From Halichondria panicea (taxonomy: Eukaryota > Porifera > Demospongiae > Suberitida > Halichondriidae), in contig NC_087380.1 in the NCBI RefSeq assembly GCF_963675165.1, positions 6,394,071 through 6,458,070 of the forward strand: a stretch of DNA of 64,000 nucleotides, given 5' to 3'. The notes beneath the pieces are model-generated. The model was given only the letters and a program-made list of their open reading frames with translations, was not told the origin of the DNA and ran no database searches. The first letter of the stretch is position 1. Each line of letters starts with the position of its first letter. Positions 1 to 64,000 of this stretch are shown one piece after another. The position numbers and the translations under genes are program-made.

Positions 1-69
1 GGTGACAGCTAGTATACTAGTTTCTATAATGAGCGATTACTGTATGGTGCATTTTTAGAAAAAACTAAC

Positions 70-234
70 CATCCGTTCCTGACTATATCTTCTTGATGAA
101 TGCCTTGGAAAGAATCGTTGGTACCACCTTTTCCCCCGTGTAGGTGACTCACTACTCTCCTCTGTTACACTTGTCACTGTGGGCTCAACTGTTTCCCCTG
201 GTGATGGTGTAGTCTTGGATTCAGCCTCTTCTCC
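70..234 (-). CDS. Alternative downstream exon of Death-family copy 1
   Basis: This exon begins immediately after the TAG stop of the preceding exon; the AG of that stop is also the splice acceptor. It is 165 nt, phase 0 at both ends, and has a GT donor at position 69. It encodes a Ser/Thr/Pro/Glu-rich stretch followed by a second copy of the basic motif (GKRWYQR). It would be joined only if the hydrophobic tail of the upstream exon is spliced out, probably from a GTATTT donor after the codons for HIS. The rest of this isoform lies outside the window. Confidence 0.5.
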
Positions 235-1760
235 CTATTTAAGAAGGCATACTAACCATAATAAAGCGACAAATACACTGATATGTCCAGGTGCAGATAC
301 TCTTTTACTCGTGCTATTATCGACACTCACTGCTCTTTGTGATGTTCTCCAAGAAAATAATCGCTGATACCACTTTTTTTCGTGGCTTTCTTGGATTGTC
401 TTTTCCCCTTTCTCTTCAGTATACTCTTGTCTGATCTCAGGTGATGGTACTGGGTTGATGACTCTCTGAAATGAGCAAAACTAGGGAAAGTAATATAGGA
501 GTCACAATCTCAACATACCTCAAAGATAATTTCACTTGTTGATCCATGAATTAACGACACCTTTAGCACAGAAGGAATTATTTGTGCAATTTGATCACAC
601 TGGTGAAATGATAATTGTACTATCCCTAGGAAGAAGAAAATAAGCTGAATGGAACCATCCTCGATTGAATGCAAGTGTAAAGTGTAGACAGGTACTTTAA
701 GAATCCTAGCAATAGCAGCCTTTAGATCCGGATAAATTGCAAGAGAACAAGTGTCAAGCTTGAAGCAAAATTTAACTTTTTTTTTATCATCATCCAATCG
801 GCTGATCTTGCAAGGCTCTACTTTCCATGCGTTGAGAAATTCTCTGAGCTCAATGAAATACGTAGCCAAATCACTTTGATCACTTTCAGCTCCAAACTTT
901 TCTATCACATCTTCTAGAATCTCAAAATCAAGGAATGATGAAAATGGAGAGATAATAACAAAGATTTCATCAACACTAGCAGCCCTTCTGAGATCTTCCT
1001 GCTGGTGGGCAAGCAGCATGTTACTCTCACTCTCAATCACAGCACAAGATGTTCGATACGATGTGAGGAGGGCTACCAGGGACATCAATTCAACATTACA
1101 CTTCTTTAGAGATTCTCTCGTTGCTGTTTGCAGGTTAGCAAACTTCTTCTTAATGTTTTTGATGTCGTTTGTCAGTTGCTGTTCATCGTCACTCCTATAC
1201 TTCCTTTTCTCCCTGTGGCCAGTTTTTTCTATGACGGCGGAGGAGTTGACATTTAATAATAGCTCTATTAATTATGTCTAAAACAATTACCTGGAAGACA
1301 GTACTTCAGCTCCAACTTCTCTGCTAATCGTATTTCACCAACCAGAGCTGACCGTAGAGCATCAATCAATTGTTCCCATGAGGCTCCTATTGTCACCCGT
1401 AGCCAATGGAGCAGGACTGCCTCTAATGGATTGATTTTCCCCTGTTCGATTGCATCCAGGGTATCAGGAGTCAACCTCAGCTTCAGACCTATAGGTCGCC
1501 ACTTAGCCCTCACTTCAACCAATTCTTCACATAGAGTACCCAAATCCTTTGTGTCTAAGCCTAGGTTTGTTCCTGTTCACAAACACAAATCTATATAATT
1601 ATGTTCTCCTACATAATTATAGATCTAGCTACAGCTTTTTAGGCAGAGTGTACAACAAGCAGTTAATATGAACATTTTGATACAGAGTCCAATCTAACAA
1701 TCAGAATAATTATGTCTAACCTTTCTGTTTCTGAATCTCAGGATCACCTTTAAAAGCCAT
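235..1760 (-). CDS. Death-domain protein, family copy 1 (tail-anchor form)
   Basis: Four exons are read on the minus strand: 1760-1721, 1572-1291, 1228-519 and 465-235. All junctions are GT-AG and the total is 1263 nt, an open 420-residue frame ending in TAG. Exon 2 encodes a Death domain (AKWRPIGLKL near its start, then a Leu-rich core with LEAVLLHWLR and WEQLIDALRSAL). Exon 3 begins with a charged coiled-coil-like stretch (EKRKYRSDDEQQLTNDI), then a conserved globular region containing FLDFEILEDVI and DGSIQLIFFFLG. Exon 4 is basic (KKWYQRLFSW) and ends in a short hydrophobic stretch, VFVALLWLVCLLK, which could be a tail anchor. Known: Death domains mediate homotypic assembly in apoptosis and innate signalling. 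Inferred: a membrane-associated adaptor. The first exon (MAFKGDPEIQ) differs from the other copies. No substrate or partner can be named. Confidence 0.78.
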
Positions 1761-1919
1761 ATGACTCACTGGCCAGTCCCATCATCACCGGTTTATAAAG
1801 ATACGGCAAAGCTCCTTGCCTCGGGGAGGAAGCTGGGACTTTCCCTTAAATGCTGCGCCCCCAACACATCCACAAAAATATCATTGATCAAAATTACACA
1901 CTGTCTCTATACTATACAT

Positions 1920-2085
1920 GTAGAGCTGGTTCTAGGAGAGCTAGGAGTGAGTGTTAGTAGAGTCTACATCTCTACTGAACTGCACCCTCCTGGGGGTACC
2001 CAACCTCCGCCCCTGTCCCCTCCCCTCCTGGTCCACTGTGCGTACGCAGGGAGGAGGCCCTCACTCGATCATAGCATATCTGCAA
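1920..2085 (-). pseudogene. Relic of the XRRA1 terminal exon, copy 1
   Basis: Reading minus from an AG acceptor at 2087-2086, the peptide starts LQICYDRVRASSLRT, as in the last exon of XRRA1 at 41789-41601. It then departs after a deletion and frameshift in the GTACGCA region. It lies just upstream of Death copy 1, as it does before every copy in the array. It is best read as passenger sequence from the duplication. Confidence 0.65.
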
Positions 2086-2129
2086 CTGGGGGAGGAAGGG
2101 GGTGGATATTGTCACAAAACACGGTTTAA

Positions 2130-2368
2130 TACCGTATAGCGCGAACTTTTCGAGGCACTTACATTTCGTGGAATGGCCTCTAAAAGCATTTCGTTGCACA
2201 ATGTTTGTGGATTTACTGCTTACCGGAAGCCACACGTTTAATCTTTGCACTTTATAGCAAATAATTCTAATTAAAGAATAATTTTCGTGGACTTAATTTT
2301 CATGTAGGATTGCTAACCCACAAAATCAGTGAAAATTTCGCCCCTCGAAAAGTTTGCGCTATACGGTA
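2130..2368. mobile_element. Foldback MITE with TACCGTATAGCGC ends
   Basis: The left end TACCGTATAGCGCGAACTTT and the right end, which reads as its inverse (GCGCTATACGGTA), bound a 239-bp element with no coding capacity. Its interior contains TCGTGGACTTAATTTTC and a CCGGAAGCCAC segment shared with the partial copy at about 30553-30717. It is a non-autonomous inverted-repeat element by structure; the parent transposase family is unknown. Confidence 0.7.
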
Positions 2369-2439
2369 CATTTACATGGACTTGGGAAAAACTGTGTATC
2401 ATTGGTATTGAATGAGTACAGAGCACGACTCTAATGAGT

Positions 2440-2968
2440 CACTTTGAGGCAGAGGAGGTTGGACACCACTTGACCTTTCTGCTAATTATGACCTTTTAAT
2501 TAAATTCTCTAATACCGCCCAACTAGTACAATAGTGGCCGAGGCAACACTAAATCTAAACTTTGAAGACTACCTATAGCCTCTCGATCTTTAGGCTTTAG
2601 AGTCTCAGAGTCTCTGTTCCTCGGTATTTTCCAAACTAAGAGTTTATTTCTAGTCTGTTTGTTTCTCTGTTTCCAAACAATGGTCTGTTGTGTACTAGCT
2701 GTATTCTGACTATACATGTAGACTAGTGAGGATATAGATATAGTGAGGTTAACAGGTGGTTAGAGGAACTGACAGAACTATAAGATCCTCCGAGTCTATA
2801 GATCTATAGTGTACGTGGCTTTGAGTGTTGCCACGGCCACTATTGCACTATACTAGTTGAATGAATTTAGCAGAGCGTGGGTAGTGAAAAGAATTATTAA
2901 AAGGTCATAATTAGCAGAAAAGTGAAGTGGTGTCCGACCTCCTCTAACTTTGAGGTACATGACAGACA
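2440..2968. repeat. Imperfect foldback element with ~110-130 bp arms
   Basis: The stretch 2440-2552 (GAGGAGGTTGGACACCACTT ... CAATAGTGGCCGAGGCAAC) is repeated inverted at about 2830-2965 (GTTGCCACGGCCACTATTG ... AAGTGGTGTCCGACCTCCTC). The arms differ by indels. The loop of about 280 bp has no recognisable gene. It lies between SREK1-like copy A and Death copy 1. Confidence 0.6.
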
Positions 2969-3066
2969 AAAACAACAACATGAAGTACATAATGTACAAC
3001 TCACTGAGAGGTGGATTGTGTTAAACTATAGCTAGAGATGCATTACACCACACACGCACTGTGTAC

Positions 3067-3306
3067 CTTGATCATGTCTTTGGTGGGCTCTGATGGCGGC
3101 TACAGGTACTTGTACCTCTGGTACCAGGACACGGGCCTCAATGGCCATCATTGCCTCTTTCACCTTCTTCATGGCCTCGTCCACGTCCTTCTTGGTCTCC
3201 TGGGAAGTGGGGTCCTGAGGTGGTGCAGTGTGACCCATTGGTTTGCTAGCGCCGTTGGCCAGAGCAATGGCTGGGGCTGCCAGGAACATTGCAGTAGGAA
3301 TCTCAG
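3067..3306 (-). pseudogene. SREK1-like composite exon fragment (exon 3 fused to exon 6)
   Basis: Between an AG acceptor at 3308-3307 and a GT donor at 3066-3065 the minus strand encodes FLAAPAIALANGASKPMGH fused directly to PQDPTSQETKKDVDEAMKKV. The first part belongs to exon 3 and the second to exon 6 of the SREK1-like gene just upstream. Introns 3-5 and both RRM2 exons are missing, so this is an internally deleted duplicate. The same fusion occurs at 37304-37066. A (CA)n tract lies just upstream, at about 3332-3360. Confidence 0.6.
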
Positions 3307-3327
3307 CTGCAAGGAGTGTACATGACT

Positions 3328-3331
<4 letters not shown>

Positions 3332-3360
<29 letters not shown>
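3332..3360. repeat. (CA)n microsatellite
   Basis: A short AC dinucleotide run lies between the composite SREK1 fragment and exon 6 of SREK1-like copy A. Confidence 0.9.
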
Positions 3361-3450
3361 TGTACAATGTGGTTACCATCATCATGTCTTTGGTGGCCTC
3401 TGGTGGCGGCTACAGGTACTTGTACCACCTCTGGCACCACGATACTGGCA

Positions 3451-6095
3451 TCAATGGCTATCCTTGCCTCTTTCACACTTCACCTTCTTCATGGCCTCGT
3501 CCACGTCCCTCTTGGTTTCCTGGGCAGTGGGGCCCTGAGGCTTCACTATGGCATTCTTGCTGTGGTTCACTCTGTGCAGTGGGGAGGGGTGTGGTGTGTG
3601 TGGAAGGTGGAGGGTGTGCGGTAAAGGCAGATACATCATAATATAGCAAAAGAATACAATATTACACTCACTATGCACAAAATGCACAATATTTACGCTA
3701 CAAATATCTACAATGTACTTTATAAATTGTGACTATTTCCTTGATAACACTAGGGGGTACAAAAGTGGTCACTGTAATGACATGACATGAACAGGTTTCA
3801 CTGTACATGTATGTCTATCATACAAGTTACGAGTTACACAGGCTAGTGCACGAGATGTGTACCAGAATAGGGTGCCTCCAGGTCAGATGTACTGTACAGT
3901 AGGGAGGGGGCGTATGCATGGCAACATGTGTAGGTAGTGTGTGCATGATATGTGTGGTGTGTGCGTGTTTATGTGTGCCAAAAAGAGAAAAGAAAAACCA
4001 ATGATGACAGCAGTTGAAAAGTGCATCATTGTGACAAAATATGCTGATTATTGCTATGGCTACTACATACACACGACTTGTACATGCAGCTTGAGTGGGT
4101 GGGTGCCAACACATTCAATATCCACATACAGTAAAAGGTAGCACACTAGAACCCTGTGCCTAAATACTCTCCTCGTGAACAAGGGAGGGATGATGCACTC
4201 ACTTGATTGGACGCTCTCCAAACATGGCTCCATTGTATTGAAGGGCTATGGGCACAGACTCAGGTATCGCAAACTCAACAAACGCAAACCTAAAGAGTAA
4301 GACAAAGTGTTACTACAGCCAGTACAGTGTACATGATTGAGTATTATGTCTCTTGGATCTTTCCAGAAACAAAATTAGTCAGCAAAAATGAATAATCTGC
4401 TAAGCAGAATGGTTTACATTTAAATGTATGTGAAATCAAACCTAATAAGTTATCATTCATTTCCCTCACCTGGTGGGTTGGGTCTCGTCTCCGGCCATCC
4501 TCACGTATTTGATCTCACCACAAGGCTGGAAGAAAGTGAGCACCTGTTCAGCCGTCATGTTGCTAGCCAGGTTGCCGACGTAGATGGTGCGTCGTATCTC
4601 TTCGATCTTGGTGGGGTCTACGTTACCAGTGAGAGGGGGAGGTTGGGGGACCACCGTGCCCATCATGGATATGAGGGGGGCAGTGAGCTGGGGGGTAGGT
4701 AATATCGTATATACACATGCATATATTGACAGAGCAAAGGTATCTAATGAGAACATAACGCTGTCACCAGACATATACAACTACATTGTACATGTAAGTC
4801 TGTTGTATCTGGAAGCAAGAGAGGAATTTAAGTATATTTCGAGCGCTAAAGCTAATCTTGCATGAATAGTAACTTACAGCTGCAGGGTTCATAGCAGCTC
4901 CCATAGCCATGGAGGCTGGTCCAGTGGGTGCTGGTGCCCCCATAGAGGGAGGTGTCGGGAGGAGAGGTGCAGTGTGACCCATTGGTTTGCTAGCGCTGTT
5001 GGCCAGGGCAATGGCCGGGGCTGCCAGGAACATCGCAGCTGAACCATCAGGAATCTCAGCTGCAAGGAGTGTTAAGACAAGCATGAAGACAGTTAATACA
5101 CGTACACTGTAAGCTTGCTGTAATTACGGTCTTACACAAACTCATACAAACTCACACAAACTCACACATTTTATTCTACCTTGTATCAATGTGAAAGTGA
5201 AACGCTGTCCTTAACACTATTCAAAACTGTACGTGATTAGTCATTGTTTACTAGTTCAGAATGTTCCCACAATTGATCTTAATTATTACTGTACACCGAG
5301 TTTCTTTCCATTGCGCATTGCGAGTTTGTTTACAACGCAATATTTGAAACACAATCAGGCTTGTACAGTGTTATTCGCAATAACTACACGTATTCGAAAC
5401 CCAGTATACATGTACAGTAAGTTGATGTACAGTAAGTTGAGAATGAATGCATCACCAAGGCAACTGCCCTAGCTCACCGTGTCTTGATCGTGCTATGATG
5501 AGAGCTCTGTCTATGAGCACAGTGTTGCTAAGGTGGAGACAAGCAGCTGCACTGTCTTCCTCCATGAAGTTGATGAAGCACACCTTGGAGGGGACACTCA
5601 GAGCAGCAAACTCCCTGCATGGAGAGGAGGGGGACAAAATGGAGGGTGGCAGATTATAAACAGTTTGTGCTTGATAGTTGATACCGTAAATGTACGGCCC
5701 TTACACAATAGCTGGGTGTGGTCAGGCCAACCGTTCTGACGGAGGACACACTTATTGTACATGTAGATCTAGCTCTTTACATTGATATAAAAGACCTTGC
5801 TGTACTTATAGCTTATTATCCATTTATACAATCACAATTAACAGATTTAAACATGTATATAATTATAATGGGAACAGAAGGGTTAGCATAATCCCTACTA
5901 GTCATTAGCTGGGTACTAGGTACAGGCTTTGTTTTCTCCAAATGATACCCACTCTCTCTCTCTCTCTCTCTCCACTTACTCCTCAGGGAAGAGCCTCAGT
6001 TCCTCAATGTCTCCAAAGTAACTGAACAGCTCCCTCATTTGTTGGAGGCCAGCAGAGGGCGACACATTGGTCACTTGGATCAGAGTAGTAGACAT
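3451..6095 (-). CDS. SREK1-like two-RRM protein without RS domain, copy A
   Basis: Six exons are read on the minus strand: 6095-5980, 5614-5478, 5059-4878, 4687-4470, 4289-4203 and 3571-3451. Phases agree and give 286 codons. Exons 1-2 form an N-terminal RRM (TLIQVTNVSPSAG ... SKVCFINFMEED). Exon 3 is Ala/Pro-rich. Exons 4-5 form the second RRM (RRTIYVGNLAS, GDETQPTR, FAFVEFAIPESV). The order and motifs match the splicing regulator SREK1 (SFRS12), whose RRMs bind RNA and SR proteins. After KKVK a 7-nt insertion relative to the sister exon at 3067-3306 shifts the frame and the protein stops. No Arg/Ser domain follows. It may be a truncated dominant form or a recent pseudogene. Confidence 0.75.
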
Positions 6096-7437
6096 GGCTA
6101 TCTACTATACTGTACAGTTTCTATTCCATGTGCTGAGTGCTGAGGCTGAGGTTAAATATTCGATCTTTACCCAATACACTTTTGTTTGTTTTTACAGGGG
6201 AGACCCTTATAGAAAACCTTCTGTACAGTTGCATGGTTAAATTTAGCCTCGATACCAGGCCACACTTCCCACTTCACTTAGGCTTCTTTTCTATGAAGGT
6301 CGGTGAAGGAGGCTAGGTTCAATTCAGTACAGACATTACATGCATGTACAGATCTAGCTATACCTACAAATGTACATTATGGGTTTTCTAGATAAAAATG
6401 CGTTAGAATTGATTTACAAGATGTGAGGCTGAAGGGCTATACTGACTGACATGTAGATCAACAGAAAAATAAACATACAAAAAGACACGAGATGTTAAGT
6501 GACACTATACGTACCTACATGTATCAAGAAGGCACACACACACACAACCACAATTAACGTTTTAGACTGACTCAAGTTTGACTATTATTTGGTGAGAAAC
6601 TGCAATCAGGGCCAGTCTGTGGGTAAAGAATGTATATAATAGCGGCCTGTCAATGTTAAATGTTTAATTTATTACTGGTCAATTACAGTGGGTTTATCAC
6701 CCTGTCTGCCCTATTGACCTGATATAGGTAGTTCGTACGATCACTAGATGATTGGTGTAGAAATATCGTCACGGCTTTCAATGCAGCTTTCACCACTGTG
6801 GGTAGAAAGCAATCAGTGATCATCAATGTACGCAGTAAGTAATTACAAAACCAGCCACATCATAATAATTATTGTGACCACTGGTGTCATACGTTATGAA
6901 TAATTATGAGAAGCTAAATTGGAGTGCTGAATTTTCAAACACTTCAATACGATCATGGTGGTATTATACTAGTTGGGCGGAGTCCAACCAAAGGTAATTG
7001 CCAGTATAGGGAATAGCAAGTGGCCCGCATTTCATGGCGAGTTTTGTGCAGTAAACATCTAGCTAGCAATCCGTGCCAAACTAAACGACTGGTATATCGA
7101 GGTGCTGTACTTGAGAGAGCCGGAATAGCGAGAGTCTATTATATTGTTCAGTGGTGTGGTAACGTTCACAAATGTTCTGTTAGTAGAATGTATCAATCAT
7201 CAGTAGTCACCATGCAATGTACTGTGTGAGGAGACAGCTAGCTACCACGCTACTACATACTTGCATATGAGTCTAATGTGAACTTCAAGTCATTACCATT
7301 GTCAGATATCTTAATTAGCGGTCGATCACTGAATACTATGACCCGGTGTCATAGTTAATTTATTTAGTGATCAATCACGATGTACAATTAACAAATACCA
7401 TGACCCTCGTGTTACCATTGGTGTCATACAAAGATAC
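6096..7437. other. Region between SREK1-like copy A and the tail exons of Death copy 2
   Basis: I see no gene here. The sequence is paralogous to 12506-13370 and 25774-26640, including the shared stretch around GAGAAACTGCAATCAGGGC, and so belongs to the duplicated unit. It includes a partial pogo-like MITE at about 6990-7145. Confidence 0.6.
6990..7145. mobile_element. Partial pogo-like MITE
   Basis: The sequence from GGAATAGCAAGTGGCC to CCGGAATAGCGAGAGTCTA matches the right part of the fuller elements at 26624-27020 and 13968-14325. The left half with the other terminal repeat is missing or diverged. Confidence 0.5.
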
Positions 7438-7503
7438 CTGTGGTAGACTATCTGAAACAGAAGGGGTCAATCGTGAACCCAGTTGAGTCCCTGGATTTGG
7501 ATT
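7438..7503 (-). CDS. Tail mini-exon of Death copy 2 (phase 0-0)
   Basis: A 66-nt exon follows the recurrent acceptor context TTCTACCAACAG and ends in CAG before GTATCTTTG. It encodes a Pro/Ser-rich peptide beginning NPNPGTQLGS. It is one of a family of symmetric exons downstream of the Death genes; actual splicing to copy 2 is not shown by sequence alone. Confidence 0.45.
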
Positions 7504-7785
7504 CTGTTGGTAGAATGTAAATCAGAGATCAGTATTCTACTACATAATTATACTCGTATAGTCATTAATCAGTGGTCGATCACCAACACATGACCCTACA
7601 CGGTACGATGATAGCTGGAGGAATCACTATAACTTCACTATATTAGCATTTAAGAATACATTACCTCAAAATGACCAGTCACCATTGCTGAAGGAAGATT
7701 TATTTGTTGAAATGATTGTTCCTACAAAGACAAGTATAGTTACTGTACTTATAAAAATCATAACCCTAAGACTAAAGTATTATAC

Positions 7786-8011
7786 CATAGATGGTGGTGG
7801 TGATTGTGTCTCTTGTCTTTGAGGTAGCTGTTGAGGTGACTGTTGAGACAAGTATAGTTACTGTACTTATATAAAAATCATAACCCTATTATACCATAAT
7901 TAGTGGTGGTGATTGTGGTGTCTCTTGTCTTTGAGGTGGTGGTGATTGTGTCTCTTGTCTTTGAGGTAGCTGTTGAGGTGCCTGTTGAGATTGCTGTTGA
8001 GGTGACTGTTC
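7786..8011 (-). CDS. Tandem Gln/Pro-rich tail mini-exons of Death copy 2
   Basis: Two symmetric phase-0 exons lie at 8011-7895 (117 nt) and 7839-7786 (54 nt). Each follows a CAACAG acceptor and ends in ATG before GTATAAT. They encode related Gln/Pro repeats (SPQQLPQRQETQSPPP), so the exon and part of its intron were duplicated. Copy 2 is itself frameshifted, so these may no longer be translated. Confidence 0.45.
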
Positions 8012-8391
8012 CTGTTGAGGTGGATTGTGAGATTACGGAGATTGCTGTTGCCGTGGTTGTTGATAGAATGTAAATGTACTGTGAAGTGACAGTTAGCTAG
8101 TGTACTACTATAGTAGTTGTAGTTTTGCAGTGTTCACCAATGTGAGGTAACAGCTATATAGTACACTATTAATTGTAGTTTCTTCCTTTATTCGTATAAA
8201 TGAGCGATTACAGTACAATAAAAAAACTTACCCGTGCATGTCTTCTTGATGAAAGCCTTGCAAACAATTTTTGGTGCCACCTTTTCCCCCGTGTAGATGA
8301 CTCACTACTCTCCTTAGTTACACTTGTCACTGTGGAGTCAACTGCATGTATCCCCTGGTGATGGTGTAGTCTTGAGTTCAGCCTCTTCTCC

Positions 8392-9954
8392 CTATTTAAG
8401 AAAGCATACTAACCATAATAAAGCGACAAATACACCAGGTGCAGGTACTCTTTTACTCGTGCTATTATCAACACTCACTGCTCTTTGTGATGTTCTCCAA
8501 GAAAATAATCGCTGATACCACTTTTTTTTGTGGCTTTCTTGGATTGTCTTTTCCCCTTTCTCTTCAGTATACTCTTGTCTGATCTTAGGTGGTGCTGGCT
8601 TGCTGTGAGCAGGAGATGGACTTCTATCCTCTCTCTGAATGAGCAAAGCTAGGGAAAGTAATATACGAGTCACAATCTCAACATACCTCAAAGAGGACTT
8701 CACTTGTTGATCCATGAATTAATGACACCTTTAGCACAGAAGGAGTTAGTTGACTTAGTTATGCAATTTGATCACTTCTGAGAGCCATAATAGGTTACTG
8801 GTACAATCTCTAGACAAAAGAAAATAAGCTGAATGCAACCGGGCTGAATCGAATGCAAGTGTAAAGCATTGACTTGGACTTTAAATATCCTAGCAATAGC
8901 AGCCTTTAGGTCGCGATACATTGCAAGAGAATCAGTGTCAAGCTTGAAGCAAAGTTTAACGCTTTTTTTTATCATCATCCAATCGGCTGATCTTGCAAGG
9001 CTTTACTTTCCATGCGTTGAGAAATCTTCTGAGCTCAGTGAAATACTTAGCCAAATCACGTTGATCACTTTTAGTTCCAAACTTTTTAATCACATCTTCT
9101 AGAATCTCAAAATCAAGGAACGACCAAAATGGAGAGATAATGACAAAGATTTCGTCAACACTAGCAGCCTTTCTGAGGTCTTCCTGCTGGTCAGCAAGCA
9201 GCATGTCACTCTGTTTATGAATCACAGCACGGGACGATCGATACGATGTGAGGAGGGCTACCAAGGACATCAACTTAACAATCTTCTTCTTCTTCAAAGA
9301 TTCTCTTGTTGCTGTTTGCAGGTTAGCAAACTTCTTCTCAATGGTTTTGATATCATTTGTCAGTTGCTGTTCATCATTGCTCCTATAGTTCCTTTTCTCC
9401 CCGTGGCCAGTTTCTTTGGGGGGGGGGGTTAACATTAATAGCTCTATTATAAACATACAAATTTACCTGGAGAACAGTATTTCAGCTCCAACTTCTCTGC
9501 TAATCGTATTTCACGAACCAGAGCTGACCGTAGAGCATCAATCAGTTGTTCCCATGTGGCTCCTATTGTCACCCGTAACCAATCAAGCAGGACTGCCTCT
9601 AATCGAATGGACGTTATGCTTTTCTCTTGTTCGATTGCATCGAGGGTACCAGGAGTTAACCCCAGCTTCAAACCTATCGGCCGCCACTTAGCCCTCACTT
9701 CAAACAATGCTTCATATAATAAGCTGTAAATCACTTGTCTCTAGACCTGTACATAAAAACAGACCATGTCATACGTAGTGCTGTGTGACATATGTGTGTG
9801 AAGGGTACAACCATGCACATTTATTATATAGAGCTATATATTTACTATCATTATTATATATATAGCTAATCTATACATGTCAATCTAAATAAATGGTCCA
9901 ACCTTCTATCTCATCCCTGATCACTTCAATCTTAGTAGAATCTTTTGAGGCCAT
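8392..9954 (-). pseudogene. Death-domain gene, family copy 2 (frameshifted)
   Basis: The exons correspond to 9954-9903 (MASKDSTKIEVIRDEIE), 9746-9467 (Death domain), 9413-8687 (conserved region) and 8634-8392 (basic tail with VFVALLWLVCFLK). Two breaks are seen. At the start of exon 2 the frame continued from exon 1 hits TGA just before EALFEVRAKW, because of a local insertion and a changed upstream segment. In exon 3 the poly-A run after LDDDKKK shifts the frame at about 8960. The following alternative exon is also shifted by an insertion near 8345. Unless there is an assembly error this copy cannot make the full protein. Confidence 0.7.
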
Positions 9955-10069
9955 GAATGCAAGCTAGCCAGGCGAGGGGGACTCTCCCTCTGCAGGCTGC
10001 CCACATTGACATCATCAACTTTAATAACAACACTATCATCAAAATTACCATCAAAATTACACAGTGCTG

Positions 10070-10260
10070 TCTCTAGATCTATAGTAGCAGTGTTTCTAGG
10101 AGAGCTATAGGAGTGAGTGTTTGGGCATCTTTACTGAACTGGCCCTGGAGGTACTCGGGTACCCGACCTCTGCCCCTGTCCCCTCCCCTCTTGGTCCACT
10201 GTGACCGTGGTACGCAGGGAGGAGACCCTCACTCGATCATAGCATGTCTGCAACTGTGAG
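10070..10260 (-). pseudogene. Relic of the XRRA1 terminal exon, copy 2
   Basis: The minus strand carries LQTC-type sequence around TGCTATGATCGAGTGAGGGT, homologous to the XRRA1 last exon, ending near the CTAGAAACACTGCT segment. The middle is altered (GTACCCGAGTACCTCCAGGG). It lies immediately upstream of Death copy 2. Confidence 0.6.
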
Positions 10261-10572
10261 GGGAAGGACAGTGTAAATAATTATAATAATTATCGCCACA
10301 AATGCAACAAATTGGTACAAATCAGTTGATTAATGATTAAGTTGATATTTCTATGTTTGAATGCTCCTGGGCAAATTCTTTTGTTTCTGGACAAAATTAT
10401 ACTTCAGCTATAGACACTTTATTGAATGTGGACGTTAGCGGTTAGAGATACTCACCTACCGAAAAGAAACTATTAAATTTGAGAGGATGTGTATGTACAA
10501 TACTAGCACACTAGAACCCTGTGCCTACACTCTTCCTGTGTGCATGTGATGCAGGTGTAGTGATGCACTCAC

Positions 10573-12505
10573 TTGATTGGACGCTCTCCAAACATGGCTC
10601 CGTTGTATTGAAGGGCTATGGGCACAGACTCGGGTACTGCAAACGTAAACCTGAAGAGTAGAAAAGTGTAGTTGAATCCTGCAAACTTATCGTCTATAAC
10701 TTAATTGGATATGCCAAATGTTTGCCCTCTTAGAATGCGGATCAGTTAGCCATTCTATTCTATACTACCCCTCTATACCTATACAAAGTACTGAGAGCAT
10801 GACTTTTTTCGCTGACTACTGATAACTGTTTCTGAACAAAATGACACATTAAAATGTTTGGCCGAATTCATGTACATGCATGTACTTACTAAATTGACTA
10901 GCAACCCCTCATCTGGTGGGTTGGGTCTCGTCTCCGGCCATCCTCACGTACTTGATCTCACCACAAGGCTGGAAAAAATGAGCACTTGTTCAGCCGTCAT
11001 GTTGCTAGCCAGGTTGCTGACGTAGATGGTGCGTCGTATCTCCTCGATCTTGGTGGGGTCAGTGAGAGGGGGGCAGGTGTGGGTAGTATCATTATGAGGG
11101 GAGCAGTGAGCTGGGAGAGCGAGGGGGGGAGGTGTGGGTAGTATCATTATGAGGGGGGCAGGTGTGTGTAGTATACACATGCATAGAGTGCCTTATCTCA
11201 ACAGAAAGGGTATCTATAATAATGTTTGTATGAACATAACGTTTCAATTCAACCAAGCTGCTAGATAAAGATTGCTTGCGAATACACATATTAACACGAG
11301 CTACATTCTATAGTATGCAAGAGAGGAATTTATGGCGATTTCGAGCGCTAAAGCTAATCTTGCATGAATAGTAACTTACAGCTGCAGGGTTAATAGCAGC
11401 TCCCATAGCCATGGAGGCCGGTCCAGTGGGTGTAGATGCCCCCATAGAGGGAGGTGTCGGGAGGATAGGTGCAGTGTGACCCATTGGTTTGCTAGCGCTG
11501 TTGGCCAGGGCAATGGCCGGGGCTGCCAGGAACATCGCAGCCGAACCATCAGGAATCTCAGCTGCAGGGAGTGTTGAGACAAGCATGAAGACAGTTAATA
11601 CACGAACACTTACACAAACTCACACATTTTATTCTACCTTGTATCAATGTGAAAGTGAAACGTTGTCCTTAACACTACTCAAAACTGTACGTGACTAGTC
11701 ATTGTTTACTAGTTCAGAATGTTCCCACAATTGATCTTAATTATTACTGTACACCGGGTTTATTTCCATTGTGCATTGCGAGTTTGTTTGCAACGCAATC
11801 AGGCTTGTACAGTGTCATTCGTAATAACTACACGTATTCGAAACCCGTATACATGTACAGTAAGTTGAGATAAGATTGACTGCATCACCAAGGCAACTGC
11901 CCTAGCTCACCATGTCTTGATCGTGCTATGATGAGAGCTCTGTCTATGAGCACAGTGTTGCTAAGGTGGAGACAAGCAGCTGCACTGTCTTCCTCCATGA
12001 AGTTGATGAAGCACACCTTGGAGGGGACACTCAGAGCAGCAAACTCCCTGCATGGAGATGAGGGGGACAAAATGGAGGGTGACAGATTGAAAAATGGATG
12101 CCATATAGTTGAGACCGTAAATGTACGGCCCTTACACACTAGCTGGGCGTGGCCAGGCCAACCGTTCTGACGGATGATTGGAGGATACGCTTATTGTACA
12201 TACATTGATATAAAAGACCATGCTGTACTTATTGTCCATTTATACAATCACAATTAACAGATTTAAACATGTATAGAATTATAATGGGAACAGAAGGGTT
12301 AGCATAATCCCTACTAGTCATTAGCTTGGTACTAGGTACAGGCTTTGTTTTCTCCAAATGATACCCACTCTCTCTCTCTCTCCACTTACTCCTCAGGGAA
12401 GAGCCTCAGTTCCTCAATGTCTCCAAAGTAACTGAACAGCTCCCTCATTTGTTGGAGGCCAGCAGAGGGCGACACATTGGTCACTTGGATCAGAGTAGTA
12501 GACAT
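10573..12505 (-). pseudogene. SREK1-like gene copy B (decayed)
   Basis: The exons are 12505-12390, 12047-11911, 11561-11380, an RRM2 exon around 11120-10915, and 10650-10573. The first RRM and the Ala-rich exon are open. Three lesions are visible. A 1-nt deletion in RRM2 (TTTTTTCC where copy A has TTTCTTCC) shifts the frame. The donor after this exon is AT instead of GT. In exon 5 three codons are missing from the RNP1 core (FAFVEF reduced to FTFA). A tandem duplication of a GGGGGGCAGGTGTGGGTAG unit lies upstream of RRM2. Confidence 0.7.
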
Positions 12506-13369
12506 GGCTAGCTACTATACTAGACACACTGTACAGTTTCTATTCCATGTGCTGAGTGCTGAGGTTAAATTCGATCTTTACCCAATACACTTTTGTTTGT
12601 TTTTACAGGGGGAGTACCCTCATAAACAGTTCTGTACAACCCTTTCAGTACAGACATTACATGTAGATCTAGCTACCTACAAATGTACATTATGGTCTTT
12701 CTAGATAAAAATGGGTTAGGTTTGATTTACAAGATGTGAGGCTGAAGGACTACTGACATGTAGATCAACAGAAAAATAAACATACAAAAAGACACGAAAT
12801 GTTTAAGTTACACTATGCCTACATGTATCAAGTAGACACACACACACACACACACACACAACCGGCCACAATTAACGTTTTAGACTGACTCTTAAAGTTT
12901 AACTATTATTTGGTGAGAAACTGCAATCAGGGCTGGTCTGTGGGTAAAGAATGTATATAATATAGCAGCCAGTCAATGTTAATGTTTAACTGAGTACTGG
13001 TAAATGAATTTAACACAGTGGGTTTACCACCCTGTCTGCCCTATCGATCTGACGTACATAGGTACAACCACTGATGTCATACATCAAGATTACCTCTGAT
13101 AAACATGAAAGATCTGTTAGGACAATGGTGCAGAAGTATCGTCAGGGCTATCAATGCTCTGTGAGTAGAAAGCAATCAGTGATCATCAATGTACACAGTT
13201 GAGTTACCTCGATCTCAGCCCCTCTCAATTGAGAACGGCCTGGAATCGAGGCTAACAGTAAGTATAATTGCAAAACTGGTGTCATATGTACATACATGAG
13301 AAGCTAAATGCTAAATTGGAGTGCTGAATTTTCAGACACTTTAATACGGTCATGGTGGTATACAGTAGA
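12506..13369. other. Intergenic part of the duplicated unit
   Basis: No gene is seen. It holds a (CA)n run at about 12836-12860. The part at about 12942-13140 is repeated directly at 13762-13960. Confidence 0.6.
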
Positions 13370-14816
13370 CCATGTAGGGTCATTGTAATTTGTGTTGGTA
13401 ATCGACCACTGATTAATGTAACAACTTAGGCTCACTTATCACCACGAATAGACTACGAGTATATGTAGTATACTAGCTGGAGTACATTAATTGGTGAACA
13501 CTGATCTCTGATTTACATTCTACCAACAGCATCCTGGTACACCTCCAGAATATACCTCCTGATAATATACCTGCAGTGCCTCGACTGAGTTCATCAACCC
13601 CTTCTGTTTCACCACAGGTATTCTTTGCATGACGGTAATACGAGGGTCATGCTATTTGGTAATTGTACATCGGTGATTGAGCACCAACTCTGACAACGAT
13701 CATGACTTAAGGTCACCAGTTGACACAAATAGACTACAAGTATTATATGTAGTAGCGTACTGTGGGTAAAGAATGTATATAATATAGCAGCCAGTCAATG
13801 TTAATGTTTAACTGAGTACTGGTAAATGAATTTAACACAGTGGGTTTACCACCCTGTCTGCCCTATCGATCTGACGTACATAGGTACAACCACTGATGTC
13901 ATACATCAAGATTACCTCTGATAAACATGAAAGATCTGTTAGGACAATGGTGCAGAAGTATCTCGTTAATCTGGTCACCCTTGGAACAGTGCAGCTTAGC
14001 CGGAATGGCCAGGTGACTGCATTTTAGAAAATAGCTGCAGCTAAAAAGCGACCCTAATGACTAATTTTGCGGTTCTGTCTTGAATCATTATGCTCTCTAT
14101 ATAAGTGCAATCAATTCTGCCAAACCGTATGCCAAAACAGCCGTAAAAAACGTATATAAAACCTCGTTTTGGACAGCCAGAACTGATCAGTATACGGAAT
14201 AGCGAGTGGCCGTACTTCAGGGTGAGTTTTGTGCAATAAAGATCAATCTGTGCTAACGAAACAACGATCGAGGTGACCGTATTCAGAGAGCCAGAATAGC
14301 GTAATTCTATAGTACTGTATATATTGTTCAGTAGTTTGGTCTTTTCATAACAAATTTTCTGTTGGTAGAATGTACCAGTCATCGGTGATCACCATACAAT
14401 GTGCTGTGAGGAGATAGCTAGCTAGTACGCTACTACATATAATACTTGTAGTCTATTTGTGTCAACTGATGACCTTAAGTCATGATCGTTGTCAGAGTTG
14501 GTGCTCAATCACCGATGTACAATTACCAAATAGCATGACCCTCGTATTACCGTCATGCAAAGAATACCTGTGGTGAAACAGAAGGGGTTGATGAACTCAG
14601 TCGAGGCACTGCAGGTATATTATCAGGAGGTATATTCTGGAGGTGTACCAGGATGCTGTTGGTAGAATGTAAATCAGAGATCAGTGTTCACCAATTAATG
14701 TACTCCAGCTAGTATTCTACATAATATTATACTCGTAGTCTATTCGTGGTGATAAGTGAGCCTAAGTTGTTACTCAGTGGTCGATTACCAACACAAATTA
14801 CAATGACCCTACATGG
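13370..14816. repeat. Large inverted repeat, ~390-bp arms
   Basis: The arm 13370-13759 reads as the inverse of 14425-14816. For example, CATCCTGGTACACCTCCAG at about 13530 is the complement of CTGGAGGTGTACCAGGATG at about 14637. The spacer holds a direct copy of 12942-13140 and a pogo-like MITE. Each arm contains a tail mini-exon of the Death family, so the left arm carries it in plus orientation. Confidence 0.75.
13968..14325. mobile_element. Pogo-like MITE
   Basis: It begins with TCTCGTTAATCTGGTCACCC and ends near GAGAGCCAGAATAGCG. The interior, including GACTAATTTTGCGGTTCTGT, is shared with copies at 26624-27020 and 28083-28408. It has no coding capacity. The terminal sequence resembles Tc1/mariner-pogo type MITE ends. 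Confidence 0.6.
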
Positions 14817-15788
14817 TACGATGATAGCAGGAGGAATCACTATAGCTGCACTAGCATTTCACCTCAAAATGTATACCGACCACCATTGCTCCAGGATGAC
14901 TGCTTCCATAAAGTGATTCCTGCAAAGCCAAGCATAATTATTTATAGATTACTGTACGTATAATAAAAACCATGACCCTCGTATTACCATTGGTGTCATA
15001 CAAACCTGTGTTGGAAATTGTGTCGTCTCTTGTCGATCATTTGTACGATGCTCTTCAGCCGTCTGGCTGACCTGTGCGACTCCTGAGGCCATATCTTGGT
15101 CTGCTGACTCAGCAGATGTGATATGAGAACCGTGGGGAAGGAAGATGTGGACAGGAAGTGAGCTACCAATCTGGCAAGACAACGTCTGTAGAGGCTCTTC
15201 ATAAGAAACAGAAGGGATCGGTGAACTCAGTTGAGCCATTTGAGACACTAGAGACGCTTGAGACACTGCAAGTGTTTTACCAGGATTCTGTTGGTAAAAT
15301 ATAAAACAAAGATCAGTGTTCACCAATTAATGTACTCCAGCTAGTATACTACATATACTAGTAGTCTATTCGTGGTGATAAGTGAGCCTAAGTTGCTACA
15401 ATTTCTTAATCAGTGGTCGATTACCAACACAAATTACAATGACCCTACCAGGATGCTGTTGGTAGAATGTAAATCAGAGATCAGTGTTCACCAATTAATG
15501 TACTCCAGCTATATACATGGTACGATGATAGCAGGAGGAATCACTATAGCTGCACTAGAATTTCACCTCAAAATGTATACCGGCCACAGAAAGACTTTTT
15601 CCTTTATGGCAAAGCCAAGCATAATTATTTATAGATTACTATACGTATAATAAAAACCATGACCCTCGTATTACCATTGGTGTTATACAAACCTGTGTTG
15701 GTGATTGTGTAATCTCTTCATAAGAAACAGAAGGGATCGGTGAACTCAGTTGAGCCATTTGAAACACTCGAGGTGTATTACCAAGATT
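14623..15788 (-). CDS. Tail exons of Death copy 3 (soluble-isoform end)
   Basis: Three exons follow in phase 0: 15788-15693 (96 nt), 15287-15006 (282 nt) and 14655-14623, which ends in TGA. They encode Pro/Ser/Thr-rich sequence with the shared core QMAQLSSPIPSVSYEE in the first two and HPGTPPEYTS at the end. Acceptors have the context CTACCAA(C/T)AG and donors are GTTTGTATR. They connect in frame to exon 16080-15964 of Death copy 3 if the transmembrane-coding intron is removed. Confidence 0.5.
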
Positions 15789-15963
15789 CTATTGGTAGAA
15801 TGTAAATCAAAGATCACTCTTCACCAACGTGCTGTGAGGTGACAGCTAGCTATATAGTGTACTAGTAGTTGAATGTATAGTTTTGCAGTGTTCACCAATG
15901 TGAGGTGACACTATATAGTTCCTATTCCTATAAATGAGCGATTACTGCAATAAAAAAACCTAC

Positions 15964-18919
15964 CGGTGTGTTCCCCTGTGTAGATGACTCACAACTCTCC
16001 TCAGTTACACTTGTATGTTGCCCTGTGGGCTCAACCGTTTCCCCTGGTGATGGTGTAGTCTTAGCTTCATCCTCTTCTCCCTATTTAAGAAGGCATACTA
16101 TAACCATAGTAAAAGCAAAAGTAACCATAATAAAAAATGATATGGCAAGATGGTACTTTTTTACTCCCACAATTGTACTCACTACAGGGACAACGGGTAG
16201 TGACTGGCTGTGAGGAGGAGATGGATTCTGATCCTCTCTCTGAATTAATGAGCAAAGCTAGGAAAAATAACATACAAGTCACAATCTCAACATACCTCAA
16301 AGATGATTTCACTTGTTGATCCATGAATTAATGACACCTTTAGCACAGAAGGAATTATTTGTGCAATTTGATCACACTGGTGAAATGACAATTGTACTAT
16401 CCCTAGAAAGAAAAAAAGAAGCTGAATGGAACCATTCTCAATTGAATGCAAGTGTAAAGCGTAGACAGGCACTTTAAGAATCCTAGCAATGGCAGCCTTT
16501 AGGTCACGATAAATTGCAAGAGAATCAGCGTCAAGCTTGAAGCAAAATTTAACTCTTTTTTTATCATCGTCCAATCGGCTGATCTTGCAAGGCTCTATTT
16601 TCCATGTGTTGAGAAAATCTTTGAGCTCAATGAAATACGTAGCCAAATCACTTTGATCACTTTCAGCTCCAAACTTATTAATCACGTCTTCTAGAATCTC
16701 AAAGTCAAGGAATGACCAAAATGGAGAGACGATGACAAAGACTTCGTCAATACTAGCAGCCCTTCTGAGCTCTTCCTGCTGGTGGGCAAGCAGCATGTTA
16801 CTCTCACTCTCAATCACAGCACGGGACGATCGATACGATGTGAGGAGGGCTACCAGGGAAAGCAAGTCAACAGTGTCACTCTTCTTCAAAGATTCTCTCG
16901 TTGCTGTTTGCAGGTTAGTAAACTTCTTCTCAATGCTTTTGATATCATTTGTCAGTTGCTGTTCATCATCGCTTCTATACTTCCTTTTCTCCCTGTGGCC
17001 AGTTTCTATGAGGGGGAGGATTAATTAAGTGCCAGTGGTAAACACCATGTACAAAACCTTTGCAAAAATTTCGCAAAAGTTTTAATGGTCTATGCCCCAC
17101 AGTCAATTGAAGCAATCAGGGAGTTTACATAGCTCTACCGGTATAATTATAAATTACCTGGAGGACAGTACTTTAGCTCCAACTTCTCTGCTAGTTGAAT
17201 TTCACCGACCAGAGCTGACCGTAGAGCATCAATCACTTGTTTCCATGAGGCTCCTCTTGTCACCCGTAGCCAATGGAGTAGGACTGCCTCTAATCGATCA
17301 GATGGATTGATTTTCATCTGTTCGATTGCATCCAGGGTACCTGGAGTCAACCTCAGCTCCAAACCTATTGGCCGCCACTTAGCCCTCGCTTCAAACAATG
17401 CTCCATATAGATCTATAAGCTGTAAATCACTTGTGCCTAAACCTAGGTTCGTTCCTGTACACAAAACAGACCATGTCATATGTAGCTCTATGTGGTTGTA
17501 TATACCATAGATAGTAAAGGAAAGGGATTGGAAACGCATCACGTGCACCAATGTTTTCAACAGAAGTTGGATGGTACAATCCTATACTTACGATTTTTAA
17601 TGTTATTCATTGTTAGTCAAAAGGTCATTTGTTGTTTTTTGAGCTATATTTTTGGACTTCAAGATCATTCTTTCAGCGTTCAAGCCAATCAAGTAAGCTG
17701 TTTGGGTACATAAAAACATAAGCTTTCCAATGGTAGTGGTCCCATAAAGTTTGGATGGTGTATTGCACCCCAAAAAGTGTTTTTAAACCTTGAAAGTTAG
17801 GGTGAGTTGTTTACAGAAGCTCTATTGCTCAATGTAAGGTATTATGGATTGTTTACATGAGAGAATCTTGTTCTTACATAATAGAGCTATAGTATGATAT
17901 GTAGCATAAGCCTCATATTGCATGGATTAGTGATCGAGTTACAATCTGCTTTAAGTAAAAAATGTTGTACTATAGTGACAATTTTGTGGAAGCTATTTCT
18001 CAAGTAGACTTTTGCAGATTAGCTGTATTGCTTTATATTATTGTAGTACTCATGCTAGAATGTAGTATGCAACTGATTTTGGAGTGATCAGGGCATCTAT
18101 TTGTGATTTACAGAAACTTTTATATCATGTTTTTTAAAGTGATTAATTAATTGTCTTTTTAGGATGTGAAGCAAAAAGCTCGTAAGAAAAGGTGCAAGTC
18201 CTCCTCAACCGTTAACCAGATCCCACTCTCTCTCAACAAAACAAAAGCATCTAGGAAGACATGAATTCAACAATGTCATCCATAAGACATGTAGTAACCT
18301 CACCTCATATTAAGTATACATGTACGTGTTTATTTTTGCTTGTGTGTGTATACACTGTTTTTGTTTTCATTCTCTCTGCAACCACTTTAATATTATAATT
18401 ATAATTATGACATTCTTAGAGTACAAGACACTTATCATGCTTATGATTAGTGTCAAGACTCACAAAGGGAGTTTAGTAAGATAATAAATACATTGTTGTC
18501 GTGTTTATAATTTTGTAACTAAAATAGATCTAGCTTTTTTTACTGATATGGATGCCATCATGAAGCCCTTATCCTTTAACTACACTGTCCACAGTATGAG
18601 CTTAGACATGCTTAGGGCTCCAGCTTGAGATACTCTCATAATTATACCATGTGGCTTCGATTTACGCCGCAATGGAGGGGCCTGTAATCGAGGCTACAAT
18701 CCGTAAGTAGGATTGTGACATATGACGTAATGCGTTTCCAATCCCTTTCCTTTACTATCTATGTATATACCCTCACACATATTATACTATACTACATGTA
18801 CATGCATGATTCAACTAGCTAATAGCTAGATAGATCTATACATATCAATATAAATAAATGGTCCAACCTTCTATCTCATCTCTGATTACTTCAATGCTAG
18901 TAGCATCTTTTGAGGCCAT
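15964..18919 (-). CDS. Death-domain protein, family copy 3, with optional transmembrane tail
   Basis: The exons are 18919-18868, 17454-17158 (Death domain), 17005-16296 (coiled-coil-like stretch plus conserved region) and 16239-16183. Reading on through 16182-16081 adds 33 residues including HLAISFFIMVTFAFTMVIVC and a TAG stop, giving 405 residues with a clear single C-terminal membrane helix. The same 102-nt segment starts with the strong donor GTGAGT and ends in TAG, so splicing it out joins phase 0 to exon 16080-15964 and the tail exons downstream. All phases are consistent and no break is seen. Intron 1 holds a 1.26-kb transposon. Inferred role: a Death-fold adaptor made as tail-anchored or soluble forms. 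Confidence 0.78.
17505..18763. mobile_element. TIR DNA transposon, 1.26 kb, non-autonomous
   Basis: The ends are inverted copies: CCATAGATAGTAAAGGAAAG on the left, and a right end whose complement is CATAGATAGTAAAGGAAAGG. The inverted repeat continues through GGATTGGAAACGCAT. TATATA flanks both sides. It sits in intron 1 of Death copy 3. Related elements lie at 40513-41322 and 32854-33410. No transposase frame is visible inside. Confidence 0.8.
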
Positions 18920-19049
18920 CAAGCTAGCAAGCTAGCAAGCTGGACTTTCCCTCAGACTGCGGCAGTGCCCATCCCACAAACACATTGATAGCAACTTCAA
19001 CCACATCATCAAAATTACACAGTACTGTCTCTAGATTCCAGAGCTGGTT

Positions 19050-19369
19050 ATGCCTCGGTGCGCATGCGCAAGCGAGGTATACGACGGTAGCATCATAGGT
19101 GCCATCGGAAATGCCATCGACCCGAGAGTAACCGTGACACATTCCACATCCTCCACCAAGAAGCATCTGTTTCATCGCCTGGCCATTGCACTACTTTGGA
19201 GAGGAAATGCCTGCCTGTGGCTTCATCGCCAACAAACTTTACCTCCTTCAGCGGATGGTATCCGCTAAACTGTATGCCCCCCCCTCTTATCTTTTGGTCT
19301 GTTGCTTTTGTACATTTGTATTGTTTTGACATTGCAAAAAAAAAAAAAGGTATACGGTAGTGTGTTTGT

Positions 19370-19412
<43 letters not shown>

Positions 19413-19640
19413 CTGTTTCAGCTGCTCAAGGATCAATGAAGTGCAAGTAAGAGTTTCTATAGGCTTCTAGTCATGTTTTCTTGGCTTGGTATTTGTGGAT
19501 TTGCAAAATAAAGCTTCGTTCTCGAGTTATGCCTAGTTTTGCTTACTTGGAATGCCATTGCAGCCTTTTCAGAAGAGTCCGTAGCAAAACTTGTTCACCG
19601 AGTGTTGCTACTCTACTTAGTAGTTAGCTCTGCACTAGAA
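19050..19640. repeat. Dispersed repeat with TG microsatellite
   Basis: The segment at about 19413-19640 (GTTTCAGCTGCTCAAGG ... TCGAGTTATGCC ...) is present inverted at about 31290-31530. A (TG)n run lies at 19364-19408. The repeat truncates the XRRA1-exon relic that would otherwise precede Death copy 3. No gene is seen in it. Confidence 0.55.
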
Positions 19641-19850
19641 CGCTAGCTATTGATAGCTGCAAGAGTGAGAAGAAAGCTGCAAGGCTCTGTCACGAAAATT
19701 TTGGTCCGCCGATAATTTCAGTCCCCCGGACCAATTTTAGCTGATAATGTTGGTCCGCCCTCGAAAAAAGTAGTCCTGGTTGCTGCGCAATGAGTTGTGC
19801 ATGCATGCACAGCTTTTGATGCAGCTGAAAAGTTTGTTCCAGTTATTCTT

Positions 19851-22318
19851 ATGGAGCTTGAGCTACACACAGGGGAGGAAGAGCTGATAGAAGAGGTATT
19901 CCACTATGTCACCACCAAGGAGTACCCTGATGACTGTAAAGAGGGAAGAAAAAGGGTCATCAGAAGAAAGGCCAAGCAGTTTGTAGTGAACAATGGTGAC
20001 TTCATGTACAAACACAAGAGAAAGGACAGAGTGAGTTGGTGTATCTGTAATGTAGTTGAAATTACAATCATTACAGGAGTGGCCATCTCTAGGTATATAT
20101 AACGCGTCATTTATGTTCGATTCTTCTGGTATTATAGCTCCTATATAATTATTGCCTTCTCGATATTTTAGGATGATGTGTTGATCCGATACATTATCAA
20201 CCGAAGAGAGAGAAAGAAAATACTGTTCGCTTGCCATGTTGATGAAACATCTGGACATATGGGGGTGACTCGCACACTTGCCCGAATTAAGGAGCGTTAC
20301 ATGTGGCATGGCATGGTAAAGGACGTGAAAGAAATGGTTAGTAGATTTGCTCATCTGTCCTTGTATTTTAGTGCACATAATAGTCAAATTCAATATTATT
20401 GGGATGTCAACTTGGTTCTGTATTATTTTTACACCTACATGTATACAAAGTCTCAAACAGGAACACCTTCCCTCAATATTTATGTGTTTATTTTATAGGT
20501 GTCTATACTTGTGACATTTGCCAGCGAGTTAATCGAAAGCTAACTACTGGCAGGCCCGAACTTCACCCCATCTGTGTGCAGTTTCCTTGGTACATGCTAG
20601 GAATTGATTTTGTTGGTCCTCTCTCTCCAACTGCTAACGATGGTTCCCGCTACATCTTAACCATGAGCGATTACTTTATCAAGTGGGTAGAAGCTATTCC
20701 TACACCTGACAAGAGTGCATCATCAGTAGCAACATCATTGTTCAAGGTATAAATTATGTATGAATGCCACACACATGCACAATGCACCCACTGCATGCAC
20801 GCATGGGCAATAAATAATGATCACACACTTTTCCTTCTCATGTATTTATGAGAATGGGTCTGCCTCGGGTAATTCTCTCAGATCAAGGACGTGAATTCAA
20901 CAATGATTTAGACACTAGTCTCTGTTCTCTCCTGGGGATCCAGCGTCGCCTTACAACTCCTTACCACCCTCAGGTATGCACTACAGTTTTAAAACTATAA
21001 TTATATCACACTTGTACTCGGAGGATATGCACCCATAATTATATTCTCCGCTATACCGTGGTTATATACCCCTTGGCTATGCCTCAAAGTAATTACGGTA
21101 TAGCGGAGGATATATAGGTGCATATCCTCCTGGTATATCCTATACTTAAAATGTATTTTCAACTATAATATTATTTTCTAGACTAACGGCTTGGACGAGC
21201 GTTTCAATCAGACGTTGCAAAACATGCTAGTGAAGTTTGTGTCCAACAAGCGTGAAGACTGGAGTAGCTACCTGGACACATGTGTTTTCGCATACAATAC
21301 CTCTCGTCATAATTCAACGAAGTTTACTCCTTTTGAACTCATGTTCAATCGTCAAGCTACTCTTCCCATTGATGTAGAAGTCTCAAGCATTTCTCCTGAC
21401 CAAGCTGCTCACGAGTATCAGCAGCAAATGCCCAATCTAGATGTTACACGTACTCGTGAACACAATCATGTACGACTGAGCCAAGCAAAAACCAATATTC
21501 TTGCCGCCCAAAAGAAACAGAAGGAACTGTATGATAAGAAACATGCACAGCCTGAGAGATATATGGTTGGTCAATTAGTCCTGAAACTAAATCATACTCG
21601 CAAAAAGACAAAAGGTGGGAAGCTGAAGAAGAGGTACACTGGCCCTTACAAAATCATCTCTGTTAAACCACGAGGTGCATATGAGATAAGCGATAGATCA
21701 AAGACAGTACTAGTGTCAGGACCCCATCTCAAGCCGTACAATGATCCACCTACTTGCGATTCTGGATCAATGGACTCTGCTCACTCTCCTCCTGAGGACT
21801 CTGCTCACATGACCTCTGCTCACCTGGAATCCCCTCTTGAAGACTCCGCTCACACAACCTCCGCTCACCTGGAATCCCCTCTTGAGGACTCTGCTCACCT
21901 GGAATCCCCTCTTGAGGACTCTGCTCACCTGGAATCTGCTCGTTTGGACTTTGCTGAATTACACCCCCCTCATGATGAGGACTCCCCTAAGGTGGACTTC
22001 GCTCAATTGGACAATACTTGTCTGGACTCTCATCATGATTTCGCTCATTTGAACATTGCTCAATTACACCCCCATCATGATGACTCTATCCGTCCCACTA
22101 ATCAGTCCCAAGATTGTTTGTCACCAATAGCACACAATGGTACAAGTGGCTTGTTTCAGTCAGATGAACCATCATTCTCATTTATTGATCAGGATGAAAA
22201 ATTGCTACCGGCACCACCGCTATCTCTTAGCCAAATGATATCCAAAACACCGCAACCTCAGTTTTGCAGCACACCAAAACAACCCAAATCTCAAACTACT
22301 CAATTACCCACTCTTTGA
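19851..22318 (+). CDS. Ty3/gypsy-type integrase-like gene with introns
   Basis: The exons are approximately 19851-20030 (an upstream Met at 19797 is possible), 20172-20340, 20499-20746, about 20846-20973, and 21182-22318. Exon 2 plus exon 3 give an H2C2 zinc module (CHVDETSGHMG ... CDICQRVN). The catalytic core shows D in LGIDFVGPL, D in ILSDQGREF and E in NGLDERFNQ, with 35 residues between the last two. Exon 5 continues with a chromatin-binding-like LKKRYTGPYKI segment and a long Ser/His/Asp-rich tail. No gag, reverse transcriptase or LTR is seen, so it may be a host-captured integrase similar in build to GIN1-type genes. The exon 3/exon 4 junction cannot be joined in frame by a GT-AG intron; see findings. 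Confidence 0.75.
21018..21132. mobile_element. Short palindromic element in integrase intron
   Basis: GGAGGATATGCACC and CTCCGCTATACCGT on the left are mirrored by ACGGTATAGCGGAG and GGTGCATATCCTCC on the right. About 115 bp in all, it occupies most of the last intron of the integrase gene. Confidence 0.7.
21770..22060 (+). repeat. In-frame tandem repeats in integrase C-terminus
   Basis: Units encoding variants of SAHLESPLED repeat about every 33-39 nt, then degenerate to LDFAELHPPHD/LNIAQLHPHHD. The frame is kept throughout. Confidence 0.8.
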
Positions 22319-22465
22319 GTTTCCCTGTGATTCTGGATTCTGCATGCATGCAGCAAAATTCATCATGATAATTATATAATCAATGTGTGTATAAAAGCTA
22401 GCTATAGTAGCTTTATGTTATGTAACTTTGGCACCTCCACCGAGGCATCAGCACCTGTGGTGCTT

Positions 22466-22622
22466 TCATTCTAGCAGTGTTTCTAGGAGAGCTAGTAGTG
22501 AGTGTTTGGACATCTCTACTGAACTGCACTCTCCTGGGGGTATCCGACGTCCGCCCCTGTCCCCTCCTGGTCCACTGGTATGCAGGGAGGAGGCCCTCAC
22601 TCGATCATAGCATGTCTGCAAC
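22466..22622 (-). pseudogene. Relic of the XRRA1 terminal exon, copy 4a
   Basis: The minus strand encodes LQTCYDRVRASSLHT then a shifted continuation, ending with the LLALLETLLE-type frame of the same exon. It is shortened by loss of the GTGACCGTGGTAC segment. It lies to the right of the integrase gene. Confidence 0.6.
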
Positions 22623-22749
22623 TTAACTGGGGGAGGAAGGGGATGGATATGGCCACAAATGCAACAAAACATGGACTTGGGATAAACTGCATATCGAACA
22701 ACGAATGTAATTTAAGTAATAAAGTACAAAGCAAGACTCCAATGAGGTC

Positions 22750-23052
22750 ACTTTGAGGTAAGTGAGGAGTGCTACCAGGGACACCAATTTAACAGTCTTC
22801 TTCCTCTTCATCTTCAAAGATTCTCTTGTTGCTGTTTGCAGGTACATTAGCAAACTTCTTCTCAACGTCAATCTAAATAAATGGTCCAACCTTCTATCTC
22901 ATCCCTGATCACTTCAATTATTAAGTTAGTATATACCATCTTTTTAGTCTCATGAATCAGCCGCCGTTCTTCATTGTCTTTTGGAACCACAACAGTGGTT
23001 CCAAAAGAACGGCGGCTGATTCATGAGACTAGCATCTTTTGAGGCCATGATG
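22750..23052 (-). pseudogene. Death-family copy 4, relic
   Basis: Exon 1 (ATGGCCTCAAAAGATGCTAG, start at about 23051) is split by a hairpin insertion and resumes as GAAGTGATCAGGGATGAG at about 22915. Intron-1 sequence (CAATCTAAATAAATGGTCC) is then fused directly to a piece of exon 3 around 22868-22750. The Death-domain exon is gone. The copy is clearly dead. Confidence 0.7.
22946..23033. mobile_element. Hairpin insertion in exon 1 of Death copy 4
   Basis: The arm CTCATGAATCAGCCGCCGTT and the segment TTTTGGAACCAC are mirrored by GTGGTTCCAAAAGAACGGCG and GGCTGATTCATGAG. The left arm carries 8 extra bases (TCATTGTC). The loop is essentially absent. Confidence 0.75.
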
Positions 23053-23169
23053 CAAGCTAGCCAGGCGAGGGGGACTCTCCCTCAGGCTGCCCACATTGAC
23101 ATCAACACAACCACAATTATCATCAAAATTACCATCAAAATTACACAGTGCTGTCTCTAGATCTATAGT

Positions 23170-23340
23170 AGCAGTATTTCTAGGAGAGCTATAGGAGTGA
23201 GTGTTTGGGCATCTTTACTGAACTGGTCCTGGGGGTACTCGGGTACTCAACCTCTGCCCCTGTCCCCTCCCCTCCTGGTCCACTGTGACCGTGGTACGCA
23301 GGGAGGAGGCCCTCACTCGATCATAGTATGCCTGCAACTG
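23170..23340 (-). pseudogene. Relic of the XRRA1 terminal exon, copy 4b
   Basis: It is nearly identical to the relic at 10070-10260, including the GTACCCCCAGGACCAG variant. It lies between SREK1-like copy C and the Death copy 4 relic, the same order as in the other units. Confidence 0.6.
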
Positions 23341-23637
23341 GGGGAGGAAGGACGGTGTAAATATAATAATTATCGCCACAAATGCAACAAATTGGTATAT
23401 ATCAGTTGATTAAAATCAGTTGATATTTCTATGTTTGAATGCTCCTGGGCAAATTCTTTTGTGACAAAATTATACTTCAGCTATAGAGAATGTGGACCTT
23501 AGCGGTTAGAGATACTCACCTAACCGAAAAGAAACTATTAAATTTGAGAGGATGTGTATGTACAATACTAGCACACTAGAACCCTGTGCCTACACTCTTC
23601 CTGTGTGCATGTGATGCAGGTGTAGTGATGCACTCAC

Positions 23638-25773
23638 TTGATTGGACGCTCTCCAAACATGGCTCCGTTGTATTGAAGGGCTATGGGCACAGACTCAGGT
23701 ACTGCAAACGTAAACCTGAAGAGTAGAAAAGTGTAGTTGAAGAAAATGAATCCTGCAAACTTATCGTCTATAACTTAATTGGATATGCCAAACGTTTGCA
23801 CCTCTTAGAATGCGGATCAGTTGGCCATTCTATTCTATACTACCCCTCTACACCTATACAAAGTACTGAGAGCATGACTTTTTTCGCTGACTGCTGATAA
23901 CTGTTTCTGAACAAAATGACACATTAAAATGTTTGGTCGAATTCATGTACATGCATGTACTTACTAAATTGACTAGCAACCCCTCACCTGGTGGGTTCGG
24001 TCTCGTCTCCGGCCATCCTCACGTACTTGATCTCACCACAAGGCTGGAAGAAAGTGAGCACTTGTTCAGCCGTCATGTTGCTAGCCAGGTTGCCGACATA
24101 GATGGTGCGTCATATCTCCTCGATCTTGGTGGGGTCAGTGAGAGGGGGGCGGTGAGCTGGGATAGCTGGGGGGCAGGTGTGGGTAGTATCATTATGAGGG
24201 GGGCAGTGAGCTGGGAGAGCTGGGGGGGGGGGGGGGGGGGGCAGGTGTGGGTAGTATACACATTCATAGAGTGCCTTGTCTCAACAGAAAGGGTATCTAT
24301 AATAATGTTTGTATGAACATAACGTTTTCATTCAACCAAGCTGCTAGATAAAGATTGCTTGCGAATACACATATTAACACGAGCTACTCTATAGTATGCA
24401 CAGGAAGCAAGAGAGGAATTTATGGCGATTTCGAGCGCTAAAGCTAATCTTGCATGAATAGTAACTTACAGCTGCAGGGTTAATAGCAGCTCCCATAGCC
24501 ATGGAGGCTGGTCCAGTGGGTGCTGGTGCCCCCATAGAGGGAGGTGTCGGGAGGAGAGGTGCAGTGTGACCCATTGGTTTGCTAGCGCTGTTGGCCAGGG
24601 CAATGGCCGGGGCTGCCAGGAACATCGCAGCAGAACTATCAGGAATCTCAGCTGCAGGGAGTGTTAAGACAAGCATGAAGACAGTTAATACACGTACACT
24701 GTAAGCTTGCTGTAATTAGGGTCTTACACAAACTCATACAAACTCACACAAACTCATTCTACCTTATCAAAGGGTCATTTTCGTGGGGTAAAAATTCGTT
24801 ATTTTCGTGGTCAAGCTGACCTCCACGAAATTTTAACGTAGGCGTGGCTTCAGTGCAGGCAACGAGATTTATACTCACGAAAATCACCGTTTTCCAGATA
24901 AACTAATTGTTTACCTCACGAAAATTACCCGCTATACAGTAGTCATTGTTTACTAGTTCAGAATGTTCCCACAAAATTGTTACTGTACACCAGGGTTTCT
25001 TTCACATTGTAAGTTTGTTTGCAACACAATATTTGAAAGGCTTATACAGTGTCATTCGTAATAACTACACATATTCAAAACCCAGTATACATGTACAGTA
25101 AGTTGAGATAAGAATGAATGCATCACCAAGGCAACTGCCCTAGCTCACCATGTCTTGATCGTGCTATGATGAGAGCTCTGTCTATGAGCACAGTGTTGCT
25201 AAGGTGGAGACAAGCAGCTGCACTGTCTTCCTCCATGAAGTTGATGAAGCACACCTTGGAGGGGACACTCAGAGCAGCAAACTCCCTGCATGGAGATGAG
25301 GGGGACAAAATGGAGGGTGACAGATTGAAAAATGGATGCCATATAGTTGAGACCGTAAATGTACGGCCCTTACACACTAGTTGGGCGTGGCCAGGCCAAC
25401 CGTTCTGACAGGTGACTGGAGGACACGCTTATTGTACATACATTGATATAAAAGACATTGCTGTACTTAGCTTATCATCCATTTATACAATCACAATTAA
25501 CAGATTTAAACAATTACAATTAACAGATTTAAACATGTATAAAATTATAATGGGAACAGAAGGGTTAGCATAATCCCTACTAGTCATTAGCTGGGTACTA
25601 GGTACAGGCTTTGTTTTCTCCAAATGATACCCCCTCTCTCTCTCTCTCTCCACTTACTCCTCACGGAAGAGCCTCAGTTCCTCAATGTCTCCAAAGTAAC
25701 TGAACAGCTCCCTCATTTGTTGGAGGCCAGCAGAGGGTGACACATTGGTCACTTGGATCAGAGTAGTAGACAT
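23638..25773 (-). pseudogene. SREK1-like gene copy C (decayed)
   Basis: The exons are 25773-25658, 25285-25149, 24651-24470, an RRM2 exon ending at 23988, and 23715-23638. Exons 1-3 are open and correctly phased. RRM2 contains a nonsense change: GAGATATGACGC where copy A has GAGATACGACGC, giving a stop just before RTIYVGNLAS. Exon 5 has the same three-codon loss in the RNP1 core as copy B, so B and C share an ancestor. A G-run of about 20 bases lies upstream of RRM2. Confidence 0.7.
24765..24945. mobile_element. MITE, ACCCGCTATAC family
   Basis: The right end CGAAAATTACCCGCTATAC and a degenerate left end (TTTTCGTGGGGTAAAA) enclose a TTTTCGTGG-rich foldback interior. Relatives lie at 31028-31178, 32136-32285 and 42211-42418. 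Confidence 0.55.
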
Positions 25774-26620
25774 GGCTAGCTACTATACTAGACACTCTGT
25801 ACAGTTCTATTCCATGTGCATGTACGTGCTGAGGCTGATTCGATCTTTACCCAATACACCTTTGTTTGTTTTTACAGGGGGAGTACCCTACATAAACAGT
25901 TCTGTACAACCCTTTCAGTTGACAAAAATAATCATCAATACAGACATTACATGTAGATCTAGCTACCTACAAATGTACATTATGGGCTTTCTAGATAAAA
26001 ATGCGTTAGGTTTGATTTACAAGATGTGAGGCTGAAGGACTACTGACATGTAGATAACAGAAAAATAAACATTCAAAAAGACACGAAATGTTTAAGTTAC
26101 ACTATACCTACATGTATCAAGAAGACACACACACACACATACACACAACCAACCGGTCACAATTAACGTTTTAGACTGACTCTTAAAGTTTAACAATTAT
26201 TTGGTGAGAAACTGCAATCAGGGCTGGTCTGTGGGTAAAGAATGTATATAATATTATAGCAGCCAGTCAATGTTAATGTTTAACTGAGTACTGGTAACAC
26301 AGTGGGTTTACCACCCTGTCTGCCCTATCGATCTGACATAGGTACAACTACTGATGTCATACATCAAGATTACCTCTTTGTGTTAATGCACTATAGATCT
26401 CGATATCGTCAGGGATACCAATGCTCTGTGAGTAGAAAGCAATCAGTGATCATCAATGTACACAGTAAGTTAGCCTTGATCCCAGCCCCTATCAATTGAG
26501 AACGGCCTGGAATCGAGGCTAACAGTAAGTATAATTACAAAACTGGTGTCATACGTACATACATTAGAAGCTAAATGCTAAATTGGAGTGCTAAATTTTC
26601 AGGCACTTTAATACGGTCAT
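25774..26620. other. Intergenic part of the duplicated unit
   Basis: Paralogous to 12506-13370 and 6096-6960. I see no gene; a short CA run lies near 26127-26145. Confidence 0.55.
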
Positions 26621-26623
26621 GGT

Positions 26624-27020
26624 GGTATACAGTAGACTCTCGTTAATCTGGTCACCCTTGGAACAGTGCAGCTTGGCTGGAATAGCGAGGTGACTGCATT
26701 TTAGAAAATAGCTGCAGCTAAAAAGCTACCCTAATGACTAATTTTGCGGTTCTGTCTCGAGGATAATGAATCATTACTGCTCTCTATTTAAGTGTACTGC
26801 CAAACTATATATACCCAAAACGGCCGTAATAAAAACGTATATAAAACCTAGTTTTGGGCAGCCAGAACTGACCAGTATATACGGAATAGCGAGTGGCCGC
26901 ACTTCAGGGCGAGTTTTGTGTAGTAAAGATCAAGCTAGCAATCTGTGCTAACGAAACGACCGGTTATATCGAGGTGTCCGTATTCAGAGAACCAGAATTG
27001 CAAGAGTCTACTGTATATAC
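26624..27020. mobile_element. Pogo-like MITE, fullest copy
   Basis: The left end ACAGTAGACTCTCGTTAATC and the right end GAATTGCAAGAGTCTACTGT are inverted copies of each other, flanked by TA. The interior has no gene and contains GACTAATTTTGCGGTTCTGT, as in the sister copies. Confidence 0.7.
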
Positions 27021-27268
27021 TTAGTGGCGTGGTAATGTTTAAGCTTTTCATAACAATTTAATGTTCTGTTGGTAGAATGCATCAGTCATCAGTCATCAGT
27101 GGTCACCATGCAATGTACTATGTGAGGAGATAGCTAGCTAGTATGCTACTACATATATACTTATAGTGTCATGATCGTTGTCAGAGATCTTAATTAGTGG
27201 TCAATCACGATGTACAATTAACAAATAACATGACCCACGTATTACCATTGGTGTCATACAAAGAATAC

Positions 27269-29160
27269 CTGTGGTAAAACAGAAAAGGTCGATGAACTCA
27301 GTTGAGGCGATGACCATGTATCTTGAGCAGGATTTGGTGGATTTGATTGCTGTTGGTAGAATGTAATCAGAGATCAGTGTTTATCAATTAATGCACTCCA
27401 GCTAGTATTTTACTACATATATACTTGTAGTCTATTTGTGTCAACTGGTGACCTTAAGTCATGATCGTTGTCAGAGATCTTAATTAGTGGTCAATCACGA
27501 TGTACAATTAACAAATAGCAGGATACATTAAACAAGAGGGCGGCCAATTATTTGCGAGTACTAATTTTTGCGATTTTACTCTCTCGAAATAGCAGAAATT
27601 AATACACGCGAAAATATGTCACCTTATTAAGATATAGATATATACTCGTAGTCTATTCGTGGTGATTAGTGAATCTAAATCAATTACAATTTCTTAATCA
27701 GTTAGTCGATCACCAACACAAAATACTATAACCGTACATGGTACGATGATAGCTGGAGGAATCACTATAGCTTCACTAAGAATACCTCACCTCACTAGAT
27801 ATCAAGAATAAATGATTCTTGCAAAGCCAAGCATAGATTACTGTACGTATAATTATAATAAAAACTATGACCCTCGTATTACCAAGGGCTTATACAGAGA
27901 AGATACTTCTCTGTATACGCCCTTGGTAATACCATTGAAGATGTCGAAACAGAAGACATTGGAGGTGTAATATTAAGATGCTGTAAATTGGTAGAATGTA
28001 AATCAAAGATCAGTGTTCACCAATGAGAGGTGACAGCTAGTACATACACTAATATTATAGTTGTAGTTTCTTGTACATACCCTAACCCTTTTAGAAAATA
28101 GCTGCAGCTAAAAAGCGACCCTAATGACTAATTTTGCGGTTCTATCTCGAGGATAATGAACATTATGATCTCTATTTATTAACAATTCTGCCAAACTATA
28201 TACCCAAAACGGCCGTAATAAACGTAGTAAAACCTAGTTTTGGGCATCCAGAACTGACCAATATACGGAATAGCGAGTAGCCGCACTTCAGGGCGAGTTT
28301 TGTGCAGTAAAGATCAAGCTAGCAATCTGTGCCGAAAGAAACGACCGGTTATATCGAGGTGTCCGTATTCAGAGAGCCGGAATTGCGAGAGTCTACTGTA
28401 TAATTAGTGGTGTGGTAATGTTTAAGCTATTCATCAAATGTTCTGTGGTAGAATGCATCAGTCATCAGTGGTCACCATACAATGTGCTGTGAGGAGACAG
28501 CTAGCTAGTATTCTACTACATATATACTTGTAGTCTATTTGTGTCAACTGGTGATCTAAGTCATGATCGTCATCAGAGATCTTAATTAGTGGTCAATCAC
28601 GATGTACAATTAACAAATAGCATGACCCTTGTATTACCATTGGTATTATACAAAGATACCTCTGATGAAAATGAAAAGGTCGGTGAATTCCGTTGAGGCG
28701 AACTCCAATAAGGCGAACTCTGTTGGTAGAAATTAGAAATCAGTGTTCACCAATTAATGTACTCCAGCTAGTATTCTACTAACTCCAATGAGGCTGTTGG
28801 TAGAAATTAGAAATCAGAGATCACCAATTAATGTACTCCAGCTAGTATTCTACTACATACACACTTGTAGTCTATTTGAGTCAACTGGTGACCTTAAGTC
28901 ATGATTGTTGTCAGAGATCATAATTATAGTGGTCAATCACGATGTACAAGCTGGAGGAATCACTATAATTGTCTTCACAAATTACTTTCTCACCTCAAAA
29001 TATGTACTAGGCACCATTGCTGAAGAAACATTTCTTTGATAAAGTGATTCCTCCAAATTAAGCCAAGCATTAGATTCCTGTGCGTATAATAAAAACCATG
29101 ACCTCGTATTACCTGTACTGGTGATTCATAATCAGGATGGTGTGATTCATAATCAGGATG
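27269..29160 (-). CDS. Tail mini-exons downstream of Death copy 5 (phase 0-0)
   Basis: At least three symmetric exons are readable: 29160-29113 (48 nt; HPDYESH repeated twice), 28719-28660 (60 nt; SSPYWSSPQRNSPTFS) and 27349-27269 (81 nt; QSNPPNPAQDTWSSPQ). Each follows the CTACCAACAG acceptor and ends before GTAATAC/GTATC/GTATTC. They are separated by 300-600-bp intron-like repeats. A further exon-like unit near 28797 hits a stop at once. They lie several kilobases beyond the last sure exon of copy 5, so membership is inferred. Confidence 0.42.
27881..27930. repeat. Short palindrome with CCAAGGGC ends
   Basis: TACCAAGGGCTTATACAGAG is mirrored by CTCTGTATACGCCCTTGGTA around a tiny loop. The ends match the larger CAAGGGCGTATA foldback elements at 29563 and 31700, so it may be a minimal derivative. 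Confidence 0.65.
28083..28408. mobile_element. Pogo-like MITE, left-truncated
   Basis: It shares TTTTAGAAAATAGCTGCAGC through to GGAATTGCGAGAGTCTACTG with the element at 26624-27020, lacking the first ~60 bp including the left terminal repeat. Confidence 0.55.
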
Positions 29161-29562
29161 CTGTTGGTAGAATGTAAATCAGAGATTAGTGTTCACCAAT
29201 GACTCAGCTAGCAGGCCTTCATACACAGAAAAAATTGACAGGGGGTCAAAATGTTTGTTTTATGGTGCATTCTTAGGAACTGAGGTGTCAGTGTTAGAGT
29301 TAGGGTTTTTATGAAATATACATGGCAAAACACAGTAAAAATGCGAACGGCGACAATTTTCAAGCCTAGGTGCTTAATGGTACTATGAGTAGAGCTGTGT
29401 CTATTCCTGTGGCTACTGCATCGGTATATAGAGCAAAGCTATTCCCAGACAAAGCTAATCAAAACACAGCAGCTTGAGCGACACCTAACTTAATGAAAAT
29501 AGCTGGAATATCCCCCTTTACTACAGATAGTGAATTGTGGAGAGGTTGTTATGAATAATATC

Positions 29563-29770
29563 AAGGGCGTATAAAAGAAGAGAGGGCATGCAACTCCACT
29601 ATCAGTACACGTAGCTAGCAGAGTTCAAACGTGGGCGGAGGAATGTGTGCATTTGCATGAAGTGCTAAAAACTGCGTTTCATGCACAGTCATGCACATTC
29701 ATCCGCCCACGTTTGAACTCTGCTCGTATAGGAGTTGCATGCCCTCTCTTCTTTTATACGCCCTTGATAA
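29563..29770. mobile_element. MITE with CAAGGGCGTATAAAAG ends
   Basis: TCAAGGGCGTATAAAAGAAG and its inverse bound about 205 bp. The arms extend through AGAGGGCATGCAACTCC. The paralogous segment at 32820-32840 lacks it, giving an empty-site comparison. Confidence 0.75.
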
Positions 29771-29989
29771 TATGCTTAGTTGATGTGTCACAGGCATCGT
29801 GTTATGGCCTAATCCCAGGGGGGAATCTGTAGCCAGCCCCCCCCCCCTGTATCTAGAGTACACTATATAGCTAGCTGTCACCTCACAGCATATTGGTGGA
29901 CACTGATCTCTGATTTACATTCTACCAACATAATCCTGATAGGACACATGCAGTGTATCAATTGCCTCAAGTGAGTTTCACCGACCCTG

Positions 29990-30420
29990 TTTCATATCAG
30001 AGGAGGAATGCCAGGGTCAAAAACTCATTAATTAAAACTTAAAACAGTATACCCTCGCGCCCCTGGGTTTATACACTACCACTAGCTTAATCCTCTTTAT
30101 AATCACAAGAGGAATCGGTTGAGCTATCGCGCCCCAGAGGAATCAGCTTGAGAGAAGAGATCCAGACCTTTTATTACATTCTTCGAAACCACAAGATTGG
30201 AAAATTAGCCTTTCGTGGCTAGGGTATAAATTTTGATGTACTGGCTTACTGCACTGGATAGATCTAGGTATAGTAAGCTTCCCAAGCGGGCTAATAAAGA
30301 ACAGAAGCGCTAAGCTGCTATATGCAGCAAATGTCAAGAACCTAGAACAAAGAATGTTTAATCCTTCAATTAAACGTGACCCTATTGACCCTGGCGTTCC
30401 TCTTCTGGTTTCATATAATG
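29990..30420. mobile_element. Foldback element with GGAATGCCAGGGTCA ends
   Basis: AGAGGAGGAATGCCAGGGTC on the left and TGACCCTGGCGTTCCTCTT on the right are inverted repeats around about 390 bp of non-coding sequence. A second copy lies at about 33600-33985 in the paralogous segment. Confidence 0.6.
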
Positions 30421-30552
30421 TTTATCGAGTATGTAGTAGAGAATACTATAAATATTATAGTTGTAGTTTTGCAGTGTTCACCAATGTGAGGTGACATGCA
30501 GCTAGTATCAGTAGGTTTACATAGGATTGGCAGTGGGTTTGCCCGTGTTTAG

Positions 30553-30717
30553 CAATGTTCGCGAAATGATTGCTTACCGGAAGCCACGCCTTTAAATATT
30601 TGCACGTTATAGCAGATTATTCTAAGAACAATTTTCGTGGACTTAATTTTCGTGTAGGATTGCTAACCCACGAAATCAGCAAAAATTAAGTCCCTCGAAA
30701 ATTTCACGCTATACGAA
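30553..30717. mobile_element. Partial MITE related to 2130-2368
   Basis: It shares GCTTACCGGAAGCCAC and CGTGGACTTAATTTTC and ends CCCTCGAAAATTTCACGCTATACG. The left end is missing. Confidence 0.6.
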
Positions 30718-31027
30718 ATTAATGTTGTGCAATTGTTGACAATGAACGCACACACATATGCAGTTATTAGAAGAGGAGCTTAATGAAACAGAAGTCTATA
30801 TATGGCTTAATGGACTGCACGACAAAATGTTTTCCTTTAAAACAAACAATCATCATAATGTTTGTATAAAAGCTATTAGCAAGTAGCTTTATGTTATGAA
30901 ACCTCCGAGGCATCAGCACTCGCGGTGTTTTCATTAATTAATCAATGATGTTCCAGGATAGAAGCATGTAGATCTACAATGTGGAAGTTTTAATAAGTAT
31001 TTTGCATTAATTTCCTGTCAACGAATA

Positions 31028-31178
31028 CTGTATGGTGGGTAATTTTCGTTCGTGCAAATTTTCGTACAAACGACACTTTAATATTCGTACAGCTCGGATA
31101 GTGAAGTTGAATCTATCTTTTCGTATGATGCACTTCAATATGAAATATACGAAAATAACCTGCTATACAGTAATTAAA
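31028..31178. mobile_element. MITE, CTATAC/GGTAATTTTCG family
   Basis: Left GTATGGTGGGTAATTTTCG and right CGAAAATAACCTGCTATAC face each other across about 150 bp with no gene. Confidence 0.55.
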
Positions 31179-31289
31179 AAAGGGGGTGAATCTGCAATGA
31201 GGTCAGAGTTCACAAAATTAATGTTGCTTCTGGCAGTGTACATACATGCAGCTTTGCAGCTCTTTTCCGACTCTTGTAGCTAACAAACA

Positions 31290-31530
31290 GCTAGCGCTTT
31301 AGTGCAAGGCTAATAACTCAAATAGAAAGTTTGTGCGAACAGATAGTGCTACAAAAGATTCTGAAGAGACTGCAACAGCTTTCACTGTGAGTAAAACTAG
31401 CCATAACTCGAGAAAGAAGCTGTAGTTTGCTAATCCACGAATCACAATCCAAGAGAACGTGGCTAGAAGCCTAGAGAAGCTGTTATTTTTCGTCGCATTG
31501 CAACCGTTGAGCAGTTACAGCTGAAACAGA
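31290..31530. repeat. Dispersed repeat, inverted copy of 19413-19640
   Basis: It contains CATAACTCGAGAAAGAAGCT and GAAACAGACACACAGTC, complements of the sequence near 19413-19550, with moderate divergence. No coding frame. Confidence 0.5.
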
Positions 31531-31697
31531 CACACAGTCAAATTTAATATCCCTCGTGCGGCTACGCCTCGAGGCATATTACAAAATCAGCTACATATAC
31601 ATCAGTATGTAATAGTGTATCCCTTCAGAGTTTCATCTAATGGGGGGGGGCAGGGGTAACCTTCCCCCCTCCCAAATTTTGTAGAATTATGACATAT

Positions 31698-31925
31698 CAT
31701 CAAGGGCGTATAAAAGAAGAGAGGGCATGCAACTCCATATGAGCAGAGTTCAAACGTGGGCGGATGAATGTGCATGACTGTGCATGAAATGCTAAAAATA
31801 GAAATTTCTATTTTTAGCACTTCATGCAAATGCACACATTCCTCCGCCCATGTTTAAACTCTACTAGCTACGTGTACTGATATAGTGGAGTTGCATGCCC
31901 TCTCTTCTTTTATACGCCCTTGATA
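31698..31925. mobile_element. MITE with CAAGGGCGTATAAAAG ends, second copy
   Basis: Near-perfect inverted repeat with arms of about 100 bp meeting at AAATAGAAATTTCTATTT. Same family and interior as 29563-29770 (CGTGGGCGGATGAATGTG). Confidence 0.8.
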
Positions 31926-32135
31926 TCATCACATTAGTACTGTCTATGATGTGCAATATGTAACTCATCTACTGTGATGTAATAGAGGGTGTGATCAAAC
32001 ATTTTACGTCGTGTTTCCGCGTGCCCAAACCTTCCCCCCAAACATTTAATCCTAGATGAAACCCTTCAGGGATTTGACCTTATGGACTTAGGTACGACCA
32101 CTGGTGTCATATACGTCATGAAAAGTTTTACAAGA

Positions 32136-32285
32136 ATACCGATATAGCGTGTAATTTTTGTGGGATAAATTTGCTTCATTACATGCACTGTATTGCATGC
32201 GTTTCGGCAAGCCACGCCTATGTTTCCGCGGGTAAAATTTTTGTAGAGGTCAGCCTGTCCACGAAATTACCCACGAAACGGTAGC
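32136..32285. mobile_element. MITE, TTTTCGTGG family
   Basis: Left GATATAGCGTGTAATTTTTG and right CACGAAATTACCCACGAAAC are inverted relatives. The interior has CAAGCCACGCCTATGTTTCC. Confidence 0.5.
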
Positions 32286-32539
32286 CAATTTTGTATTGAT
32301 CATCATAACAGATATCCATGGTCAATCACCAATATACAGTTACGTAACAAAATACCCGCTAGGTATGATCGTACTACATGTACCATACATAAATCTTACA
32401 AGAATACCCGACTTGCTTACCTCCTCAATTTCATATTGTTCATATTGTTCATATTGTTCATCCTCCTCTTCTCCCTATATAAAAAGGCATACTAACCATA
32501 ATAAAGAAAAAGTTGTGACAAATACAATGATATGTCAAG

Positions 32540-34125
32540 GTGGTACTCTTTTTTCTGAGGTGTCAGTGTTAGAGTTAGGGTTTTTATGAAATATACATAG
32601 CAAAACACAGTAGAAATGTGAACGGTGACAATTTTCAAGCCTAGGTGCTTAAGAGTAGAGCTGTGCCTATTCATGTGGCTACTGCATCGGTATATAGAGC
32701 AAAGCTATTCCCAGACGAAGCTAATCAAAACACGGCAGCTTGAGCGACACCTAACTTAATGAAAATCGCTGGAATCTCCCCCTTTACTACAGATAGTGAA
32801 TTGTGGAGAGGTTGTTATGAATAATAACAAGATCTTTGCTTAGTTGGTGTGTCTATAGATAGAAGAGGAAGAGGGATTGGTAACGAAAGTACCCTCGTGT
32901 AATACCCGCTTTACCCGCGGTTCAATCGAGGCTGTGTCAACAAGCTAAAGCTGTAGATGGGCGTGTTCCGGTTAGGCCAAGCTGATGGCCTATTTCTACA
33001 CACAGTGTATAATATACCACAAGCATATATGCTCAGTCTGTGCAACTCACTCATATTTAAAGGTCTATGCCTATTTTAGTAGTTATAACCAGCACGCTTA
33101 CACGTTTTAGCAATACAAGACTATAAATAGCAGCTGTTCGCCTAAAACTTTACTGGAATGTCCCTTTTTACTGGGTGTGGTCAGTCATTAGCAAGTATAA
33201 CACGTGGCTCACAGACTGGGCGTGTTATATATTGCTGAAAAAGATTGTCTCGAGAAAACACAACTTTCTTATTGAGCGAGTTACCCGGCAAAATAGCCTC
33301 GTTTATAGGGCGTAACGCGGATAGTTTTCGAGGTTTTACTGCAGATTCAATGTAAAATGATCACGTGTACTGCTTCCATTACCAATCCCTCTTACTCTTC
33401 TATCTATGGTGTGTCACAGGCATTGTGTTATGGCCTAATCCCAGGGGGGAATCTGTAGCAAGCCCCACCCCCACCCCACCTCACAGCATAATATTGGTGG
33501 ACACTGATCTCTGATTTACATTCTACCAACAGAATCCTGATAGGACGCATGCAGTGTATCAAATGCCTCAAGTGAGTTTCACCGACCCCTTCTGTTTCAT
33601 ATCAGAGGAGGAATGCCAGGGTCAAAAAGTCATTAATTAAAACTGGCCCTGTGTTTTACATGTAAAACTGAGTATACCCTCGCGCCCCTGGGTTTATACA
33701 CTACCACTAGCTTAATCCTTTATAATCACAAGAGGAATCGGTTGAGCTATCGCGCCCCAGAGGAATCAGCTTGAGAGAAGAGATCCAGGATTTAATGACC
33801 TTTTATTACATTCTTCGAAACCACAACATTGGAAAATTAGCCTTTCGTGGCTAGTAAGCTTCCCAAGCGGGCTAATAAAGAACAGAAGCGCTAGCTGCTA
33901 TATGCAGCAAAGGTCAAGAACCTAGAACAAGAATGTTTAATCCTTCATTAAACGTGACCCTATTGACCCTGGCATTCCTCTTCTGGTTTCATATAATGTT
34001 TATCGAGTATGTAGTAGAGAATACTATAAATATTATTATAGTTGTAGTTTTGCAGTGTTCACCAATGTGAGGTGACATGCAGCTAGATCAGTAGGATTGG
34101 CAGTGGGTTTGCCCGTGTTTAGCAA
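32540..34125. repeat. Direct segmental repeat, right copy
   Basis: The partner of 29240-30525, interrupted by the transposon at 32854-33410. It contains the second GGAATGCCAGGGTCA foldback element. No gene is seen. Confidence 0.7.
32854..33410. mobile_element. TIR DNA transposon, 0.56 kb
   Basis: Left TATAGATAGAAGAGGAAGAG and right ending CTCTTCTATCTATGG are inverted, followed inward by GGGATTGGTAACG. GTGTC flanks both sides. The paralogous segment at 29780 reads GTTGATGTGTCACAGGCA without the element, confirming insertion and target-site duplication. Confidence 0.8.
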
Positions 34126-34220
34126 TATTTCACATATTTTGACTCATGTTTACTATAATTATATAGTTGTAGTTTCTTCCTATTCCAATAATGAGTGATT
34201 ACTGTACGTATACAACTTAC

Positions 34221-34391
34221 CATTTCAGGTATATTCATCTGTTCCTGCCTTGATGAATGCCTTGAAAACAATCTTTGGTACCACCTTTTCCCCCGTGTAG
34301 ATGACTCACTACTCTCCTTAGTTACTCTTGTCACTGTGGGCTCAACTGTTTCCCCTGGTGATGGTGTAGTCTTGGGTTCAGCCTCTTCTCC
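34221..34391 (-). CDS. Alternative downstream exon of Death copy 5
   Basis: 171 nt, 57 codons, phase 0 at both ends. It begins right after the TAG stop of the tail-anchor exon, whose AG is its acceptor, and ends before GTAAGTTG. It encodes a Ser/Thr/Glu-rich stretch and the basic motif GKRWYQRLFSRHSSR, a duplicate of KKWYQRLFSW in the preceding exon. Confidence 0.5.
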
Positions 34392-36250
34392 CTATTTAAG
34401 AAGGCATACTAACCATAATAAAACGACAAATACACTGATATGTCCAGGTGCAGGTACTCTTTTACTCGTGCTATTATCTACACTCACTGCTCTTTGTGAT
34501 GTTCTCCAAGAAAATAATCGCTGATACCACTTTTTTTCGTGGCTTTCTTGGATTGTCTTTTCCCCTTTCTCTTCAGTATACTCTTGTCTGATCTTAGGTG
34601 GTGGTACTGGCTTGCTATGAGCAGGAGATGGACTTCTATCCTCTCTCTGAATGAGCAAAGCTAGTGAAAGTAATATACGAGTCACAATCTCAACATACCT
34701 CAAAGAGGACTTCACTTGTTGATCCATGAATTAATGACACCTTTAGCACAGAAGGAATTATTTGACTTAGTTGTGCAATTTGATCACTTCTGAGAGCCAT
34801 AATAGGTACAATCTCTAGACAAAAGAAAATAAGCTGAATGCAACCGGGCTCAATTGAATGCAAGTGTAAAGCATAGACTTGGATTTCAAATATCCTAGCA
34901 ATAGCAGCCTTTAGGTCACGATAAATTGCAAGAGAATCGGTGTCAAGCTTGAAGCAAAGTTTCATTCGAGTTTTACCATCATCCAATCGGCTGATCTTAC
35001 AAGGCTTTGCTTTCCATGTGTTGAGAAATTCTTTGAGCTCAGTGACATACGTAGCTAAATTATGTCGATCGCTGTCAGCTCCATAAGATTCAATCACGTC
35101 TTCTAGAATCTCAAAATCAAGGAATGACCAAAATGGAGAGACAATGACAAAAATTTCGTCAACACTATCAGCCCTTTTGAGATTTTCCTGCTGGTCAAGT
35201 AGCAGCATATTACTCTCACTCTTAATCACAGCACGGGACGTTCGATACGATGTGAGGAGGGCTACCAGGGACATCAATTCAACATTACACTTCTTTAGAG
35301 ATTCTCTCGTTGCTGTTTGCAGACGAATATACTTTCTCTCAATGGTTTTGATATCGCTTGTCAGTTGCTGTTTGTCATCCTCACCACTGTGCTTTCTTTT
35401 CCTCTTTTCACTGGGGACAGTTTCTATAGGGAAAAATTAATGTATCGTCTTTTTATACTTATAATACTTACCTGGAAAACTGTGTTCCAGCTCCAACTTC
35501 TCTGCTAGTTGATTTGCACCAACTAGAACTGATCGTAGAGCATCAATCAGTTGTTCCCATGTGGCTGCTGTTGCCCCCCGTAGCCAATCGAGCAGGACTG
35601 CCTCTAATCGATCAGATGGATTGATTTTCATCTGTTCAATTGCATCGAGTGTACCGGGAGTCAACCCCAGCTCCAGACCTATCGGCCGCCACTTGGCCCT
35701 CACTTCAAACAATGCTCCATATATAAGCTTTAAATCACCTGTCTCTAAGCCTAGGGTTGTTTCTGTAAACAAAATATACCATATTATGTTACCACCATAG
35801 ATTAGCTGGTGTATAATTTAAATTTAAGCGCCAACTCAGATTGAACACTATTATTAAAATGCATGCATTTGCTATGCTAGCCTCGATCGCAGGCCGCACT
35901 TCACTCAGGGAAGTGGGCCTGGTATCGATTGCTTGCGCATGCACTAAATATCCCCCGGTATCTGGGGACTTTGGATAACATCGTATATGCTCAGTAAAAT
36001 AATGACATCACAACGAACGGAAAAGCGTGCCAACTCAAAGTGTACATAATTACATGTATATAGATCTAGATCTCTATACAGGGCTAGGGGATAGTCTTGC
36101 AAGTGCGGCCCCTGCACTCACTGAGCAGGACTTCCAAGACTAACAGGGGGAAGGTAGATATCTCAAAACTTAATTAAGGTATAAAGAGATGGTCAAACCT
36201 TCTATCTCATCCCTGATCTTTTCAATCCTATCATCATTTATTGTGGCCAT
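34392..36250 (-). CDS. Death-domain protein, family copy 5 (tail-anchor form)
   Basis: Exons 36250-36199, 35762-35472, 35423-34699 and 34646-34392 sum to 1323 nt: an open 440-residue frame with GT-AG junctions and matching phases. Exon 2 is the Death domain (AKWRPIGLELGLTPGTLDAI, LEAVLLDWLR). Exon 3 holds a Lys/Glu-rich coiled-coil-like start and the conserved region with SFLDFEILEDVIESYGADSD and PGCIQLIFFCLEIV. Exon 4 has a Pro-rich linker, the basic KKWYQRLFSW motif and a terminal VFVVLLWLVCLLK. The Death exon is the most diverged of the intact copies (GATAATWEQ). It lies downstream of an XRRA1-exon copy and a SREK1-like fragment, as in the other units. Confidence 0.8.
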
Positions 36251-36364
36251 TGAATGTTGTGTTGCTCCGTTTCTGCAAGCTAGCCAACCGGGAATTCCAA
36301 AGGCTGCCCAGCCCATTACTTAACACATTGATGGCAAATTAACCACACAACCACATCATCAAAA

Positions 36365-36562
36365 TTACACAGTACTGTCTCTAAATCTAGAGCTGGTTCT
36401 AGCAGTGTTTCTAGGAGAGCTAGTAGTGAGTGTTTGGACATCTTTACTGAACTGCACTCTTTTGGGGGTTCCCAACGTCCGCCCCTGTCCCCTTCCCTCC
36501 TGTTCCACTGTGACCGTGGTACGCAGGGAGGAGGCCCCCACTCGATCATAGCATGTCTGCAA
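36365..36562 (-). pseudogene. Copy of the XRRA1 terminal exon, still open (copy 5)
   Basis: From acceptor AG at 36564-36563 the minus strand reads LQTCYDRVGASSLRTTVTVE through to TSSPRNTARTSSRFRDSTV and a stop. This is the same frame as the XRRA1 last exon at 41789-41601. It has no upstream XRRA1 exons, so it is a passenger fragment despite being open. Confidence 0.65.
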
Positions 36563-36740
36563 CTGAGAGAGGATATGGCCACAAATGCAACAAAACATGG
36601 TTTAATACATTTACATGGACTTGGGATAAACTGCATATCGAAAATGAATGTAATTTAAGTAATATTAAAGAAGTACATAATTTATGTGTAAAAAATATAT
36701 ATGACTCACTGAGATGTGGACTAGAAATGCATTACACTAT

Positions 36741-37045
<305 letters not shown>

Positions 37046-37065
37046 TACTGTACAATGTGGTGTAC

Positions 37066-37304
37066 CTTCATCATGTCTTTGGTGGCCCTCTGATGGTGAC
37101 TACAGGTACTTGCTCTGGCACCACGACACTGGCCTCAATGGCCATCATTGCCTCTTTGACCCTCTTTCATGGCCTATTCCACATCCCTCTTGGTCGTGGG
37201 GCCCTGAGGTGGTGCAGTGTGACCCATTGGTTTGCTAGCGCTGTTGGCCAGGGCAATGGCCGGGGCTGCCAGGAAGATCGCAACCGAACCATCAGGAATC
37301 TCAG
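37066..37304 (-). pseudogene. SREK1-like composite exon fragment D
   Basis: Same exon 3-exon 6 fusion as 3306-3067: FLAAPAIALANSASKPMGHT followed by PPQGPTTKRDVE. Here a deletion removes part of the QETKRDVDEAMKK segment and shifts the frame. It is preceded by the long CA tract on its 3' side. Confidence 0.6.
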
Positions 37305-37429
37305 CTGCAGGGAGTGTGCATGTACTGTGATTACAAGACACGCATGAAGACATTGAAAAAGTGAGTCCACTACATATGTAAGGAAAACCCAATTTTCGGC
37401 TCTATCAATGTAAGTAAACAAAACATTGA

Positions 37430-37545
37430 CAACCAGAATGCAACCGGACTCAATCGAATGCAAGTGCAAAGCATAGACTTGGACTTAGCAATAGCAATCT
37501 TTATTGAGCTCAGTGACATACTCAGCCAAATTATGTCGAATTTCC
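37430..37545 (-). pseudogene. Small Death-family exon 3 remnant
   Basis: The minus strand holds pieces encoding ALHLHSIESGCIL and a stretch matching the AEYVTELN region, brought together by an internal deletion. It is surrounded by unrelated sequence. Confidence 0.55.
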
Positions 37546-38301
37546 ATCTCCCGGACCCTCCGCCGCGTGGGGGCTTTGCCCCCCATTCATTTTTCTGCCC
37601 CTCACCTAAAACATCTTCTTACGGCCCTGTTACTCTGTGCTTTGCTCCCACTGACTGTTTGGCTACAGACCATGTAAATAACATGCAGTTGCTTCAAGTC
37701 AAGCCATCAGATAGGCTTCTGTTTCCATTCAGCTCCTCTCCTATAATGACTGTGCGGAATTCAATTCTGTCAACAAATGCAATCAACAATAATAACGGAA
37801 CATTATACATAACTATACCTCTTCACCTCTTCTAATAGTTTTGGCAAAACAGCATTAGCACAGCGCAGTTGGCTCAGGTATTGCCCGGCTCGGATTTTGT
37901 CCCAGCTAGAAATGCCCTTGCGCAAATCGAAATTGTACCCTATTGCCTAGCCGAAACGCGGCCAATACTGGCACAGATGCCCCTCCATAACACACAACCA
38001 TAATAATTATTAGCAAGCATGCATGCACGTTCACATCGCATTTAATCTCAAAATGGGAAGACTAGATCTAGAAGTGTGCGCGCTTATTTCCCAGGAAATA
38101 TACAATGCATCTGACATCAGCACATGTAGAAAACATAAGCCCACGTGATCGAGTTTCCATCCCCCTCCCTCCACTACCTATGACTCACAGCCTCATTAAT
38201 TGAATAGTGATGACGCAATTTAAGACAAATGCGGTTCCACATATACTACAGGAGTTCAACACTTTTGTATAATTATAATAGGAGAATGCAATGCTACAAA
38301 G
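37546..38301. other. Intergenic region, no gene recognised
   Basis: It contains a short GC-rich palindrome (GTGGGGGCTTTGCCCCCCAT) near 37567 and otherwise AT-rich sequence. I see nothing else supportable. Confidence 0.4.
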
Positions 38302-41300
38302 TCAATCATTTGCATATAGGATACGGTGATCTAAAGAGCTAAAAGTGTTAGCAACAATAGTACAATGACAAGCATTGGCTTTGTCGACTGAGAAATTCTG
38401 TAACTTTTTGAAAACTTCGTGAGCTTGAATCATCTTGTACGTTCTCTTGCTATCGACAGCTCCAATGCGAACACCTGTTCCAACTCCAGCACCACGGCCC
38501 CTCATACCAAGACCACCTAGAATTGCGCCAACAATTCCGCCCACAATCGCACCCGCTACAGGGACAACGGAACCAATCAAAGCCCCTCCAATTATTCCTC
38601 CAGCAAATCCTGAGGCAGTGCCAGCCAAAGGGATAGCCAAAGCGACAACACCACCTCCAGCTACAGGGGCAAGGGAACCAGCCAAAGTTGTCCCTCCAGC
38701 AATGCCAGCAACAGCGCCTCCAGCAATCCCTGTGGCAGTGCCAACAGCTGAAGCACCAATCACAAGTGGTTTACTACCGTATACACGAACCAGACAGTCG
38801 GCTTGAACAGTTAGATACAAAATGTGAGTCGAGATATTTTGCTTGTGTTTCCTTTGGGCGTTAGGTGGAATAGGTCTTGGTTGCTCATCAAGCTGTTCAT
38901 TTGCAGTGAAATGGACACTACCTTCGATTGCACCAGTTAGCGGTTGTTGAGCTAAGTTTAAATGTGCGCTTGCATTAGCAGAGGGGTTGCCTGGAAACAA
39001 GTATTCTCGTTCTGTACGATTGGTCTCAACGAGTTGTTGACCCCCGAGTACACATGATGGGGCGACAGGTTCAATTCTTGTCACACTAATAGCATCGAGG
39101 AATGTCTGCAAGTCAACTCTGTCAATGTGAGATGACTCATTAAACTTTTCTTTGGCTACAGCTTCGACAGCAGCCTGCACTTTCTTTCTGATTTCAGTTG
39201 TAATCTCATTTTCAGCCATTTTGTTCTATATAATACATGTATAGCATGAAAGTCTATATAAATATATAAATAAGGAAAAAGGCGGGAAAATAATATACGA
39301 GTCACAATCTCAACATACCTCAAAGATGATTTCACTTGTTGATCCATGAATTAATGACACCTTTAGCACAGAAGGAATTATTTGTGCAATTTGATCACAC
39401 TGGTGAAATGATAATTGTACTATCCCTAGAAAGAAAAAAATAAGCTGAATGGAACCATCCTCGATTGAATGCAAGTGTAAAGTGTAGACAGGCACTTTAA
39501 GAATCCTAGCAATAGCAGCCTTTAGGTCACGATAAATTGCAAGAGATTCAGCGTCAAGCTTGAAGCAAAATTTGACTCTTTTTTTATCATCGTCCAATCG
39601 GCTGTTCTTGCAAGGCTCTACTTTCCATGTGTTGAGAAATTCTCTGAGCTCAATGAAATACGTAGCCAAATCACTTTGATCACTTTCAGCTCCAAACTTA
39701 TTAATCACGTCTTCTAGAATCTCAAAGTCAAGGAATGACCAAAATGGAGAGACGATGACAAAGACTTCGTCAACACTAGCAGCCCTTCTGAGCTCTTCCT
39801 GCTGGTGGGCAAGCAGCATGTTACTCTCACTCTCAATCACAGCACGGGACGATCGATACGATGTGAGGAGGGCTACCAGGGAAAGCAAGTCAACAGTGTC
39901 ACTCTTCTTCAAAGATTCTCTCGTTGCTGTTTGCAGGTTAGTAAACTTCTTCTCAATGGTTTTGATATCATTTGTCAGTTGCTGTTCATCATCGCTTCTA
40001 TACTTCCTTTTCTCCCTGTGGCCAGTTTCTATGAGGGGGAGGATTAATTAAGTGCCAGTGGTAAACACAATGTACAAAACCTTTGCGAAAATTTCGCAAC
40101 AGTTTTAATGGTCTATGCCCCACAGTCAATTGAAGCAATCGGGGAGTTAACATTAATAGCTCTATCGGTATAATTATATAAATATAAAAATTACCTGGAG
40201 GACAGTACTTCAGCTCCAACTTCTCTGCTAGTTGAATTTCACCGACCAGAGCTGACCGTAGAGCATCAATCACTTGTTTCCATGAGGCTCCTCTTGTCAC
40301 CCGTAGCCAATCAAGCAGGACCGCCTCTAATCGATTGGACGTTTTGCTTTTCTCCTGTTCGATTGCCTCCAGGGTACCTGGAGTCAAACTCAGCTCCAGA
40401 CCTATCGGCCGCCACTTAGCCCTCACTTCAAACAATGCTCCATATATAAGCTGTAAATCACTTGTGCCTAAACCTAGGTTCGTTCCTGTACACAAAAACA
40501 GACTATGTCATACCATAGATAAACGAAAGAAAGGGATAGGCAACGCCCAGCACTTCCGTTGGATGAGGCTAGTTGCGTAAAAAGGGGTGTGTAATGAGCA
40601 AAAAGGGGTGTGTGCACTCAAAATGTCAGTAAAGATTTTATAGCAAGCTGTGCTCTTGAGGACCAGATACACTTAGACATAGGCTATTCATCTTTTAGAG
40701 CAAAGTGATGAAGAAGTGAGCTCCAAAGGGGGTGTCAGTACTCTCTACAAACCATAACAGGTATGTTCCCAAGTCCTTCAAATGCCATCTCTTCGATCAC
40801 ACAATACAGATAAAGATGCTTGTGTTCCACTTTCTAATACCTAAGCTGTGTCTTAGAGCACTTCAAACTAGATTACCATGTACAGTAAGAGCAGGAGAGC
40901 TAGGTACGCAAACTTTCTGGACACTTCGGACAAACGTTTCATGGTGCTGCCACTACTTCACTACATTATGAGCTGGCAAATATGCTTTGTTCCATGTAGT
41001 TATAAACACTCTGTGAAACGTACATGTTATTTCATATTGGAAAAGGTACGTGTTATTTCACACAAATCAAGCTGAATAAAAGAAAGCTCGGCACTAACAT
41101 AGCAGCTGTAGCTATCAGTAGTGCTGGGTGTATGTGTGCATGATGCCTGGTTGCTTTAAATTTCTCTTTTAGGCCCCCTACGAGAAAACTAAGCAGATAT
41201 AGGGATCATTGTGTACTTTCTTGAGCGCAACTCGCCTCCAACCAGAGGGTGTGACGCCACACACTGCATTTACCTAGCATCACGTGGGGCGTTGCCTATC

Positions 41301-41510
41301 CCTTTCTTTCGTTTATCTATGGTCATACGTAGTGTGACATGTGAGGGTAAAACCAGTCCACATAGTCTAGAGCTAGCTATAATTATAGTCTACTATACTC
41401 TCATGGTTTAACTTAGCTAGACAGATACAATTTACATGTCAATCTAAATAAATGGTCCAACCTTCTATCTCATCCCTGATTACTTCAATCCTAGCATCTT
41501 TTGAGGCCAT
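38302..41510 (-). CDS. Death-domain / glycine-zipper-like fusion protein, family copy 6
   Basis: Exons 41510-41462, 40485-40195 (Death domain), 40028-39319 (conserved region) and 39225-38302 sum to 1974 nt, an open 657-residue frame. The last exon is new. It follows a 93-nt intron whose first ~39 nt match intron 3 of the sister genes, then diverges. It encodes a 307-residue segment with an acidic N-part (residues 1-100), then about 100 residues of Gly/Ala repeats with GxxxG spacing (AGGAVAGIAGGTTLAGS, AGGIIGGALIGSVVP, GGIVGAILGGLGMRG) and a 50-residue hydrophilic end. Such runs pack membrane helices. The exon also begins with ATG (39219), so a separate 305-residue gene is possible. I do not recognise its family. 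Confidence 0.7.
40513..41322. mobile_element. TIR DNA transposon, 0.81 kb
   Basis: CCATAGATAAACGAAAGAAA and its inverse bound the element, followed inward by GGGATAGGCAACGCC on both sides. The target-site duplication is TCATA. Death copy 2 keeps the empty site, CCATGTCATACGTAGTG, at about 9764. Sits in intron 1 of Death copy 6. Same family as 17505-18763 and 32854-33410. No transposase frame. Confidence 0.85.
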
Positions 41511-41600
41511 GATTCATTTCCGAATGCAATACTAGATCTATGATGCAGCTGGGATTCCCCCTCAGGCTGCCCAAATAAACAACACAACCACATCTCAAAA

Positions 41601-44470
41601 TTACACAATAGATCTAGAGCTGGTTCTAGCAGTGTTTCTAGGAGAGCTAGTAGTGAGTGTTTGTACATCTCTACTGAACTGCACCCTCCTGGGGGTACCC
41701 AACCTCTGCCCCTGTCCCCTCCCCTCTTGGTCCACTGTGACCGTGGTACGCAGGGAGGAGGCCCTCACTCGATCATAGCATGTCTGCAACTGGGGGAGGA
41801 AAGGGATCGTAAAATACGCTCATGAATTTCACCAGCAGTACTGCTGTAATTATAGGCACATCTCTACACCCTAACACACACACAACCACTCCTCACCGTC
41901 CTTGACCAGCTATATACTACTCTCCTCACCTCTGCCAGTAACTTCTTGCTCTCCCTCTGCAATTGAGAGATGCTCCTCTTCTTTGGAGAAGGTTTGAGGG
42001 CCACTGAGAGGTTCGTCTCTATTGTGGTGGCCTGACTGCGAATATCCTCCAATACCCCACGGATCTCCCTCACTTTGCCGTGGGTCTTGGATTGGGGGAG
42101 GGGCTCCAATGGGAGTGTCTGTAGGGGGAGGGGGAGGGTAGGTAGTAGCAAATTATGATTAGCCCAATGAAGCATTAAAAATCATGCACGGAACGAGCGG
42201 CTAACAGAAGTACCGTATAGCTGGTAATTTCCAGGGGGGAATATTCGTGGTTTTTGTGGTTGGAGCTCAGACCACAAATACTGTACCCACGAATGAAGCG
42301 ACTTTGCCTACCTTTAGCTGCAGTGCAAGCTCCAACCATGCACGAAAATATTATCTGCGAAGTGACTAAATATTGCTCAACCACGAATGTTTGTCCTCCG
42401 AAAATTACCCGCTATACGACGAGCTAGCTATTGCTAACCCAAGGACATATAATTATTTGTACATAAAGCATGTGACAGACTGTATTAAAAAGAAAAAATG
42501 CTACATGATATAAAAATGGCTTCGCCATTGGTATAGTCCGTACACACCTTTTTCTTGAGGTAGTTCCCCGTGAGCTGAGAGACAGTTGATGAGGAGGATA
42601 GACTACTGGGGGCTGGTGGCTTGCTATTCAGAGTTCGGGGGTGCTTCAGGGCATAGCTCAGGGCACGCACACAACCATTGATGTCTAGAGGAGGGGAGAG
42701 AGTAATGAATATTTAAGGCAAGATACTGTACGTATAGTACAGTGGAACCTCCATAAAACGGACACCATTGGGGAACAGCCTTTTGGCCGTTATAGAGAGG
42801 TGGTCTTCCTTGGGAGGTTCCGATTGCCAGCTATGTATGCTCTATGAGTCATTTCTTGCTGCAAATGAATCTTGGAGCTTTGCTAACTGCTTCTTTAGCT
42901 CATACAAGCTTTGAAAAGGCTGTAGAGACAGCTACTACTAGGTTTTCATGATTGTGTAGCTATCTCAGCAATAATTTTCTGCTAATTCTGGGTGTGGCTG
43001 TTCGTTCTGGGAGGTTATTTTCCATTGCTAAAGCTGGTGGACTAGAAAGCTGCTCGTTGTACGGAGTAGAGAGGTGGTCGCTCCTAAGAGGTTGCTTTAC
43101 ATTGAAGTCATTGTAGTTTCAATCCGGACCTGAGCTCTTGGCCGTTATATAGCGTGTGGTTGCTCTTCGGAGGTGGTGGTTAATGGAGGTTCCACTGTAG
43201 TATGGGATATGCTCAGGTTGCAATAATTGACTGTCGGTACTGTAATTATAGTACACATACACTAAGTGTACACAACGTTAACTCAGACACTTGATACTCA
43301 CCACTGGGTATCTTGGTGTGAGGATCATCATAAACATCCAACAGGATCTCGTAGCCCTTGTACCGATCAGGGACGTCTTTGTACTTCTCCTTAACTTCCC
43401 TCAGTCTGGCCTCGAAGTCATCCTTCACTGAGTTAGTGGGAGCTGCCAGGCCTTCATTGGGTCGGGAGGAGGAGGGGTCTGGTTCTTCACCAACCACCTG
43501 GGCAGGAAATGACACGTGTAGAACTTTAGAAAGCGACTGAAAATGTGTTAGTTTGTAAAATAGATGTAAGCACAACACACAGTTATAGTTAAGTACACAG
43601 TACTTGCATCAACTGTTTCCTTTTTGCATGAAATTATACAATCGAAGCTTAAGTGTTAGTTCTCAAAACAGCTTTGGTTTGAGCAAGGCTTTGGTAGAAT
43701 TACCAATTACCTGAGTCATAAAGACTCCTTGTTGTTCACTCTCCTCGCTGTCCAGCAATGAGCCCAGTGAGTTGCTGGATTCAGGCGAATAAGAACGAAT
43801 AGAGGAGTGGGTCTGGCTGACTGAAGGGGTGTAGCCAATGGCCTTGAGGTCTAGAGGAGGTGGTTCAATAGCAGGCAGGGGACACCTGGGGATGGGTGGA
43901 GGGGGCAGGGAGGACACCTGCAGTGGGTAGGGGGTCATTAGTGTGCGTACACCGTGTACTGTGCAGATAATGTGGGATGCTTTTGTGTGTTATGTTTGCA
44001 CTTGTATGTAACACAAAATATTGTACCTTCTTGAATTCCATGGCTTTGCTCCCAATGTGATGCTTGTGTGTCGATGACGGTTTTTTCCTGCAAAAAATGT
44101 ATCGCTGTGTAATGTCATGAATAGAAAATGCAACAACTCCATTTGAGACGTGTCTTACCTCACCACTTTAATTCCACACTGATTTACTAACCTCCCCTGC
44201 AACAGTGGGTGCAAGCCTGTATAGGAGGTACATTCATCAACATTAGATAAACAGTACACATGTAGTATACAGATCACCCTCACCTTTGTGTGCTGCTGTG
44301 AAGGGGTTTTCATAGATTAGCAGTTTCTTAAACATGGGCCACGACTCACAAGCCAGCACTCCCTCAGCCGACAATATCTGAACGGTGTAATTAACAGTAG
44401 TGCAGCCTTGTAGAACAATACAGTGTGAGTACAAATAGTGCACACACACGCACGTGCGCGCGCGCGCACG

Positions 44471-44524
<54 letters not shown>

Positions 44525-45612
44525 GCATAAAAACAACGCAATGTAGATATGGAAATTATTCGATTAGCTTAATTACCAGATTGTTGACAAGGCTGAGTGT
44601 GTCCAGCTCAGGGAAGGGGGCCACGGACATAGCGTCAGGTTGACTGTGCTCTCTGCCTGGTGATACTTGATTTAAAGTTAGATGGTGATGTGGGCCTACA
44701 TCTTGTGGAGTATTGTTCAAAACTGTATCATTAGTTTGTAATAAAGAATCGTCCTTTGAACTAGTGAATTCTTGTTTTGATTGTTGAGTCGATTCATCAA
44801 TAATAGGTATAGGTGAATGTGTGTCATTTTGTAAATTTTGAGAGTTGGTAGCAATTACAATTTCAGAGCTATTCAAATCTTCAGTTCTCTGACCGTCCGT
44901 CAAAATAAGCTCAGGCTGTAACTTTTGTTCCCCAGTCACCGTCTCAGTATCAGTACTAGGCTTATCTTTATCAGTCCCTTCGTCCGAGACCCCGGGTGAT
45001 ATTTCCTGGTTTGTATTATCATTATTGGCATCCATAGTCATGCGTTGATTGCTGGTTGAAATGGTGGGAGTGACGTAGCTGTCCTGTTGTGTTTCAGGTG
45101 GTGGTGTCTCAGGTGGTGTGTAGACTGGCTGTGGTTGTTTCATTTGGCTGGACCCCAACAGTTTCAGTTGAGGGATGGAGTAGAACTCATTGTTGTCCAG
45201 ATTCAGATACTTCAATCTAGTGGGAAGAATGTGTACAGTAACAGCAGGCTGTATGAGTACTGTGTATAGAAGGCTTAGTCATACTATTGATAGCTAAATG
45301 CACAAAGTAGGAAAACTTACTTTCTCAGTCCAGCGAGAGTGGCAAATGAGCTCTGGTCAGACAGTTTGTTATCATCCAGCCAGAGCTTCTCCAGAGCAGG
45401 GAACCTTATACTGTACCCATTATCACTGCATGCGGGGAGATTATGTTTGAATGTTAATAGAGTGCAGGTACACAGCATTTGATGAGTACCTGTGACTGTA
45501 TGGTCTTGTCATTTCCACTGGGAGAGCCACCAAATTATTACCTGTGAGACAACAACACATTTTCAACAATTTCAATTTTTGAACCTAACAAAAAGATCAC
45601 TCGTACAGAATG

Positions 45613-45688
<76 letters not shown>

Positions 45689-47036
45689 AATAATAAGCTC
45701 AAGAAAACGACTACCATGGTACACACACAACAACCAAGTAGCTACCTGTGAGATGCAGCTCCCTCAGTGCGGGCAGCAGTCCCAGGTCGATGACGATCAG
45801 TCCACTGAGGGTGTTGTAGGAGAGGTCCAGGTTGGTTAGGTGGGGGAAATCCCCTGGACTTAGTTGAGCATCCACCACTCCATTGAGGGGCAACTCCAGA
45901 CCCTCCAGACACGGGAAGTGAGAAAACGACTCTGAAGGGCAATGAGAATGATTAGCCAACGGCAGTCTTAAGTAAGGACCGGGCCTATCATAATACATAG
46001 CCTTTCTACATGTACAGTGTACTTGGCGATTGTAGTGATACACTGGGACCTTGTGTCAACGAACGATCCTTTTTACCATGCCTTTATCCCCCTTGTAGAC
46101 ATGGCTATAATTAGTATACATGTATCTACAGCACAATGCATGAGATCACCTACACATTTCCATTCACATCACAGGCAAATGCTCTTTTGGTAAAGATCCT
46201 TAGTGTAGGTACTGAGTCCTCTAAAACTGCTAACTTCAATGATGATCCTTACCCAATGCCAGTTTGTTGTCAGCAGCGTCCACATGGATCACATTCTGGA
46301 ACTCAGCAAGCTCTTCAGGCACACACTGCAGTAAGGGATACACACACATAGTCACACACATAGTAATGGGCGGTCAATAGTACATTAACCAGGATTGTGA
46401 TATGTGTAAGCCCCACCAGCAAGCCTGACCTGAGGAATTTCCTAGTACAGTGTACCAGAGCTCATGAGCTACAGGGTCATACATGTACTTGTACAACTGT
46501 CAAGCGCTCGTAAAACTACAAATTTGAGCTAGGGATTTTCTCGTCTAAGTGTTCACTCTCACCCTCTCCAGATTTGATCCTCTGATGCTGACCACTGAGA
46601 GATCACTCGGTTTACTGACATAGCAGCGATGGAGCAGGAACTCCTTGTTCAGTACGTGTCCCCTGGAAGAGAGGGACCCACTGACCTCTCTCGTGTTAGT
46701 GGGAGGATGAATCAATCTAGACAGAGAGCCGTCCGGCCGAGTATGGGAGAGGGTCGTTGTGAATCGCTTCTTTTGCTCCACACGATAAGCTGTGATCCAT
46801 TCTCCACCTAGACAATAGTCATACATCACACCATCAGTATACCTTTCATTGCTCAGTGTACTAGCATCTATATCTCTAGCCTGCATGCACGTTTCGATGG
46901 CTAGCTCTACTGCAGGTAGTTCAGATAGACTACCTTCTCCCTTTAGTTTTCTGGTCAGACTCCTGACAGGAAAGCCAGCATGTGCCACAGGAGCAAGTTG
47001 AGTTTTCTGCATGCTGCTAGCTTTGCCTTTGGACAC
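41601..47036 (-). CDS. XRRA1: X-ray radiation resistance-associated protein 1 homologue
   Basis: Fourteen exons: 47036-46563, 46325-46253, 45931-45746, 45541-45490, 45425-45321, 45216-44577, 44377-44284, 44216-44159, 44087-44027, 43917-43711, 43497-43302, 42684-42548, 42118-41930 and 41789-41601. The phases agree through all junctions: 2661 nt, 886 residues. Exons 2-5 carry leucine-rich repeats (LTNLDLSYNTLSGL, ALEKLWLDDNKLSDQSSF, KYLNLDNNEF) in the order of vertebrate XRRA1. An expanded acidic Ser/Thr/Gln linker in exon 6 is followed by the C-terminal LRR, the VFMTQV segment, a KYKDVPDRYKGYEILLD segment, and LLAELQ-CYDRVRASSLRT at the end. It shares a 178-bp upstream region with BTBD19. Introns hold microsatellites and two MITEs. 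The molecular function of XRRA1 is poorly defined; the LRR suggests protein binding. Confidence 0.88.
42211..42418. mobile_element. MITE in XRRA1 intron, ACCCGCTATAC family
   Basis: Left TACCGTATAGCTGGTAATTT and right AAAATTACCCGCTATACG are inverted repeats around a foldback interior (GGTTGGAGCTCAGACC). About 208 bp, no coding potential. Confidence 0.75.
42740..43197. mobile_element. Pogo/Tc1-type MITE in XRRA1 intron
   Basis: CAGTGGAACCTCCATAAAAC and the inverse of TTAATGGAGGTTCCACTG form the ends, with TA on both sides. CAGTGGAACCTC-type ends are typical of pogo/Tigger-like Tc1-mariner elements. 458 bp, no transposase. Confidence 0.8.
44439..44519. repeat. (GC/CA)n microsatellite in XRRA1 intron
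   Basis: Mixed CACACG/CGCGCG and then pure CA repeats between exons 6 and 7 of XRRA1. Confidence 0.9.
45616..45685. repeat. (TG)n microsatellite in XRRA1 intron
   Basis: About 70 bp of uninterrupted TG between exons 3 and 4 of XRRA1. Confidence 0.95.
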
Positions 47037-47214
47037 TGTACTACAGTAGTAGCTTTGTCTTTCGTCTTTCAGGTACTGCAGGCTAAGACGCCATTTTGTT
47101 TGATGTTACCCTGGAAACAGATTGTTATGTGGGTGCAGCTTTGTTTGATCGCCAGGATACAAAATTTGAGAGGAGGGGCTGCAGCAAACAAGAAGGAGGA
47201 TTTCTAGCTCAAGA
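47037..47214. promoter_or_regulatory. Shared bidirectional promoter, XRRA1 / BTBD19
   Basis: Only 178 bp separate the two divergent start codons. GACGCCATTTTG at 47087-47098 contains, on the minus strand, the AAAATGGCG core of YY1 sites. GTTACCCTGGAAAC at 47105-47118 resembles the RFX X-box (GTTRCC..RGYAAC) with one mismatch in the right half. Function is inferred from geometry and motifs only. Confidence 0.55.
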
Positions 47215-49065
47215 ATGGCCAACTACAGTCCACAAACCCAGACAACACCTAGAGCTGCACTGTGCATTGGAGATCCAGACGCTTTTGCATCAGAAATGAT
47301 TAAATTGATCAATGATAAAGAATTCAGGTTTGCTTGTTTGTTTGTTTGTTTGTTTGTGTACAGACTAGCTGAGTCTACTGTACGTACATGTACATGCAGT
47401 ACTGAGCAGCTGTATCTAGGTATCACTAGCTGCAATTTTAAATAGTGTATGCTAATTATTCTTCAGTGACATTCGTTTTATTGTTGGAGAGGAGCGGCAA
47501 GCCATCTACGCCCACAAGTGTTTACTGGCCGCTAGGTGTGAAGTATTCAAGGCCATGTTTGCAGTCAAGGATGGAGAAAGTTCAGCCCCTTTGGTTCTCT
47601 CAGATATCAGACCACAAGTATTTCTGGCAGTGCTGGAATTCATTTACACAAACTGTTCTAGTTTATCTACGGATATGGTTATTGATGTTCTGGCTGCTTC
47701 GGTTGAGTACGGACTAGAGGGCTTGTCAAAGGTATTAGAGTATTGGCTCGTTAAAATTTAATCACTAATGTTCTTATTGCAGTTGTGTGTTCGTTTCATG
47801 AGGGAGTGCATTGCTGTGGACACAGCCTGTGAATTCATCCAGGTAATGCTTCACTTACATAAATATGTTCTTGTATGTACTAAAGACGCCTCCTTTCATA
47901 GGCTGCACTGACGTACCAGCAGATCACTTTACAAGAAGAATGTCTATCATTTATCGAAGAGAAAACGGAGGTAAGACTAAGTATTCGTCATGGTTCAGAA
48001 CACAGTGAAACACATTTATGACAAAAAATATTGGGCTGTTTGATGGGGATGTTTCTACTGTTCATTTGGTATCTGAGTGTCTCTGGTAGCTATGCTGTAG
48101 TTGACCTCCTTCAGGGGGTGTCCATTAAGCATGGGGATGGTCTAGGCATTCTTAGTATGTGGTACTGCCTTAGTGGTAGTTTAGCATGTATGTCTGTGCC
48201 GCCTATAAAATTATAGTGCTTGCACTCCCAACATTTTGCAGGTGGTGTTCAAGAGTCGGGGGTTCAATGAAATGTCAGACGATGCTCTCACGTTTGTGCT
48301 GAGATCTGACAAACTGAGACTGGGCGAGGCTGAAATACTGGAGAAAGTACTCGAGTGGGCAACTGTCAACTCTGTAAGCATAATAAACAATAGTGACAAT
48401 TGTCATTTCCAGCTTAAAAGAAGGTGGTTTGAATCTGTGCATGATTGATACGAAAATTGGGGGTGGGGCTCATGTGATCCCACATCTACCTTAAACTGAG
48501 AGTCGGAGTGTTCTTTCACTGCAGGTTGTGACTGGTAGCAATCTTGGAGAGGTGGCTCAGACGGTCATCACTCATGTACGCTTCCCACTCCTCCACCCAG
48601 ACAAGCTCAGTGAGGTAGAAAAGGAAAACAAGAAAAGCAACCACATACCTGTGAGTACCTTGTGCCCTTCAAACTTAGCCGTACAACAGTGAGCCTGTCT
48701 TATAGCTGCCAGTGAATACGTCTTATAGCGGTCACCCTTAGGCAGACTAACATTGGCTGTAATAAAGAGGTTGCCTGCTAAACACAGCTCCAAACACATC
48801 ATGTTATGGAAGCTTTAGGAATGGCTATATCAGTAGTAAGGAGGAGGGTGCTATTGCAAGCCAACTATGATTATGTTGTGTACAAACAATTTAATTTTGT
48901 GATCTCATGGGTAATTTATATACTCGCCCACTGCAGGTGACGTTGATATCTGGAGCGTGGAAGTTTCACGCCCTAAAGAAAGTGGACCCTCTGGACTTGC
49001 AGACACGCCCCCGTACTGGCACCCTCCCCCACGCCTCACTCAAGGTCCTCGGACTAGTTTCTTAA
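47215..49065 (+). CDS. BTBD19: BTB/POZ domain-containing protein 19 homologue
   Basis: Seven exons: 47215-47327, 47467-47731, 47783-47842, 47902-47970, 48242-48373, 48525-48650 and 48937-49065. They give 894 nt, 297 residues, close to the vertebrate length. Exons 1-2 encode the BTB domain (SDIRFIVGEERQAIYAHKCL, VFLAVLEFIYTN). Exons 3-5 encode the BACK-like helices (LCVRFMRECIAVDTACEFIQ, FNEMSDDALTFVLRSDKLRL). The C-terminus has GAWKFHALKK and GTLPHASL, also found in BTBD19. BTB-BACK proteins usually dimerise and often recruit Cullin-3; no Kelch repeats or other substrate domain follow here. Divergent from XRRA1, convergent with CDC14. Confidence 0.9.
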
Positions 49066-49878
49066 CTTCATAACTATTGGTAGCTATACTGCATGAGCAC
49101 AAGCATTCAACTATTACCATCATGTCACCTAAACAGCTTTATGTTTTGTTTTTTATGTCAAACGTTGTTAAGTCTGCATTAAGTAATACTTGGTTCATAT
49201 TGAAAGTACATGTATATACTTCACTCATTACGTGATGTGAAACCTTTATAATTATAACAAACATCTTTAGGAATTAGACATGCCACCCCACCAAATCCAA
49301 TTAAGACAATAATTATCACAGAAAAATAGCCATTCAAAATACACAGTCATACGTACAAGTATCGGTACAAAACGTCCATCGTTATATAACATATACACAC
49401 AGTAGGTACGTAGCTATTAGAATTGGATGATGATTGTCAGTTATCTCTAGCTAGCAAGTCCGTGTACGTAAGTCTAGTAGGAGTTTACACATAATTCAGA
49501 ATGTGACAGGTGTACTGTAAAACTTGTCAAAAATATAGGGTGGGGGGAAAACGTCGACATTTGTAGAAAAAAGGGGAAATTGATGAAGTTCTGATTGAAT
49601 AAATACACACTATAAGCACTTGACATAGAAAAAGATACATCTAAAGAATAAATGAAACCAGCAAACGGCTTGTGTGCACAAGATCGTTCGTTTTTCTTCT
49701 TTTTTGGGGGGTTATTTTCTCACGTTTGTGCTGTTCTTGAAGGTCTGCTATATAAACAACTAAGAGTTCTAATTGTACACGTCTGACATGCGTCTATTCA
49801 AGAATGTTATAGTACAAAATTTGGGGAAGATTGTGAATTGATAGAAAAATAAGGAGATTGACATTTGAGAAAAGAAAA
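49066..49878. other. Tail-to-tail intergenic region, BTBD19 / CDC14
   Basis: 813 bp of AT-rich sequence between two convergent stop codons; it should contain both 3' untranslated regions. Candidate poly(A) signals include TGAATAAATAC near 49596 for the plus strand. No gene is seen. Confidence 0.5.
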
Positions 49879-52800
49879 TTACTTGGACATTGGAGTGACA
49901 GTGGTCCGAGCAGAAGTCCGAGCATTGCGCCTATAAGGGGGCGGGGTTATGTTAGAATAAGTGATGATGCATGGGCCAACTGTACAATCAGGACATGCAT
50001 CAAAAGCACACAGTTTAGTATTTAGTATGTTCAAACATAAGCACTACATCAAATATTGTTGCGCAAGTAAGAATTAAGAAAACATGACATGCCCACTCTA
50101 CTATTACACCCAATGCAGATACCGTGCAAAAGCGTAAAGTACTAAGTTACGAAATGTATAATTTCAGAATTATGTATAGCTACATGTACATCAGCTCACC
50201 TGTTGGCCGTATGGGCGGGCCCGGGCCTGGTGTGTGTAGGAGCAGGCACTCCCTCCAGCATGGTGGACTTGTGTAGCATGTGATGTTGTGAGGGTGGTGA
50301 CGATGTGAGGGGTGGCATTCGATACGCTTCCACCACCTTTGGTGCCGGTGTGACGGGAACGTGAAGACCCTGACGCATCATGTGAGTCTGAGAGCGGGTA
50401 CGTCCCAGCAGACGAGCATCCGTCACTCTGAGGGAACAAGGGTGGGCAATTAATGAGAGCAATGAGACCGGAAATAGCAGAACAGGCCCAGGCCCAAGTA
50501 CTACAACCAAAAGTGAGGTAATTTTTGACCATGCAAGGACCACTTTTAGGTTTTGCGTGTGTACTCTCATACCGCCAAATTCTCTGAATAAGAAGCCAGA
50601 CCTAACTCTCTGCATTCAGAGAGTTTGATGCAATATAACTGGAAGTAGACAACTATTCCTTTAGATGGGCTCAAATAATCTTATTAACAAACCGGGGTGA
50701 TGAGGTGGTGAGGTGGTGAACTATACATTTTAAGAATGTACAGTATGAAATGAAATCACCACCCCAACAGCATTGAATTTGTTAAAAGTGTAAAATAGGA
50801 ATCACTAAATTGACAACCCTCCCACACGAGACAAATTATATACAAGAGACATGACAAATTATCTGTACTAGCCAAAACAGGAAAGGCAACTGTTTTTGAA
50901 AACTCAAACACCCCTCCGAATCGTTTGAATGCATCGCATTATTTAACAGCCAGACATCTTGCTATTGGTCTCATTAACACAAGTGAGAGGTTACACTAAA
51001 CAGAAAACCAATGTTATGCAATACCACTGCATTACCACACTAAACCCTTACAATGACTCATTGAAATTGTATTTCTGTGCCTGCAGTCTGGTACACATTA
51101 AAGGTCAAAACCATCCCACACAACTAGTTACTTTCAATGTACTTTCAATGTAAATGGTGCACCCATGAATGACCTACTGACCTTGCAGTTCCAGCAGTGG
51201 CAGTCTTGTATTGAGTCCTGTCCCTCTTGAGTTGGTTGAGCCTGTCTCCCTGGGTGACCACGCCCTGGGTTAGTTGTGGGGAGTAGGGGGGCAGGCCAGT
51301 ATCCACAGGGGGGCCAACCTGCCAGGGAAATGCATATAAGGATAAAGCACAAGTACATGTAAAGCTTTTGATGACACATAATCACCCCTTTTTAGAAAAC
51401 AAGCCTTTCAGTTGATAGGGCCTACCAAAAATCTAAGATCAAAGATCAAAAACACATGCCAAAAGCACCACTAACTACCTACAATTGTGTTATCTGTAAT
51501 CTTTGGTCTATTGTATCATCACAGGAATGTATAATCTTTGAAGAGCTGCCATAAATTCGAGAGATACAATGGCAATGTACATAATACATGAGATATATAT
51601 AGAAGCCACCCCTAGTTTTAAAAGTGGCCAGTCGAAAAAGTTTCAAGGGTATTTGTAAGTGACTATAGAATTATGTAGTCTCACCTCCTCGTCCAGATCC
51701 ATTCCACTGATCTTCTTGAGCATGAGAGCGTCCAGGTGGTCCACCCTCTCAGAGCGTTCCATCATTTCCAACTTCTCCAGTTTGTCAATTTTGTCCTGTT
51801 TGCTGAGTTTGTCAGAGCGGTGGTGTTTGGGTAGTGCCTTGGCTCTCTCCGCATCGCCTAGCGCCCAGAGTAGGGACTGCTTCCTAAAATAGCAACCAAA
51901 GAGTGTCATTAATAGTATCAGTATCAAACAAACTATACTAATGGCCTAGTAATTAACAGACAATTAAATTAATTCCTACAAATTAGCCTGTATTATGTGG
52001 CAACATTTAATCTCCTAAAAGATTGCCAAGGCTGTTTTAGATGGACAAATTTCTACAGCACCCACGCTCGTCACAGATCAAAGCAGGAACAGGTGCAGGC
52101 GAAAGTATCGGATAAATTTTGACCCAGACTATAGCCAATTTCACTTTTGAATTATTTAATCAACTTACTCCTCCAGCCAGTTTTGTTGAGGTCCGATCAC
52201 TGACCCAGGTCGACAGATCCGTATCCAGGCAATGGTCTCCGCCGCAGTGAACTTGTAGTGCTTCATGATGTAGCAGCCAATCAGAGTGCCTGTACGCCCC
52301 AGACCAGCTGCATGCACAGACAGGGGGGAGTATTACGCAACAATAGGTAATGTAATGAAGCCTGCCTCAGGTTATGATAAGAACACATGCTTAAAAGCCA
52401 CTTTCGAAAATTAGTTGTAATTGAATACTTGTGGCATCCAGACAGCTGCCACACTTAGCGGACATGTGATGTTATGCAATCAATCGGCAGCACATGCTTA
52501 CACCCACACACACACACTACAGCGTAAACTGGGATACACACAAAGGCTTCAAAGCCAAGGGCTACCAACCACATTGTAATGGCGGGTAATACTGTAAGGT
52601 AGACTTGCATGACTAGTTTCAAGCGGTACACTAGAATTATATCAGTAGTTAAAATTACCATGGGTACCATGTACACACACGCACAAAATCAAAGGCTAAA
52701 TTTGTCATCGAGTTGCCCACCCGACACACACAGCGTACATGCACGTTCACTACAACAGAAAACCATAAACGTGTCAGAAATTAGCCTAAATCATCTGTTT

Positions 52801-55800
52801 GCATAACACATCAGCAAGTCCATTCACAGAGTGCCAACACCCTCGTAAAATATGTATTTCTTGTAGTAATTAACAAGGGTCAATTACTTTTAGTCAGCAT
52901 TGTATTACCTCCAAGCAAGCCACAGCTACTTGGACATCCTCAACTATTTCAAGGTTGACTGCTTGGGAAAATGTGTTTCCAATCAAACAATAAGATCAGC
53001 TATACAGTCCTCTAAAAGGAATTTTAGTGACACCTATAATAGTTCAAGCACATGTGAATTGGTTTTCAACATGATAGCATTCATAGGTCTTTACTGTGGG
53101 TAAGTATGGAACATGAATAGCTTCCTACTTGTGTAACTCATAGTAACCCCAGCTACCAGAACTGTGAGGTCAGGTCTCCCGATTAGAATTAGGCACTGTA
53201 TGCCCTCAAGCCCATACAAGGCAGTCAGTGCATGATACAGTGGTATATAGGATCTTACAAGCTATGACACAAATAAGGTTCACAGGGTTAAGTACCTTTG
53301 GGCGATCGAGCTATATATTATATAGAGCCGACACTATATGTAGAAGGGCCTACAACTATAGAAGCACTTTTCACACTACGCCCCTGATTTCATAGTACAT
53401 AATTATACCACGTAGGAACACGTATTTGGTAGCTATAAATATAGGTATCACAGTGAGTACCCACCTTTGCAGTGCACAGCAATGGCCCCAGGAGCACTCT
53501 CAGAGATGGCGAGAAACCTCTTCATGATGCCATCGGTAGGAGTGGAGCCATCGATGAAGAATAGGTCCTTGTGGTCAAACCCGACATCAGTGAATCTCCA
53601 ACCATCGTACATCCTCTTGTTGAACCTCACGACCGTGCTAACACCGTACTGTCTGAAGTAGGGGAAGTAGTACTCGGGTGCGTGCAGGGGGTAGCCATTC
53701 TGAATCATGCTCTTGTTGTGGGGGCCAGCAAATGCAAGGAACTTGCCTGCAGGGGATATAATGTACACACAATGTTACTGGACATGTACTGTAAGATCAT
53801 ACTGATTAGGTACATCCTCATCACAACAGCTTAATACTTTTGCACCGGAGTACAGTGCACCACTGTTGTTCTGCAGGTCTTATGCACTGAAAAGGCTATA
53901 CTAGTGATACAAGCGAATATAATGTACAGGATATTCATACAGCTCAGGTCAAGGGCCAAAGGAGAGACAGGGCATGATCTAAGTTTAGGTAGCATTGGTA
54001 GAGCTTTTTGCTATTATTGACTTCGTATTTCTCTACCTAAAATGGACATACACACACAGTTATGACAAACTGCAATCATTGCAAGCAGGTACATGTAGTT
54101 TATTAAAATAATGTTATAAAACAGATACCATAAACTAAACAGTTCGTATACGTCACTAAAATTTCTTGAATTACGGTACAAGCACTGTATCCCTATAAGT
54201 TACACACGGAATGTATACCACTTCTCCTGTGCAGGAAATTTAAGCATTCGCACTTCATATAATTCATACATCTGGATATAGCCCTATGGGGTTTCAAAGG
54301 GCATATCCTATCAATGGTTGCTGAGCGAGATCCCAGAAACCAGCACCAACACTCAAGCCATGCAAAACAGCTATGTCTAGATTTACTGCACACGTAAATT
54401 CCATTGCCATTACAGCTAGTGGACATGTGTAACCTGACCCACTCACATACGCCCCCAGGGCATGGCCTAGCTGGTACACTCACCAGGGAGTATCCAGTTC
54501 AAGTCTCCATTTTCCACTTTCTGCAAACAAAAAACACCACAATTTAATTAATGTGAACATTTCAGACTCGTTCATTTCCATTTAAATCCCAACGCAAATA
54601 TTTGAGCAATGTCTACATAACAGTGCCATCTAATTAAATACGGTCTATGTCTGGCAGAAATTGGCCCAATTCATGCGAAGGTACACGGATTATGGACTCA
54701 TTATGCGGGTAACAATAGCAACGCCCCCACACCGGGACAACCTGTCTACTAGGACCTCACCTCATAGTGCTCATACTCCTCAACACTGAACTCTTCAAAA
54801 TTAAAGAACCGAAACTGCACAGCCTGAGAAATGAGAAAGGAAACACATTTTCATAATCAAATTGGCTCCACTTGTATGGTTTCTAAGCTGTGGCACACAC
54901 ACACCACATGCTAGCACACTTGACTGTTGCTATGCAGTCAAAGGCTGTGGTTTCAGGGCTGCTTTATCAAGATGATAGCACACACTTCACAGGCCTTTTG
55001 AAGTATACAAATGAGCCTTTCATGTAATCAAAATGAAATTCACATATACTGCACCTTGTGTATAGCACTGAAACAATGCTCCAAGGTGAGGTTGTAGGTG
55101 CAGGTAGTCATGGAGGCATCCCTGAAGGGCAGGTAAGAGGGAGTCTTGGGGGTGAGCAGGAGTCTGCACACAACATCAGGCTGGAACTTGTGGTAGATGA
55201 TCTAATGAGGGGGGAGAAAGGAAGGGGTGGATTTCTGAGAGTTTCCACATTGTCTCATGTTGCAAATGCTAGAGTAGTGTTACCACAGACCACACATAAA
55301 ACATCTGATCTTCTACCACCATGCAGTAGTTTGGTAAGTGTAGCAGCAGTAACAGTAGTAACAGCATGGGGTAAACAGCATTCTCCAGTAATTAGGGGCA
55401 CATATTTCCCTGAAAACTTTACAAGACTACAATATAATTAACTAATGACTAATTATAACCACATTGTAAGAATCTACAAACCAGAAAGAGGTCTACCAAG
55501 GTCACAGTAACATATATACAAGGTTAAAGTCACACTGCTATACAGCAGGTGCATACACACTGGGCTGCAGTGGTAGTGTCGGGGAAGTCAGTGCTCACCA
55601 CATAACATCCAATGAGGTAGGCCGCATTGGCACGCTTGTGTGGGTCAATGCTGGTGTAGTAGACGATGCGCTTCTTGGAGGTCTATATTGAGTGTATGAA
55701 GAGAGGGGGGAGAATGTTAATTATACACATGTATCAACTATCATAGCAACATAGACTGAAACTGACAAATTAACATTATTGTGCACACACAGAGAGTTTC

Positions 55801-58800
55801 GTGCATGTCACTGACTAGGAGAAGTCTTCTAAGAAGAGCACAAAATGCAAAGTACTAAGTACATGTAATAGAACAAGTAAACAGGATAGGGATTTGTCCT
55901 CAATAGCTAAGTAGAGAAATTAGATACATCAGTGTAGACAGTATGTTATGTTGCTTGGCATTGGGGTGGAGAGAAATGCAGTCAAGAATTTGGCAGATTA
56001 GCCCAGTGCTGCCTACCTACATTCTGCACCACACTGGCCCAGTGCTGCCTACCTACATTCTGTACCACATCGGCCAGCTGTACAGACCACTATGAGATGC
56101 CATAGTTATCAAAGTGGTTGCAGTCCTATAAAGGGTCAGTTTCTACCACTCTAACCTCAGAACAAGGTGCATATTTCCATTCCATTGTCTCCATTCCAAT
56201 ACCATTGTGTGCAAGGTGTCAAAGTGTGAGTGACTATGTTAGAACTAAGTGAGTGCGTGTGCCCGCCATTAACGACAAGGTGACAGCATGTGCTAGCAAG
56301 AGAAGCTCAATCCTCTTAGAGACAGCCACAGCTCAACAAAAACCAGGAACTGGTTAAGGAAAGAACCTCCACAACTCCAACCACCACATTTCATATGCTT
56401 AATTATGTGCCACTTATCTATTGTGTCACGGTATACTATAATTATAATGGGATACTCAGACTTCAGGAGCTGATCTAATTTAAATTATCTTCTTGAAAGA
56501 ATGCCCTAGCTACTATAACGGTGACATCATGTTATACATGTACAATCGCCCCATGGCTATATGCAGGACACTACAAATTGTTTGTTGTCGTATTGCAGTT
56601 TGCAGTGGCACACATCATCTTAACAAGCCAAACAATTAAAAGCATGACTACTCATAACACGGCAAGGAATGTCTACATGACATCAAAGACTTACGAATGT
56701 TAGTAAAATGAACATGAAGGGGCATGCTTGTTTTTCAAAGTTAACACTTCGTGAATTCAATCAACATTTCAGGCTTTACCACATCGCACGATTTGTTCCT
56801 ACAACCGTGAATTTGATCAACACACCAGGGGACCTTAATTTACTACATTGTGCATAATTATCTTATAAGCTTTTTAACGTACACAATAATTACGGTGGAA
56901 ATGAATTTTGCCTACTAGGGCTTAATTTTAACATGAGCCAGCACACTGAATAGCGTTACATAGGAGTTCAATCAGGATACTAAGGCTTGCCAAAGGTGTA
57001 CACTAGATACCACCGTCCAAAAACTAAAGAAGGTGATCTATAACTTCCCGGTCTTCAAATGGTATCACAGCCAGGGTCAAGTGCATATATATATATAATT
57101 ATATAGTCTCATTTGTTAAAGTACAGAATTTGTTATGTAACAGTAATTTGTACTACAGGGGCCTGAACATAATTTACTGGAAACGTAACACAGCCTTAAT
57201 GGATTGCATACTCCGCAGCACTAATTGCTGGCAGGTGGTCAGGCAATTACTGGCTTATGAATGAACCTTACATAACGCACTAATGGCAACAACTACTCAG
57301 AGAACCCAGCACAGCATATGTGGAGTAAACAAGTGACCAAAAATCAAGCACTTTTTGTAATTACTGCACTTACTATGAGTACCCCATTATCTATGGTCTA
57401 AAAACTAAAAGTCCAGACTTAACCAAGCCACTAATTATATGATAATATCAAAAATTCCCACAGATACTGCACATCATTCACAACAACAATAATATTGTTG
57501 TGGGGACCAATGGGTAAATGTTTCAATCACTCCCTGGCCTATAATTATAATTATAATTATAATACTGATAGCAGTTCAGTGGGTCACTCACACCCATACA
57601 CACTAGCTACATGTACCATAGGACTACAGTATAAATTATAACCATAATTGCTTAATTATATCCCTACAGACAATAGTCATAGGATGACATGCAGGCGTGT
57701 AATTGTATAATTAGAGTGAGTGAGTGCACGCTATTGGTCAGACTACTGTCTCTAACCACCTACACAGTTTGGATACAAGCCAGCACTGCAGAGGGTCAAT
57801 TACAGAAAGATAAAAATGATCAGCGTTGTCTGCCAAAGAAAATTAACCATGCACACAGTCCAAAACACGGCCCAGCACCACTCGTTGACATGCAGGCTGC
57901 TTGTTGTATTACATAAGTATAAAGGTGTACATATACAATTATAAGCGTGTCAATTTACACGGCCGGCCGGCTGGCCTAACACTCGGTTGACATGCAGCAC
58001 ACTTGGTATATTACATAAGACCATTATAACCGTGTACATTTAAACATAATTATTATAAGACCATTCAAATACAGACACAGCAATATTAATAGGAGGCTCA
58101 ATACAGACCGAAGTACTTACAACTATTATTGTAAGCTATACGAGGAAATGCCTCACCTTAAGTTTTCTGTTGACTTTCTGACAGAATCGATAGAGCATGG
58201 CAAGGTTGAGTGGTCCGAAGTCATTGTAGAAGCTGTCAAAGATATTCGCATAAATTAGTGAAGTATAAATTTACGAAGCCTAAAAATTAATAAGTTTTCA
58301 CACTTGGTCTAGTGTTAGCGGGATCTAATGGTTGACTACAACTTACTTTTCGTAGGAGAACTCAGGATCGTTTTCAATGCTGAAGTAGTAGCAACTGGAG
58401 GTGCTTTTGGGTTTAGATCGTAGGGTGGCAAAGTACAGTCGGTCTGCAAATTAAGAGAGGATAATCAATTTTCTTTACACGTACGTACACGCTCTTGTTA
58501 TTTTTTGTCACTAAAAACATCAAATTTACAAGCACTAAACAAGCACTAAACGAGCTAAAGTTTGCCTCAAGGAATAATTACAGAGCTAGTACATGTATTC
58601 TACACATATTCTACTGTTAGCCAAAATACTCTCCCTTAATTACATCAGCTAACACAGGCATTTTACACAACGTCTTTTATGGCTTTGTTCCCACCAGCAC
58701 CCTAGTCCTAATCCTAATCTTGTCACAGAAGACAGAAGCCCAATATTTTGTATTCAAACATGCCCCTTGGATATGATATCAAACTTCCAGAGCACACACA

Positions 58801-58889
58801 CACACACACACATGTAGGTACATGTAGTGTGCATGTTTCACACACACTTACGTACCTTCAAGAACTTCACAGACAGAATCGGTGGCCAT
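49879..58889 (-). CDS. CDC14: Dual-specificity protein phosphatase CDC14 homologue
   Basis: Thirteen exons: 58889-58856, 58443-58347, 58232-58157, 55682-55599, 55201-55055, 54823-54761, 54520-54484, 53746-53465, 52307-52169, 51883-51685, 51318-51182, 50427-50200 and 49930-49879. All phases agree: 1575 nt, 524 residues. The N-terminal domain ([34 protein letters not shown]-type LPFRDAS) is followed by the linker EEYEHYE and the catalytic domain ([24 protein letters not shown]). The signature HCKAGLGRTG, split by the exon 8/9 intron, has the catalytic Cys at about 272. [13 protein letters not shown] follows. The basic Ser/Thr-rich tail (about 320-524) includes the GDRLNQLK segment. CDC14 reverses Cdk (Ser-Pro) phosphorylation in cell-cycle exit, DNA repair and ciliary functions. 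Confidence 0.95.
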
Positions 58890-59367
58890 CTTTCTATGCA
58901 GATTGTAGGTTGATGCAGATTGAAATGTCTATGGTCTAGGTAGTAGCGCTTCGAAGTGATTGGTAGGTACGTGTAGAGTAGTCTGTTAGTCGTTCGTAGA
59001 CGTTGGTTGCCCTTGTACCTAAGTAGACATCTCCTTGGAGAGTGCTCAGACTTGCGACCCCGTTGTGACCGGCGCAGTCCTCTTGTTTCTTGTATGTAAT
59101 AGATTGCTACACAGCTAACCTTCACTTTAAATCACACTAGATATGATTGACTGGTCGGCAGAAACCTTAGTTAAGTAGTAGTACTCTTTACAACGACAAA
59201 CAGCTTTTTTAATAGACTTTCAGAATTAAATTAGTGTATCAATTTACTTGTCACAGCTTATAATTAGCAACACGTGAGAGGTAGGGGGTGGGGCTGCACT
59301 GCACCAAGCTTGCAGCAACTTAGCTCAGCTAGCTAGCTAACTTGCTTGCATCTGTACAGAACTGAGG
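58890..59367. promoter_or_regulatory. Divergent intergenic region, CDC14 / PDZ gene
   Basis: 478 bp between two divergent start codons. It probably holds both promoters. TAGCTCAGCTAGCTAGCTAA lies about 50 bp upstream of the plus-strand start; no definite factor site is claimed. Confidence 0.45.
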
Positions 59368-60951
59368 ATGTCCGTGTATCAAAGTGCTAGGAGAAGAAAG
59401 CCTGCAAACAATGATGAGAAAAGGCAGTCAGTTTACTTGCCTCAAGATAAACACACTCATTTGCAGAAACCTCTAAAAGAGACAGCATTTGAAGATCCTA
59501 TCTTTCCTGGAAAGGTAGCTAATTTTTTCTCCAGCATTTTCTATTATTACGTTTTGTTGCTGTAGGTTGTGACAATTGAAAGAGGGCATCCAGGACTAGG
59601 GGCTATAGCTGTTCCTACTAGCATTATACGAGAATCGTTTCACAGAAGAGTTGGAATTCAAGAGATGATCGATCCGTCTGGTGTCTACAAGCTCCGCACA
59701 GTTGAGATAAAGAGGAATCACGGAGAAAGCATAGGTTTCTATATAAGGCAAGGTGATGGCTGGAAACGAGAGGGTGGAGTCTTTGTGTCCAGAGTGAATC
59801 TTGGTAGCGTGGTGGACGTCAATGATTTGCTACACGTTGGAGAGGAGATCGTGAAAGTGAATGGAGTAAATATCACAAAGATGCCTTTGAATGATGTGGT
59901 ATCACTCATTCAGAAGAAAAGAAACATTCTACGCCTTACAGTGAAACTTCCTACTTCTGAAGCAATCTTACAAACATTTTCTGCAAAACATCGACTCCCA
60001 GTGTCACAAGAGATCCCTCCTACAGTCACTATTCTCAATGATGACATTTCAGTACAAATTAAATCCACTCCAGAAATTGATCGAGCTGAACTCAATCGAG
60101 CACAAGACAGTACTAACGATGATGATAAAGAGCTCACAAGAACTAGTAGAAGCACTCCTAAATTAGCTGACGATGCCGCAATAATAACGGAGCCAATTAT
60201 TTCCTCAATGCCTGAAGAAGCAAGTATGACATCTTCCGATTCCCCAGAGTCCTCTCCTCCTCCCTCACCTCCCACGTCTCCAGTACCAGAGCTGCTGGAT
60301 TCACCACCACCTTCTCCTACTTTAGTGAACTTACCATCATTCAAACCGGCCGACAAGTATTCTTCACCAACCAGTGAAGACTCTTCATCATGTTCTGATG
60401 AATTGACTGATTCACTGAAAGATCTTCTAGACTTTCCATCTACATTTGATATTTTAACATCCGACAATGAATCAGATGTCTTGCTCGGCAAACAAACTCC
60501 ATCTCTCATGACATCATCTCTCTCCAGTATACCCCCCACATTGTTCCCTTACCCTCTAACACCTCCAGCATCTGTTTCATCGTCTGATTGTACCTCATCA
60601 GTAGACTCTCCCACTGTACCCATCTCTTACTCTCCTATACTGTTCCCACCTTCACAGCCTCACTCCTCACACTCTCTCACTCTTTCAAAATCATTCCCAC
60701 CTTCACCACCCCCTCCAACGCCCCCCACATCTCTCCCACCCTCACAGCCACCCACTCCACCATCCTCACCACCCCCTCCACTACCTACGTTTCCACCCCC
60801 CACATTGTCCGAACCAATTTTACCACCCACATCAAAACTAAGCGAATCTGATGTCGAAGACATTTTCAAAATGAATGAAATTGAGACTCATTTACGACAT
60901 TGGCTGACACATTATGAAACAAATGGTATGGAGCAGCAAACAAACATTTGA
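59368..60951 (+). CDS. Single-PDZ protein with proline-rich tail
   Basis: Two exons (59368-59514 and 59566-60951, 51-nt GT-AG intron) encode 510 residues. Residues about 90-177 form a PDZ domain: VEIKRNHGESIGFYIRQGDG, GVFVSRVNLGSV, LLHVGEEIVKVNGVNI. The carboxylate loop is IGFYI, the variant seen in Par-6-type PDZ domains, where an insertion also follows. No PB1 or CRIB motif is present, so it is not a Par-6 orthologue. From about 230 the chain is Ser/Pro/Asp-rich with polyproline blocks (SPPPSPPTSP, PPPPLPTFPPP) that could bind SH3/EVH1 domains. The C-terminus is a short predicted helix (THLRHWLTHYETNG). Likely a cortical scaffold; specific role unknown. Confidence 0.85.
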
Positions 60952-61695
60952 AGTTCTGTCAACACATGTCATTTTTCATAATGGACCATTACAAAATAAT
61001 AACCTCATATGAACGAATTATTGATGCCTCAGACTATTAACCATATGCTCCACAGTTTACAAGTAACACTATTGAAAGTGAACTCATTCAGATTTGCGCA
61101 GTGTATGTCATCATAGGCGTTAAAAATAATAAGAAAGTAAAAAAAGATAAGCACATACACACAGTAAAGATAAACCTAGCTAGCTACGTGCCTCAGACTG
61201 AAAACTTGGTCAACAGCTGTGCTGCGATACCAATCACAAGCACATTCAGTTGCGCAATGTTGTCATCATGGGCAAACAAATTATTATTAAATTTAAAACT
61301 AAATAATTATAAAAAAGAACATAAAATAAACTAGAACATAAATATGAGCTTTCAAGTTCTTCCTTGTCATCTCGGCACACCAAACAGGCATGATCAGATC
61401 AGGAAAATGGACAAATCATTCAGCCCCTAAAATTATAAAGCTAAAAATTGCCTTAAATTTACTATTATCTACATTCCTAGTTCTATAAAAATAAAAAGTC
61501 ACATCATAGCCAAGAAATTGGCTCAGTGAAGTGCTATCGTCAGAGACAGCAACCAGAAAAACTGGCAGCCATCTTAGACTTAAACTGATGAGTAATGAGT
61601 CATCATCAATGTGACGGCTAAGGGGGTGGGGCTACTGTACTTACCACAATAGGAAAGCAGGGTGGGGCTTGTAGCTGCAACACTTGCACAGTACT

Positions 61696-61762
61696 TGTGA
61701 GCTAGCTAGAGCTAGCTAGCTAGAGATAGTTAGCTACCGGTAGCTAGCTGGAGCTCACAATG
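61696..61762 (+). promoter_or_regulatory. Inverted repeat ending at the DAPP1 start codon
   Basis: TTGTGAGCTAGCTAGAGC is mirrored by GTAGCTAGCTGGAGCTCACAA, whose last bases abut the ATG. AGCTAGCT runs fill the middle. If transcribed it could form a long 5'-leader hairpin around the start codon; part of this is simple AGCT repetition. Confidence 0.4.
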
Positions 61763-62608
61763 GCTAGTTTTATACCCAGCCCTACACCAAGCAAAGAGGC
61801 CCATTCTCCTGAAGATCAGTTTTCTCGAGATCCCATGATGACCTTGAAGTGGTACCACCCTAATCTCAGTCGACACACAGCAGACTGTATGCTCATTGAC
61901 AATGCCCCTGAGGGCTCCTACCTTCTACGGCCCTCAAGCAACCACGATTCAGACAACTCTTATGTCCTATGTGTGAAGCTATCTTGTTCAGTACAGCACA
62001 TCAAGGTAATGATAATTCCTGGTGGTCATGGATACCGGTTCGGCAACAGTACTTTTAAAGATGTCAATGGACTTCGAAAACACATCGAGTTAGAAAAACC
62101 GGTGATTGGAGGAGATTCGGGAGTCACTGTTGTTTTGAAGTTCCCGTACATGAGATTTGTGGACGAGTCTCATATGTACACCGATGTTGTTCATCATGCA
62201 GTGACTAACATGATGGATTCCAGCTCCGACTCGGACAGCGAGTCATTGAACGAGAGTGTAGCCACTAGCCGTAAATACCAAGACGTTATGAAAGGAAGAG
62301 CAATATCAGCGAAAGAGGGTTACCTCACAAAGCAAGGGAAGTTTCCTAGAACATGGCGAGTGAGATGGTTTGTGTTACGAAACAATATCTTGAGCTACTA
62401 CAAGACAAAGCAATCCTCTAGACCCATCGACTCTTTAGATCTCTTTAAAGCATCAATGGTGGAGTATGATGACTCGAAACAAAAGGATTTTTGTTTTAGT
62501 ATCACATTTTCAAGGAGAACTTACTTCCTTTATGCCAACAATGCCGAGGACTGTCAAAATTGGGTAGAACTACTTAAATCAAAAGTGGGAAGTGATTCTC
62601 CGAGTTGA
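61760..62608 (+). CDS. DAPP1: SH2-PH adaptor, DAPP1 (Bam32) homologue
   Basis: One uninterrupted exon encodes 282 residues, as long as vertebrate DAPP1. The SH2 domain spans about 31-125, from WYHPNLSRHTADCML, with the phosphotyrosine-binding Arg at 57 in GSYLLRPSS. Tyr140 in ESHMYTDV sits where vertebrate DAPP1 has its Src-family-phosphorylated tyrosine. An acidic Ser/Asp linker leads to the PH domain at about 184-277: AKEGYLTKQGKFPRTWRVRW has the basic KxnKxR pattern of PtdIns(3,4,5)P3/PtdIns(3,4)P2-binding PH domains. Known role: recruitment to the membrane downstream of PI3K and tyrosine kinases. The absence of introns is odd compared with the multi-exon vertebrate gene. Confidence 0.93.
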   Translation: MASFIPSPTPSKEAHSPEDQFSRDPMMTLKWYHPNLSRHTADCMLIDNAPEGSYLLRPSSNHDSDNSYVLCVKLSCSVQHIKVMIIPGGHGYRFGNSTFKDVNGLRKHIELEKPVIGGDSGVTVVLKFPYMRFVDESHMYTDVVHHAVTNMMDSSSDSDSESLNESVATSRKYQDVMKGRAISAKEGYLTKQGKFPRTWRVRWFVLRNNILSYYKTKQSSRPIDSLDLFKASMVEYDDSKQKDFCFSITFSRRTYFLYANNAEDCQNWVELLKSKVGSDSPS

Positions 62609-63084
62609 TGTATTATAATTATAACATCACAACCAACACAGTCATTCTCTAGCAATGATTGTACATATTTATACTCCCTTATTAAGTTTCTGTGTATGGT
62701 TTTCATTGTATTCTTTTATACCACAAGTTTCTGACTATGTACACTGCACACCTTATGTATCGTATGATCATGTGATTTTTTTACTCATCGAAGACAATTT
62801 CAACGCTGCTTGTACATATAAACCAAATCATTTGTAATGATTATTGTTGATGGCACTTATTGATCATGAAGTGTTGACTATTGATCAAAACCACAACAGT
62901 TTACAACAAATAAAGAGTCAGTTTTAAAAATTTAAACAAGCATAAAGTGGTCGTGAGAAAATTAATACGTACACCTGGCAATACATGATAAAAACAACAG
63001 AAGAATGTGTACACAAAGAGCCTGAGGCATGCAGTTGCTACATAGCAGATATTAATATTATTATAATTATGTGTACATGTCTGA
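62609..63084. other. Convergent 3' region, DAPP1 and edge gene
   Basis: AT-rich with AATAAAG near 62909 that could serve as the DAPP1 poly(A) signal. No gene is seen. Confidence 0.5.
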
Positions 63085-63736
63085 TTAAGTACGCGTTCTC
63101 CAAGGGATTTCAATATTCTCCTTGTGAAGTGGACTGTATCGATGCAGCGGTGATTTGGGAGTGGTCGACGTCATGTTGCTTAGGAACGAGGATCGTATGG
63201 GAGAGATGAGAGTGTGTGAGAATGGAGAGTAGTTCTTATTGGTCGGGGGGGTTCTGGTCCGAGGCACGCCCCCTGGTCTGTTAGGGACCCTGTAGGAGGA
63301 AGGGGAATGAGTGGTGAACCAGATTGTATATGCATTGTTTAGAGTGTTGACAGCAAATGCCAAAACCTCTTGTAGTAATTAGTATGATCCAGTTAGCTGT
63401 TACTATAATAATATACTAAAGTGTACCACTATGGCATAGATAAACAAATATCTATGGACCACGTACAATTATCTTAGTACATAGTGTCCTGTAGTGCACA
63501 GTGCATTATGACCTACATAACATCCACCAAGTACAGTCACCTAGCAATGATAAACAAATCTATGGACCAATAAAATTATGTGTACATAAAAATTCCTGTA
63601 GTGTTCAGTGCAGTACAATGACTTAGACAAGCAAGCACAGCACTATAAGAATACATATAGCTACATGTACACATGCACCCACAAACTGAAAATGGAATTA
63701 CATTGTACAGTATATAATTAAGGCAATTATTCACGG

Positions 63737-63776
<40 letters not shown>

Positions 63777-63838
63777 GCTTTACCTTGTTTGCATAGAGGT
63801 AATGTCCTTGAGTGGGTCTTTCTGACAGATGGAGCCAG
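63085..63838 (-). CDS. 3' end of an unidentified gene with a KEN motif (partial)
   Basis: Two exons, 63838-63784 (55 nt) and 63289-63085 (205 nt), join in phase 2 and end in TAA. The peptide runs from GSICQKDPLKDITSMQTR to a Pro/Thr/Ser/Arg-rich end, SPLHKENIEIPWRTRT. Several Ser/Thr-Pro sites and a KEN box resemble cell-cycle proteins degraded through APC/C, but I cannot name the family. The 5' part lies beyond the right edge. Confidence 0.5.
63737..63775. repeat. (GT)n microsatellite
   Basis: About 38 bp of GT just 3' of the donor site of the 63838-63784 exon. Confidence 0.95.
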
Positions 63839-64000
63839 CTGTAAGAGTAGAATAACAACTGATTGAAGTGTATGAGGTTTGGAAACAGTCCAACATTAAA
63901 CAAAGCTACTATATATGCAGGGATTTCCAAACATTGTTTTTAATGAGACAAATTTGATTATAATTACATGTACTGTGTATGTAGGTGTGCCATGAATAAG

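Follow-up and report, generated by a model that had tools for sequence, protein, structure and literature searches.

A probable chimera between a Death/TRADD-N-like gene and a complete glycine-zipper gene in a Death gene cluster of the sponge Halichondria panicea

Copy 6 of a tandem family of Death genes is, with high confidence, a chimera—its 5' half is Death/TRADD-N-like and the rest of the locus is a complete glycine-zipper gene. The locus is encoded on the minus strand of the window, by which we mean the whole 64,000-nt stretch analysed here, and the window belongs to contig C4 of a 131-Mb genome. Donor and recipient families, the unaltered sister copies, and the junction between the two parts are all found on this one contig, so the exchange can be traced base by base. 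What the locus makes is a question of several candidate products; the single most likely, at somewhat short of an even chance on the sequence features described below, is one Death–TRADD-N-like–glycine-zipper protein, in which exon 3 would be spliced to the zipper frame. In having its usual tail replaced, copy 6 resembles immune-type genes that exchange their effector end.

Architecture of the locus and identity of the Death half

The features of copy 6 are given below in window positions, together with a related remnant in a neighbouring copy.

40485-40195, minus strand: Death-like exon of copy 6 (phase 1 in and out; PF00531, 21.9 bits)
40028-39319, minus strand: exon 3 of copy 6, probably TRADD-N-like (710 nt; ends in phase 0; intact GTATGT donor)
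39318-39284, minus strand: start of intron 3, the last part in common with the Death family (35 nt; from blastn end points)
39283-39231, minus strand: stretch with no blastn match to either family (53 nt; contains a pyrimidine tract and an out-of-phase AG at 39254)
39227-39226, minus strand: candidate in-phase splice acceptor AG that would fuse both parts (from the reading frame)
39219-38302, minus strand: complete ORF of the glycine-zipper family with its own ATG (305 aa)
38778-38446, minus strand: hydrophobic Gly/Ala GxxxG core, residues 148-258 (from GxxxG count and hydropathy)
38301-38270, minus strand: short 3' flank, partly alignable to the nearest zipper relative (from DNA alignment)
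16161-16196, minus strand: zipper remnant in exon 4 of the Death copy at C4:6410366 (36 nt, 31/36 identical to the nearest relative)

The GT donor of exon 3 lies at 39318, and an open frame begins 93 nt later, running from 39225 to 38302 for 307 codons before its stop and including the ATG at 39219. An in-phase frame of 307 residues had been predicted originally, and it is there: the phase-0 end of exon 3 agrees with the AG at 39226, and the 307 codons that follow are open. Further upstream, an ATG element at about 41659 is a candidate exon 1 of copy 6; it recurs at three further places in the cluster, with no donor established. Exon 3 of the next Death copy is only 4.6 kb away from that of copy 6, and a tRNA scan of 36000-41000 found none. 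Between copies 5 and 6 lies a long simple-sequence repeat (36743-37093) of His-Thr or Cys-Val codons.

The Death-like exon scores just below the PF00531 cut-off (21.9 bits against 22.6; E 2e-4). The Death label is supported by above-cut-off PF00531 matches that directly precede three distant relatives of exon 3, at C2:6116687, C3:8282528, and C3:8275438. Genome-wide there are at least 148 Death matches, from 150 scored among 503 candidates. Exon 3 itself occurs in ten close copies at C4:6.324-6.434 Mb and in 108 matched pieces across the genome.

Assigning exon 3 takes several lines of evidence. A Pfam search with the copy 6 exon gave no match, a sequence search of solved structures returned nothing better than E 0.2, and the best solved structure for the exon-3 profile was VapS at E 0.029. 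PF20694 (TRADD-like_N) matches weakly in 3 of 14 aligned members, copy 6 not among them (best E 0.0028), and falls below its cut-off in both members with printed scores; genome-wide its one match is sub-threshold (20.7 bits, cut-off 23.7) and overlaps an exon-3-type match on C5. All 14 aligned members, drawn from the 108 matched pieces, carry Gly followed by Ser or Cys at one position, which would correspond to the beta2-beta3 turn. The passages of PMC8195603 on TRADD-N domains describe a motif of a tiny residue plus Ser (or Cys) in that turn; they also report 357 NCOA6-clade TRADD-N proteins in the sponge Amphimedon; in the majority of architectures, one to three Death-like domains precede TRADD-N and a variable C-terminus follows it. 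On the strength of the weak PF20694 matches, the Gly-Ser/Cys position, and this published motif and architecture, we regard exon 3 as TRADD-N-like with moderate confidence.

Two observations concern other members of the cluster. The Death copies at C4:6324605 and C4:6394589, 70 kb apart, have in common a 3-kb downstream stretch at 99% identity (among the matches listed, with pieces of at least 80 nt), which suggests that the cluster has recently undergone duplication or conversion. In the copy at C4:6402757 (window 8687-9405), exon 3 is matched as three pieces, contains a TGA and a TAA, and is probably broken.

Origin and age of the glycine-zipper insert

Blastn similarity between copy 6 and the nine other Death copies, tabulated for pieces above 60 nt, stops at 39284 in seven copies and at 39286 in two. 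The break is thus 33-35 nt into intron 3, close to the divergence at about 39 nt that had been proposed. The nine other copies continue into their own exon 4, and copy 6 has no family exon 4; intron 3 is 51-56 nt long in the eight paralogs measured. A WYQRLF-type motif is found twice within the next 600 nt in 8 of the 9 ordinary copies, where it sits in exons 4 and 5 (for example at window 34122-34391), and is absent from copy 6 and from C4:6410366. In the exon-3 tree copy 6 pairs with C4:6410366 (support 0.988). Since this sister retains a shortened exon 4, and the other copies keep theirs, the replacement in copy 6 is the derived state. The idea of an exon replacement survives in part—the family exon 4 is gone, but what took its place is a whole gene of a standalone kind that brings its own conserved start codon, and not an exon that arose for fusion.

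The zipper family comprises 16 matched pieces, all on C4: in the window, at 1.157 Mb, and in a tandem cluster at 1.459-1.488 Mb, which places the standalone relatives about 5 million bases from copy 6. Ten single-ORF relatives were aligned with the window protein. The nearest, at C4:1460871-1461710, is 82% identical overall (87% over residues 1-167, 73% over residues 188-301), and nine of the ten retain the start Met; the tenth is frame-shifted at the start. DNA homology between copy 6 and the nearest relative sets in about 11 nt ahead of the ATG and ends shortly after the stop codon. Because it spans the whole ORF plus short flanks, the unit that moved was a whole gene.

About 75 nt of 5' flank are common to several short-form relatives, as would fit independent genes. 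None of the 148 Death matches or 108 exon-3 pieces lies near a zipper relative; tblastn with the Death exon and exon 3 gave 0 hits in the 40-kb zipper cluster, and its two hits in the 10 kb at 1.157 Mb look like chance, one of 10 residues (E 0.5) and one of 19 (E 0.16). Three frames in the donor cluster, L047:950-1648, L048:8822-9499, and L048:419-1033, match the N- and C-terminal parts of the family profile but not its zipper core. At least six viral-contig loci and at least one bacterial locus match residues 157-286 of the zipper protein, that is, the core and part of the C end. A LINE-type retrocopy was considered and rejected as the route of insertion: a 7-nt TATTATA repeat flanks the insert on both sides, but 6.6% of AT-matched control pairs do as well. 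No poly-A run is seen in the sequence at the insert.

The membrane-like Gly/Ala core described in the original prediction is borne out by composition. GxxxG pairs number 16 in residues 148-258, where 5000 shuffles average 9.3 (p 0.003); small-xxx-small pairs in the core are not enriched (34 versus 31 shuffled, p 0.17). Many 19-residue windows exceed 1.6 on the Kyte-Doolittle scale, with a maximum of 2.11, in the range of membrane segments. A sequence search of solved structures with the zipper protein returned none.

The two halves differ in their distances. Exon 3 of copy 6 is separated from its sister at C4:6410366 by a dS of 0.026 (dN/dS 0.70), and the zipper gene from its nearest relative by a dS of 0.217 (dN/dS 0.48 overall); these comparisons cover 5 of the 9 copies for exon 3 and 2 of the 10 relatives for the insert. 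The simplest reading of this pair of figures suggests a young join—a recent union with an already old zipper lineage. A closer donor since lost, or gene conversion among the Death copies, would produce these same two dS figures. By region, dN/dS against the nearest relative is 0.23 for residues 1-150, 0.86 for the core, and 0.76 for the C end; against the second relative it is 0.75 overall, and 0.76, 0.43, and 1.69 for the same three regions. For the zipper, constraint thus shows clearly in the N-terminal half alone, and there on the recent branch alone.

These figures bear on the proposal that copy 6 is a dead chimera or an assembly artefact, with no functional product, which we consider very improbable. 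Decay does occur in the cluster: stops interrupt exon 3 of C4:6402757, and on our reading C4:6381656 has its exon 4 out of frame. The overall ratio of 0.75 against the second relative would also fit a dead gene. The insert has nonetheless kept 307 open codons despite several indels relative to the nearest relative, and the ratios against that relative, 0.48 overall and 0.23 in residues 1-150, speak against a dead gene.

Candidate products and recurrence of the pairing

For the fused protein, we envisage that the Death promoter and the intact exon-3 donor would drive a transcript through the glycine-zipper gene, and that some transcripts, at least, would be spliced from 39318 to 39226 to encode one protein. 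The Death/TRADD-N-like half may then recruit or oligomerise the fused molecule, and the glycine zipper, judging from its composition, may carry it into a membrane, where it might act as a pore or an anchor. The donor is intact, the phases match, and the frame is open; moreover, the Death half has no other known last exon. No inherited zipper promoter is visible either, as nothing upstream of about -11 matches the 5' flanks of the ten relatives.

The splice acceptor calls for closer reading. Long-form zipper relatives already have an AG 6 nt upstream of the ATG (TATAG followed by AACAAAATGG, and GCTAG followed by AATAAAATGG). Because the acceptor was inherited from the 5' flank of the standalone gene, its phase agreement with exon 3 is a 1-in-3 event, and in-phase reading is weak evidence for fusion. 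The pyrimidine fraction preceding the AG at 39226 is 0.56, and that of the out-of-phase AG at 39254 is somewhat better at 0.67; across 28 inferred acceptor instances in the cluster it ranges from 0.50 to 0.94. With 0.56 inside this range, the AG at 39226 is not disqualified.

Counting against a fusion is the conserved start codon of the zipper ORF, which leads to a serious though less probable reading. Here the locus would hold a truncated Death/TRADD-N-like gene and, next to it, a separate zipper gene that is transcribed independently and translated from the ATG at 39219. The relatives that keep the start Met have no Death or exon-3 module found beside them, the ATG context AACAAAATGG is retained, and residues 1-150 are under purifying selection relative to the nearest relative—a signal that can reflect a standalone past of the gene and does not show against the second relative. 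Two independent genes would have to fit a gap of only 53 nt between the end of Death homology and the start of zipper homology; the zipper gene would lack the upstream flank found in its relatives, and the Death half would either read two codons into a retained intron and then stop, or have no known last exon.

A third reading, which we think unlikely, has one transcript with two products. Exon 3 would be spliced to 39253, giving the Death half a 13-residue tail, TFMLYMYYIEQNG, and the zipper would be made by reinitiation or not from that RNA. The AG at 39254 is the first past the pyrimidine tract, and its use would give a 65-nt intron, nearer the paralogs' 51-56 nt than the 93 nt of the in-phase alternative. 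The TGA that ends this Death frame overlaps the zipper ATG (ATGGCTGA; 39219-39253), though the overlap may be chance. Reinitiation after an upstream frame of more than 300 codons is inefficient in animals, which weighs against the second product.

The pairing of Death and zipper sequences extends beyond copy 6. Pieces of the zipper gene lie inside exon 4 of three of the nine other Death copies (C4:6360845, C4:6410366, and C4:6348674); with all ten copies tested, the remaining six gave no zipper match at E 0.01. The longest, a 130-nt piece at C4:6360620-6360749, is identical to the nearest relative at 106 of 133 positions (E 3e-27) and encodes 43 residues in the Death reading frame, inside the 300-nt open exon 4 of C4:6360845. 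Two further searches recovered it, one of the whole genome at the DNA level with the window gene as query (E 4e-7) and one with the profile (E 1.8e-5). The remnant in C4:6410366 was compared with just the 11 family genes (E 3e-6), and the piece in C4:6348674 is damaged (E 7e-5).

Where all three can be compared, the C4:6360845 piece is more like the standalone gene (106/127) than like the copy-6 insert (91/121), which suggests that the two were separate captures; as to a single shared origin, only one site is quartet-informative. With zipper pieces in exon 4 of three other Death copies, the pairing may have arisen more than once. The original suggestion of a Death-zipper fusion is favoured by these copies, one holding a long in-frame piece; the phase agreement at copy 6, a 1-in-3 event, adds little to it. 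A bolder and doubtful extension is that Death/TRADD-N-like genes repeatedly capture the zipper module from a distant tandem cluster, that the hinge after the TRADD-N-like exon is a live effector-swap site, and that copy 6 is a young, self-contained Death-to-membrane executioner. Such a history, which we hold only tentatively, would comprise a whole gene captured once (copy 6) and an in-frame internal piece at least once (C4:6360620-6360749), plus relics.

Comparison with known systems

The zipper protein resembles several known families in having a Gly/Ala-rich or GxxxG-rich segment. ISG12/IFI6 proteins (PF06140) likewise carry a Gly/Ala-rich hydrophobic segment, and a similarity of the ISG12 type had been put forward earlier as unconfirmed; it found no support, since none of the 11 zipper-family members was matched by PF06140 at E up to 1. 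As positive controls, three ISG12 frames from the same genome score 61-66 bits with PF06140, and the nine PF06140 matches in the genome cluster on another contig (C10:2562972-2715647). The zipper and PF06140 profiles align with a probability of 27.6% (E 6.5e-4, 58 columns), and a short-form zipper relative weakly matches a stretch overlapping a PF06140 match (C10:2579411, E 4e-4). We read both as composition in common and reject membership in the ISG12 family.

The glycine-zipper families PF13441 and PF05433 also have a spaced GxxxG core. PF13441 matches 2 of the 11 family members weakly (best E 0.0013), the window protein not among them, and PF05433 matches none. A profile search of the window protein, one of the checks proposed with the original prediction, returned no glycine-zipper family at E up to 1.

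A different pairing of such a zipper core occurs on another contig. The frame at C14:4560700-4561300 (L068) has a glycine-zipper tail that is 57% identical over 47 residues to the core of a short-form member; there the tail is joined to an LRAT domain (PF04970, 32.3 bits, cut-off 24.3) instead of a Death-like unit.

In literature searches we found no Death-glycine-zipper protein in print, which does not prove its absence; the one paper found to bring glycine zippers and death domains together concerns bacterial systems (PMC11090510).

The closest published parallel is in PMC8195603, whose relevant sections describe large Death plus TRADD-N families with ever-changing C-termini in marine invertebrates. 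Like copy 6, these expansions (NCOA6 clade) have a Death-like part, a TRADD-N-like exon or domain, and then a changing C-terminus; both the Amphimedon set and the Death family described here are lineage-specific expansions. A C-terminus that varies after a constant unit is what copy 6 displays against its nine sister copies. There are differences: the TRADD-N assignment of exon 3 lies below the Pfam cut-off, and the Amphimedon tails given in section 10—ankyrin, SH3-LRR, kinase, MATH, SH2, PDZ, caspase, PNPase, and HD—include no named zipper tail; in the main text the word "glycine" appears once, concerning a motif. If the fusion is expressed, it would offer a direct test of whether a Death-fold unit drives a glycine zipper into membranes, and it would add a membrane-type effector to the tails of the Death plus TRADD-N class. 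Among the systems compared, copy 6 best fits the Death plus TRADD-N unit with a variable C-terminus, as that unit is described in these sections of PMC8195603.
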